A stretch of 40,012 nucleotides of DNA from Treponema sp. (GTDB lineage Bacteria; Spirochaetota; Spirochaetia; Treponematales; Breznakiellaceae): the NCBI GenBank assembly GCA_009781635.1, contig WQXU01000023.1:1-40012 (forward strand), given 5' to 3'. Both the position numbers and the translations under genes were made by a program. The notes under the pieces were generated by a model, which searched no databases, was not told where the DNA came from, and saw nothing but the letters and a program-made list of their open reading frames with translations. Shown in pieces: positions 1 to 40,012 of the stretch. Position 1 is the stretch's first letter. The number at the start of each line of letters is the position of its first letter.

Positions 1-784
1 CCGCTCCGGTAAAATCCCACACAGAGCCGTTCCACGCGGAAAAAATATAATTTAAAAGCGCAACAGGAAAATGCCTGTCTGTAAAGGTATATGTAAAATT
101 GCTTTCCATGTTTTTATAGACATAGAGTATCTCGCTTATTTTGACTTCTTCATTGTTGTTTGCAAGGGTGAAAATAACGCGGTACTCGCCTGCATCAAGG
201 ATAAATTCTTTTTCAAGATTTTCATCCTGCGTTTGGCTGTTATTTATAAAAACGACTGTATTTTCACCTAACAAGGTGTCGGGGTTCCCACCCTTGCCTA
301 TGCGCCAGATTTGCATTTCGGTGATTACAAAATTGCCATCAAAGCTTATGTTCCAGCTGAATTTTCCTTCTCCGTCTTCTAAAGGAAGAAGCTCTATATT
401 TACAGGATCATTATCTCCTGCGTTAACAGTAAAACTCTTTGGCTCGCTTCTTGCAGCTTCCAGTAATTCGCCCAGGTTTTCACCTTCAAGAAATGCGCTT
501 ACCGTTAATTCCCATTCTCCCACGGCTAATTCAAGAGTTCCAAAACCATCTTCCCATGTTATGGAAAAGTTTGTATTCCCCTGTGTTTTGGCTGTAAAAT
601 CCAGTTCGTACTGGATAAAATCACTTAGTATTGTAGAGGGCATTATGGTTCTTTCGTCCTGCCCGTTTATGGATATAAGGATGGTTCCTGTTTCGCTGCC
701 GGGAACAAGAAAATTCGGACACCCGGATAAAGAAAGCATAACCATAGTAATTATTACAGTTAATAATTTAGTAAATTTATACAT
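1..784 (-). CDS. Lipoprotein of unknown function, C-terminus cut by the left window edge
   Basis: The reading frame is open on the minus strand from the ATG at 784 to the window edge (about 261 residues, incomplete). The start has an AGGAGG ribosome binding site at 791-796 with a 6-nt spacer. The N-terminus is a lipoprotein signal: MYKF, a hydrophobic stretch, then LSLSGC, so the lipidated cysteine would be about residue 21. The rest is rich in short beta-type segments with repeated G-E-[WY]-x-[LV]-x-V patterns (for example VGEWELTV and LDAGEYRVIF), which suggests one or more Ig-like or carboxypeptidase-regulatory-like beta domains on the cell surface. I do not recognise the family. It is divergent to the regulator at 1099, with a (GA)n tract in the spacer. 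The plus-strand frame opposite (141-848) is a shadow. Confidence 0.85.
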   Translation of the reverse strand, partial: MYKFTKLLTVIITMVMLSLSGCPNFLVPGSETGTILISINGQDERTIMPSTILSDFIQYELDFTAKTQGNTNFSITWEDGFGTLELAVGEWELTVSAFLEGENLGELLEAARSEPKSFTVNAGDNDPVNIELLPLEDGEGKFSWNISFDGNFVITEMQIWRIGKGGNPDTLLGENTVVFINNSQTQDENLEKEFILDAGEYRVIFTLANNNEEVKISEILYVYKNMESNFTYTFTDRHFPVALLNYIFSAWNGSVWDFTGA

Positions 785-896
785 AGTTTTCCTCCTGTAT
801 AAAATTTCTCAAGACAAAGATACGCCCTCGTATAATTTTGCGTACTGACGAGAAAAAATTTTGTTAAATTCGTTTTTTAGAAATGAAGTACTATAC

Positions 897-923
897 GAGA
901 GAGAGAGAGAGAGAGAGAGAGAG
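897..923. repeat. (GA)13 dinucleotide microsatellite between divergent genes
   Basis: An uninterrupted run of 27 bases alternating G and A. It lies about 112 bp upstream of the lipoprotein start codon (minus strand) and about 115 bp upstream of the regulator -35 box (plus strand). Perfect dinucleotide runs this long are rare in bacterial genomes and change length by slipped-strand mispairing. Placed between two promoters, length change could alter expression, but that is inference. Confidence 0.95.
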
Positions 924-1037
924 CAAGAACCGTGCCAAGTGGCGCAAAAATCGTAATATTTTTGAAATATTTTTTATTTTGCATTGCTAGTATTTTATCA
1001 TGTCTTTGTGAGTTTTGTAAAGGGAACGCACGTAAGG

Positions 1038-1067
1038 TTGACACAGGTTATAGATAAGGTTTATAAT
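1038..1067 (+). promoter_or_regulatory. Consensus sigma-70 promoter of the HTH-ATPase-STAS regulator
   Basis: The -35 box TTGACA (1038-1043) and the -10 box TATAAT (1062-1067) are both perfect consensus, separated by 18 bp. The expected transcription start is near 1074, giving a leader of about 25 nt to the ATG at 1099. Such a strong promoter on a regulator gene usually implies repression, which fits the direct repeats that overlap the -10 box. Confidence 0.85.
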
Positions 1068-1085
1068 AGATATTGATAAGGTTTA
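1053..1085. promoter_or_regulatory. Putative operator: direct repeat GATAAGGTTTA x2, 22-bp period
   Basis: Two identical 11-bp copies of GATAAGGTTTA lie at 1053-1063 and 1075-1085. Their start-to-start distance is 22 bp, close to two helical turns, so both would face the same side of the DNA. The first copy overlaps the start of the -10 box and the second covers the likely transcription start. This arrangement is typical of a repressor site. Because the next gene begins with an HTH-like segment, autoregulation is a reasonable guess. Confidence 0.55.
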
Positions 1086-1087
1086 CA

Positions 1088-1093
1088 TGGAGG
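1088..1093 (+). promoter_or_regulatory. Ribosome binding site that decides the regulator start (ATG 1099, not 1087)
   Basis: TGGAGG at 1088-1093 overlaps the upstream in-frame ATG at 1087 and sits 5 nt before the ATG at 1099. The upstream ATG has no ribosome binding site of its own. The 1099 start is therefore preferred, giving a protein starting MPGVRKRGEE. Confidence 0.75.
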
Positions 1094-1098
1094 CGACC

Positions 1099-2103
1099 AT
1101 GCCGGGAGTTCGAAAACGAGGCGAGGAAATTAGAGAGTTTATTCTTGCCAATATAACTGACAATAAAAATATAGCCGCTTTAACATCTCAGCAATATGCT
1201 ATTTCGCTGCCTGCAGTATACAAACATATTGACAGATTGGTATTGGAAAATCAAATAATAAAAAAAGACGGGAATTTTTTCTTACAATCAAAACAATATA
1301 AATATGTATACGATAATAACAAGACATTAAGCGAAGATGTTGTTTGGGAAAAAGATATAAAAAAACATTTCTCCGGGGTTCCAAAAAATGTTTGGAATAT
1401 TTGGGTTTATGGATTTATGGAGATGTTTAATAATGCCCTGGAACACTCAAAGGGAAAAAAAATTCGTGTAGTTGTTGAAGAAAATAAGTTATTCACCTGT
1501 ATATTTATCTCTGACGATGGAATTGGAATTTTTAAAAATATCAAACTAAATTTTAATTTACTTGATGAAAAAGACGCTTTACTTGAATTAGAAAAAGGGA
1601 AACGAACAACTGATACTGCAAAACATTCTGGTCAGGGAATATTTTTTACTTCCAAGATTTTTGACAATTTTATGATTTTTTCCAACGGGATTACATTTGA
1701 TTCAAAACCGGAAAAAAAACATCAAATAAATACTAATGCGGTAAAATTTTCCACTTTGGTTTATATGCGTTTAGAAAAAAACAGCTTCAAAAAAATAAGG
1801 GATGTTTTTGATGAGTATTCAACAGAATCTCCCGGAGATTTTGATAAAACAATTGTTCCTGTACGTATGGCAAACACAAATGATCTTGTATCCCGTTCAC
1901 AGGCAAGGCGAATTCTTGGCGGGCTGGAATTATTCAAAGATGTAATATTGGATTTTAGCGGCATTGAAGATATTGGACAGGCATTTTCAGATGAAATATT
2001 CCGCGTTTTCCCAAAAATGTATCCATCTACTTCGATAACAGCAAAAAATGCAAATGAGAATGTTCAATTCATGATTAATCGCGCGATTAATACAAAGTTA
2101 TAG
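1099..2103 (+). CDS. HTH / GHKL-ATPase / STAS-like DUF4325 regulator
   Basis: This 334-residue cytoplasmic protein has three parts. Residues 1-65 look like a winged helix-turn-helix (basic start, then SLPAVYKHIDRLVLENQII). Residues about 95-220 form a histidine-kinase-like ATPase (GHKL) domain: an N-box around N111-N112 and H116, a G1 motif DDGIG at 139-143 and a G2-like SGQGIFF. No phospho-accepting His domain is seen, so it resembles an anti-sigma-type kinase rather than a sensor kinase. The C-terminal ~80 residues match the STAS-like DUF4325 pattern (SRSQARRILGGLE, then LDFSGIEDIGQAFSDEIFR). Family knowledge: such proteins join an ATPase and an anti-sigma-antagonist-like fold in one chain. 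Their targets are not well known. It has its own strong promoter, is monocistronic, and is followed by a palindromic element. Confidence 0.85.
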   Translation: MPGVRKRGEEIREFILANITDNKNIAALTSQQYAISLPAVYKHIDRLVLENQIIKKDGNFFLQSKQYKYVYDNNKTLSEDVVWEKDIKKHFSGVPKNVWNIWVYGFMEMFNNALEHSKGKKIRVVVEENKLFTCIFISDDGIGIFKNIKLNFNLLDEKDALLELEKGKRTTDTAKHSGQGIFFTSKIFDNFMIFSNGITFDSKPEKKHQINTNAVKFSTLVYMRLEKNSFKKIRDVFDEYSTESPGDFDKTIVPVRMANTNDLVSRSQARRILGGLELFKDVILDFSGIEDIGQAFSDEIFRVFPKMYPSTSITAKNANENVQFMINRAINTKL

Positions 2104-2137
2104 GGTAATATGGTGTAAAGACTACTAATGTGCTGCA

Positions 2138-2248
2138 CTAGTGTCCTGTCTTATTCTGTTTCCAGCATAACAAAATGTGTTAATTCCTTATTGCATAAGG
2201 AATTAACGTAACATGTTATTGTGTCATTTGAATAAGACAGGACACTAG
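2138..2248. mobile_element. MITE-like 111-bp palindromic element (non-autonomous, no ORF)
   Basis: The outer arms CTAGTGTCCTGTCTTATTC (2138-2156) and its exact reverse complement (2230-2248) form a 19-bp perfect terminal repeat. An inner perfect 13-bp stem (GTTAATTCCTTAT, 2179-2191, with 2195-2207) closes on a TGC loop. A further block, ATAACA/TGTTAT (2167-2172 and 2214-2219), pairs on the same axis. All pairs share one centre at 2193, so the whole element folds as a single hairpin. The outermost CTAG is self-complementary and could be a target-site duplication. No transposase is encoded. It could also stop transcription downstream of the regulator, though no clear T-run follows. Confidence 0.6.
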
Positions 2249-2269
2249 GCTCTTGCAAAAACAGCAGTA

Positions 2270-2275
2270 TATAAT
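2270..2275 (+). promoter_or_regulatory. Candidate -10 box of the bacteriohemerythrin gene
   Basis: A perfect TATAAT lies 13 bp before the ATG at 2289. It has no recognisable -35 partner. If used, transcription would begin near 2282, leaving a leader of only about 7 nt. No Shine-Dalgarno sequence is present before the start codon, so the mRNA may be nearly leaderless. Confidence 0.4.
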
Positions 2276-2288
2276 ATACTAATAAATA

Positions 2289-2756
2289 ATGAAAAGCAAA
2301 AATGAATTAATAGTATGGTCAAGCACGTTTGCATGCGGTATTAAATTGATTGATGAGCAGCATAAGGGACTTATTGAGCTTGTTAATGATATGTTCAATC
2401 ATGTTACCGGTAATGAGGCGCAGGAACGCGAATACCTGAGCAGAGTTCTTCAAAAAGCCGCTGATTACATAAGGCAGCACTTCACAACAGAGGAAAAAAT
2501 CCTTACTGCGACAAAATTTGCCGGTTATACAGAACATAAAAAAGCCCACGATAATTTTATCCTTAAAGTAGCGGAAAATGCAGTGCTTTTTAATTCCGGA
2601 AAGCGCGTCTCCCTTACATCCTTTTCCAATTACCTCAAAGATTGGGTTATGTCCCATATCGCAGTAATGGACAAGCAGTATTTTCAATACATCAGGGAAA
2701 TTGCTACACGCAAGGCTGATGGAAGTCTAAGCATTCCTCATGCAGATATAGAGTAA
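2289..2756 (+). CDS. Bacteriohemerythrin (oxygen-binding di-iron protein)
   Basis: This 155-residue cytoplasmic protein is a single hemerythrin domain, close to the family's usual length (about 135-155). All seven di-iron ligands are visible in the expected pattern: H25 (in DEQH), H64 and E68 (HFTTEE), H83 and H87 (HKKAH), H123 and D128 (HIAVMD). It should bind O2 reversibly at a non-haem di-iron centre. In anaerobic or microaerophilic bacteria this is thought to buffer oxygen or supply it to sensors. There is no fused signalling domain. No ribosome binding site precedes the ATG, and a TATAAT lies only 13 bp upstream, so the transcript may be nearly leaderless. It is followed after 53 bp by the DEAD-box helicase gene. 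Confidence 0.93.
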   Translation: MKSKNELIVWSSTFACGIKLIDEQHKGLIELVNDMFNHVTGNEAQEREYLSRVLQKAADYIRQHFTTEEKILTATKFAGYTEHKKAHDNFILKVAENAVLFNSGKRVSLTSFSNYLKDWVMSHIAVMDKQYFQYIREIATRKADGSLSIPHADIE

Positions 2757-2809
2757 AAGCTCCCTATTCCCTTTCCTTTAAAAAGTCAGTAAACTTTCCA
2801 TATATAGAT

Positions 2810-4420
2810 ATGAAATTTACAGAATTTAACTTACATCCTGATCTTCAAAAAGGCATTGATGAGGCCGGATACAAAGACTGTATGCCTGTCCAGCAGCAGG
2901 TTTTATCCAGCGCCTTTGGCAAACAAGACAGTCTTGCTTCGCATGACAGTCATGCTTCGCAGGACGGTCTTGCTTCGCAAGACGGTCATGCTTCGCAAGA
3001 CTTGTATGTTCAATCTCAGACAGGAACCGGAAAAACCGCCGCTTTTTTAATAGTTATTTTTCAGCGTATGCTCACTGATGAAGCGCTCTTTAAAAGAAAA
3101 GCGCTTATTATGGCGCCGACAAGAGAGCTTGCTGTCCAAATCGAAGAAGAAGCAAAAATGCTTGGGAAATATCTTCCTTTTAAAACAGGAGCTTTTTACG
3201 GCGGTGTCGGATATACGCAGCAGGAAAAACTTCTGCGTAATAACGCGCAAATCCTTGTTGGAACTCCCGGCAGAGTACTCGACCTGAACAAATCGGGCAG
3301 GATGAATCTTATGGAGATTTCATTTCTTGTTCTTGATGAAGCCGACCGCATGTTTGACATGGGCTTTTACCCGGATTTGCGCAAGCTGATAAAAATGGTG
3401 CCTTCCGCAGACCGCCGACAGACAATGCTGTTTTCCGCAACGCTGAACGCATGGGTAAAAAATCTTGCATGGGAGTATACAAAAACGCCGTTTGAAATCG
3501 AAATTGAACCGGAGATTGTCACCGTCGAAGAAATCACGCAGATTCTCTACCATGTTCCGTCTCAGGAAAAATTTCCGCTTTTGCTTGGTATACTCAGGCG
3601 GGAAAAACCGGAAAGCGCAATTATTTTCTGCAATACAAAAAAACACACGGAGATTATTGCAAAACGCTTAAAATTAAACGGGTTTTCCTGCGAGTTTATA
3701 ATCGGCGATTTGCCGCAGGTGAAACGGCTCAAGGTGATTGACGATGTAAAGGCCGGAAAGATCAAACTCCTTATTGCTACCGACGTTGCGGCCAGAGGTC
3801 TTGATATTGAAAGCCTTGCAATGGTTGTTAATTATGATGTTCCTGCAGAAGCGGAAAACTATGTTCACAGAATCGGAAGGACAGCGCGTGCGGGTAAAAC
3901 CGGAAAGGCCATTACGCTTTCAAGCGAGCAGGATGTATACGGTTTGCCTGCCATTGAACGCTACATAGGAAAAAAAATTCCGTCAGAGATTGCAATGCAG
4001 GAGCTTTACGAAGAAGACTCAAGCGCAGGCCAGAAGATACACACCGATTTCTCTCTTTCTGCAGGAAGAAATGAAGAAAGGCGTTCAAGCGGGAAAAAAT
4101 TACGCGACAATAAAAGAAAGACAAGCTCTCATGAACAACATAAACACAAGGCAGCCGGGTTTGGAAAAAATAAAAAATCTCCGGCGCAAAAGCCCAACGG
4201 ACTTGACATGTCACGCCTTCCCATGGAAGAGCGGATGGCAATATATAAAAAGAAGTACGCAGGAGCCGAAGCGGCCGGCGGAAAAAAGGAACATAAAAGA
4301 AGGCAAAAGCATCATTTAGCCAAGAAACCTGCCGCGCAAAACGATACTTCACGCCCGGAAAAAACTTCCCCGAAAAAGGGATTATTATCTAAACTATTAG
4401 GAATATTCGGAAAAAAATGA
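2810..4420 (+). CDS. DEAD-box ATP-dependent RNA helicase with an inserted repeat
   Basis: This 536-residue RNA helicase shows the DEAD-box motifs in order: Q motif (MPVQQQ, 25-30), Walker A QTGTGKT (70-76), PTRELA, DEAD (176-179), SAT (209-211), ARGLDI, and HRIGRTARAG from H353. A basic, low-complexity tail of about 110 residues follows the helicase core and probably contacts RNA or ribosomes. It should unwind short RNA duplexes in ribosome assembly or mRNA decay (RhlE/CsdA-like, exact subfamily unsure). The oddity is residues 40-63, four copies of a six-residue unit (D-[SG]-[LH]-A-S-[HQ]) placed between the Q motif and Walker A, where the family normally has only a short GRD-type linker. No clear ribosome binding site precedes the ATG. 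The stop overlaps the next gene's start by 4 nt (ATGA), so translation of the two is probably coupled. Confidence 0.93.
   Translation: MKFTEFNLHPDLQKGIDEAGYKDCMPVQQQVLSSAFGKQDSLASHDSHASQDGLASQDGHASQDLYVQSQTGTGKTAAFLIVIFQRMLTDEALFKRKALIMAPTRELAVQIEEEAKMLGKYLPFKTGAFYGGVGYTQQEKLLRNNAQILVGTPGRVLDLNKSGRMNLMEISFLVLDEADRMFDMGFYPDLRKLIKMVPSADRRQTMLFSATLNAWVKNLAWEYTKTPFEIEIEPEIVTVEEITQILYHVPSQEKFPLLLGILRREKPESAIIFCNTKKHTEIIAKRLKLNGFSCEFIIGDLPQVKRLKVIDDVKAGKIKLLIATDVAARGLDIESLAMVVNYDVPAEAENYVHRIGRTARAGKTGKAITLSSEQDVYGLPAIERYIGKKIPSEIAMQELYEEDSSAGQKIHTDFSLSAGRNEERRSSGKKLRDNKRKTSSHEQHKHKAAGFGKNKKSPAQKPNGLDMSRLPMEERMAIYKKKYAGAEAAGGKKEHKRRQKHHLAKKPAAQNDTSRPEKTSPKKGLLSKLLGIFGKK
2927..2998. repeat. Four in-frame 18-bp palindromic tandem repeats inside the helicase gene
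   Basis: Four units of exactly 18 bp lie at 2927-2944, 2945-2962, 2963-2980 and 2981-2998, followed by a partial GAC. Each unit follows GAC[AG]GTC[TA]TGCTTCGCA with a variable last base. The unit is internally palindromic: GTCTTGC-TTC-GCAAGAC at 2967-2983 is a perfect 7-bp hairpin, and GCATGAC-A-GTCATGC at 2941-2955 is another across a unit boundary. Units 1 and 3 encode D-x-L-A-S, and units 2 and 4 encode D-x-H-A-S. Confidence 0.95.
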
Positions 4421-6048
4421 TTACTATTACAGATCTAAGCCTTGTCTTCGGAGAGAGGACTCTTTTTAAAGATGTAAATTTGAAATTTACTCCCGGCAAC
4501 TGTTACGGGATAATCGGAGCAAACGGCGCCGGAAAATCAACATTCCTTAAAATTCTATCCGGTGAGATTGAACATGACAAGGGAGATATCTCCATTGCAA
4601 AAAATCAGCGCATTGCGGTTCTTAAGCAGGATCACTTTGCGTATGAAGAATACCCCGCGCTTGAAACTGTAATTATGGGTTATCCTAAACTCTATAAAAT
4701 ACAAAAAGAACGCGAAGCAATTTACGCAAAAGAAGATTTTACAGAAGAAGACGGCCTTCGTGCAAGCGAACTTGAAGCGGACTTTGCAGAGCTTGGAGGA
4801 TGGGAAGCAGAGGCGCAGGCAGGACAGCTTCTTTCCGGTCTTGGCCTTGATGAAGATGATCACAGCCTTCTTATGGCGGAACTTGATGAATCAAAAAAAG
4901 TGCGGGTTCTTTTAGCTCAGGCCCTTTTCGGCAATCCTGACATTCTGCTTTTGGACGAGCCTACAAACGGTCTGGATTTGGAATCGATTTCATGGCTGGA
5001 AGAATTTTTAATTGATTTTCCCAACACGGTAATTGTCGTCTCGCACGATCGTCACTTTTTAAACGCGGTTTGCACAAATATCTGCGATATTGATTACGGC
5101 AAGATTGCTCCGTATTCGGGCAACTACGATTTCTGGTATCAGATGAGCCAGATTCTTCAGCGTCAGTCAAGGGATCAGTTAAAAAAGCGCGAAGAGAAGG
5201 CAAGGGAGTTAAAGGAATTTATCCAGAGGTTTTCATCTAACGCAAGCAAGGCAAGGCAGGCTACAAGCCGCAAGAAGGTGCTTGAAAAACTCGACCTTGA
5301 TAATGTTCCAGTAACAAGCCGCAAGTTTCCGTATGTCGGGTTTAAACCGGATCGGGAAATAGGCAACAATGTCCTTCGCGCGGAAAAATTAAAATTTTCT
5401 TTTGAGGGCAAGGCCCTCTTGAATGATTTCTCGCTTACAGTTAACAAGGGAGACAAAATTGCCTTTGTAGGTCTTGAGCATACGGCAAAGTCCGCTTTTT
5501 TTGACATTATTGCAGGTGAGAAGCAGGCGGAAAGCGGCGATTACTCCTGGGGGCAAACAACTTCATTTTCCTATTTTCCAAAGGAGAACTCATCCTTTTT
5601 TAATTCCAGCTTGTCAATAACAGACTGGCTGCGTCAATATTCACCGGGTCAGGATGAGACCTATGTGCGCAGTTTCCTTGGGCGTATGCTTTTTTCCGGC
5701 GAGGAAGCCCTTAAACCTGTAAATGTTTTAAGCGGCGGTGAAAAGGTGCGCTGCATGCTGTCAAAGATGATGCTCTCAGGCGCAAATGTCCTTATTCTTG
5801 ATGAGCCGACAAACCATCTTGACCTTGAAGCAATCACCGCTTTAAATGACGGCCTTGCAGCCTTTAGCGGAGTTATTCTTTTTAACTCGCATGATCATGA
5901 GTTTATTAATTCGATTGCAAACCGCATAGTAGAAATCCTGCCGCAGGAGAAAACTCCGGGAGCCTTAATAGACCGCATGATGCAATTTGATGATTATCTT
6001 AAAGACGCAGGCGTCAAGCAGCTGCGCGGACAGAAATTAAGGCTGTAA
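4417..6048 (+). CDS. ABC-F family ATPase, YbiT type
   Basis: This 543-residue soluble protein has two ABC ATPase domains joined by a charged linker (about residues 250-310, rich in K, R and E), with no membrane segments. That is the ABC-F layout, whose members act on the ribosome. Domain 1 has a standard Walker A GANGAGKST (34-42) and Walker B LLLDEPTN, but its ABC signature is degenerate (MAELDESKKVRVLLAQALF), as is typical of the YbiT subgroup. Domain 2 has a canonical LSGGE signature (438-442) and LILDEPTNHLD, but its Walker A reads GLEHTAKSA (352-360), with Ala in place of the usual Gly before Lys358. It overlaps the helicase by 4 nt. A shared job in ribosome rescue or assembly is plausible but inferred. 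Confidence 0.9.
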   Translation: MITITDLSLVFGERTLFKDVNLKFTPGNCYGIIGANGAGKSTFLKILSGEIEHDKGDISIAKNQRIAVLKQDHFAYEEYPALETVIMGYPKLYKIQKEREAIYAKEDFTEEDGLRASELEADFAELGGWEAEAQAGQLLSGLGLDEDDHSLLMAELDESKKVRVLLAQALFGNPDILLLDEPTNGLDLESISWLEEFLIDFPNTVIVVSHDRHFLNAVCTNICDIDYGKIAPYSGNYDFWYQMSQILQRQSRDQLKKREEKARELKEFIQRFSSNASKARQATSRKKVLEKLDLDNVPVTSRKFPYVGFKPDREIGNNVLRAEKLKFSFEGKALLNDFSLTVNKGDKIAFVGLEHTAKSAFFDIIAGEKQAESGDYSWGQTTSFSYFPKENSSFFNSSLSITDWLRQYSPGQDETYVRSFLGRMLFSGEEALKPVNVLSGGEKVRCMLSKMMLSGANVLILDEPTNHLDLEAITALNDGLAAFSGVILFNSHDHEFINSIANRIVEILPQEKTPGALIDRMMQFDDYLKDAGVKQLRGQKLRL

Positions 6049-6076
6049 CAGTTTTATTTCCGCCGTATAAATGCCA

Positions 6077-8428
6077 TCACTCAAGCGATACTTCCACATT
6101 AACTTTAGTTCCTGATGAACGCCCCATACTGTCAACAACGGAAATGTCCCAGGTCCCGGGACTCGGCGTCCAGAGAAATCGTTCGCCGGGGCTTGCTCTT
6201 CCTAAAAATTTTGTATTTGCAAACCAGAAAAGTTCTTTTGAATCCTGATCAGCTGCGGCAAGAAGAACGATTTGATTAAAACGGCCGTCAGCTGTAAGAG
6301 AGGGTCTTAGAATATACGCAGTATTTGCAAGCGGGGAGATAATTGCCGGCGGAAAACCTGTATCAGGCAGCGCTCTTGTATCGGGCGGATAGGGAGGCGG
6401 CGAAAATCGGGGAAGGCCGGCCTGCGCGAATATTTCAAGAATATCAGTGGGCCAAAACTCCCTTACTTCACTGCGGATAAAGGGGCCTTCGCTTTCGTTA
6501 GTTCTGTATCCTGTGCGGGTATCTATATATATTCTTCTGTGTATACGGCAGCGGTTAATCGGAGATACGCCGGGAATAAAAAGCGTCTCTGTTATCCCCG
6601 GGCAGTCTTCGTTGTATATGTCGCCTGAAACAGCGCAGACTTCTACCTGCCTTACATCCGGAGGCAGGGGTCTTTGCGCCAGCAGATTTTCAGAAGGCTT
6701 TTGCGAAAGTATTGAATCAATGATACTAAAACCCAGCGGAGCTGCGCTTCTCCTGCCGATAAATACGCTGTTCCCCTCCCCGCTGAAATTCCCCAGCCAC
6801 ACGCATAGCACATAACGATCAAAAATCATGATTGACCAGGCATCTTTAAAGCCGATGGAAGTGCCTGTCTTGTAGGCTACGGGCACAGAGCGGTTAATTC
6901 CGAAGCGCGTGTCATCCGGCGCGGGATTTCTTTCCATCATTCTTGCTGTAATGGCTGCCGCAGCAGGCGTCATAATACGTTTTCCCGCCTGTATATTATC
7001 CGGCCCCAAAAGAAAGCGAAGATCATTTTTAATTCCGTTATTGGGAAAAGCCGCATAAAGGACAGCCAGTTCAAGCATTGTAATATCCGCGCTGCCCAAA
7101 ACAATAGAAAGACCGTAATGATCCTTGTCATTTAATCCTGAAATGTCAGATGACTTTAAAAAGTCATACAGATCGGGGGATCTGATCTCACGGGCAAGCT
7201 GTATTGCAGGAATATTGCGGCTGTCCGCAAGAGCATACCAGGCGGAAACAGGCCCTTTAAATGTACCTCCAAAATTGTCAGGCATGTATTCACTGAAAGC
7301 CGCAGGCGCATCTTTAAGCATTTTCTCCGGGTGTATAAGCCCCTGTTCCAATGCCAGAGCATAAATAAAAGGTTTAAGAGTTGAACCGGGAGAACGCTTG
7401 GAAGCAAATCCGTTTACCTGCCCCTGAATATCATTATCAAAATAATCGGCGGAACCTACCGCTGCCAAAACTTCCATGCTGGTATAATCGACAAGAAGTA
7501 TGCTGCCGTTTCTAATACCCCAGCCGCGGTTCCTTATAAGGAAGGACTCAAGCTCACGCTCGATAATGTTTTGCAATACCAGGTCAATTGTTGTCCGGTA
7601 CCGGGCAGCCTGTGTCTTGCTTTGTTTAAATAATTGCGTATTTAAATATTCTGTAAAATGAAGAAGCCGCCGCGGAAAATTGTTTACAAGGTAAGGGGGT
7701 AAGCCCATTTCCGTTTCCAGCAGAACATCCCCAGGATGTTCATTCACCCATGCTGCATATAATGTTCTGCGAGTGCTGACAAGTTCTGTGATAGCCAGAC
7801 TGTTTACAGGCGCGCGTTTTGCAGGATTCTGCGGAATGACAGCAAGGCTTAGAATTTGTGATAGTGAAAGTTCTCTGATATCCTTGCCGAAATAATACCA
7901 GGCTGCCGCAGGGAAACCTTCGATATTGCCGCCGCAGGGAACAAGGTTTAAATATGCTTCAAGTATTTCCTGCTTTGAAAGACATACTTCCAGGAAAAGG
8001 GCAGCAAGGCTTTGGTGAATTTTCCCTGTTATGTTTTTTGTATAGATCTTATATCGAAGCTTTGCAGTCTGCATTGTAATTGTGGAAGCGCCCACTCGCC
8101 TCTCTTTCTTTACATATGTTTCCCACCCTGCTCTTAACATGGACATCGGATTAATTCCAAAATGCCCGTAAAAGTAACGATCCTCCTGAAGCAGTACCGC
8201 CTCAATCAGTTCCGGCGGAAAATCAGCAAGGTTTGCCCTAAGCCGGAACTTGTCGTCTGCTGTCAGAAAAATATTTAACAGTTTTCCGTTCCTGTCAAAA
8301 TATGCGCGGGAAAAAGAAACATCTTTTAAAATGTCCAGAAAAACGGCGTTTAAAATCAGAAAGACAGCAATGACAATCAGGAGGATGGCAGGAATAATCC
8401 ATCGATGGTTTACCAAAGAATTATTCAT
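6077..8428 (-). CDS. pbpC: Penicillin-binding protein 1C (bifunctional peptidoglycan synthase)
   Basis: This 783-residue inner-membrane protein has one N-terminal membrane anchor (about residues 12-32). The GT51 glycosyltransferase domain is shown by LLQEDRYFYGHFG, GASTITMQTAKL and the EAYLNL-type motif. The transpeptidase domain has SxxK at Ser349 (STLK), an SxN motif (SRN) and KTGT from Lys520. The last ~90 residues match the PBP1C C-terminal domain (BiPBP_C). It polymerises and crosslinks peptidoglycan in the periplasm, and PBP1C is linked to cell-wall repair beside A2M. The ATG lies 15 bp after the A2M stop, so it is the last gene of the operon. The convergent ABC-F gene ends only 28 bp away, and no terminator hairpin is visible between them. 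Confidence 0.95.
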   Translation of the reverse strand: MNNSLVNHRWIIPAILLIVIAVFLILNAVFLDILKDVSFSRAYFDRNGKLLNIFLTADDKFRLRANLADFPPELIEAVLLQEDRYFYGHFGINPMSMLRAGWETYVKKERRVGASTITMQTAKLRYKIYTKNITGKIHQSLAALFLEVCLSKQEILEAYLNLVPCGGNIEGFPAAAWYYFGKDIRELSLSQILSLAVIPQNPAKRAPVNSLAITELVSTRRTLYAAWVNEHPGDVLLETEMGLPPYLVNNFPRRLLHFTEYLNTQLFKQSKTQAARYRTTIDLVLQNIIERELESFLIRNRGWGIRNGSILLVDYTSMEVLAAVGSADYFDNDIQGQVNGFASKRSPGSTLKPFIYALALEQGLIHPEKMLKDAPAAFSEYMPDNFGGTFKGPVSAWYALADSRNIPAIQLAREIRSPDLYDFLKSSDISGLNDKDHYGLSIVLGSADITMLELAVLYAAFPNNGIKNDLRFLLGPDNIQAGKRIMTPAAAAITARMMERNPAPDDTRFGINRSVPVAYKTGTSIGFKDAWSIMIFDRYVLCVWLGNFSGEGNSVFIGRRSAAPLGFSIIDSILSQKPSENLLAQRPLPPDVRQVEVCAVSGDIYNEDCPGITETLFIPGVSPINRCRIHRRIYIDTRTGYRTNESEGPFIRSEVREFWPTDILEIFAQAGLPRFSPPPYPPDTRALPDTGFPPAIISPLANTAYILRPSLTADGRFNQIVLLAAADQDSKELFWFANTKFLGRASPGERFLWTPSPGTWDISVVDSMGRSSGTKVNVEVSLE

Positions 8429-8443
8429 TGGCGCTTGCCTGAA

Positions 8444-11400
8444 TTATTTTCCAATCCTGATACCCGCCTGGGGCCGCAGCGCCCAGACAGATCTGTCGTA
8501 CAGGGCCTCTGCAAACAGAGCAGGTACTGTAAAGCTGCCCGAGTTAATTGCCCTTGCCTTATAACTGAAAGTTGAAATGCGGTTTGTTACAGTACCGTAA
8601 ACCACAAGCCTGTCTTCACGGATATCAACATAATCCGCTGTCCATGCGCCGCGCTCTGTCCGCCTGATTGAATCAATGTCCGCTTCCAGTCCTGCAGGAA
8701 GCAAATCAACAATTGCAACATCGCGGTGCTCACGGTTTGATAAACTGCGGAAGTTAAGCCTTACTGTAACAATGTCTCCCACTTTAATATTTGAAGCAGG
8801 CCTTCCTGCTTCATCAAGGAACTCCCTGAAAACTTCGATACCGTTTTTGATTTCAGCAGTTGGCAGCTCCCTGTCAAAACCTGCGGCAGTTACCTGATAA
8901 AACAGATTGAGGTTATCCCTGTTTTCAAAACTGATCCTTGCCGCGTTTGCGGAATACGGAGTTCTAAACAGGGCTGCGCCTGCAGGCGTAAGCTGCCTTC
9001 GCTGATTATCTTTTGTTACTTCCGTAACTGTAAACCTTCCCGTTTCCGCCGCCGGCGCCGCTTTTATGTAACCGTCCATCGCCATCAGTGACAGATTTGC
9101 AGACAGCGAGGTATAAGACTGTCTTTCCAATTGTCCTGCCATGTCAACCAGCAGGGATTCTGAAATATCACGCAGACGCTGCGGGAAATGCCTCGATATT
9201 ATATTAAGATAAACGGCATGGTACATAAGATCGTCAACATAACGTATGCTGTCATCCCTGTCCATTACTCTTTTTATCTTTCCCAGCAGCACTGACGCAT
9301 CGGCTGTTCTCTGCAATAGCGCATAACTGCCGGCAAGATAAAGCCCTGCAAGGCCTGTTTCTGCGTTTACGTTGCGGCCCATATCCCGTTTAAGCGATTC
9401 AATCAGCGGAGTTGTAACAATCTCATTAAGGGTAAGAATATAAATTGCATACGATCTTGTATAAAGAGTTTGCAGGGATGTTCCGGATATTGAAGCAATA
9501 TCTCTGCAGGCATGTAAAATTCTATCCATCAAACTTGCAGGTACAAAGTATCCTGCATTCCTTGCTTCGGCCAGGAAATGAGCTGCATATACTGTAAGCA
9601 TCGGATCATCATGGGAGTTGGAAGTCCATATGCCAATTGCGCCGTTTTCTTTCATCCGCGCCTGAAGTATCCTTATTACCCTGTTTATGCCTTCATCGGC
9701 TTGAGCCCTTGTAAACTCAAGTTCCCTGAAAAGCTGCGGATACAGAAACGGAAAAACACCGCTTACAAGCTGCTCGGTGCAGCCATACGGAAAGGTGTTA
9801 AGGTAGAATGAAAGACCCTTTGCCATTCCAACCGGAAGATACGATAACGATACATCTCTTGTATGGAACTCCTCGTAGAGATTGCGGTCTATGGTTACTT
9901 CGGCAGTTCTGTTTCTTACAACACCGGTATAGAGAGACACGCGGTACGGGACTGCAGGACGCACACTCATATATGCAGAAAGTTCCGATTCCTGGCCTGC
10001 GTTAGATGCAATAAAACGTATTTGAGCGGCTCCCAGCGGGCCATGAGCCCTTACAGGTACGCTTAAAGTATGATCTCTGCCTTCCGGAATCTGCAGATTA
10101 AACTCGTTATTTCCAATAATAGCAAGATGTTCAGACGGAATAGCCCTCAGGCGCACCCTCTCCCCTGCGCCTCTTTGGTTATTTGTAACAGTAACAGAAA
10201 TCTCAAACTCATCCCCCGGAGCCGCCAGCATAGGCGCGTTAGGTGAAATTATAAAAGCGCTGCGGACAAGGGAACGGTCTTCTATTGAACCTACCGCGCT
10301 GCCGCTTACCGCCACTGCCATTACGCGCAGAGTTCCGTTAAAATGATCCGGCACTCTGTAGCGAAGCTCTCTTTGCTCGGGGCCTGAATCAACTATACCT
10401 GACCAGTAAGCTACAGGAACATTCTGTCTCCTCTTGAAAGGATTAAGGTTGCGCGAAAGCTCATCGTAGCCTCCGCCTCCTCCCATAGCAGCAAGGCTTT
10501 GAAGCACTGAATACGCAGGAAGAACCATATCAAGTATCTGGGCAGTACGCACTTCAAGCGCACGTTTTCTGAAGAAGAAGGCAAGCGGATCAGGGGTTTG
10601 GTAGGAAGCTAATTGAAGAATGCCCTCGTCAACAGCAAAAACAATAATCTTACCCCTGTCAGATGTGGAATATTTAATTATAAAATCCTCTGCAGGTTTT
10701 GCCTCATCCGGAATATCCAGCGTGATATGGTTGGTGCGGTTTTCCCTGCTGATGGAAAAGGGAACTGCTCCGTAACTTAAAGGCGTCATAAATATTTCAG
10801 GAGAGTTCTGCGCTCTTAAATAATGGACATTAACGTATGCATTGCCTTCAAGGTCTGCCGGAACTGTTATGCGCTGCATGGATGTTTCTCCGCTGCTTGT
10901 AAACCAGCTGTAAGCGTAAACCCTGTCCCTCTCTATAGTAATCAGCCCGGAACCTGCATAAGGCGCTTTAATCATAAGTTCGATTTCTTCGCCGTTTCTA
11001 AAATCATTTTTATTCAATGTAATTTCAAGCTGCGCAGCTCTGTTAAGACTCCGTTGAATATTGGCTGTTCCCGCTACAGTATAATTCACCGAGTTAAATT
11101 CCATGTCATTGGAGCCTGTTATAATAAGCCTGTAATCTCCGGGCGCATCTGTTGGCAGGCGGTACTCAAGCCCGGAAGCAGGGATGGAAACTTGCCTTGA
11201 GAAGACAGGATATTCTTTTTGAATTGACTGGTACTTGTATACACCGTTAGGTTCGCGGACAAGAGCAGAGACATAGCGCAGTTCCATAAGAGTAAGAGTT
11301 ATATTATCAACGCTTGTCCTTTGCGCATTCGGAGCAATTGCAATAAATGATAACTGGCGGACATCATTTTGATTGATATAGGACAGGCTGCCGTCAGGTT

Positions 11401-14400
11401 TGTAACCGATAAGGTAAGGTAAAGGACTTACATATATAGAAGCTTCTGCAGAAACATTTCGTCCGCTTCCTTTTTCAAAGGCCTCTGTATAAAAGGAAAG
11501 ACGGAAAGTAGCTCTTTCAAATTTGGCGATGTCAAGATCGAACTGGGCAGTTCCGTCTGCATTTGTGTTTTTACTTCCCAGGAATTCTTCATAACTGTTT
11601 CTTGTAGAAAACGGATCTCTAAAATGATAATCCCGGTACTGGCGGAAATATTGATGAGCCGGCGTCAGATTTATCTGAGCCTTAACCTCATTACCCGCGG
11701 CAGCGGTGCCAAAAAGATTTCTGACATCTACTCGCGCTTTTAAATTCCCCGGAGCAATCCATCCCTCCTGCGGCGGAGGATCAAAGGCAACTGTAACATT
11801 TAAAGTGTCGGGAAGAAACTCTTCCACTCTTACAGTTTGAGAGCCAAGAAAAATCTGCCTCTCCCTTAATTCATTCCCCTGACGGAATTCCTGGATCACA
11901 AAAACCGTGGCTGTATATGTTCCGGTGGGTGAAAAGTCGTGAGTGCTAAAGCGGATATCTTCTATACCTTCAGCTGATAACATAAACCGCCTGTTGTAAA
12001 TTTCAGCTCCGCGCGGATCTGTAACCTTACATTCAAGAGGCGTACCCCCAAGATTTACAGCCCAGTCTCCGCTTTTTACAACAAGGCCAAGTCTGACTTC
12101 ATCTCCCGGGCGGTATAACCCGCGGTCAGAAAAAATAAAGGCGTTTAGTGTTCTTGGATCTGCTGCGCCTCTTACGCCCCCGACATCAAAAAAAGAATAA
12201 TCCAAAGTGCGTCCTGCAGCATTAAAAGCCATGAAGGACATATCTTCTCCAACACGGACAGTAAAGACACTGGGAGCGCGCTCATTTCTGAATTCGTTGC
12301 CGAAGGCAGGAATCCTTGCGCGGCCTGTGTTATCAGTCTGGGTTGATATAAGCGTATTGCCGTTAAGCCCCAGCACCTGTACTACAGCTCCTGCAACCGG
12401 ATTTCCTGTAGCTATGGACTGCACAAAAATATCCCGGCTTGAATCTGCGCCTGTTTTAACAAAGAAGCCAAGGTCTGTAACCATAACAAGCCTGCGATCC
12501 GAAAAAGCTCCGTCCCTCGATCTTACAGTAAAGATAAAAAAGCCGTGGCGTAAATTTCTGTCGGGAATATTATCCAGATACCGGGAAAAATCAAAAGAAA
12601 AATATCCAATATCACGATCGCCTGTTACAGGCGCAAGGCCGGCGCTTGAGAATTGTTCTGTGATGTTGTACTCATTAAAGTTATAATTACTAAAATTAAT
12701 ATTTTTTACATCTCCCCAGGACTGGGAAACAAGATGATTTAAATCATCAGGCCTGATACGGCCTACATCGAATACAACATCCCTTATTCCGCGGCTCATA
12801 ATCGAAAGCCGTTTATCTCCGGAAAAAGATAGAATCGATCCATCCGAGAGTATCTGAAGTTCGCGGGGAAAATCATTTACTCTTATAATTCCTTCATAAG
12901 CTTCATCAAGCACATAGCCTCCGAAGAACCTTGTGCCTTTATTTAATTTTATATATATGTACCTGCCGGCTTCCGCTTCAAATTTCCAGCTATTGATTGA
13001 ACTGAATTTTAACTCATTGGGAAGCGCTTCAAGATTGAGACTTTCAGAAAGACGCAGCACTTCCGGAACAACTTCATGCGTACTTCTCCAGTCATAATCC
13101 TTCTGCTCTCTTAATCCCGGCAGCTGCGGAAGATCGACAGGCAGCACCCAGGCGCTGATGTTTTTTGCAAGCTCATCAGGTTCAAGCGCACCCTGCGTAC
13201 TCATAACCAGAACCTGATCAAAAACCTGTTCTTCATTTTTTACAAGTTCATATACTATTTCGTAAACTTGTGCAAAAGTATTCATACCGGGGATTTCAAC
13301 AGTTGCAGTTTCCCGCCGCGTTGTCCTTCCAAATCCGCTTGAATCTCTGACTCCCTCATTTATCCTAAGCTGCATCTCTACAGGCCTTGCCGGCATTCCC
13401 AGAGGTTCAGAAACAATGTAGACGGCTGTATTATCATCGTTATAACTCACCGTAAACTGATAAGACCGCCTTCTTAAGGTGCCGGAGTCCGCGTTAATTA
13501 AGGGTTCCATATTTAAATTTCTTTCAAGAGAGGCTGTGTCTACAGGATAATTTGTGCGTACTGTAAAGAGCGCCCGTTTAATTGAGCCGTCTTCAGGATC
13601 AATGTAAAATTCCCTTTCGCTGATCTGCAGGGATAGATCTTCAATGTCAAAATTAAAACTGCGGCTTACTTTGATATGTGACGGGAAAAAATCTTTTGCA
13701 AAATTGACCGTATACCTTCTGCCCGTTTGCCAAGACTGCTCTGTGTGAAAAATTAAAACAGAATCTCCATCCCATTGCCAGCTTCCTTCCATCGGAGGAT
13801 TTATGCTTATCATCCCCTGAGGAATTTCCCTGTCTTTCATTTCCACAGCCGCAGCCGAACCATGGAAATGAACCGAAAGCGGACGGCGCATCGACGGATC
13901 CCCTGTAGTATCAGGGGGTGAAACAAAGAAATCAACCGGAATCGGCTGGGGTTTACTCAACTTGTAAAAATTAAAAACAAGCAAGCCTGCGGGAATTAGG
14001 CACAGAACAGCAATAACAGCAATGCTGCGGATACGATGGCTCTTCCATTGATTCGCAATAAAAGCAGCAGCAGTCGCCGGGATTTTACTTTGTTTAACAG
14101 AAGATGCAATAGCTGTTATAAATCCTGGCGGTTTGTATAAACCAAGAAAAAAACTTGTAAATTTAGCAATGCTCTGTTTATTTATTTTTCCGGATGATCT
14201 TAAAATTAAAAAACTTACAATATCAAGGACAAAGAATATCTGCAATAATACAAGAATTACGGCAGAGCGGGCACTTATTGATTTTTCATTATATAAAAGT
14301 TTTATATAGGCAATGCTGAAAACAGATGTTCCAAGTAATAATATATATATAAATATAAGCGTCAGAATTACATCGCTTCCCCAAAGATAAATTTGCGAAC

Positions 14401-14671
14401 TTATATACAGAACTGCAATCCAAAAAAGAATGGCGCCTATTTTTACAATACATGCCAGTTTTAAAAGCCTTTCTTTATCCTGAGCTTTAAGCAGTTTTCG
14501 TGAATAAAAAATATTTTTAACTGATAAAACAATATAGATACAAAATAAAAGCAATATTACAGCGGCAATAACAAGAAAGCCCGTAGTGGTAATATAATTC
14601 TTTTCTATTATTATCCCTGTAATAAAACATGCTGCAATTGCATACAGCGCTATCAACTGAGTCTTGGCCAT
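8444..14671 (-). CDS. Bacterial alpha-2-macroglobulin with a multi-pass membrane N-terminus
   Basis: This 2075-residue protein is a bacterial A2M of the YfhM type. It has macroglobulin-like beta domains (a DRGLYRPGDEVRL segment marks one) and a thioester motif PYGCTEQL with Cys1631 and Gln1634 intact. An alpha-alpha toroid TED region and a C-terminal receptor-like domain follow. The family traps proteases: cleavage in the bait region exposes the thioester, which bonds covalently to the attacker. Unlike the usual lipoprotein form, the first ~235 residues hold about five hydrophobic helices (roughly 5-25, 30-52, 72-92, 98-120, 135-157) and another at 213-233, after which the periplasmic part begins. 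It is therefore probably a multi-pass inner-membrane protein. It starts at ATG 14671, 11 bp after the upstream lipoprotein gene, and pbpC follows 15 bp downstream. Confidence 0.93.
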   Translation of the reverse strand: MAKTQLIALYAIAACFITGIIIEKNYITTTGFLVIAAVILLLFCIYIVLSVKNIFYSRKLLKAQDKERLLKLACIVKIGAILFWIAVLYISSQIYLWGSDVILTLIFIYILLLGTSVFSIAYIKLLYNEKSISARSAVILVLLQIFFVLDIVSFLILRSSGKINKQSIAKFTSFFLGLYKPPGFITAIASSVKQSKIPATAAAFIANQWKSHRIRSIAVIAVLCLIPAGLLVFNFYKLSKPQPIPVDFFVSPPDTTGDPSMRRPLSVHFHGSAAAVEMKDREIPQGMISINPPMEGSWQWDGDSVLIFHTEQSWQTGRRYTVNFAKDFFPSHIKVSRSFNFDIEDLSLQISEREFYIDPEDGSIKRALFTVRTNYPVDTASLERNLNMEPLINADSGTLRRRSYQFTVSYNDDNTAVYIVSEPLGMPARPVEMQLRINEGVRDSSGFGRTTRRETATVEIPGMNTFAQVYEIVYELVKNEEQVFDQVLVMSTQGALEPDELAKNISAWVLPVDLPQLPGLREQKDYDWRSTHEVVPEVLRLSESLNLEALPNELKFSSINSWKFEAEAGRYIYIKLNKGTRFFGGYVLDEAYEGIIRVNDFPRELQILSDGSILSFSGDKRLSIMSRGIRDVVFDVGRIRPDDLNHLVSQSWGDVKNINFSNYNFNEYNITEQFSSAGLAPVTGDRDIGYFSFDFSRYLDNIPDRNLRHGFFIFTVRSRDGAFSDRRLVMVTDLGFFVKTGADSSRDIFVQSIATGNPVAGAVVQVLGLNGNTLISTQTDNTGRARIPAFGNEFRNERAPSVFTVRVGEDMSFMAFNAAGRTLDYSFFDVGGVRGAADPRTLNAFIFSDRGLYRPGDEVRLGLVVKSGDWAVNLGGTPLECKVTDPRGAEIYNRRFMLSAEGIEDIRFSTHDFSPTGTYTATVFVIQEFRQGNELRERQIFLGSQTVRVEEFLPDTLNVTVAFDPPPQEGWIAPGNLKARVDVRNLFGTAAAGNEVKAQINLTPAHQYFRQYRDYHFRDPFSTRNSYEEFLGSKNTNADGTAQFDLDIAKFERATFRLSFYTEAFEKGSGRNVSAEASIYVSPLPYLIGYKPDGSLSYINQNDVRQLSFIAIAPNAQRTSVDNITLTLMELRYVSALVREPNGVYKYQSIQKEYPVFSRQVSIPASGLEYRLPTDAPGDYRLIITGSNDMEFNSVNYTVAGTANIQRSLNRAAQLEITLNKNDFRNGEEIELMIKAPYAGSGLITIERDRVYAYSWFTSSGETSMQRITVPADLEGNAYVNVHYLRAQNSPEIFMTPLSYGAVPFSISRENRTNHITLDIPDEAKPAEDFIIKYSTSDRGKIIVFAVDEGILQLASYQTPDPLAFFFRKRALEVRTAQILDMVLPAYSVLQSLAAMGGGGGYDELSRNLNPFKRRQNVPVAYWSGIVDSGPEQRELRYRVPDHFNGTLRVMAVAVSGSAVGSIEDRSLVRSAFIISPNAPMLAAPGDEFEISVTVTNNQRGAGERVRLRAIPSEHLAIIGNNEFNLQIPEGRDHTLSVPVRAHGPLGAAQIRFIASNAGQESELSAYMSVRPAVPYRVSLYTGVVRNRTAEVTIDRNLYEEFHTRDVSLSYLPVGMAKGLSFYLNTFPYGCTEQLVSGVFPFLYPQLFRELEFTRAQADEGINRVIRILQARMKENGAIGIWTSNSHDDPMLTVYAAHFLAEARNAGYFVPASLMDRILHACRDIASISGTSLQTLYTRSYAIYILTLNEIVTTPLIESLKRDMGRNVNAETGLAGLYLAGSYALLQRTADASVLLGKIKRVMDRDDSIRYVDDLMYHAVYLNIISRHFPQRLRDISESLLVDMAGQLERQSYTSLSANLSLMAMDGYIKAAPAAETGRFTVTEVTKDNQRRQLTPAGAALFRTPYSANAARISFENRDNLNLFYQVTAAGFDRELPTAEIKNGIEVFREFLDEAGRPASNIKVGDIVTVRLNFRSLSNREHRDVAIVDLLPAGLEADIDSIRRTERGAWTADYVDIREDRLVVYGTVTNRISTFSYKARAINSGSFTVPALFAEALYDRSVWALRPQAGIRIGK

Positions 14672-14682
14672 CCTGTCTTCCT

Positions 14683-16239
14683 CTACCGTATGTTTATGAA
14701 AAACCTCTCTAGATATGCGATTCTCCGGCGCGCGTCATTAAAGCGTCTGCTCTGCGGATATTCATTTACAAGGCGGCGGTAGTAATCAAGCGAAAGAAGT
14801 ATATTTCTTGCCGGAGTGTTCGCCTCATAAAACTGGCCGAACATCCAGTACGCTTCATCGCTGCCTCCGGGATAATATTCCATATATTGATCGAGTAATG
14901 CTATTGCCGCCGCGGCATTTCCTCCGTCAAATGTTTCCTGCGCTCTTTGCAATATGGTATCGGGAGACATTCGTTCAGCTATCGCAGAGCTTGAATCGTT
15001 GTTTTGCGCAGGCGCTGTTGTTACAGGCGCTGTTGCCGCTGGTGTTGTCGTCGCAGGAGCTGTTGCCGCGGGAGCCATTGGTACTGGAACTGTTGCGGCA
15101 GGAGCCGTTGGTACTGGCGCTATTGCTGCAGGAGCTGTTGTCACAGGAGCCGTTGCTGCGGGAGCCGTTGGTGCAGGGCTTGCTTCAGGAGCTGCCTGCG
15201 GTTCTGGCTGACTGGAAGTAACAACAGGTTCTGAGGCCGGCCTTGTGCCTGCGCGTATCTGCGCTTCATCCAGAGCGGAGGGCCAGCGCGGCTGCGCAAT
15301 TACCCTGCTGCGATCCAAAGGCGGATTAAACCACCCTGAAGTTGCAGACTGCGCTTCTCCAACAATTACCTGTACATGATCATTAACAATATAGTCTCTT
15401 ATAAAATCCTGACGGTAAAACTTTAAAATATAAGTGCCGGTTTGCTCCAGCGTAAATATAAAACTCTGTCCCTCAGGATCAATCCGCCGGGAGTTATATG
15501 CAATTCCGCGCCGGGATGCAAGCTCGCCCAAATAAATCCAGCCGGTTCCGCGAAAGGGAACCTCAAGAATCTGTCCGACTGTAGCGCGTACTATACGCGA
15601 AAAGGCAAGATCTCCTTCATGGGGTGGAACGCTCCCCATTTGAGTTAATGAATCCAGCCTTGTTGCGGGACCCTGCCGGAAATCTTGTCTATAGGAAGGT
15701 TCATCACTTTCCTGCAGTGTTTCAACTTGCGGCGCTGGTGGCGTTGGCGTTGGCGTTGGCGTTGGCGTTGGTGTTGTTGCCGGTGGCGTTGGTGCCGGTG
15801 GTGTCGGTGTTGGTGCCGGTGGCTGAATCACAGGCGGCGCTGGTGCCGGCGGTGTTTGGACTACAGGTGGCGGTGTTTGAACTGCAGGAGGCGGTGTTTG
15901 AACTGCAGGAGGCGGTTGAATCACAGGAGGTGTTTGTACTACAGGCGTAGGTTCTTCTGAAATTAAGATTGAATCTGTACTGTCAAATCTGCCGATATAG
16001 TCATCCGGTTTTATTTCTGCAATGTACTCAGTAATATCAGGTTCTTCTTCTTCTACTGCAAGATTCTCTTCGTTGTTTTGCTCTTCTGCTATGCCGCTCT
16101 CATCCTCACTTGGAATCTCGGCTAATTGTTCAATATATATATATTCATCATTTTTAGATTCATCCTGCGCTTCAGGTGTTCCGGTACACGAAATTGCAAA
16201 TATAAAAAATATAATAAAAATTATGCTTTCTTTTTTCAT
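14683..16239 (-). CDS. Pro/Ala-rich lipoprotein with TPR-like C-terminal domain
   Basis: The protein is 518 residues from the ATG at 16239, chosen because MKKES begins a clear lipoprotein signal ending FAISC. An in-frame start 14 codons upstream would bury that signal. A GGGAG at 16243-16247 lies just ahead, with a short 3-nt spacer. After an acidic stretch comes a Pro/Thr-rich linker (PPVIQPP, PAPTPTPP types), a small beta-rich domain in the middle, a second Ala/Pro/Thr-rich linker, and a C-terminal ~85-residue TPR-like domain (AIALLDQYMEYYPGG, then YYRRLVNEYPQS) resembling the repeats of BamD/YbgF-like proteins. The linkers could span the peptidoglycan. It sits 11 bp before the A2M gene and probably acts with it, though its molecular role is unknown. 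Confidence 0.88.
   Translation of the reverse strand: MKKESIIFIIFFIFAISCTGTPEAQDESKNDEYIYIEQLAEIPSEDESGIAEEQNNEENLAVEEEEPDITEYIAEIKPDDYIGRFDSTDSILISEEPTPVVQTPPVIQPPPAVQTPPPAVQTPPPVVQTPPAPAPPVIQPPAPTPTPPAPTPPATTPTPTPTPTPTPPAPQVETLQESDEPSYRQDFRQGPATRLDSLTQMGSVPPHEGDLAFSRIVRATVGQILEVPFRGTGWIYLGELASRRGIAYNSRRIDPEGQSFIFTLEQTGTYILKFYRQDFIRDYIVNDHVQVIVGEAQSATSGWFNPPLDRSRVIAQPRWPSALDEAQIRAGTRPASEPVVTSSQPEPQAAPEASPAPTAPAATAPVTTAPAAIAPVPTAPAATVPVPMAPAATAPATTTPAATAPVTTAPAQNNDSSSAIAERMSPDTILQRAQETFDGGNAAAAIALLDQYMEYYPGGSDEAYWMFGQFYEANTPARNILLSLDYYRRLVNEYPQSRRFNDARRRIAYLERFFINIR
15740..15769. repeat. (GGCGTT)5 hexamer run coding for Pro-Thr repeats
   Basis: Five perfect copies of GGCGTT (plus strand) lie within the first Pro/Thr-rich linker of the lipoprotein gene, where the minus strand reads alternating Thr and Pro codons. 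Further degenerate GGTGTT and GGCGCT units flank it. Length changes in units of six bases would keep the frame and vary the linker length. Confidence 0.85.
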
Positions 16240-16270
16240 ATACTCCCAACCCCTGATATAGCTGCAATCT

Positions 16271-16654
16271 TCATGGAACATGCTCCAATAACTTGTCTAT
16301 CGCATCTTCTATTATTTCACGCCACGGTTCTTCGCCGAATTTTAACGGATCCTGCCAGTACTCTGATGCATCCTGCAGCGTCCAGCTTGAACGCCGCTCC
16401 CGCTGGAGAATCACTCCCGGGATATAATCCGGCTCATCAGGGTAAAATATCTCCCCTGCAGGAATTGGAGAAGAGACGGCCAATCTTTCCGGGGCATCGG
16501 TTTTTTCATTTTCACTAAAATCTATCACTGATATTAATACAGAGATTGTAAGAAGCGCTGAAAACACCGCAGTACATATAAGTATTATTTTTCTTTTCTG
16601 TTCCGCATTCAGGCCGCTTAGCCAAATTTTAATATTTTGTATATATTTTTCCAA
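16271..16654 (-). CDS. Small membrane protein of unknown function, TTG start
   Basis: This 127-residue protein has one hydrophobic helix near residues 22-43 (KIILICTAVFSALLTISVLI), a basic N-terminus and an acidic/aromatic C-terminal part that should face the periplasm. I do not recognise a domain. The start codon is TTG at 16654, preceded by GAGGGG at about 16658-16663, and an ATG in another frame overlaps that site and is not used. The gene stops 31 bp before the next start, so it appears to lead the operon with the TPR-like lipoprotein, A2M and pbpC. An extended -10 promoter lies directly upstream. Confidence 0.75.
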   Translation of the reverse strand: MEKYIQNIKIWLSGLNAEQKRKIILICTAVFSALLTISVLISVIDFSENEKTDAPERLAVSSPIPAGEIFYPDEPDYIPGVILQRERRSSWTLQDASEYWQDPLKFGEEPWREIIEDAIDKLLEHVP

Positions 16655-16670
16655 TTTCCCCTCATGAAAA

Positions 16671-16681
16671 CCGCAAGGCGG
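16671..16681 (-). other. Small hairpin at the 5' end of the A2M operon leader
   Basis: CCGC and GCGG (16671-16674 and 16678-16681) pair around a 3-nt loop, with As on one side and Ts on the other. On the minus strand it falls at the very start of the predicted leader, about 17 nt before the TTG codon. It looks like a short bidirectional terminator, but no gene on either strand ends here. A 5' stabilising hairpin is more likely. Confidence 0.3.
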
Positions 16682-16689
16682 GTTTTTTT

Positions 16690-16698
16690 ATTATATCA
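16690..16698 (-). promoter_or_regulatory. Extended -10 promoter of the A2M/PBP1C operon
   Basis: The minus strand reads TGATATAAT here, which is the extended -10 form (TG-n-TATAAT). The region 17 bp upstream has only a weak -35 match. Transcription would start near 16683 and give a leader of about 30 nt, which begins with a small hairpin (16671-16681). Confidence 0.5.
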
Positions 16699-16700
16699 TA

Positions 16701-16928
16701 ATGAAGAGCATATTGATACTATTATCTTGTTCTAAGCATGCATTTCTGTTATTATTAGTTATGCTTGTAGAAATGAATGCGCGGGGAAACGGCGCCTGTC
16801 CGTTTTGCTCGTTTGCAGGAAATTGTCATGTCCAGGAAACGCTTATAGAGACGCTTGATAAATTTTCAAGCGAAGATAATCCCATGGAACTTGTGATCTA
16901 CTCCTGTCCGTATTTTGCTGAAAAATAG
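16701..16928 (+). CDS. Small cysteine-rich protein, start uncertain
   Basis: The frame codes for up to 75 residues. The C-terminal 50 look like a real protein: a CPFC pair, a third Cys in GNC, a smooth charged helix (ETLIETLDKFSSEDNP) and a final YSCPYF, so four cysteines could hold a metal or a redox pair. The N-terminal part from ATG 16701 is hydrophobic and overlaps the opposite-strand promoter. The in-frame ATG at 16773-16775 is a possible shorter start. No good ribosome binding site is seen at either. It precedes prfA by 118 bp in the same direction. I do not recognise the family and give it moderate confidence. Confidence 0.5.
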   Translation: MKSILILLSCSKHAFLLLLVMLVEMNARGNGACPFCSFAGNCHVQETLIETLDKFSSEDNPMELVIYSCPYFAEK

Positions 16929-16964
16929 CCGGCTGCAGAAAGCGGGGCTTGGCACAAGTTAAAA

Positions 16965-16992
16965 TTGACTGATAATTTACCGGAAGTACAAT
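16965..16992 (+). promoter_or_regulatory. Promoter of prfA-prmC-capA
   Basis: TTGACT (16965-16970) and TACAAT (16987-16992) each match consensus at five of six positions, with a 16-bp spacer. Transcription would begin near 17000. The leader carries a 7-bp stem (ATGCTTT at 17001-17007 with AAAGCAT at 17025-17031) before a weak AAGG ribosome binding site about 7 nt ahead of the ATG at 17047. Confidence 0.6.
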
Positions 16993-17046
16993 ATTTAAAG
17001 ATGCTTTTTCAAAAAAATCTAAAGAAAGCATGTATAAGGCAAAAAT

Positions 17047-18158
17047 ATGAACGAAAGACTTAATTCCCTTCTTAAAAGATACGCAGAGCTGAATCAGTTG
17101 ATACAGGATCCTGCGCTTGTAAAAGATCAAAAACGTTACCGCGATGTAATGAAAGAACATTCTTATTTAGATGAGATTGCGCAAACGCACGGGAACATTG
17201 AAAAACTGGAAAAGACTGTAAGCGACACAAGGCTTCTTGTACAGGAAGAGAAAGACCAGGAAATGCTTAAGCTTGCCCGGGAAGAGATTCAGGAACTGGA
17301 AAACAACCTTGAAAAATACAGAGAAAATTTAAAACTCCTTTTAATTCCAAAAGATCCCAGGATGAAAAAAATATAATAATGGAAATACGCGCAGGAACAG
17401 GCGGAGAAGAAGCGGCGCTTTTCGCCGCGGATTTATACCGCATGTATTCACGCTTTGCGGAAACCAAAGGCTGGAAGTTTGAAATAATGAATTCCAATGA
17501 TACCGAGCTTGGCGGCATAAAGGAAATTGTTTTTTCAATCAGCGGTAATAATGTTTATGAGAACCTGCGTTATGAATCCGGAGTACACAGGGTACAGAGA
17601 GTTCCTGCGACAGAGGCTTCCGGAAGAATTCATACATCGGCTGTAACTGTGGCTGTTTTGCCGGAAGCTGATGAAACAGAAATTGATATAAAACCCGATG
17701 ATCTGCGCATCGATGTAATGCGGGCAGGCGGCCCCGGCGGGCAATGCGTTAACACCACCGATTCTGCTGTGCGCATAACACACCTGCCCACTGGCCTTAC
17801 AGTGCATTGCCAGGATGAAAAGAGCCAGATAAAAAACAAGGCAAAGGCAATGCGCATTTTACGCGCGCGCATTTATGAGCATGAAGAAGCTAAAGCCGCC
17901 GCGCAGAGAGCCGAAGCGAGGAAGAGCCAGGTTGGATCAGGCGACCGTTCTCAGCGGATAAGAACATACAATTTTCCGCAGAACCGCCTTACAGATCACC
18001 GTATAAACCTTACGCTCTACAAACTTGATCTTGTAATGCAGGGAGATACTGCGGAACTTTTTGATACATTAAAACTGTCCGCCAAAGAAGAGCTTCTGCA
18101 CAGCAGCTCAAGTTCAGGTGATTCAAATGACTCTGACGATCTTACAGACGATTCATAA
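17047..18158 (+). CDS. prfA: Peptide chain release factor 1, interrupted by a single-base frameshift
   Basis: RF1 reads UAA and UAG stop codons and releases the finished peptide. Two frames together cover a full-length RF1: 17047-17376 (110 residues, ending PKDPRMKKI then TAA TAA) and 17379-18158 (from [12 protein letters not shown]). The second part has the PxT-type anticodon motif (VPATEASGR), the catalytic GGQ in GGPGGQ (residues 120-122 of that part), and a Ser/Asp-rich tail. The second frame is open upstream of its ATG and reads [10 protein letters not shown], matching the family pattern PKDPxDEKN. The parts therefore join if one base is added near 17360-17361. The second part has no ribosome binding site of its own. 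RF1 is essential, so a sequencing error, a recoding event or a second copy elsewhere must be considered. Confidence 0.85.
17356..17376 (+). other. prfA frameshift site
   Basis: After codon CCC (17356-17358) frame 1 reads AGG ATG AAA AAA ATA and then TAA TAA. One additional base near GG (17360-17361) gives AGG GAT GAA AAA AAT, coding R-D-E-K-N. This fits the conserved D-E-K-N of RF1 better than slippage in the A7 run (17365-17371), which gives R-M-K-K-N. Both alternatives keep the family length. Confidence 0.75.
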
Positions 18159-18163
18159 GTCTT

Positions 18164-19027
18164 ATGCTGATACGTGAAGCATTGGCCCAGGGAAGCGCCG
18201 ATTTAAAATATGCCGGCATGCAGTCTCCCGGCCTTGATGCATCCCTGTTACTTGCACATGTTCTAAACACTACCCGCACAGCTATTATCGCCGCAGGACC
18301 TGAAAAACTTTCAGAAAAAAACTGCGCCCTCTACTGCGAATTAATAGAAAGAAGGGCAGGCGGCGAATGCGTTGCGTATATAACCGGAAAAAAAGAATTC
18401 AGGAGGCTTGAGTTTTTTGTAAATAAATTTGTACTGGTGCCGCGCCCTGATACGGAGACACTGGTAGAAGCTGCGGCAGGATTGATACCCGTGAAGCGCA
18501 GAGAAGAAATAAATGTTTTGGATTTATGTACAGGATCAGGTGCAGCTGCAATTTCATTAAAGTATGAAATGCCGGAATTGGAAGTTTCCGCCGCTGACAT
18601 CTGCGCCAATGCGCTTGAAGTCGCAAAGCAAAATGCAGATAAATTATTGGGTAAGAATAAAATTAATTTCTTTCAGGGAGACCTTTTCTGCGCTCTTGTC
18701 AAATCTCCATTCCCTGTTCAATATTCCCTTATAATATCAAATCCTCCGTACATTCCATCCGGCGAAATTCAATCCCTTTCTTTGGAAGTGCAGAATGAAC
18801 CTCTTCTTGCGCTTGACGGAGGCGAAGACGGACTTGATATAATAAGAAAAATAATAAAGGAAGCGCCGAAATACCTGCGGCATAAGGGGTATCTTTTACT
18901 GGAAGCCGATTCCCGTCAAATGGACATGATTTCGGTTCTACTTGAAAAAAACGGATTTAACGATATACAATTGTTTAAGGATCTTGGCGGTTCCAACAGG
19001 GTTATCGGAGGGAAAAATGAAATTTAA
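18164..19027 (+). CDS. prmC: Release factor glutamine N5-methyltransferase
   Basis: This 287-residue protein is close to the family's usual 275-290. It transfers a methyl group from S-adenosylmethionine to the glutamine of the GGQ motif in RF1 and RF2, which raises termination efficiency. The SAM-binding motif (LDLCTGSGAAAISL) and the substrate-amide motif NPPY (193-196) are both present, along with the usual small helical N-terminal domain. It starts 5 bp after prfA, its own substrate gene, which is the classic prfA-prmC arrangement. Its 3' end overlaps the next gene by 11 nt. The intact, well-conserved prmC argues that prfA is still in use. Confidence 0.95.
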   Translation: MLIREALAQGSADLKYAGMQSPGLDASLLLAHVLNTTRTAIIAAGPEKLSEKNCALYCELIERRAGGECVAYITGKKEFRRLEFFVNKFVLVPRPDTETLVEAAAGLIPVKRREEINVLDLCTGSGAAAISLKYEMPELEVSAADICANALEVAKQNADKLLGKNKINFFQGDLFCALVKSPFPVQYSLIISNPPYIPSGEIQSLSLEVQNEPLLALDGGEDGLDIIRKIIKEAPKYLRHKGYLLLEADSRQMDMISVLLEKNGFNDIQLFKDLGGSNRVIGGKNEI

Positions 19028-20159
19028 AATAATTTTGGCAGTTTTTATAGTATTAATTTCTTCCTGTCACTCAAAACCTGTAACAACTGCCGTTTACGAA
19101 GATATAAAAGAAACCCCGCAAATCATCCCCCTGGGCAGTAAAATTACATTTGTTGCAGCCGGCGACAATCTTTTTCATGAATCATTAATCCGCTCTTCAT
19201 TAACTGCAAACGGAGTTTATGATTTTTCACCAATTTATACTGAAGTTAAAGATATTATTATCAATGCCGATCTTGCTTTTATAAATCAGGAAACGGTTAT
19301 GGCAGGCACAAGCTTTGGTTATTCTGGATACCCTACTTTTAATACGCCTCAATCTCTTGCGTATACCCTTGCGGAAACAGGATTTGATATCGTAAATCTT
19401 GCAAACAATCATGCGATGGATATGGGAAGAAACGGCCTTTATGCAACGCTGGATTTTCTTGATACAATAGATGAATTAACAGTAATCGGCGCAAGGAAAG
19501 AGGGAGAGAACGCAGTTTTAATAAACAAAAATGATATTACCCTTGGATTTCTTGCTTATACATTCAGCCTTAACGGAATCCCGCTTCCAAGAGATAATCC
19601 AAATCTTGTTTCAATGATTAACAGAAGCAAAATGACGCAGGAAATAAATGCGCTGCGCTCCTTATGTGATTTTTTGGTTGTTTCGATACATTGGGGAGGC
19701 GAATACCTTTTGCAGCCGGACAGATCACAGACAGACCTTGCTCTTTTTCTTGCCCAGCACAATGTAGATCTGGTAATAGGGCATCATCCCCATGTGCTGC
19801 AGCGCGTAGAAACCATTGAACGCCCTGACGGAAAGGAAACGCTTGTTTATTATTCCCTGGGAAATTTCGCCTCTCATCAAAGGGAGAGAGAAAGAATAAT
19901 AGGCGGATTAATGATTCTTACTTTTGAAAAATCGGCGGACGGAGAACTTTCTATTTCCAATTATGGGATGCTGCCTGTAATAACTCATTATGACCGCAGC
20001 TTCAGAAACACAAAACTCTATCCCTTATACGCATATACGGAAGAATTAATTGAGAATCACGCCTTGTTAAATCAGGGCGCAGGACTGTCGATGAATTTCT
20101 TTAACACTGTGCTTCAGAGGTTAAATACAAAAGTTTTTACGTATAATCCCTATCGGTAA
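19017..20159 (+). CDS. CapA-family metallophosphatase-like lipoprotein
   Basis: The protein is 380 residues from the ATG at 19017, chosen for its GGAGGG ribosome binding site directly ahead and because it opens a lipoprotein signal ending LISSC. An in-frame ATG 25 codons upstream lies deep within prmC and is rejected. The rest matches the CapA/PGA_cap fold: a GDNLFHE metal motif, INQETV, the signature NLANNHAMDMG, then SIHWGGEY and VIGHHPHVLQ. Family members are named for poly-gamma-glutamate capsule synthesis, but most are uncharacterised surface phosphatase-like proteins, so the substrate here is unknown. It is cotranscribed with prfA-prmC. Its stop codon directly abuts the stop codon of the convergent zinc-ribbon gene. 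Confidence 0.88.
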   Translation: MKFKIILAVFIVLISSCHSKPVTTAVYEDIKETPQIIPLGSKITFVAAGDNLFHESLIRSSLTANGVYDFSPIYTEVKDIIINADLAFINQETVMAGTSFGYSGYPTFNTPQSLAYTLAETGFDIVNLANNHAMDMGRNGLYATLDFLDTIDELTVIGARKEGENAVLINKNDITLGFLAYTFSLNGIPLPRDNPNLVSMINRSKMTQEINALRSLCDFLVVSIHWGGEYLLQPDRSQTDLALFLAQHNVDLVIGHHPHVLQRVETIERPDGKETLVYYSLGNFASHQRERERIIGGLMILTFEKSADGELSISNYGMLPVITHYDRSFRNTKLYPLYAYTEELIENHALLNQGAGLSMNFFNTVLQRLNTKVFTYNPYR

Positions 20160-20375
20160 TTAAGCTTCTGCTTTGACTTCTTCCGCAGGAGGAACCGGCA
20201 GTTTTTTTGTGCCGTTTTTAATCGCTGCCCTGCAGGTTTTGCATATCTTGAACTTCTGCCCTGAGGCTTCCTGCTCATAGATAATTTTTACATTATTTCT
20301 TTTGCATACAGGACACTCACCGCGGCCGCGGGCAAATAACTCTCTTATACTTCTGCCTCTATGTGGTTTTGACAT
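20160..20375 (-). CDS. Small zinc-ribbon protein at the end of the ribosomal operon
   Basis: This 71-residue basic protein has two cysteine pairs, CPVC and CKTC, spaced like a zinc ribbon, and a short acidic/proline tail. Its ATG directly follows the rplQ stop with no gap, and the ribosome binding site (AGGGG) lies within the end of rplQ, so it is almost certainly translated with the ribosomal genes. That suggests a ribosome-associated role, but no known r-protein family is recognised. It may be a spirochaete-specific protein. There is no space for a terminator between it and the convergent capA gene. Confidence 0.82.
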   Translation of the reverse strand: MSKPHRGRSIRELFARGRGECPVCKRNNVKIIYEQEASGQKFKICKTCRAAIKNGTKKLPVPPAEEVKAEA

Positions 20376-20822
20376 TTATTTCCCCTTTGCCTGTTTGGAA
20401 TCCTTGGCTGCTTTGGGCTTTTCACTGCCCTTTTTTGATTTCTTTTTGTCATCCCCGGTATCAAGTTTATAATCAACCAGTTCCAGAATAACCAGTTCTG
20501 CGGCATCGCCTTTGCGCTCACCCAGCTTTATTATGCGGGTATAACCGCCATTGCGATCCTTCATCCGCGGCGCAATATTTGTAAACAGCTTGGCTACAAT
20601 TCCTTCATCGAATAAACGGCTGGAAACAATCCGCCGGTTATGAACTGAATCTTCCTTGGCGCGGGTTATCATTTTCTCCGCACTCCTGCGAATCTCAAGC
20701 GCTTTTGCCTTGGTTGTTTTAATCCTTTCCTGCCTGAAAAGGGAAGTTACCATATTACGGTGGAGCGCTTTTCTGTGCGCAGCCATTCTCTGCAGGGGGT
20801 TAAATCCTCTCCTATGCTTCAT
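20376..20822 (-). CDS. rplQ: 50S ribosomal protein L17
   Basis: The first ~120 residues match L17 ([20 protein letters not shown], then [16 protein letters not shown] near the core's end). The protein is 148 residues, with a Lys/Ser-rich tail of about 27 residues ([12 protein letters not shown] type) beyond the normal length. L17 binds near the peptide exit tunnel. The start overlaps the end of rpoA by 11 nt, so the two are probably translationally coupled, as in the alpha operon of other bacteria. Confidence 0.97.
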
Positions 20823-21867
20823 CTTCTGTTTCCTTTACCTTGGTTTCCATACGGGCATTCTTCAGAACATTTAAATCGGTTATTCCAAAACTCAAATTCC
20901 ATTCTTTAAGTTTTTCCTTGATTTCCTGAAGCGATTTCTTGCCGAAATTACGCGTTCTTGCAATATCATCCTCGGTCTTGCGCGTAAGTTCTCCTATCGT
21001 CTTGATATTTGCGTTCTTTAAACAATTGGAAGAACGAACTGAAAGTTCAAGTTCCTCAACCGGAGTACTCAAAATTTTTCTTATGTATTCATTTACATCA
21101 TCAAGATCATCTTCAATTCCAAGATTAGTCTCATCAAAATTGATAAAAACAGAAAAATGATCTTTTGCTATCTTCGCAGCTTCGGCAAGCGCATCTTCGG
21201 GTTTGACTGTTCCGTCTGTCCATATCTCAAGGACAAGCTTGTCATAATCATTGCGCTGGCCAACCCGTGTAGATTCAACGTTAAACTTTACTTTTTTTAC
21301 AGGCGAGAAAATTGCATCTACAGGAATGGTATTAATTACTTCGATGTAACGTTCGTTAACTTCGGATGGCACATAACCGCGGCCAAGATCAATTTGAATC
21401 TCAAAGCGGATACTGGCATTGTCCATCAGCGTCATTATATGCTGACCGGATGAAAGCACATCCACCTGTCCCGGCCTGGAAAAATCATCACTCTTTATTT
21501 CCTGTTTACCAGACCACTCAAAAAGAAGAACATCCTGCTCTGTATCATCAGGCAGCTTTAAACGAATCTGCTTGAGATTATTTATGACTTCAAGGGTATC
21601 CTCTACAATATTCGGAATAGTTTCAAATTCGCTGGATACATTATGTGTAGTCCCATTGGCTTCAATTGATTCAATCCTTACCGCGGTAATTGCATATCCC
21701 TGAATGGAGGAAAGAAGAACTCTTCGTAATGTATTGCCAACAGTCGTACCAAAGCCAGGCTCAAACGGAGAGGCAATAAACTTGCCGTAATTCAGATTGA
21801 GTTCTCCATGTTCAAATGTAAAGCTCTTTGGGCGCTTGAATCCTTGCATAAGGTTCTTACGGGCCAT
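20812..21867 (-). CDS. rpoA: RNA polymerase alpha subunit
   Basis: The protein is 351 residues from ATG 21867, chosen because TAGGAGTT sits just upstream and MARKNL is a normal opening. An upstream in-frame start adds eight unlikely residues. The N-terminal assembly domain is shown by [18 protein letters not shown]. The C-terminal domain includes [17 protein letters not shown], whose Arg corresponds to the DNA-contacting Arg265 of E. coli. It assembles RNA polymerase and contacts UP elements and activators. The 87-bp spacer to rpsD contains a CGCAGC/GCTGCG stem. Confidence 0.98.
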
Positions 21868-21883
21868 GATAACTCCTATATAA

Positions 21884-21916
21884 CGCAGCAAACCTGTATT
21901 TGCAGTACGCGCTGCG
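21884..21916 (-). other. Stem-loop in the rpsD-rpoA spacer
   Basis: CGCAGC (21884-21889) and GCTGCG (21911-21916) form a perfect 6-bp stem, and CTG/CAG inside (21894-21896 with 21903-21905) extends it after a one-base shift. It ends about 17 nt before the rpoA start codon. A role in S4 autoregulation or mRNA processing is possible but only inferred. Confidence 0.4.
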
Positions 21917-21954
21917 CTTTAAGATTAAACATGAAACAACGTTCCATGAAATTC

Positions 21955-22590
21955 CTACTTGGAATATAATTCGATGATCATCTGCTCCTTAATATCAATA
22001 AGGTCTGTTATATCGCTTCTGCGCGGAGATGCGAGGAATTTTCCTTTCATCGAATCAGGATCGAGACTAAGCCAGGGCATAACACCCGACTTGCCGTATT
22101 CCCTTAATGCATCTTTAATAACGGTAAGGTTTTTGCTTCCTTCTGCGATACTTATTTCATTATCCGCCTTTACAAGGTAGGAAGGAATTGTGATTTTTTT
22201 ACCGTCAACCAATATATGACCATGCAATACAAGCTGTCTTGCCTGGCTTCGTGACGCCGCAAAACGCATGCGGTAAACGACATTGTCAAGCCGCCTTTCA
22301 AGAAGTACAAAGAGGTTTTCACCCGCAATACCGCTCATTCGCTGGGCGCGGACAAAGAAAAGCCTGAACTGCTTTTCCACCATTCCGTAAATTCTTTTAA
22401 GCTTCTGCTTTTCACGTAACTGTACGCCGTAATCAGAGCGCTTGCCGGGGCGGGCTTTTGGATCCTTGCCCGGAGCTGAGCGTTTTTTATTCATGGGACA
22501 CTTATCGCTCTTGCAACGGTTTCCTTTAAGCATTAGTTTTTTCTGTTCTACACGGCACATTCTGCAAACGGGGCCTGTGTATCTTGCCAT
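21955..22590 (-). CDS. rpsD: 30S ribosomal protein S4, zinc-binding form
   Basis: The protein is 211 residues from ATG 22590, which has a GGAGAAGGA ribosome binding site and the usual MARYTGP opening. An upstream in-frame start is rejected. Four cysteines near the N-terminus (PVCRMC, then NRCKSDKC) mark the zinc-containing (C+) form of S4. The S4 RNA-binding domain follows (ERRLDNVVYRMRFAASRSQARQLVLHGH). S4 is a primary 16S rRNA binder in 30S assembly and represses the alpha operon in several bacteria. It lies 67 bp after rpsK. Confidence 0.97.
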   Translation of the reverse strand: MARYTGPVCRMCRVEQKKLMLKGNRCKSDKCPMNKKRSAPGKDPKARPGKRSDYGVQLREKQKLKRIYGMVEKQFRLFFVRAQRMSGIAGENLFVLLERRLDNVVYRMRFAASRSQARQLVLHGHILVDGKKITIPSYLVKADNEISIAEGSKNLTVIKDALREYGKSGVMPWLSLDPDSMKGKFLASPRRSDITDLIDIKEQMIIELYSK

Positions 22591-22657
22591 ATTCCTTCTC
22601 CTAATATACCGCAAGGCAATATTATTATACCGCTTTGCGATTTAACTTAACTGCTCG

Positions 22658-23050
22658 TTATATACGACGAGTCTTTCTTGGCCTGCAGCCATTATGCGGA
22701 ATGGGGGTCACATCGCTTATTGATTTAACCTTAATGCCCATTACGCCAAGCTGCCGGATAGCCGATTCTCTGCCAATCCCCGGCCCCTTTATAAATACAT
22801 GCACTTCCCTTAATCCCGCCTGCAGCGCTTTTGCAGCGGCAGTTTCAGTTACAGACTGAGCGGCAAAGGGAGTAGATTTCTTCGCGCCTCTGAATTGCAG
22901 CATACCGGAGCTTGCCCAGGAAACCGTATTTCCCATCAAGTCGGTAATTGTAACAATAGTATTATTGAAGGTTGCCTGAATAAAGACATTGCCTTCATAA
23001 ACTGATTTTTTCTCTTTCCTTTTCTTTGTAGTCTTTGCAGCAGTTGCCAC
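22658..23050 (-). CDS. rpsK: 30S ribosomal protein S11, GTG start
   Basis: This 130-residue protein matches S11 over its whole length ([17 protein letters not shown], then the C-terminal [11 protein letters not shown]). The start codon is GTG at 23050, with GGAGGA six bases ahead. S11 lies in the platform of the 30S subunit near the mRNA exit. A 71-bp spacer with a two-part stem-loop separates it from rpsM. Confidence 0.97.
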
Positions 23051-23073
23051 TTATTCCTCCATATCTGAGATTC

Positions 23074-23100
23074 CAGCCTGCGGAAAATCTTCCAGGGCTG
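23074..23100 (-). other. Two-part stem-loop in the rpsM-rpsK spacer
   Basis: CAGCC (23074-23078) pairs with GGCTG (23096-23100), and GGAA (23082-23085) pairs with TTCC (23090-23093) inside it. A smaller AACCT/AGGTT hairpin (23104-23115) lies on the rpsM side, followed by Ts on the minus strand. The spacer is long for this operon, so it may regulate or process the message. Confidence 0.35.
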
Positions 23101-23121
23101 AAAAACCTAAAGGTTCCTAAC

Positions 23122-23487
23122 CTATTTTTTCTTGCCGGCGACAGTTTTCTTTTTGCCCTTGCGGGTACGTGCATTTGTTCTTGTGCGCTGTCCTCTTAGC
23201 GGCAGCCCCTTGCGGTGCCTTAATCCGCGGTAACAGCCAATATCCATCAGCCGCTTGATGTTAAGAGCAACTTCGGTGCGCAGACGGCCTTCAACTTTAT
23301 AATCGCTTTCAATGATGTTTCTCAGTTCATTGAGTTCTTCCTGAGACAAATCATTAATCTTGCGCATGGGATCGAGTTTCGCTTTAGCGACAATCTCATC
23401 CGCGCTTGACCTGCCAATACCAAAAATGTAGGTCAATGCAATATTCACATGTTTATTCGGGAGGTCAACTCCCACAAGACGCGCCAT
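23122..23487 (-). CDS. rpsM: 30S ribosomal protein S13
   Basis: This 121-residue protein matches S13: [25 protein letters not shown] at the start and [25 protein letters not shown] near the end. S13 sits in the 30S head and bridges to the 50S subunit. The ATG has a GGAGAGG ribosome binding site. rpmJ ends 12 bp upstream, the usual order at the spc/alpha junction, although infA is absent. Confidence 0.97.
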
Positions 23488-23499
23488 TGTAACCTCTCC

Positions 23500-23613
23500 T
23501 TAGCCTTGCTTCTGTTTATGCTTGGGATTTTTGCATATTATACGAATAATCCCGTTGCGCTTAATAATTTTGCATTTATCGCAAATGGGCTTTACGCTTG
23601 TTCTGACTTTCAT
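23500..23613 (-). CDS. rpmJ: 50S ribosomal protein L36
   Basis: A 37-residue protein starting [15 protein letters not shown] and ending KHKQKQG, with the zinc-ligand pattern C-x2-C, C and H of the zinc-binding L36 form. It was found by reading the minus strand between rpsM and secY. AGGAG lies about 11 nt before the ATG at 23613. It is the smallest r-protein and binds 23S rRNA late in 50S assembly. Confidence 0.95.
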
Positions 23614-23642
23614 TCTTTAATAATCTCCTAAATCCTAAATAC

Positions 23643-24968
23643 TTACAAGTTACGTCCGCGCAATTTCCCGCGCTTTACTAAACCCTCATGATGATGCATT
23701 TTCAGCAATCCCTCAATCTGCGTCATGGTATCAAGGCCGACGCCTACCATAATAAGCAGCGATGTACCGCCCATCAGGTAAGCGACTGAAGACGGAATTC
23801 TAAAGGCCAATTGAATAAGGGTCGGTGTGACCGCTATAAAGGCCAGATATAACGAGCCGGGAAGCACAATGCGGTTCAGGATCTTTGTAAGATGTTCTTC
23901 TATCCTCTCTGTCCTAATCCCGGGAATGGAACCGCCGTTCTCCCTTATTTGTTTTGCTATTTCTATAGGATTAAGCGTTACCTGCGTATAGAAATATGCA
24001 AAGAAAACAATGAGAAGCACATAAATTATATTATATAAAAGGCTCTGAGGACTTAACGCGCTTGCAACTGATGTAAGCCAGTTATTGTCACCGCCGAGAG
24101 ACTGCGCAATCTGCATGGGGAACATCAAAATTGATGATGCGAAAATAACAGGGATAACTCCTGATGGGTTTATCTTAAACGGAATATAGGTATTCTGCGC
24201 GCCGTACATTTTTCTGCCGACAACGCGCTTGGCATAATTGACAGGTATCTTTCTTTGCCCCTGCTGTTCAAAAACAACAAGCGCTACAATCGCTACAAAC
24301 ATGACAAGAACAATAATGACAAACACAGGGTTAATATCGCCGTTTCTCATCATTCTGAACAACTGAAAAACAGCATCCGGAAGCCTTGCGACAATACCAG
24401 CATATATCAGAAGCGATATACCATTGCCAACGCCGCGTTTTGTAATCTGCTCGCCTATCCACATAAGGAACATGGTCCCTGTTGTAACTGTAAGTATCGA
24501 TATCACCGTGAACTGGAACATATTAACGTAAAGAAGATTCTCTACCTGCCTGTCTATGTATCTTGCAAACTGTGAAACCGCAAGCGCCTGAATAATACAG
24601 ACCACCACGGTTCCGTAACGCTGCCATTTTTGAATTTTCTTGCGGCCGCCGTCTTCCTGTGATATTTTTTTCAGGTTCGGGAACACAATCGGAAGGAGCT
24701 GCATAATAATGGACATTGTAATATAAGGCATGATCCCAAGCATGAATACCGAGAAGTTGGAGAACGCGCCGCCTGCGAAGAAGTCAAGATAATCGACTAT
24801 CGGATTGCCCGTTCCCTGAGACATAAAAAACCGCGACAATTCTCTTACATTAATTCCCGGTATCGGGAACACAGCGCCAATACGGAATACAACAAGCATC
24901 CCGAAGGTAAAGAGAATGCGCTCGCGCAGTTCTTTAATTCTAAACATTCCAATTATGGGATTAGCCAT
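23643..24968 (-). CDS. secY: Protein translocase subunit SecY
   Basis: This 441-residue inner-membrane protein is the channel of the Sec translocon. About ten hydrophobic helices are visible, with typical SecY segments such as IPGINV early on, PYITMSIIMQLL, the cytoplasmic loop with VNYAKRVVG, and IRENGGSIPGIR. It exports unfolded proteins with SecA and inserts membrane proteins with the ribosome. It begins 3 bp after rplO. In most bacteria adk, map or infA follow; here rpmJ follows directly after 29 bp. Confidence 0.98.
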   Translation of the reverse strand: MANPIIGMFRIKELRERILFTFGMLVVFRIGAVFPIPGINVRELSRFFMSQGTGNPIVDYLDFFAGGAFSNFSVFMLGIMPYITMSIIMQLLPIVFPNLKKISQEDGGRKKIQKWQRYGTVVVCIIQALAVSQFARYIDRQVENLLYVNMFQFTVISILTVTTGTMFLMWIGEQITKRGVGNGISLLIYAGIVARLPDAVFQLFRMMRNGDINPVFVIIVLVMFVAIVALVVFEQQGQRKIPVNYAKRVVGRKMYGAQNTYIPFKINPSGVIPVIFASSILMFPMQIAQSLGGDNNWLTSVASALSPQSLLYNIIYVLLIVFFAYFYTQVTLNPIEIAKQIRENGGSIPGIRTERIEEHLTKILNRIVLPGSLYLAFIAVTPTLIQLAFRIPSSVAYLMGGTSLLIMVGVGLDTMTQIEGLLKMHHHEGLVKRGKLRGRNL

Positions 24969-24971
24969 TGT

Positions 24972-25505
24972 TTACTTTCCGCCTGCCTTTTTTGCTTTCT
25001 TTACTGCTTTTTTTCCCTGACCCATTTTGTTTTTCGGGCGCTCTTTTACAACAGCAGGAATTACCGATACTTCTCCGCCCAGCTTTTCAATTTTTTCCTT
25101 AGCCGAAGCGGAAACTGCATCAACCTTAAAGTTAAGTTTTTTTGAAAAATTGCCGTTGCCGAGAATTTTTACAGGTTCTTTGCCGTTTAAAAGACCCTTT
25201 TTATGCATGGTTGCAAGGTCAACAGTTTCACCTGCTTCATAGCGTTTTTCGATTTCGCCGAGATTGACAATCTGCCATTCCTGTTTAAACGGCTGATTCG
25301 AAAACCCTCTGCGTGCAAGCCGCCTGTATAAGGGCATCTGTCCGCCTTCAAATCCTACGTATGGAGTACCTCCGCCGGAACGGGCCTGCTGACCCTTGTG
25401 TCCCTTACCGGAAGTTGTGCCTCTTCCGCAGCCCTGTCCGCGTCCAACTACTTTTTTGCGTTTATTTGCGCCAACAGGTGCGCGTAAATTAAAATCGTGC
25501 GCCAT
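24972..25505 (-). CDS. rplO: 50S ribosomal protein L15
   Basis: This 177-residue protein matches L15: an N-terminal Gly-rich basic tail (KVVGRGQGCGRGTTSGKGHKG type) and FEGGQMPLYRRLARRGFSN. A basic C-terminal extension (GKKAVKKAKKAGGK) makes it longer than the 144-150 residues common in the family. L15 is a late-assembly protein of the 50S core. Its ATG overlaps the rpmD stop by one base (TAATG). Confidence 0.97.
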   Translation of the reverse strand: MAHDFNLRAPVGANKRKKVVGRGQGCGRGTTSGKGHKGQQARSGGGTPYVGFEGGQMPLYRRLARRGFSNQPFKQEWQIVNLGEIEKRYEAGETVDLATMHKKGLLNGKEPVKILGNGNFSKKLNFKVDAVSASAKEKIEKLGGEVSVIPAVVKERPKNKMGQGKKAVKKAKKAGGK

Positions 25506-25687
25506 TATTTACATTCCTCTACACTTACTAAATGAGAAACAGCCTTAACCATCCCCATAATAGCCGGGCTTGCTTCCTGTATTTTACTGGAACCAATTTT
25601 ACGAAGACCCAGAGAACGAACTGTAGCGCGGTGTTTTGGAAGAGCGCCTATGGTACTGCGTACAAGGCGTATCTTTATCTTTGACAT
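25505..25687 (-). CDS. rpmD: 50S ribosomal protein L30
   Basis: This 60-residue protein starts at ATG 25687 (MSKIKIRLVRSTIG). An in-frame alternative four codons earlier is rejected because GGGGGT ahead of 25687 fits as the ribosome binding site. The sequence matches L30 over its full length (SLGLRKIGSSKIQEASPAIMGM). It starts 2 bp after the rpsE stop, in the usual rpsE-rpmD-rplO order. Confidence 0.96.
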   Translation of the reverse strand: MSKIKIRLVRSTIGALPKHRATVRSLGLRKIGSSKIQEASPAIMGMVKAVSHLVSVEECK

Positions 25688-25689
25688 GT

Positions 25690-26340
25690 TTACCCCCACA
25701 GCTCGTTCAGGGATTTGCCCCTGTTCCTTGATATTGTCCTAGCATCCATCATCTTGCCGATGCATTCAAATGTTGCCTTGACCACATTATATTGATTCGA
25801 CGAGCCGATGGACTTTGAAAGTACATCGGTAACGCCGCCTGCTTCCATGATTGCGCGCACAGGGCCTCCGGCGATAATACCGGTTCCCGAGCGGGCAGGT
25901 TTTAACAGAACATATGACGATTTAAAGAATCCTTTTGATTCATGCGGAATTGTTCCGTTCTTTACAGGAAGCTTAACCATGTTACGTTTTGCTTTATCGA
26001 TACTTTTCCGGATAGCTTCGGAAACATCATTTGCTTTGCCAAAACCAAAGCCGACTTTTCCCTTGCGATCCCCGATAACAGTGAGCGCCGAGAATGAAAA
26101 GCGTCTTCCGCCCTTTACAACCTTTGCAGTTCTGTTAAGTTTTACAAGTTTCTCAACAAATTCTTTTTCTACAGGTTCGCGATCACCCCTGTCACGGCTG
26201 CGGCCTCTGCGCCTGCCATCGTGGCTTCCTCTGCCCTCATGACGGGCTTCTGCTGCTGCAGGCTCGTCTGTCTCAACTTCTTTATCTTCGATATTATCTT
26301 CGCTCATTTTTTCGTTGATCATATCCTTTGATTTTGCCAT
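25690..26340 (-). CDS. rpsE: 30S ribosomal protein S5 with a long N-terminal extension
   Basis: Residues from about 55 onward match S5 (EFVEKLVKLNRTAKVVKGG, then GFGFGKANDVSEAIRKSIDKAK). S5 lies at the mRNA entry site and affects decoding accuracy. The protein is 216 residues against about 167 in E. coli. The extra ~50 N-terminal residues begin acidic (EDNIEDKEVETDEP) and turn into an Arg/Gly-rich stretch (GRRRGRSRDRGDR). The ATG has a strong GGGGGAAT ribosome binding site, so the extension is probably translated. Confidence 0.95.
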   Translation of the reverse strand: MAKSKDMINEKMSEDNIEDKEVETDEPAAAEARHEGRGSHDGRRRGRSRDRGDREPVEKEFVEKLVKLNRTAKVVKGGRRFSFSALTVIGDRKGKVGFGFGKANDVSEAIRKSIDKAKRNMVKLPVKNGTIPHESKGFFKSSYVLLKPARSGTGIIAGGPVRAIMEAGGVTDVLSKSIGSSNQYNVVKATFECIGKMMDARTISRNRGKSLNELWG

Positions 26341-26348
26341 TATTCCCC

Positions 26349-26711
26349 CTAGAAATTGATTCCCGCTTTCCGGGTTCCATCGGCCAGAGCCTTTACAATT
26401 CCATGATATAAATATCCGTTGCGATCAAAAACTACAGAGTTTATGTTTTTATCCAGCAGACGTTTACCGACAATTTCACCTAACTTCGCAGCGCCTGCGA
26501 CAGTTGTCTTTATTTCTTTTAAATCCTTTTCAAGCGATGAAGCCGAAACAATGGTATGACCCTTTGTATCATCAATAATCTGAACTGAAAGACAGCGGTT
26601 GCTTTTTGTAACAGTCATTCGCGGACGTTCTGCAGTTCCGGAAATTCTCTTGCGAATATGCACCTTTCTTCTGAGCCGCTTTCTGTCTTTTTCCAGCATT
26701 TTTTGTAACAT
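26349..26711 (-). CDS. rplR: 50S ribosomal protein L18
   Basis: This 120-residue protein matches L18 (RRKVHIRKRISGTAERPRM, then VVFDRNGYLYHGIVKALADGTRKAGINF at the C-terminus). L18 binds 5S rRNA together with L5. The ATG at 26711 has an AGGGG-type site upstream. The second Met (codon 5) is a weaker alternative start. It lies between rplF (11 bp) and rpsE (8 bp). Confidence 0.96.
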   Translation of the reverse strand: MLQKMLEKDRKRLRRKVHIRKRISGTAERPRMTVTKSNRCLSVQIIDDTKGHTIVSASSLEKDLKEIKTTVAGAAKLGEIVGKRLLDKNINSVVFDRNGYLYHGIVKALADGTRKAGINF

Positions 26712-26722
26712 ACTGCCTACCC

Positions 26723-27262
26723 CTACTTCACGCCTGATTTGCCGACTTTCCGCCTGATAATTTCATTATCATAACGGATACCCTTGCCCTTGTAAGGTTC
26801 GGGGCCTCTTAATTTGCGAATCTGCGCCGCAAATTCTCCAACACGCTGTTTTTCAATTCCTGAAATTGTCAATTTGCCGCCCGGATCAACTGTGACAGCA
26901 AGTCCGTCAGGAATTGCAACATAAATATCGTTGGAGTATCCAAGGCTCATAGACAGGAGTTTTCCCTGAACTTCGGCTTTGTAACCAACTCCGTTTACAA
27001 TAAGCGATTTGTTAAAACCGGTTGTAACTCCGGTTACCATATTATTGAGGAGATTGCGGTATAGACCGTGAAACGATTTTGACTGTTTATCCTCATTTAT
27101 CCGGCTAACGAATATTTCTCCGCCCTTGTCTTCAAATGTGATGACAGGATGGTATTTTTGTTGCAGTTTCCCCTTTGGCCCTTCAACGAATATCTCTTCA
27201 TTCTGAAAAGTAACCTTGACCCCCGCGGGAACCTTAACCGGTATTTTTCCGATTCTTGACAT
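26723..27262 (-). CDS. rplF: 50S ribosomal protein L6
   Basis: This 179-residue protein has the L6 pattern: [15 protein letters not shown] at the start, then [12 protein letters not shown], and the C-terminal signature [12 protein letters not shown] followed by a basic tail. L6 supports the GTPase-associated region of the 50S subunit. The length is normal. It lies 38 bp after rpsH. Confidence 0.97.
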
Positions 27263-27300
27263 ATACCCCTCTTACCAAACTCGTATTACAATACGTCGTA

Positions 27301-27699
27301 TTACCATACGGTACAAATAATTTCACCGCCGACTTTTTTCTCTGCGGCTTTTTTGCCTGTTGTAACACCCTGTGACGTGGAAACGATCAGGGTTCCGTAA
27401 CCGTTCAATACCCTCGGCATATTTTTATAGCCCATGTAAACACGGCGGCCGGGTTTTGAAACCTTTTCAATGCCATGAATAATTGGGGCGGTATTGTCAT
27501 CGTACTTAAGGAAAACCCGGATTACATTTGCACCTTCCTGATTTGCCTTTTTGAAATTCTTAATATACCCTTCGGTCTTCAATATCTTGACTATCTCAAG
27601 CTTAAGCCTGGAGGTGGGAATATCAACTTTTTCATGCTTTGCCATGCCGGCATTCCGTATCTTTGTCAGCATGTCTGCAACGGGATCTGATACGCTCAT
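27301..27699 (-). CDS. rpsH: 30S ribosomal protein S8
   Basis: This 132-residue protein matches S8: [23 protein letters not shown] at the start and [17 protein letters not shown] near the end, which forms the 16S rRNA contact. S8 is a central-domain assembly protein and represses the spc operon in E. coli. No obvious S8 target hairpin was identified here. It follows rpsZ by 9 bp. Confidence 0.97.
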
Positions 27700-27708
27700 C
27701 CTATTCTC

Positions 27709-27894
27709 CTACCAGCTAGATTTTGTTACGCCGGGAATCATCCCTTCGCTTGCGAGTTTACGGAAACAAAGGCGGCACATTTCATATTTCCGTAAAAAGC
27801 CTCGCGGCCTTCCGCAAATCCTGCAGCGGTTTACCTTGCGTGTTTTGTACTTGGGTGTCCGCTGCGCTTTAATAATCATTGCTTTACGTGCCAT
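27709..27894 (-). CDS. rpsZ: 30S ribosomal protein S14, zinc-binding type Z
   Basis: This 61-residue protein is the short zinc form of S14, with two CxxC pairs (CRIC and CRLC) and the conserved core [21 protein letters not shown]. The non-zinc form would be about 100 residues. It belongs to the 30S head. Position between rplE and rpsH is standard. Confidence 0.97.
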
Positions 27895-27962
27895 TTACAC
27901 TCCTCTATTATGCCCGCACCGCGGGCAATTTACGAATGAGGTTTGTCTAAACCTCTTCTGCT

Positions 27963-28517
27963 CTATTTTTTAAAAGGCATTCCAAACTTTGAAAGGAACG
28001 CTTTTGCTTCCGCATCTGTTTTTGCAGATGTAACAATAACGATATTTAATCCGGCAACTTTTTCAATTTTATCAAAGTCAATTTCCGGAAAAATAATCTG
28101 CTCCTGAATCCCAAGTGAATAATTTCCGCGGCCGTCAAACGCATTCTGATTAATGCCATGGAAGTCCTTTACACGGGGAAGCGCGACATTAACAAGCCTG
28201 TCAAAAAACTCATACATCATGGCGCCGCGAAGCGTTACTTTTGCTCCTATTTCCTGTCCCTGTCTTATCTTAAAGTTTGCAATACTCTTTTTTGCCTTTG
28301 TCTTTACAGCTTTCTGCCCTGTTATCTGAGTTAAGGTATCGATGGCGGCATCCAAAAGTTTTTTATTCTGCAGCGCTTCGCCGACACCCATGCTTACCAC
28401 AATTTTTTCCAGTTTGGGTATCTGCATGGTTGATTTAAAGTTAAACTCTTTAAACAATTCAGGAGCTATCTGCTCTTTATATATTTTTTTCAGCCGGGGT
28501 ACATTATTTTTTACCAT
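27963..28517 (-). CDS. rplE: 50S ribosomal protein L5
   Basis: This 184-residue protein starts at ATG 28517, which has GGAGG ahead with a 7-nt spacer; an in-frame start nine codons upstream lies inside rplX and is rejected. It matches L5 ([21 protein letters not shown], then [23 protein letters not shown]). L5 binds 5S rRNA and contacts the P-site tRNA. Its ATG shares one base with the rplX stop (TAATG). Confidence 0.97.
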
Positions 28518-28840
28518 TACATTGCCTCCCCGCATTTTCTGCAAACCCTAACCTTTTTGCCGCCGTCCAGTTTAAAACCGGTACGGGTAGGCCCGCATTT
28601 TTTACAGACGATCATCAGATTGGATGAATGCAAAGCTGCTTCAATCTCGACAATGCCGCCTGCATCGGACTGTTTTCTTTTCTTTTTTGCCTTCTTTACA
28701 AGATTCACGCCCTGAACAACAATCCTGTCCTTGTCACGCAGAATCTTTAGAACCCTGCCTCTTTTTCCCTTATCTTTTCCGGCGATTACTTCGACGGTAT
28801 CTTCTTTTTTAAGTTTAAATTTATGCATTGCTTCAGCCAT
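28517..28840 (-). CDS. rplX: 50S ribosomal protein L24
   Basis: This 107-residue protein has the KOW motif of L24 ([20 protein letters not shown]) and a C-terminal zinc-ribbon-like CKKC...CRKC pattern found in many L24 proteins. L24 starts assembly of the 50S subunit and sits at the tunnel exit. The ATG at 28840 has AGGAG ahead. It lies 24 bp after rplN. Confidence 0.97.
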
Positions 28841-28864
28841 AATTAACTCCTATTAAACCTGCGG

Positions 28865-29236
28865 CTACAAAACTTCCGGCGCAAGGGATACAATTTTCAT
28901 GAACTCGGTTCTTTCTCTTAACTCACGCGCTACAGGCCCGAAAATACGTTTTCCCTTGGGATTTAACGCAGCGTCAATAATTACACAGGCGTTATCGTCA
29001 AATCTTATATAGGTACCGTCGGGACGGCGGTATTCCTTGCTTGTCCGCACCACAACTGCCTTTTCTACAGTGCCTTTTTTAATGGTAGATGTAGGAATCG
29101 CTTCCTTGACTGCCACTACAACGATGTCGCCGATTCCGGCATATCTGCGCTTGCTTCCGCCCAAAACTTTGATGCACTGGGCTTTTTTTGCACCTGAGTT
29201 ATCCGCCACATTCAGGAGGCTTTCCACTTGAACCAT
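28865..29236 (-). CDS. rplN: 50S ribosomal protein L14
   Basis: This 123-residue protein starts at ATG 29236 ([20 protein letters not shown]), two codons inside an alternative ATG that abuts the GGGGGAG site too closely. It matches L14 along its length ([36 protein letters not shown]). L14 forms an intersubunit bridge and is the RsfS docking protein in other bacteria. Confidence 0.97.
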
Positions 29237-29249
29237 ATTCATCTCCCCC

Positions 29250-29522
29250 TTATCTGGCGCGCTCTATTATTTCAACAAGCTTCCAGCACTTTTCTTTGCT
29301 GATCGGCCTGCACTCAATGACACGAACACGATCGCCCGTTTTCGCTTCATTCTTCTCGTCATGGGCCTTAACTTTTTTTGACCGTTTGACATATTTTTTA
29401 TAAAGAGGATGGAGGGCAAGTGTTTCGATTGAAACAACAATTGACTTTTCCATTTTATCGCTCTTTACTGTTCCGATAAATTCTTTTTTGCCGCTTCTGG
29501 CTTTTTCTGTCTGCGCTGTCAT
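29250..29522 (-). CDS. rpsQ: 30S ribosomal protein S17
   Basis: This 90-residue protein matches S17 ([57 protein letters not shown]). S17 binds the 5' domain of 16S rRNA early in assembly. Its ATG overlaps the rpmC stop by one base (TAATG), indicating coupled translation. Confidence 0.97.
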
Positions 29523-29737
29523 TACTTAGCCTCCGCCGCTTTCTTCTGCTCTGCAATTTCATGCGCACGGATTAATGTATTAATCCTTGCAATCTGACGT
29601 CTGAGTATACGCTTCTGCAGGGGATTGTCTACATGACCGATAACCATTTTAAAGCGGAATTCCATATATTTCTTTTTTAATTCTTCCCGTTTAACTTTGA
29701 GTTCGGGATATGACAAGTTCTTGAATGAATTTTTCAT
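29522..29737 (-). CDS. rpmC: 50S ribosomal protein L29
   Basis: This 71-residue protein matches L29 ([23 protein letters not shown], then [18 protein letters not shown]). L29 lies at the polypeptide exit tunnel near the SRP docking site. The ATG at 29737 has a strong GGAGGAAGGG site. It follows rplP by 9 bp. Confidence 0.96.
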
Positions 29738-29746
29738 CCCTTCCTC

Positions 29747-30175
29747 CTAAGCCCCAAGTTCCATTTCACAGCGGGCGACAAATTTTGTTTTAATCGGCAG
29801 TTTGGAACCTGCCAGCGCCATTGCTTCTTCCGCCAGAGTCCTTGATATACCGCCGCCCAATTCGAACATTACCGTACCCGGTTTAACAACCGCTACCCAA
29901 TATTCCGGAGCGCCTTTTCCCTTACCCATGCGGGTTTCCGCAGGTTTCTTTGAAAAGGGTTTATCACAGAAAATCCGTATCCACATTTTGCCGCCGCGTT
30001 TTACATGACGGTTTATGGCAACACGGGCTGCCTCAATTTGACGGTTTGTGATCCACATCCTGTCCAAAGCAACAAGAGCATAATCGCCAAACACAACACT
30101 GTTACACCTTGTAGCATTTCCGGGCATATTGCCCCTTTGCACTTTACGGCGCTTTACACGTTTTGGACTCTGCAT
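29747..30175 (-). CDS. rplP: 50S ribosomal protein L16
   Basis: This 142-residue protein matches L16 ([59 protein letters not shown]). The early GNMPGNATR replaces the more usual GR.KG.A.[RG]G pattern but the domain is otherwise typical. L16 contacts the tRNA at the A site and the peptidyl transferase centre. It starts 9 bp after rpsC. Confidence 0.96.
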
Positions 30176-30184
30176 ATATAACCT

Positions 30185-30889
30185 CTAACTCCTGGCAGGA
30201 GCTCTATCCCGTCTTTTGCGGACAAGAGCGCCTGCGTCTTCTTTTTGTTCCTTACCGTACTTCATGCCGTTGTAAACCCAAACCTTTACGCCAATTGAAC
30301 CAAAGGGAGTATGCGCTTCGGCAAAACCGTAATCAATATCCGCACGCAATGTATGAAGAGGAATGCGTCCTTCCTTGGCTTCCTCGGTGCGCGACATTTC
30401 CGCTCCTCCGAGCCTTCCTGAGAGACGCACCTTTACACCCTGCGCATTGCCTTTTTTAATTGCGTTTGTAATCGCCTGTTTCATTGTGCGCCTGAACGAA
30501 GAGCGCGCAAGTAACTGCCGCGCGATATTCTGAGCAATTATCTGGGCATTATTGTCGGCGTTTCTTACTTCTTTAATTTTTATCTGGACTTTTTTGCTGA
30601 CTTTCTTTTGTAAATCGTTGCCTATTTTTTCGATGTTTGCGCCCTTAACGCCGATGATGACTCCGGGACGGGCGGTATGAATCGTAATCGTAATTCTTTG
30701 CGGATGACGGATAATTTCCAGCTCCGCTATGTCGGCGCCCTTTGTTTCGGGCATATCCATAATAATCTTGCGAAGCTGCAAATCTTCATGAAGAGCATCG
30801 ACATATTCTTTTGGATCAACATACCAACGGGAGCCCCATGTTTTATTAATACCGATTCTAAGACCGGTAGGATTAACTTTTTGTCCCAT
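30185..30889 (-). CDS. rpsC: 30S ribosomal protein S3
   Basis: This 234-residue protein has the S3 opening [13 protein letters not shown], the KH-type RNA-binding motif ([16 protein letters not shown]) and the C-terminal domain with [33 protein letters not shown]3 lines the mRNA entry channel. The ATG shares one base with the rplV stop (TAATG). Confidence 0.98.
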
Positions 30890-31296
30890 TATTTAGCCGC
30901 CTTTTTTAAAGGTTTTTTTTCAGTTTTATCGCTTTCTGACGAAGCGCCTGCCGCCTCATCAACTACCACAGTTATATGACATAGCCTTTTTAACTGCATA
31001 TCCGCTCTTCCCCTGCCGCGAAACCAGATTCTTTTCAGGCGGGGGCCGTCATCAACATATATCTCCCGGACATAAAGCATATCCTCATCAAGCTTCTTGT
31101 TATCTGACAATGCGTTTGATGCGGCTGATTTTACTGTTTTGCGGATAAGCTTTGCTCCCTTATGAGGCATGTTTTCCAAAATGGAAATTGCTTCCGGAAA
31201 AGGCTTACGGCGCACAAGGTCTGCGACCGGCCTTATTTTGTAGGGCGATCCAATGAGGAATTTACTTATTGCCCTGTAACCTGTTTTCTCTTTCAT
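30889..31296 (-). CDS. rplV: 50S ribosomal protein L22
   Basis: This 135-residue protein matches L22 ([72 protein letters not shown]). A short charged tail ([18 protein letters not shown]) is added beyond the normal end. Its beta hairpin lines the exit tunnel. It starts 8 bp after rpsS. Confidence 0.97.
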
Positions 31297-31304
31297 AATT
31301 CTGC

Positions 31305-31586
31305 CTATTTTGCTCCTGCCTTTTTATCGGAGCCTGCGTGCCCGCGGAAAATCCGGGTTGGAGCGAACTCGCCAAGCTTATGACCAACAAGGTTCTCAGT
31401 GATATACACAGGAACCCATGTCTTACCATTGTAAACAGAAATGGTTCCGCCGACCATTTCGGGAATAATAGTTGAGCAGCGGGAATATGTTTTTATCATC
31501 TTTCTCTCTCCCGATTTACTCAATTCCAGTACCTTTTTATAAAGGCTCTTTTCTATAAAAGGACCCTTCTTGACAGATCTTGACAT
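31305..31586 (-). CDS. rpsS: 30S ribosomal protein S19
   Basis: This 93-residue protein matches S19 ([58 protein letters not shown]). S19 binds the 30S head with S13. The ATG has GGAAGGGAAT upstream. A 76-bp spacer, large for this operon, separates it from rplB and holds a palindrome. Confidence 0.97.
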
Positions 31587-31640
31587 ATTCCCTTCCTAAC
31601 CTCTGTTTAGTGCAAGTTTTTTAACCGCACAGTTTATCGG

Positions 31641-31663
31641 ACATGAAAAATTATTTTTCATGT
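31641..31663. repeat. Perfect palindrome abutting the rplB stop codon
   Basis: ACATGAAAAAT, a single T, then ATTTTTCATGT form an 11-bp perfect inverted repeat. Its last base (31663) is the last base of the rplB stop codon on the minus strand. It has no T-run after the stem in the direction of transcription, so it is not a typical terminator and may protect or process the 3' end of the upstream segment. Confidence 0.75.
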
Positions 31664-32493
31664 TACTTCTTCTTGCCCCGGCTGACAATAAACCTTGAAG
31701 ACGGTTTATTCTTTTTACGGGTTTTATATCCCTTTGTGGGCTGACCCCAGGGAGTTACAGGATGACCGCCCTTGCTTCTTCCTTCGCCGCCGCCATGCGG
31801 GTGGTCAACAGGATTCATTGACATGCCTCTTACTGTCGGGCGAATACCCTTCCAGCGTTTGCGGCCTGCCTTGCCCATGTTTGTATTCATATGATCTTCG
31901 TTGCCGACATTGCCTATTGTCGCATAACATTTTTTAAATACCATACGCATTTCACCGGAGGGCAGTTTTACTGTTACATAATCGCCTTCCTTGGCTGCGA
32001 TAAGTGCGCCAACGCCCGCAGAGCGCGCTATCTGGCCGCCCTTGCCAAGGGTAAGCTCAATATTGTATACGTTAAATCCCAGCGGGATATTTTCAAGCGG
32101 AAGAGCGTTCCCGGGTTCGATTGGAGCTTCAGGACCGCTAAGAATCCTTGCGCCTACTTTTAAATCCTTGGGAGCAATGATGTAGCGTTTCTCGCCGTCT
32201 TTGTAAAAAATGAGGGCAATGTTTGCGCTGCGGTTGGGATCATATTCAAGAGTTGCAACCTTGCCGGGTATTCCGATTTTGTCGCGCTTGAAATCGATGT
32301 CGCGGTATTTGCGCTTGTGTCCGCCGCCCTTGTGGCGCACGCTGATGCGTCCAAATGAATCGCGGCCTGACCCGCTTTTTTTGCCTTTTGTCAGGGTCTT
32401 TTCCGGTTTTGCGCCTTTTGTGAGCCCGGAGTAATCAAGGCTTACAAGCGTTCGCATTCCCGGTGTTATAGGTTTATATTTCTTAATAGCCAT
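31663..32493 (-). CDS. rplB: 50S ribosomal protein L2
   Basis: This 276-residue protein matches L2 along its length, including [14 protein letters not shown], the central RNA-binding region and the conserved [13 protein letters not shown] with the histidine needed for peptidyl transfer, then [16 protein letters not shown]2 is a primary 23S binder and bridges the subunits. It lies 11 bp after rplW. Confidence 0.98.
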
Positions 32494-32504
32494 AATTTCC
32501 TACC

Positions 32505-32789
32505 CTACACGCCTTCGAAGATTGCAATCTTCTCATCTTTCGGAAGCCGTACAATCGCCTTCTTCCAGTTGGAAGTATAACCTGAACGGTAGCGCAGTCT
32601 TTTTGGTTTGCCGCCTACCACCATTGTCGTACAAGAAATGGGATTCACATTAAACAATCTTCTTACTGCTTCCTTTATCTGTGTTTTTGTAGCTGATGGC
32701 GCTACCTTAAAAACATACTTGCCTTCTTCGCGTAATTGATTCGCCTTTTCGGAAAGCACAGGTTCAATCAAAATATCTTCGTACTGCAT
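32505..32789 (-). CDS. rplW: 50S ribosomal protein L23
   Basis: This 94-residue protein matches L23 (DILIEPVLSEKANQLREEGKYVFKVAPSATKTQIKEAVRRLFNV, then KPKRLRYRSGYTSNWKKAIVRL). L23 is at the tunnel exit and docks trigger factor and SRP. The ATG shares one base with the rplD stop (TAATG). Confidence 0.97.
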   Translation of the reverse strand: MQYEDILIEPVLSEKANQLREEGKYVFKVAPSATKTQIKEAVRRLFNVNPISCTTMVVGGKPKRLRYRSGYTSNWKKAIVRLPKDEKIAIFEGV

Positions 32790-33445
32790 TATTGCGCTGC
32801 CTCCTCTGCGGGCCTGTTATCATCGGAACCGTAAAATTCACTGAGATTTTTTGCGGCAGTTTCCAGCATTAACACCTGACGGCCGTAAAAAAGCTCATGC
32901 GCTTCCAGGCGGTTATAGGAAAGATATTTAACCCAGGGAATATTCGCAGCTGCGCGTTTAATTTTGGGATCATCATCTTTTAAAATTAAAACTGTGCGTA
33001 AACCGGGTTCAAAATTATCAAGAAGAGAAGCCAGGTCTTTGGTTTTGCCTGACTCTATGGAAAAGTCTTCTATTATTTTTAATGTATCGCTTTGCGCTTT
33101 TAAACTAAGAATTGTCTTAAGCGCAAGCCTCTTTGCTTTTTTCGGCATTGAATAGGAATAATCCCTGGGTTTCGGCCCAAAGATTGTACCGCCGCCAACC
33201 AGAATGGGTGATTTTTTATCGCCGCGGCGGGCGCGTCCTGTGCCCTTCTGTTTATATGGTCTTGCATTTGAACCATTAACTTCGGCGCGGCCCTTTGTAC
33301 AAGCTGAACCCTGGCGTCTGTTTGCAAGTTCATTGTTAATTGCATACCAAATTAAATCTTCGTTAACAGGAAGGCCAAAAACATTATCATCAAGAACTAT
33401 TGTTCTAAGTTCCTTGCCTTCTTTTGAATACACTTTATAGTTCAT
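32789..33445 (-). CDS. rplD: 50S ribosomal protein L4
   Basis: This 218-residue protein matches L4, with the tunnel-lining loop region around RPYKQKGTGRARRGDKKSPILVGGGTIFGPKPRDY. L4 lines the exit tunnel and, in some bacteria, represses the S10 operon. The start is ATG 33445, with GGGACGG ahead, two bases after rplC. Confidence 0.97.
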   Translation of the reverse strand: MNYKVYSKEGKELRTIVLDDNVFGLPVNEDLIWYAINNELANRRQGSACTKGRAEVNGSNARPYKQKGTGRARRGDKKSPILVGGGTIFGPKPRDYSYSMPKKAKRLALKTILSLKAQSDTLKIIEDFSIESGKTKDLASLLDNFEPGLRTVLILKDDDPKIKRAAANIPWVKYLSYNRLEAHELFYGRQVLMLETAAKNLSEFYGSDDNRPAEEAAQ

Positions 33446-33447
33446 GG

Positions 33448-34074
33448 TTACCGTCCCTTCTTGACTGCACAGCGGACAAACACAAGACCCTTATTTATAC
33501 CGGGAACTGCGCCGCGAACCATAATGAGCTGTTTTTCAGGATCAGTTTTTACAACTCTAAGGCTTAATACAGTTACATTTTCCCGGCCCATGCGTCCAGG
33601 TAATTTTCTGTTTTTAAACGTTCTGTGCGGGTAGGTATTCTGCCCTGTAGAACCGGGTTCGCGATGGAACTTGGAACCGTGAGTTTTACGTCCGCCCCCA
33701 AAACCAAAGCGCCTTACAACACCCTGAAAACCCTTGCCTTTGGAAACGCCTGAGACATCAACATATCTTATGCCTTCCAGAATTTCCAGGCCAAGCGAAT
33801 CGCCTACCGCAACTTCTTTTTCAAAATCGCGTAATTCACAAATTCTTTTCTTGGGAGTAATATCTTCCGGGAACTGCCCTGCAAATGCCTTTGTTATGTT
33901 GTTTTTCTTTGCTTCGTCTATACCGACAATTACAGCGGCATAACCGTCCGCTTCCCTGGTTTTTGTTGCAATTACAACATTCGGATCCACTCTTATTACC
34001 GTTACCGGCATCAGATTCCCCGAATCATCAAAAACCTGAGTCATTCCCAACTTTCTGGCGTATAGCCCTAACAT
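33448..34074 (-). CDS. rplC: 50S ribosomal protein L3
   Basis: This 208-residue protein starts at ATG 34074 (MLGLYARKLGMTQVFDDSG), which has GAGGAGT ahead; an in-frame start 17 codons upstream is rejected because L3 normally begins here. The conserved GKGFQGVVRRFGFGGGRKTHGS and RTFKNRKLPGRMG are present. L3 is an early 50S assembly protein near the peptidyl transferase centre. The 165-bp spacer upstream holds a long hairpin. Confidence 0.97.
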   Translation of the reverse strand: MLGLYARKLGMTQVFDDSGNLMPVTVIRVDPNVVIATKTREADGYAAVIVGIDEAKKNNITKAFAGQFPEDITPKKRICELRDFEKEVAVGDSLGLEILEGIRYVDVSGVSKGKGFQGVVRRFGFGGGRKTHGSKFHREPGSTGQNTYPHRTFKNRKLPGRMGRENVTVLSLRVVKTDPEKQLIMVRGAVPGINKGLVFVRCAVKKGR

Positions 34075-34137
34075 TGTTGTACTCCTCGCCTTGCTTCTTA
34101 ATCCTTTATATAAGAAGCCAGCCACCGCACGCTACCT

Positions 34138-34180
34138 GACCACCTGACCATTTAATCGAAGATTAAATGGTCAGGTGGTC
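34138..34180. repeat. Hairpin element H3 in the rpsJ-rplC spacer
   Basis: GACCACCTGACCATTTAATC (34138-34157) and its exact reverse complement (34161-34180) form a 20-bp stem with a GAA loop. It has no T-run in the direction of transcription. The inner part ACCTGACCATTTAAT matches the arms of the H1 and H2 elements beside tuf at 13 of 15 positions, with the changes mirrored in both arms. An 8-bp direct repeat ACCTGACC (34134-34141 and 34142-34149) overlaps its left edge. Confidence 0.85.
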
Positions 34181-34239
34181 GAGCCGTCTACGGCCATTAT
34201 TTTACCTTGACGGATATTTGCACATCACGTTTTGTCAAA

Positions 34240-34548
34240 CTACTGTTTGATTTCAACATCTACGCCTGCAGGAAGTTCAAGCTTCATTAATGAATCCATT
34301 ACCTCTGCAGAGGGATTAACAATATCGATCAACCTTTTATGAGTCCGCATTTCAAATTGTTCGCGGCTCTTTTTATTAACATGAGGCGAACGCAAAACGG
34401 TCACCTTATTAATTCTTGTCGGCAGCGGAATCGGCCCTGTAACTTTCGCTCCTGCCTTACGTACCGCCGTAGCGATTGATTTCGCGCTCTGATCAATTAG
34501 TTCTACATCAAAACCGCGCAAGCGTACGCGTATTCCATCCTTTGCCAT
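34240..34548 (-). CDS. rpsJ: 30S ribosomal protein S10
   Basis: This 102-residue protein starts at ATG 34548 ([20 protein letters not shown]). The GGAGG site lies 4 nt ahead of it; the preceding ATG abuts that site, and a TTG seven codons upstream is rejected. It matches S10, including [33 protein letters not shown]10 is part of the 30S head and of NusB-linked antitermination. It sits 59 bp after tuf, with hairpin H2 in between. Confidence 0.97.
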
Positions 34549-34568
34549 CATTCCTCCGTAACTGTCCA

Positions 34569-34594
34569 ACCTGACTACTTGAAAGTAGTCAGGT
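34569..34594. repeat. Hairpin element H2 in the tuf-rpsJ spacer
   Basis: ACCTGACTACTT (34569-34580) and AAGTAGTCAGGT (34583-34594) form a perfect 12-bp stem around GA. It starts about 13 nt after the tuf stop and ends about 20 nt before the rpsJ start, just ahead of the rpsJ ribosome binding site. It is a shorter copy of the H1 arms. Confidence 0.85.
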
Positions 34595-34607
34595 CAGATA
34601 AATCCTT

Positions 34608-35798
34608 TTACTCAATAATCTCGGTGACCTGACCGGAGGCAACAGTTTTGCCGCCTTCGCGGATAGCGAAGCGAAGTCCTTTTTCCATCGCGATAGGATG
34701 GATCAGTTCTCCGATAATTTCCGAGTTGTCGCCGGGCATGACCATTTCCTTGCCTTCCGGAAGAGTAACAGTACCTGTAATGTCGGTGGTGCGGAAATAG
34801 AACTGAGGTCTGTAACCTGTAAAGAATGGACTGTGACGTCCGCCTTCTTCTTTGGATAAGCAGTAAATCTGGCCTTTGAATTTTTTGTGGGGCTGGATTG
34901 AACCGGGCTTGGCAAGAACCTGTCCGCGTTCAACTTCTTTTTTATCTACGCCGCGAAGGAGAGTACCAACGTTATCGCCGGCCTGCGCTTCGTCGAGCAA
35001 TTTATTGAACATTTCGATACCGGTAATAACTGTTTTCTTTGTGGGTTTAATACCGATAATTTCAACTTCTTCGTTGAGCTTGAGAACGCCGCGTTCTACT
35101 TTTCCTGTTACAACTGTACCTCTTCCCTGAATGGTGAATACGTCTTCGATCGGCATAATGAAGGGCTTGTCGGATTCGCGCTGAGGATCGGGGAAATAAG
35201 AGTCCATTGCAGCAAGCAGTTCATCGATACATTTTGTCGCATCTGCATTATCCGGTTCTGACATTGCTTTAAAGCCTGAACCTTTGATAATTGGAATTTC
35301 TTTTCCGGGGAAACCATTGGCGGTAAGAACATCTCTTACTTCTTCTTCTACGAGTTCAACGAGATCGGGATCGTCAAGAAGGTCTATCTTGTTAAGGAAG
35401 ACGATCATGTTGGGTACGCCGACCTGACGGGAGAGAATGATATGCTCTCTTGTCTGGGGCATGACTGAATCCGGCGCTGATACTACGAGAATGGCGCCGT
35501 CCATCTGGGCTGCGCCTGTTATCATATTTTTAATATAGTAGGCGTGGCCCGGACAGTCGATGTGCGCGTAATGGCGCTTGTCTGACTGATACTCAAGGTG
35601 GCGGGTATTAATAGTAATACCACGGGCTTTTTCCTCCGGAGCATTGTCAATTTGATCATAACTCATTACCTTGTCGCCAAACTTTCTGGCGCAGTGCTGG
35701 GTAATAGCCGCAGAAAGAGTGGTTTTGCCGTGATCGACGTGACCAATCGTTCCAACATTCATGTGTGGTTTCGTTCTATTAAATTTATCCTTTGCCAT
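34608..35798 (-). CDS. tuf: Translation elongation factor Tu
   Basis: The protein is 396 residues from ATG 35798 ([14 protein letters not shown]), with AGGAGG at 35805-35810; an in-frame ATG seven codons upstream is rejected. EF-Tu carries aminoacyl-tRNA to the ribosome and hydrolyses GTP. The G1 loop GHVDHGKTT (19-27), the DCPGH switch with its catalytic His, and NKID are present. Two usually invariant places differ: the GHADY motif reads GHAYY (Tyr at residue 87) and the G5 motif SAL/SAF reads SGF (Gly175). Domains 2 and 3 are typical of Treponema. fusA does not precede it as in many bacteria. A 315-bp spacer with a candidate promoter and hairpin H1 lies upstream. Confidence 0.97.
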
Positions 35799-36113
35799 TT
35801 GTGTCCTCCTTATGAACACTAAATATATTTTCTTTGTACAGACACAGTCTGAACTTTCCGTACAATGGTACTACCGTACATAAACTGTCCGCATTATAAA
35901 CGGACTTTAATTAGAGGGGAACGATTAAAAACGGGAAGAAGCAGGTCAACGCCGTACCAGCGTTATGCAAAATCCACATCGTTCCACCTGTTCCACTGCC
36001 AGCTGACAAAAGCCGTCAATGAACGGTTTGGAATTACAAACCAAAACCTGACTACTTAATTTAAAAAGCAACCAGGCATTATAACCAATAACACTTAAAA
36101 TTAAGTAGTCAGG
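35799..36113. other. rpsG-tuf intergenic region (315 bp)
   Basis: No gene is supported here. It holds the tuf ribosome binding site (35805-35810), a candidate tuf -10 box inside an inverted repeat (35887-35905), a GGAACGAT/ATCGTTCC inverted repeat (about 35919-35926 and 35979-35986), a GGTTTG/CAAACC hairpin (about 36025-36042) and hairpin H1. This is where fusA stands in many bacteria, but no fusA remnant is visible. Confidence 0.6.
35887..35905 (-). promoter_or_regulatory. Candidate tuf promoter with the -10 box inside an inverted repeat
   Basis: On the minus strand TATAAT (35893-35898) lies in the loop of GTCCG...CGGAC (35887-35891 and 35901-35905). The -35 region 17 bp upstream is a poor match (TTCCCC). 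If used, the leader to tuf would be about 90 nt. The inverted repeat around the -10 box could be an operator or a cruciform. Confidence 0.4.
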
Positions 36114-36114
36114 T
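36046..36114. repeat. Hairpin element H1 at the rpsG stop codon
   Basis: ACCTGACTACTTAATTT (36046-36062) and its exact reverse complement (36098-36114) form a 17-bp stem around a 35-nt loop. The outer base 36114 is the last base of the rpsG stop codon. There is no following T-run, so it is not a typical terminator. It shares its arm sequence with H2 and H3. Confidence 0.85.
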
Positions 36115-36584
36115 CACCATCTATAATGAGCGAATGCCTTGTTGGCTTCGGCCATCTTATGCGTATCCTCTTTCTTTTTGAAAGCGGTACCGGTGTTGTT
36201 AAAGGCATCCAGAAGTTCTGCAGCCAGTCTGTCACCCATCCCCTTGCCTGAACGGGCACGGGCGGCGTTTATAATCCATCTCATGCCAAGAGCTTCGCGT
36301 CTTGTTTCACGAATCTCTACAGGAACCTGATAAGTCGCGCCGCCTACACGCCGGGACTTAACTTCGATTACCGGTTTTACATTATCTAAAGCTTTTAAAA
36401 AAACTTCAAGGGGTTCTTTCTCGGTTTTTGTCTGAAGAATGCCCAAAGCGTCATGGACAATGCGAAGACCAAGTGAGCGCTTGCCTTCCCACATCATTCT
36501 GTTTACGAACTTGGACACCGTTACACTATTGTATCTCGGATCGGGTAAAATTCCCCTGTCGATGGTTTTTTTCTTTCTTCCCAT
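36114..36584 (-). CDS. rpsG: 30S ribosomal protein S7
   Basis: This 156-residue protein matches S7 ([51 protein letters not shown], then the C-terminal [15 protein letters not shown]). S7 starts assembly of the 30S head and contacts the E-site tRNA. It is 9 bp after rpsL. Its stop codon overlaps hairpin H1 by one base. Confidence 0.98.
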
Positions 36585-36593
36585 ATATTACAC

Positions 36594-36968
36594 CTATGCC
36601 TTGGGACGCTTTGCGCCGTATTTTGAGCGTCCGCGTTTGCGGTCTGTGACGCCCAAGGTATCTTTTGCTCCGCGAATAATATGATAGCGCACGCCAGGAA
36701 GGTCTTTAACGCGTCCGCCTCTGACCAATACTACCGAGTGCTCCTGCAAATTGTGGCCGATTCCCGGGATATAAGCTGTTACTTCTGTGCCGTGGGAAAG
36801 GCGCACGCGGGCAACCTTCCTTAGGGCCGAGTTGGGCTTTTTGGGTGTTACTGTCATTACACGGGTACAGACCCCCCTTTTCTGCGGGCAATTTTTCAAA
36901 GCCGGGGACTTTGTCTTGTGAGTAACCTTCTCCCGTCCTGAACGAACCAGTTGGTTGATAGTAGGCAT
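36594..36968 (-). CDS. rpsL: 30S ribosomal protein S12
   Basis: This 124-residue protein matches S12 ([64 protein letters not shown]). The lysines in PKKPNS and RVKDLPG, whose change gives streptomycin resistance elsewhere, are the wild-type residues. S12 monitors codon-anticodon pairing. It is the first gene of the operon, with AAGGAGT ahead of its ATG and a promoter about 100 bp upstream. rpoBC is not next to it in this window. Confidence 0.98.
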
Positions 36969-36991
36969 TCGTCAAAAACTCCTTAACTTGT

Positions 36992-37026
36992 GTCCGAAGG
37001 GCAAAATTACCGCACATAGATCGGAC
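36992..37026 (-). promoter_or_regulatory. Stem-loop in the rpsL leader
   Basis: GTCCGA (36992-36997) and TCGGAC (37021-37026) pair across 23 nt, just before the rpsL ribosome binding site. The GTCCG/CGGAC arms are the same as those around the tuf -10 box. A second small stem (CCCCTAT/ATAAGGG, near 37039-37057) lies upstream in the leader. An autoregulatory role is conceivable but unsupported. Confidence 0.35.
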
Positions 37027-37066
37027 GCTTCTGTAAAACCCCTATAAGAAATAAGGGTGAAACCAA

Positions 37067-37095
37067 AATCTATCAAAATTGAAAAAAATAGTCAA
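37067..37095 (-). promoter_or_regulatory. Main promoter of the ribosomal protein operon
   Basis: On the minus strand TTGACT (37090-37095) and TAGATT (37067-37072) are separated by 17 bp, embedded in an A/T-rich tract upstream that could act as an UP element. The predicted leader to the rpsL ATG is about 90 nt. This is the only good promoter found ahead of the 32-gene cluster. Confidence 0.65.
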
Positions 37096-37129
37096 TAGGT
37101 TTTCATTTTTTTGGAAAATATTTTTAGAC

Positions 37130-37162
37130 AAAAAAAGCCGCTGTACAGGGACGTACAGCGGC
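37130..37162 (-). terminator. Rho-independent terminator after the P-G-W repeat lipoprotein gene
   Basis: GCCGCTGTAC (37137-37146) and GTACAGCGGC (37153-37162) form a perfect 10-bp GC-rich stem with a 6-nt loop. On the minus strand it is followed by seven Ts (37130-37136). It lies 24 bp after the lipoprotein stop codon and just upstream of the ribosomal operon promoter, insulating the two. Confidence 0.93.
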
Positions 37163-37186
37163 AAAAATTCAGCTATTACAGGCTAA

Positions 37187-38905
37187 TTAGAACCTTGTAA
37201 ATCTTATCCAGGCAACCTCGCCCTTTGTAGGCCCGTATGGATCACTACCGCCGTCAAACACGTAATTAATATATGTAATTATATTAGCCAATGTCCATCC
37301 CGGGGGTATGTCTTCAGGATTAAATTCAAATAATGCATTTAAAAATTCTTCCAAACTATCATAAGAAGAAGCACCACCCATCACATACATAAACTGTACC
37401 CATTCAGTAAAGTCCCATAAATCATCATTATCCCAACCTGTAGGCATGTCTAATCCAGGAGGCAGGGGTGAATGACCGCCATTTCCTAAATCAAAAGCCC
37501 AATCCAAGAAATCAAAAACCCAATTCCAAATACGTTCTTCATCCCAATTACCAGGGAACATATTAAGGATATCATCTTCATCTGCCTCGGCAAAGAACAA
37601 ATCAAAAAAGGTTTCGTAATCATCTAATGTCCAGCCTGGTACCCTTAAATGCTCAGGGATATCATTTATATCGAACTCAGGCTCCTCATCTGCTCCCGGC
37701 CAGATCCAATGGTACTTGTATTCAAGAGCCGCATTTTTTATTGTATAAAAGTCATACCAAAAATATCTGTATTCCCATGGATCTAAATATTCAAAAGTTT
37801 CTACAAGATCTACTATATCGAAGGAAGAAGGCGATGCAGTATTGGGGAATTTTACCTCCGCCGCAGAGAAAACAGTATTTGAACTGACACCATTTTCTGC
37901 CGCCCAAGTAAGCCAGTAATTAAGCGAGGCAAATCTTGTTGCTTCATCATTTGTAATGCCGGGACCTGACATCCAACCTCTTTGAGAGTCATCATAAAAA
38001 ATCCATAAACCATTAAGTGCGTTTATTTCGGCTAATTCAGCAGTATCAGTATACCAACCCATTAATACTCCATGCTGATAATAGCTAAGAGCAGTAATAT
38101 TTCTACCAATGCACGCGCTGAATGCTTGTGCAAGTAAATCTCCTGTAATCCAGTAATCATGCATGGTAAAATAAAGCCTGTAAGTTCCGCCGCCCTTATC
38201 TTCGATATCAACTATGGTTAATATTTCATTTGTTGTTGTGGAATAGCCTTTATTGTCTGTTTTGACAGTAGTTAATGCTATTCTCCAGGGGCTTACAAGG
38301 GAATTTACTTTATAGCTTACATTATTGCTTGTATAATTTGACACCCACCAGCCAAGCGCAAAGGAGGGAACTCCCTCTTGACCTGGATCCGCATCATCAA
38401 AATCATCAATGGAAACATCTACATCGCCTTCATCAATAATAACAAAAAACGTTTCCCATTGCGGGTCATACAACAAGCCTGTGTTTACGGCAATGGTTGC
38501 AGAGGAGCCAAGTGAATTATTATCTGCATCGACTGCTCCGCCCAGCGTAAATATCATCATGCTTGATTTTGCGGATGCCTGCCATGTTCCACTGTTGGGA
38601 TCGTATGTGCCTCTAAGGCGGTAGGTAATATCACCATCATCAAGTACTCCGAAAAGGGCATAATCGTCTGCGCCCACTGCTCTGTAGGCTGCCGCTACCG
38701 CTGTCGGATCGCTTGTAAGCATGAACTGGGCTGTGCCGCTTATTGGCAAATCAAACTCGCCTGAAACGGTAAATGTTCTTCCATCGGGAGCGCCGCCGTT
38801 TCCATCATCCGGCGGATCCAATAAATCACAGGCCGAAAATAAAAGACCAATCATCGCAATAAGAACGATAATTACTGATGAAAAACTCTTAATTTTTCTT
38901 TTCAT
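37187..38905 (-). CDS. Large lipoprotein with C-terminal P-x-G-W repeats
   Basis: The protein is 572 residues from ATG 38905, chosen for its AAGGAGA site and because MKRKIKSF opens a lipoprotein signal ending LLFSAC. An in-frame start 24 codons upstream is rejected. A short Asp/Gly-rich linker follows the lipid anchor. The next ~200 residues look beta-rich (FTVSGEFDLPISGTAQF and similar). The middle is rich in aromatic residues. The last ~170 residues hold about four degenerate repeats built around P-x-G-W or PGW/PGNW followed by acidic and aromatic positions (for example VPGWTLDDYETFF, PTGWDNDDLWDF, PPGWTLANIITY). No known family is recognised. It is probably anchored in the outer membrane. 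It is monocistronic, with its own terminator. Confidence 0.85.
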   Translation of the reverse strand: MKRKIKSFSSVIIVLIAMIGLLFSACDLLDPPDDGNGGAPDGRTFTVSGEFDLPISGTAQFMLTSDPTAVAAAYRAVGADDYALFGVLDDGDITYRLRGTYDPNSGTWQASAKSSMMIFTLGGAVDADNNSLGSSATIAVNTGLLYDPQWETFFVIIDEGDVDVSIDDFDDADPGQEGVPSFALGWWVSNYTSNNVSYKVNSLVSPWRIALTTVKTDNKGYSTTTNEILTIVDIEDKGGGTYRLYFTMHDYWITGDLLAQAFSACIGRNITALSYYQHGVLMGWYTDTAELAEINALNGLWIFYDDSQRGWMSGPGITNDEATRFASLNYWLTWAAENGVSSNTVFSAAEVKFPNTASPSSFDIVDLVETFEYLDPWEYRYFWYDFYTIKNAALEYKYHWIWPGADEEPEFDINDIPEHLRVPGWTLDDYETFFDLFFAEADEDDILNMFPGNWDEERIWNWVFDFLDWAFDLGNGGHSPLPPGLDMPTGWDNDDLWDFTEWVQFMYVMGGASSYDSLEEFLNALFEFNPEDIPPGWTLANIITYINYVFDGGSDPYGPTKGEVAWIRFTRF

Positions 38906-39022
38906 TAAAATCTCCTTGAACCAAAATATGTCGTATAATGACGAGGTGAGTCTGCTTGTTTTACTCACTATGAACAATATACACCATAATTAAAGGTTTT
39001 CCTACTTATTTTGCAAGAATTT

Positions 39023-39352
39023 TTAACGGGTTATAAAATACGAAAAAAGCGCTATTACAGCCAGCAGGGCGGTAAAAGTGATGATATATGTCCAAAAAGG
39101 GAGGGGTTCAGCCGGGGGAGGCGGGATTGGCGGCGGCGGTTTTATTTTGGGTTCTTTTACTTTCGGCGGAGGAGGCGCAGAATAGCCGCACATGGGGCAG
39201 CCGTTCTGGAACATTCTATCGGGGCCTGAGTAAGTGCAGGCCGGACAACGGACAGACACAAAAAGCCTGGCGCAGTAGGGGCATGCTTTTACATTGTCGC
39301 CGACTTCATAGCCGCAGTTATCACAGAAAAAGAGAGGCTTTTTTTTGGACAT
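39023..39352 (-). CDS. Zinc-ribbon membrane protein
   Basis: This 109-residue protein has two zinc-ribbon modules at the N-terminus (CDNC...CPYC, then CPAC...CPMC), a proline-rich linker (PPPPKVKEPKIKPPPP type) and one C-terminal membrane helix (about 85-106), so the ribbons should face the cytoplasm. The domain layout is common in bacteria but the function is unknown. Its ATG shares one base with the stop of the upstream FmdB-type gene (TGATG), so the two are translationally coupled. Confidence 0.8.
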   Translation of the reverse strand: MSKKKPLFFCDNCGYEVGDNVKACPYCARLFVSVRCPACTYSGPDRMFQNGCPMCGYSAPPPPKVKEPKIKPPPPIPPPPAEPLPFWTYIITFTALLAVIALFSYFITR

Positions 39353-39645
39353 CAGGCGGATTTAATGGCTGCAGGGCACTTCCCGGTGCCGCCGGCTGCA
39401 GGGCATTTTCCGGCATCGGGACATGGAGAAGCTTCTTTCTTTTCTGTTGATGCTGAAGATGATTTGCCGCTCTTGTCGGTGACATAAAAGCCGGAACCCT
39501 TAAAAATAACGCCTACCCCGCCAAAGATGAGACGGCGAATTTCCTTGCCGCACTCTGGGCAGTCTTTTAAGGCCTGGTCGGTCATGGACTGAAAAACCTC
39601 AAAATTATGAGCGCAGCTTTTACATTCGTATTCATAAGTAGGCAT
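39352..39645 (-). CDS. FmdB-family zinc ribbon protein
   Basis: This 97-residue protein has the FmdB/CxxC_CXXC_SSSS signature at its start: MPTYEYECKSC, a helix-like FEVFQSM, CPECG, then GGVGVIFKGSGFYVTD. A Cys/Ala-rich tail (CPDAGKCPAAGGTGKCPAA) follows and may bind a second metal. The family was named from a methylotroph formamidase gene cluster, but its role is generally unknown. It lies 9 bp after the partial gene at the window edge and overlaps the next gene by one base. Confidence 0.88.
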   Translation of the reverse strand: MPTYEYECKSCAHNFEVFQSMTDQALKDCPECGKEIRRLIFGGVGVIFKGSGFYVTDKSGKSSSASTEKKEASPCPDAGKCPAAGGTGKCPAAIKSA

Positions 39646-39654
39646 GATTGATCT

Positions 39655-40012
39655 TCAATATACAGAAAAGACATCCAAAAGTAAAGCTATATCCTTTTCG
39701 CTCAGAGCGGCGGTCTTGATGTTAATGTCCCGGCCGTCAAGCGCCGGGGGGTTTGCGAAAAGAACAGCCATCATTACCGCCATAAACCCGCTTTCATCGT
39801 CCTCGTCATATACGGAAGGCCCCATAAAACTTCTTGCCAGTGAAAATATGGTGACCAGTCCCCTTGCCTGGGATGCGTTGGCTATCCTCAATCTGATTAT
39901 GGCTTCATATTTTTCTTCCGGGGCAGGGAAGAGGCTGATAAATATTCTCTCTGCGGGAAGCTGTATAGGGAGTTCCATCTGCTCCAAAACCCGGTTGATC
40001 CTCGGGCCCGGA
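39655..40012 (-). CDS. Unrecognised protein, N-terminus cut by the right window edge
   Basis: The minus-strand frame is open from 40012 to the stop at 39655 (about 118 residues visible). A TTG at 39987 could be a start, but the frame continues upstream in clean coding style (PGPRINRVLEQ), so this is more likely the C-terminal part of a longer protein. The visible part is mixed alpha/beta, with LPAERIFISLFPAPEEKYEAI and a last helix KDIALLLDVFSVY. No motif was recognised. It is followed by the FmdB-type gene after 9 bp. Confidence 0.7.
   Translation of the reverse strand, partial: PGPRINRVLEQMELPIQLPAERIFISLFPAPEEKYEAIIRLRIANASQARGLVTIFSLARSFMGPSVYDEDDESGFMAVMMAVLFANPPALDGRDINIKTAALSEKDIALLLDVFSVY

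Follow-up and report, generated by a model that had tools for sequence, protein, structure and literature searches.

The system closest to the locus described here is the pair CapK and CapS, in which single-stranded DNA (ssDNA) switches on the GHKL kinase CapK; Ser54, the residue that CapK phosphorylates, belongs to CapS, a STAS-winged helix-turn-helix (STAS-wHTH) protein and proven autorepressor that also represses a downstream promoter (Chambers et al., EMBO J 2026; PMC13373217). In that paper, an immune operon is located downstream in 348 of 443 CapK/CapS cases (PMC13373217). Here we describe a gene for a 334-aa protein in a 40,012-nt stretch of DNA (the window, meaning the whole stretch analysed), which shares with CapK+CapS the HTH, GHKL and STAS modules, the SpoIIAB/SpoIIAA-like folds, and a winged helix joined to STAS and acting, putatively in our case, as repressor of its own promoter. 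However, CapK and CapS are encoded by two adjacent genes (HTH-STAS-GHKL and STAS-wHTH), whereas here a single chain carries the modules in the order wHTH-GHKL-STAS; their operator consists of TTAA palindromes, in contrast to direct repeats of ATAAGGTT; Ser54 is absolutely conserved in CapS, and its putative counterpart in the window protein is Ala295; and CapK+CapS is mostly followed by an immune operon, whereas the present gene is solitary and its 11 loci have no shared flanking family (CapK+CapS features as given in PMC13373217).

The VapK-VapS-VapC system has control by GHKL and STAS proteins in common with this locus (PMC13373217), but across the 11 loci the gene has neither a separate STAS gene nor a toxin-like gene as a common neighbour. 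Three loci of spirochaete relatives (L195, L213, and L218) have a vapKSC-like layout, in which a GHKL ORF is accompanied by a separate DUF4325 ORF, whose acceptor position is Ser, and by a third ORF that matches nothing in Pfam. The anti-sigma switches SpoIIAB-SpoIIAA and RsbW-RsbV resemble the protein in their GHKL and STAS folds, as judged by model, but here one chain also includes a DNA-binding domain and the canonical Ser position is not Ser. The C-terminal domain is a member of PF14213 (DUF4325) above the cut-off, and the separate DUF4325 proteins examined mostly possess Ser, whereas the fused ones possess Ala or Gly. In the literature searched, nothing was found on the function of DUF4325 by name, nor anything relevant on the fused architecture or on tandem operators except PMC13373217. 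An earlier note on this DNA had presented ATP-dependent self-repression and release as not described for the family, which holds in that no publication on a fused wHTH-GHKL-DUF4325 protein was found in that literature, but in CapK+CapS, with its two separate proteins, a GHKL kinase has already been described to release a STAS-wHTH autorepressor through a serine that is missing from most fused proteins (PMC13373217).

Domain architecture of the fused protein

The reading of a DNA-binding segment, an ATPase and a STAS-like module in one protein, also made in the earlier note, is confirmed by Pfam for DUF4325 and supported by predicted models for the wHTH, GHKL and STAS folds. The model of the 334-aa protein (mean pLDDT 84.7, pTM 0.80) places a winged helix at the N-terminus, followed by the GHKL and STAS domains (Table 1). 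Modelled residues 63-229 have the Bergerat fold with N, G1, and G2 boxes, and the best structural match is SpoIIAB (1til; Z 14.9, 133 aligned residues, 2.4 Å), followed by RsbW. The boxes comprise E108, N112, DDGIGIF, and HSGQGIFF, with E108, N112, D139, G141, G143, G178, and G180 invariant in 21 aligned sequences, and the Pfam HATPase families score below their cut-offs (HATPase_c_2, 24.1 bits vs. 27.4; HATPase_c, 19.9 vs. 26.4).

The C-terminal domain matches PF14213 at 50.9 bits against a curated cut-off of 23 (E 1.3e-13). When this domain was modelled alone (mean pLDDT 79), STAS proteins and STAS-bearing transporters made up the top 34 rows of structural matches, of which RsbS is the best (6jhk; Z 7.1, 83 aligned residues, 3.6 Å), a match that is only moderate since Z is under 8. 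Sequence search of solved structures gave weak domain-level matches only, hhalign yielded no usable alignment between the DUF4325 and canonical STAS profiles, and the viral structure library gave no match at E 0.001 or better. Where the second STAS helix begins, 11 of the 13 separate DUF4325 proteins read from relatives have Ser (12 read by motif, and L220 separately), while the equivalent position in the fused proteins is Ala in 31, Gly in 22, and Ser in 2 (55 read of 58 listed). From motif and fold, we infer that this Ala/Gly position corresponds to Ser54 of CapS and Ser58 of SpoIIAA.

A promoter-embedded repeat array that moves with the gene

The earlier note had pointed out a full consensus promoter, TTGACA-18-TATAAT, which indeed matches at 12 of 12 positions, and two identical repeats at 22 bp over the -10 box and start site. 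The pair of GATAAGGTTTA is exact, with no other exact copy within the window, and its positions are as described, given that copy 2 runs into the -10 box and copy 3 covers the presumed transcription start, which is placed from the -10 position. The copy number has to be corrected: TAAGGTTGACA lies exactly 22 bp 5′ of copy 2 and its end forms the -35 box, therefore the array consists of three copies, in which (A/G)TAAGGTT recurs at a 22-bp pitch (1033, 1055, and 1077). The start codon had been set at 1087, but ATG 1099 is the likely start, because GGAGG is spaced for it and orthologues commonly begin with MPG.R. An Rfam search found no match within the window.

Table 1. Features of the promoter and gene in the window.
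Feature	Position	Strand	Basis
Putative operator copy 1, TAAGGTTGACA, holding the -35 box	1033..1043	+	Sequence; 22 bp before copy 2; kept in orthologues
-35 box TTGACA	1038..1043	+	12/12 match with 18-nt spacer; promoter embedded in 11/11 orthologues
Putative operator copy 2, GATAAGGTTTA, running into the -10 box	1053..1063	+	Sequence; orthologues
-10 box TATAAT	1062..1067	+	12/12 promoter match
Putative operator copy 3, GATAAGGTTTA, over presumed transcription start	1075..1085	+	Sequence; orthologues
Shine-Dalgarno GGAGG for ATG 1099	1089..1093	+	Sequence; orthologue N-termini
Gene for wHTH-GHKL-STAS (DUF4325) protein, 334 aa	1099..2103	+	ORF; Pfam; predicted model
Winged helix-turn-helix, residues 2-62	1102..1284	+	Predicted model; profile like MarR/ArsR-type regulators, E 0.003-0.09
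SpoIIAB/RsbW-like GHKL domain, residues 63-229	1285..1785	+	Predicted model; invariant or near-invariant residues
STAS-like domain DUF4325, residues 250-331	1846..2091	+	PF14213; domain model like STAS
Ala295, position mostly Ser in separate DUF4325 proteins	1981..1983	+	Motif reading

Among 195 Breznakiellaceae genomes, 16 have a match to the protein, and in 11 of them, the window's own included, the match spans the full length with at least 55% identity. The genome scan for further paired sites that the earlier note had proposed was run on these 195 genomes and found the exact 22-bp pair at 20 places, every one of them the promoter of a wHTH-GHKL-STAS gene; the 11 genomes concerned are exactly those with a full-length orthologue, and the pair is absent from the other 184. 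Pairs with one mismatch occur at 22 bp in 12 further genomes, at a chance-like level compared to a reversed-pattern control. The note had also named the lack of repeats before close orthologues as evidence against its model, but three to four copies with the promoter embedded in them are kept in all 11 full-length orthologues (the window's own among them). The 35 units from these loci, collected with AAGGTT as the search word, read (A34/G1)TAAGGTT with TAAGGTT invariant, and the base following GGTT (G in the -35 unit; elsewhere T, except for one A) serves to make the TTGA of the -35 box or the TTTATA of the -10 box. The promoter spacer is 17 at loci with a first pitch of 21, and 18 at all others. 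Mean information is 1.75 bits per column in the repeats, 0.51 in the spacers, and 0.27 upstream, across 11 loci that are not independent because orthologues share descent. On this comparison of sequences, the array of three to four direct repeats is conserved with the wHTH-GHKL-STAS gene only and moves with it, and since flanks and spacers are unconserved and neighbours are not shared, promoter and gene behave as one unit.

When tandem sites with 2-24 nt between copies were allowed in the 195 genomes, 34 places were found, 23 at the promoter of the gene and 11 elsewhere with scattered spacings; two of these 11 have a 21-bp pitch, both in gene-bearing genomes (G000:C1 and G181:C41). At G000:C1:177779-177811 (L245), in the window's own genome, a second ATAAGGTT pair 21 bp apart lies inside a 70-aa lysine-rich ORF and is probably due to chance. 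Single ATAAGGTTKAYA sites outside the array number 46 in about 29 Mb of gene-bearing genomes vs. 25 in about 28 Mb of gene-lacking ones (p ~0.014). Of the former, 36 were fetched and 33 of these fall within an open frame of at least 120 codons, so that the outside sites would mostly be chance occurrences; one lies 81 nt before an ORF (G000:C16, L248), and a few further targets are possible given the small excess in gene-bearing genomes.

Distant relatives and genomic setting

The upstream 160 nt of 44 homologues (11 orthologues and 33 distant) were scanned for self-similarity, with 277 regions upstream of other ORFs at these loci as a control, which is conservative since a few divergent neighbours sharing the operator region remain in it. 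The best self-match falls at a lag of 21 or 22 in 14 of 29 non-redundant distant relatives vs. 22 of 277 controls (Fisher p 1.8e-7), and a TTKAC pair at 21/22 is present in 11 of the 29 vs. none of the controls, the TTKAC core having been chosen after seeing these 29. In a held-out set of 14 relatives unused before (12 and 2 from two further searches, with L130, which has only 62 nt of upstream DNA, counted as a miss), the pre-set 21/22 TTKAC pair was found in 2, weaker than in the first set. At least two TTKAC occur in 10 of the 14 vs. 9 of 277 controls; a spacing of 11 or 21-24 between copies is seen in 8 of the 14, this set of spacings having been picked after looking. Left out of the upstream counts were L013-L015 (no clear start), L017 and L113 (contig edge), L112, and the near-duplicates L098, L100, L103, and L106. 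Hence tandem TTKAC-type repeats are, from these sequences, common among relatives of the protein, with a pitch (21/22, or 11 plus 23/24) that differs between subgroups; not all relatives share the 22-bp pitch, because several held-out relatives have 11 and 23/24, and some relatives (L012, L111, L118, and others) have no clear array before the gene. In one subgroup on viral contigs (L097, L107, and L110), TAAAGTTAA/TATAGTTAA units precede the gene in both orientations, a partly palindromic arrangement unlike that of other relatives.

The gene stands alone, with different neighbours at each locus. The ORFs flanking the gene at the 11 loci were set against one another and assessed by eye, and no family recurs among them apart from chance pairs of loci; the distant loci likewise have no common neighbour beyond two- and three-locus coincidences, and no partner gene or defence island is common to the orthologue and distant loci. 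Comparison for an empty site through the neighbouring helicase found no shared synteny. Many distant relatives sit on prophage-like contigs, and viral contigs carrying a relative numbered 27 in one scan and 30 in another, mostly the same contigs. A two-query tblastn search, shown to work on plasmids, found no relative in INPHARED (phages) or PLSDB (plasmids).

Three other elements lie around the gene in the window. A 110-bp imperfect palindrome with arms 78% complementary (2138-2248) begins 35 bp after the gene; judged from its sequence it is a MITE-like element, with similar copies (~79-97% over at least 105 bases) at seven other places in the same genome and in some relatives. A (GA)13.5 run (897-923) is located between a minus-strand lipoprotein-like gene and the regulator promoter; runs of the GA type can be phase-variable. 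Within the DEAD-box helicase gene, an 18-bp tandem repeat (2924-3001) encodes a repetitive Ser/Gln/Asp-rich insert near the N-terminus.

A candidate self-repressing switch and its alternatives

We consider a self-contained, self-repressing one-gene switch to be the best explanation of this locus, and a fairly likely one. Self-regulation of the gene is well supported by the sequence evidence, and the repeats are probably the binding site of the protein itself; the position of the sites over the -35 box, the -10 box and the start region suggests repression. We infer a mechanism in which the protein's own winged helix would bind the repeats side by side on one face of the DNA, given that 22 bp is about two turns, and block RNA polymerase, while the SpoIIAB-like GHKL and STAS domains of the same chain would control assembly on the array. 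A change in nucleotide state, as the conserved ATP boxes suggest, or a bound signal would then release the promoter and raise the level of the protein. Release would probably not proceed via Ser phosphorylation at the usual phospho-acceptor position, since this is Ala or Gly. The output of the raised protein would be exerted at the protein level, as suggested by the absence of other clear tandem targets. A more specific proposal, which we put forward tentatively and regard as doubtful, is that these proteins, with repressor, GHKL controller and STAS partner in a single chain, are mobile solitary one-gene switches that have lost the phospho-acceptor, in which nucleotide or ligand state alone would load and unload the tandem operator-promoter, the only clear DNA target would be the gene itself, and the released protein would provide the output, perhaps through retention of a host sigma factor or a role in phage defence.

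The sequence evidence fits either sign of regulation, and the protein could instead bind the same repeats as an activator or remodeller of its promoter, acting when the GHKL-STAS module is turned on. One orthologue, L002, carries an additional, fourth copy 5′ of the one at -35, as such positive autoregulation might predict; however, the other 10 of the 11 have no copy there, the promoter is already near consensus, and the copies cover the -10 and start region, an unusual place for an activator, which makes this reading rather unlikely. The repeats might also be sites of a different host regulator or duplicated promoter elements that the protein does not bind; TTKAC resembles the -35 hexamer TTGACA, so that part of the signal is promoter-like. 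Yet the extended unit ATAAGGTT is kept in copy 3, where no promoter element needs it, its exact 22-bp tandem is missing in the 184 genomes without a full-length orthologue, and if a host regulator were involved, tandem sites should also occur elsewhere; we regard this explanation as very unlikely.

A third possibility is a one-protein version of CapK/CapS, in which ssDNA arising from DNA damage would activate the GHKL kinase to phosphorylate the STAS domain of its own or a neighbouring chain, releasing the operator with an anti-phage output. The three domain types are the same, CapK being ssDNA-activated and CapS an autorepressor (PMC13373217), the kinase-box residues are conserved, and relatives occur on prophage-like contigs. 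Such a version is nevertheless improbable, given that the Ser position is Ala or Gly in 53 of 55 fused proteins, the window protein included, that the domain order is unlike that of either CapK or CapS, that no downstream operon is common to the 11 loci, and that PADLOC matches are few among 109 neighbour proteins of viral-contig relatives (seven families, one member each). The invariant Ser265 and Ser267 (SRSQA) could serve as an alternative phospho-acceptor.

Returning to the self-repressing switch, recurrence of the arrangement in distant relatives suggests a self-contained system related to CapK+CapS but distinct from it. If true, it would open a first functional approach to proteins in which a winged helix, a GHKL domain and DUF4325 are combined, and would represent the one-polypeptide equivalent of CapK/CapS and SpoIIAB/SpoIIAA, with phosphorylation of the usual serine unavailable. 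Operator and protein fit within about 1.1 kb without partner genes, which would make the switch directly testable.
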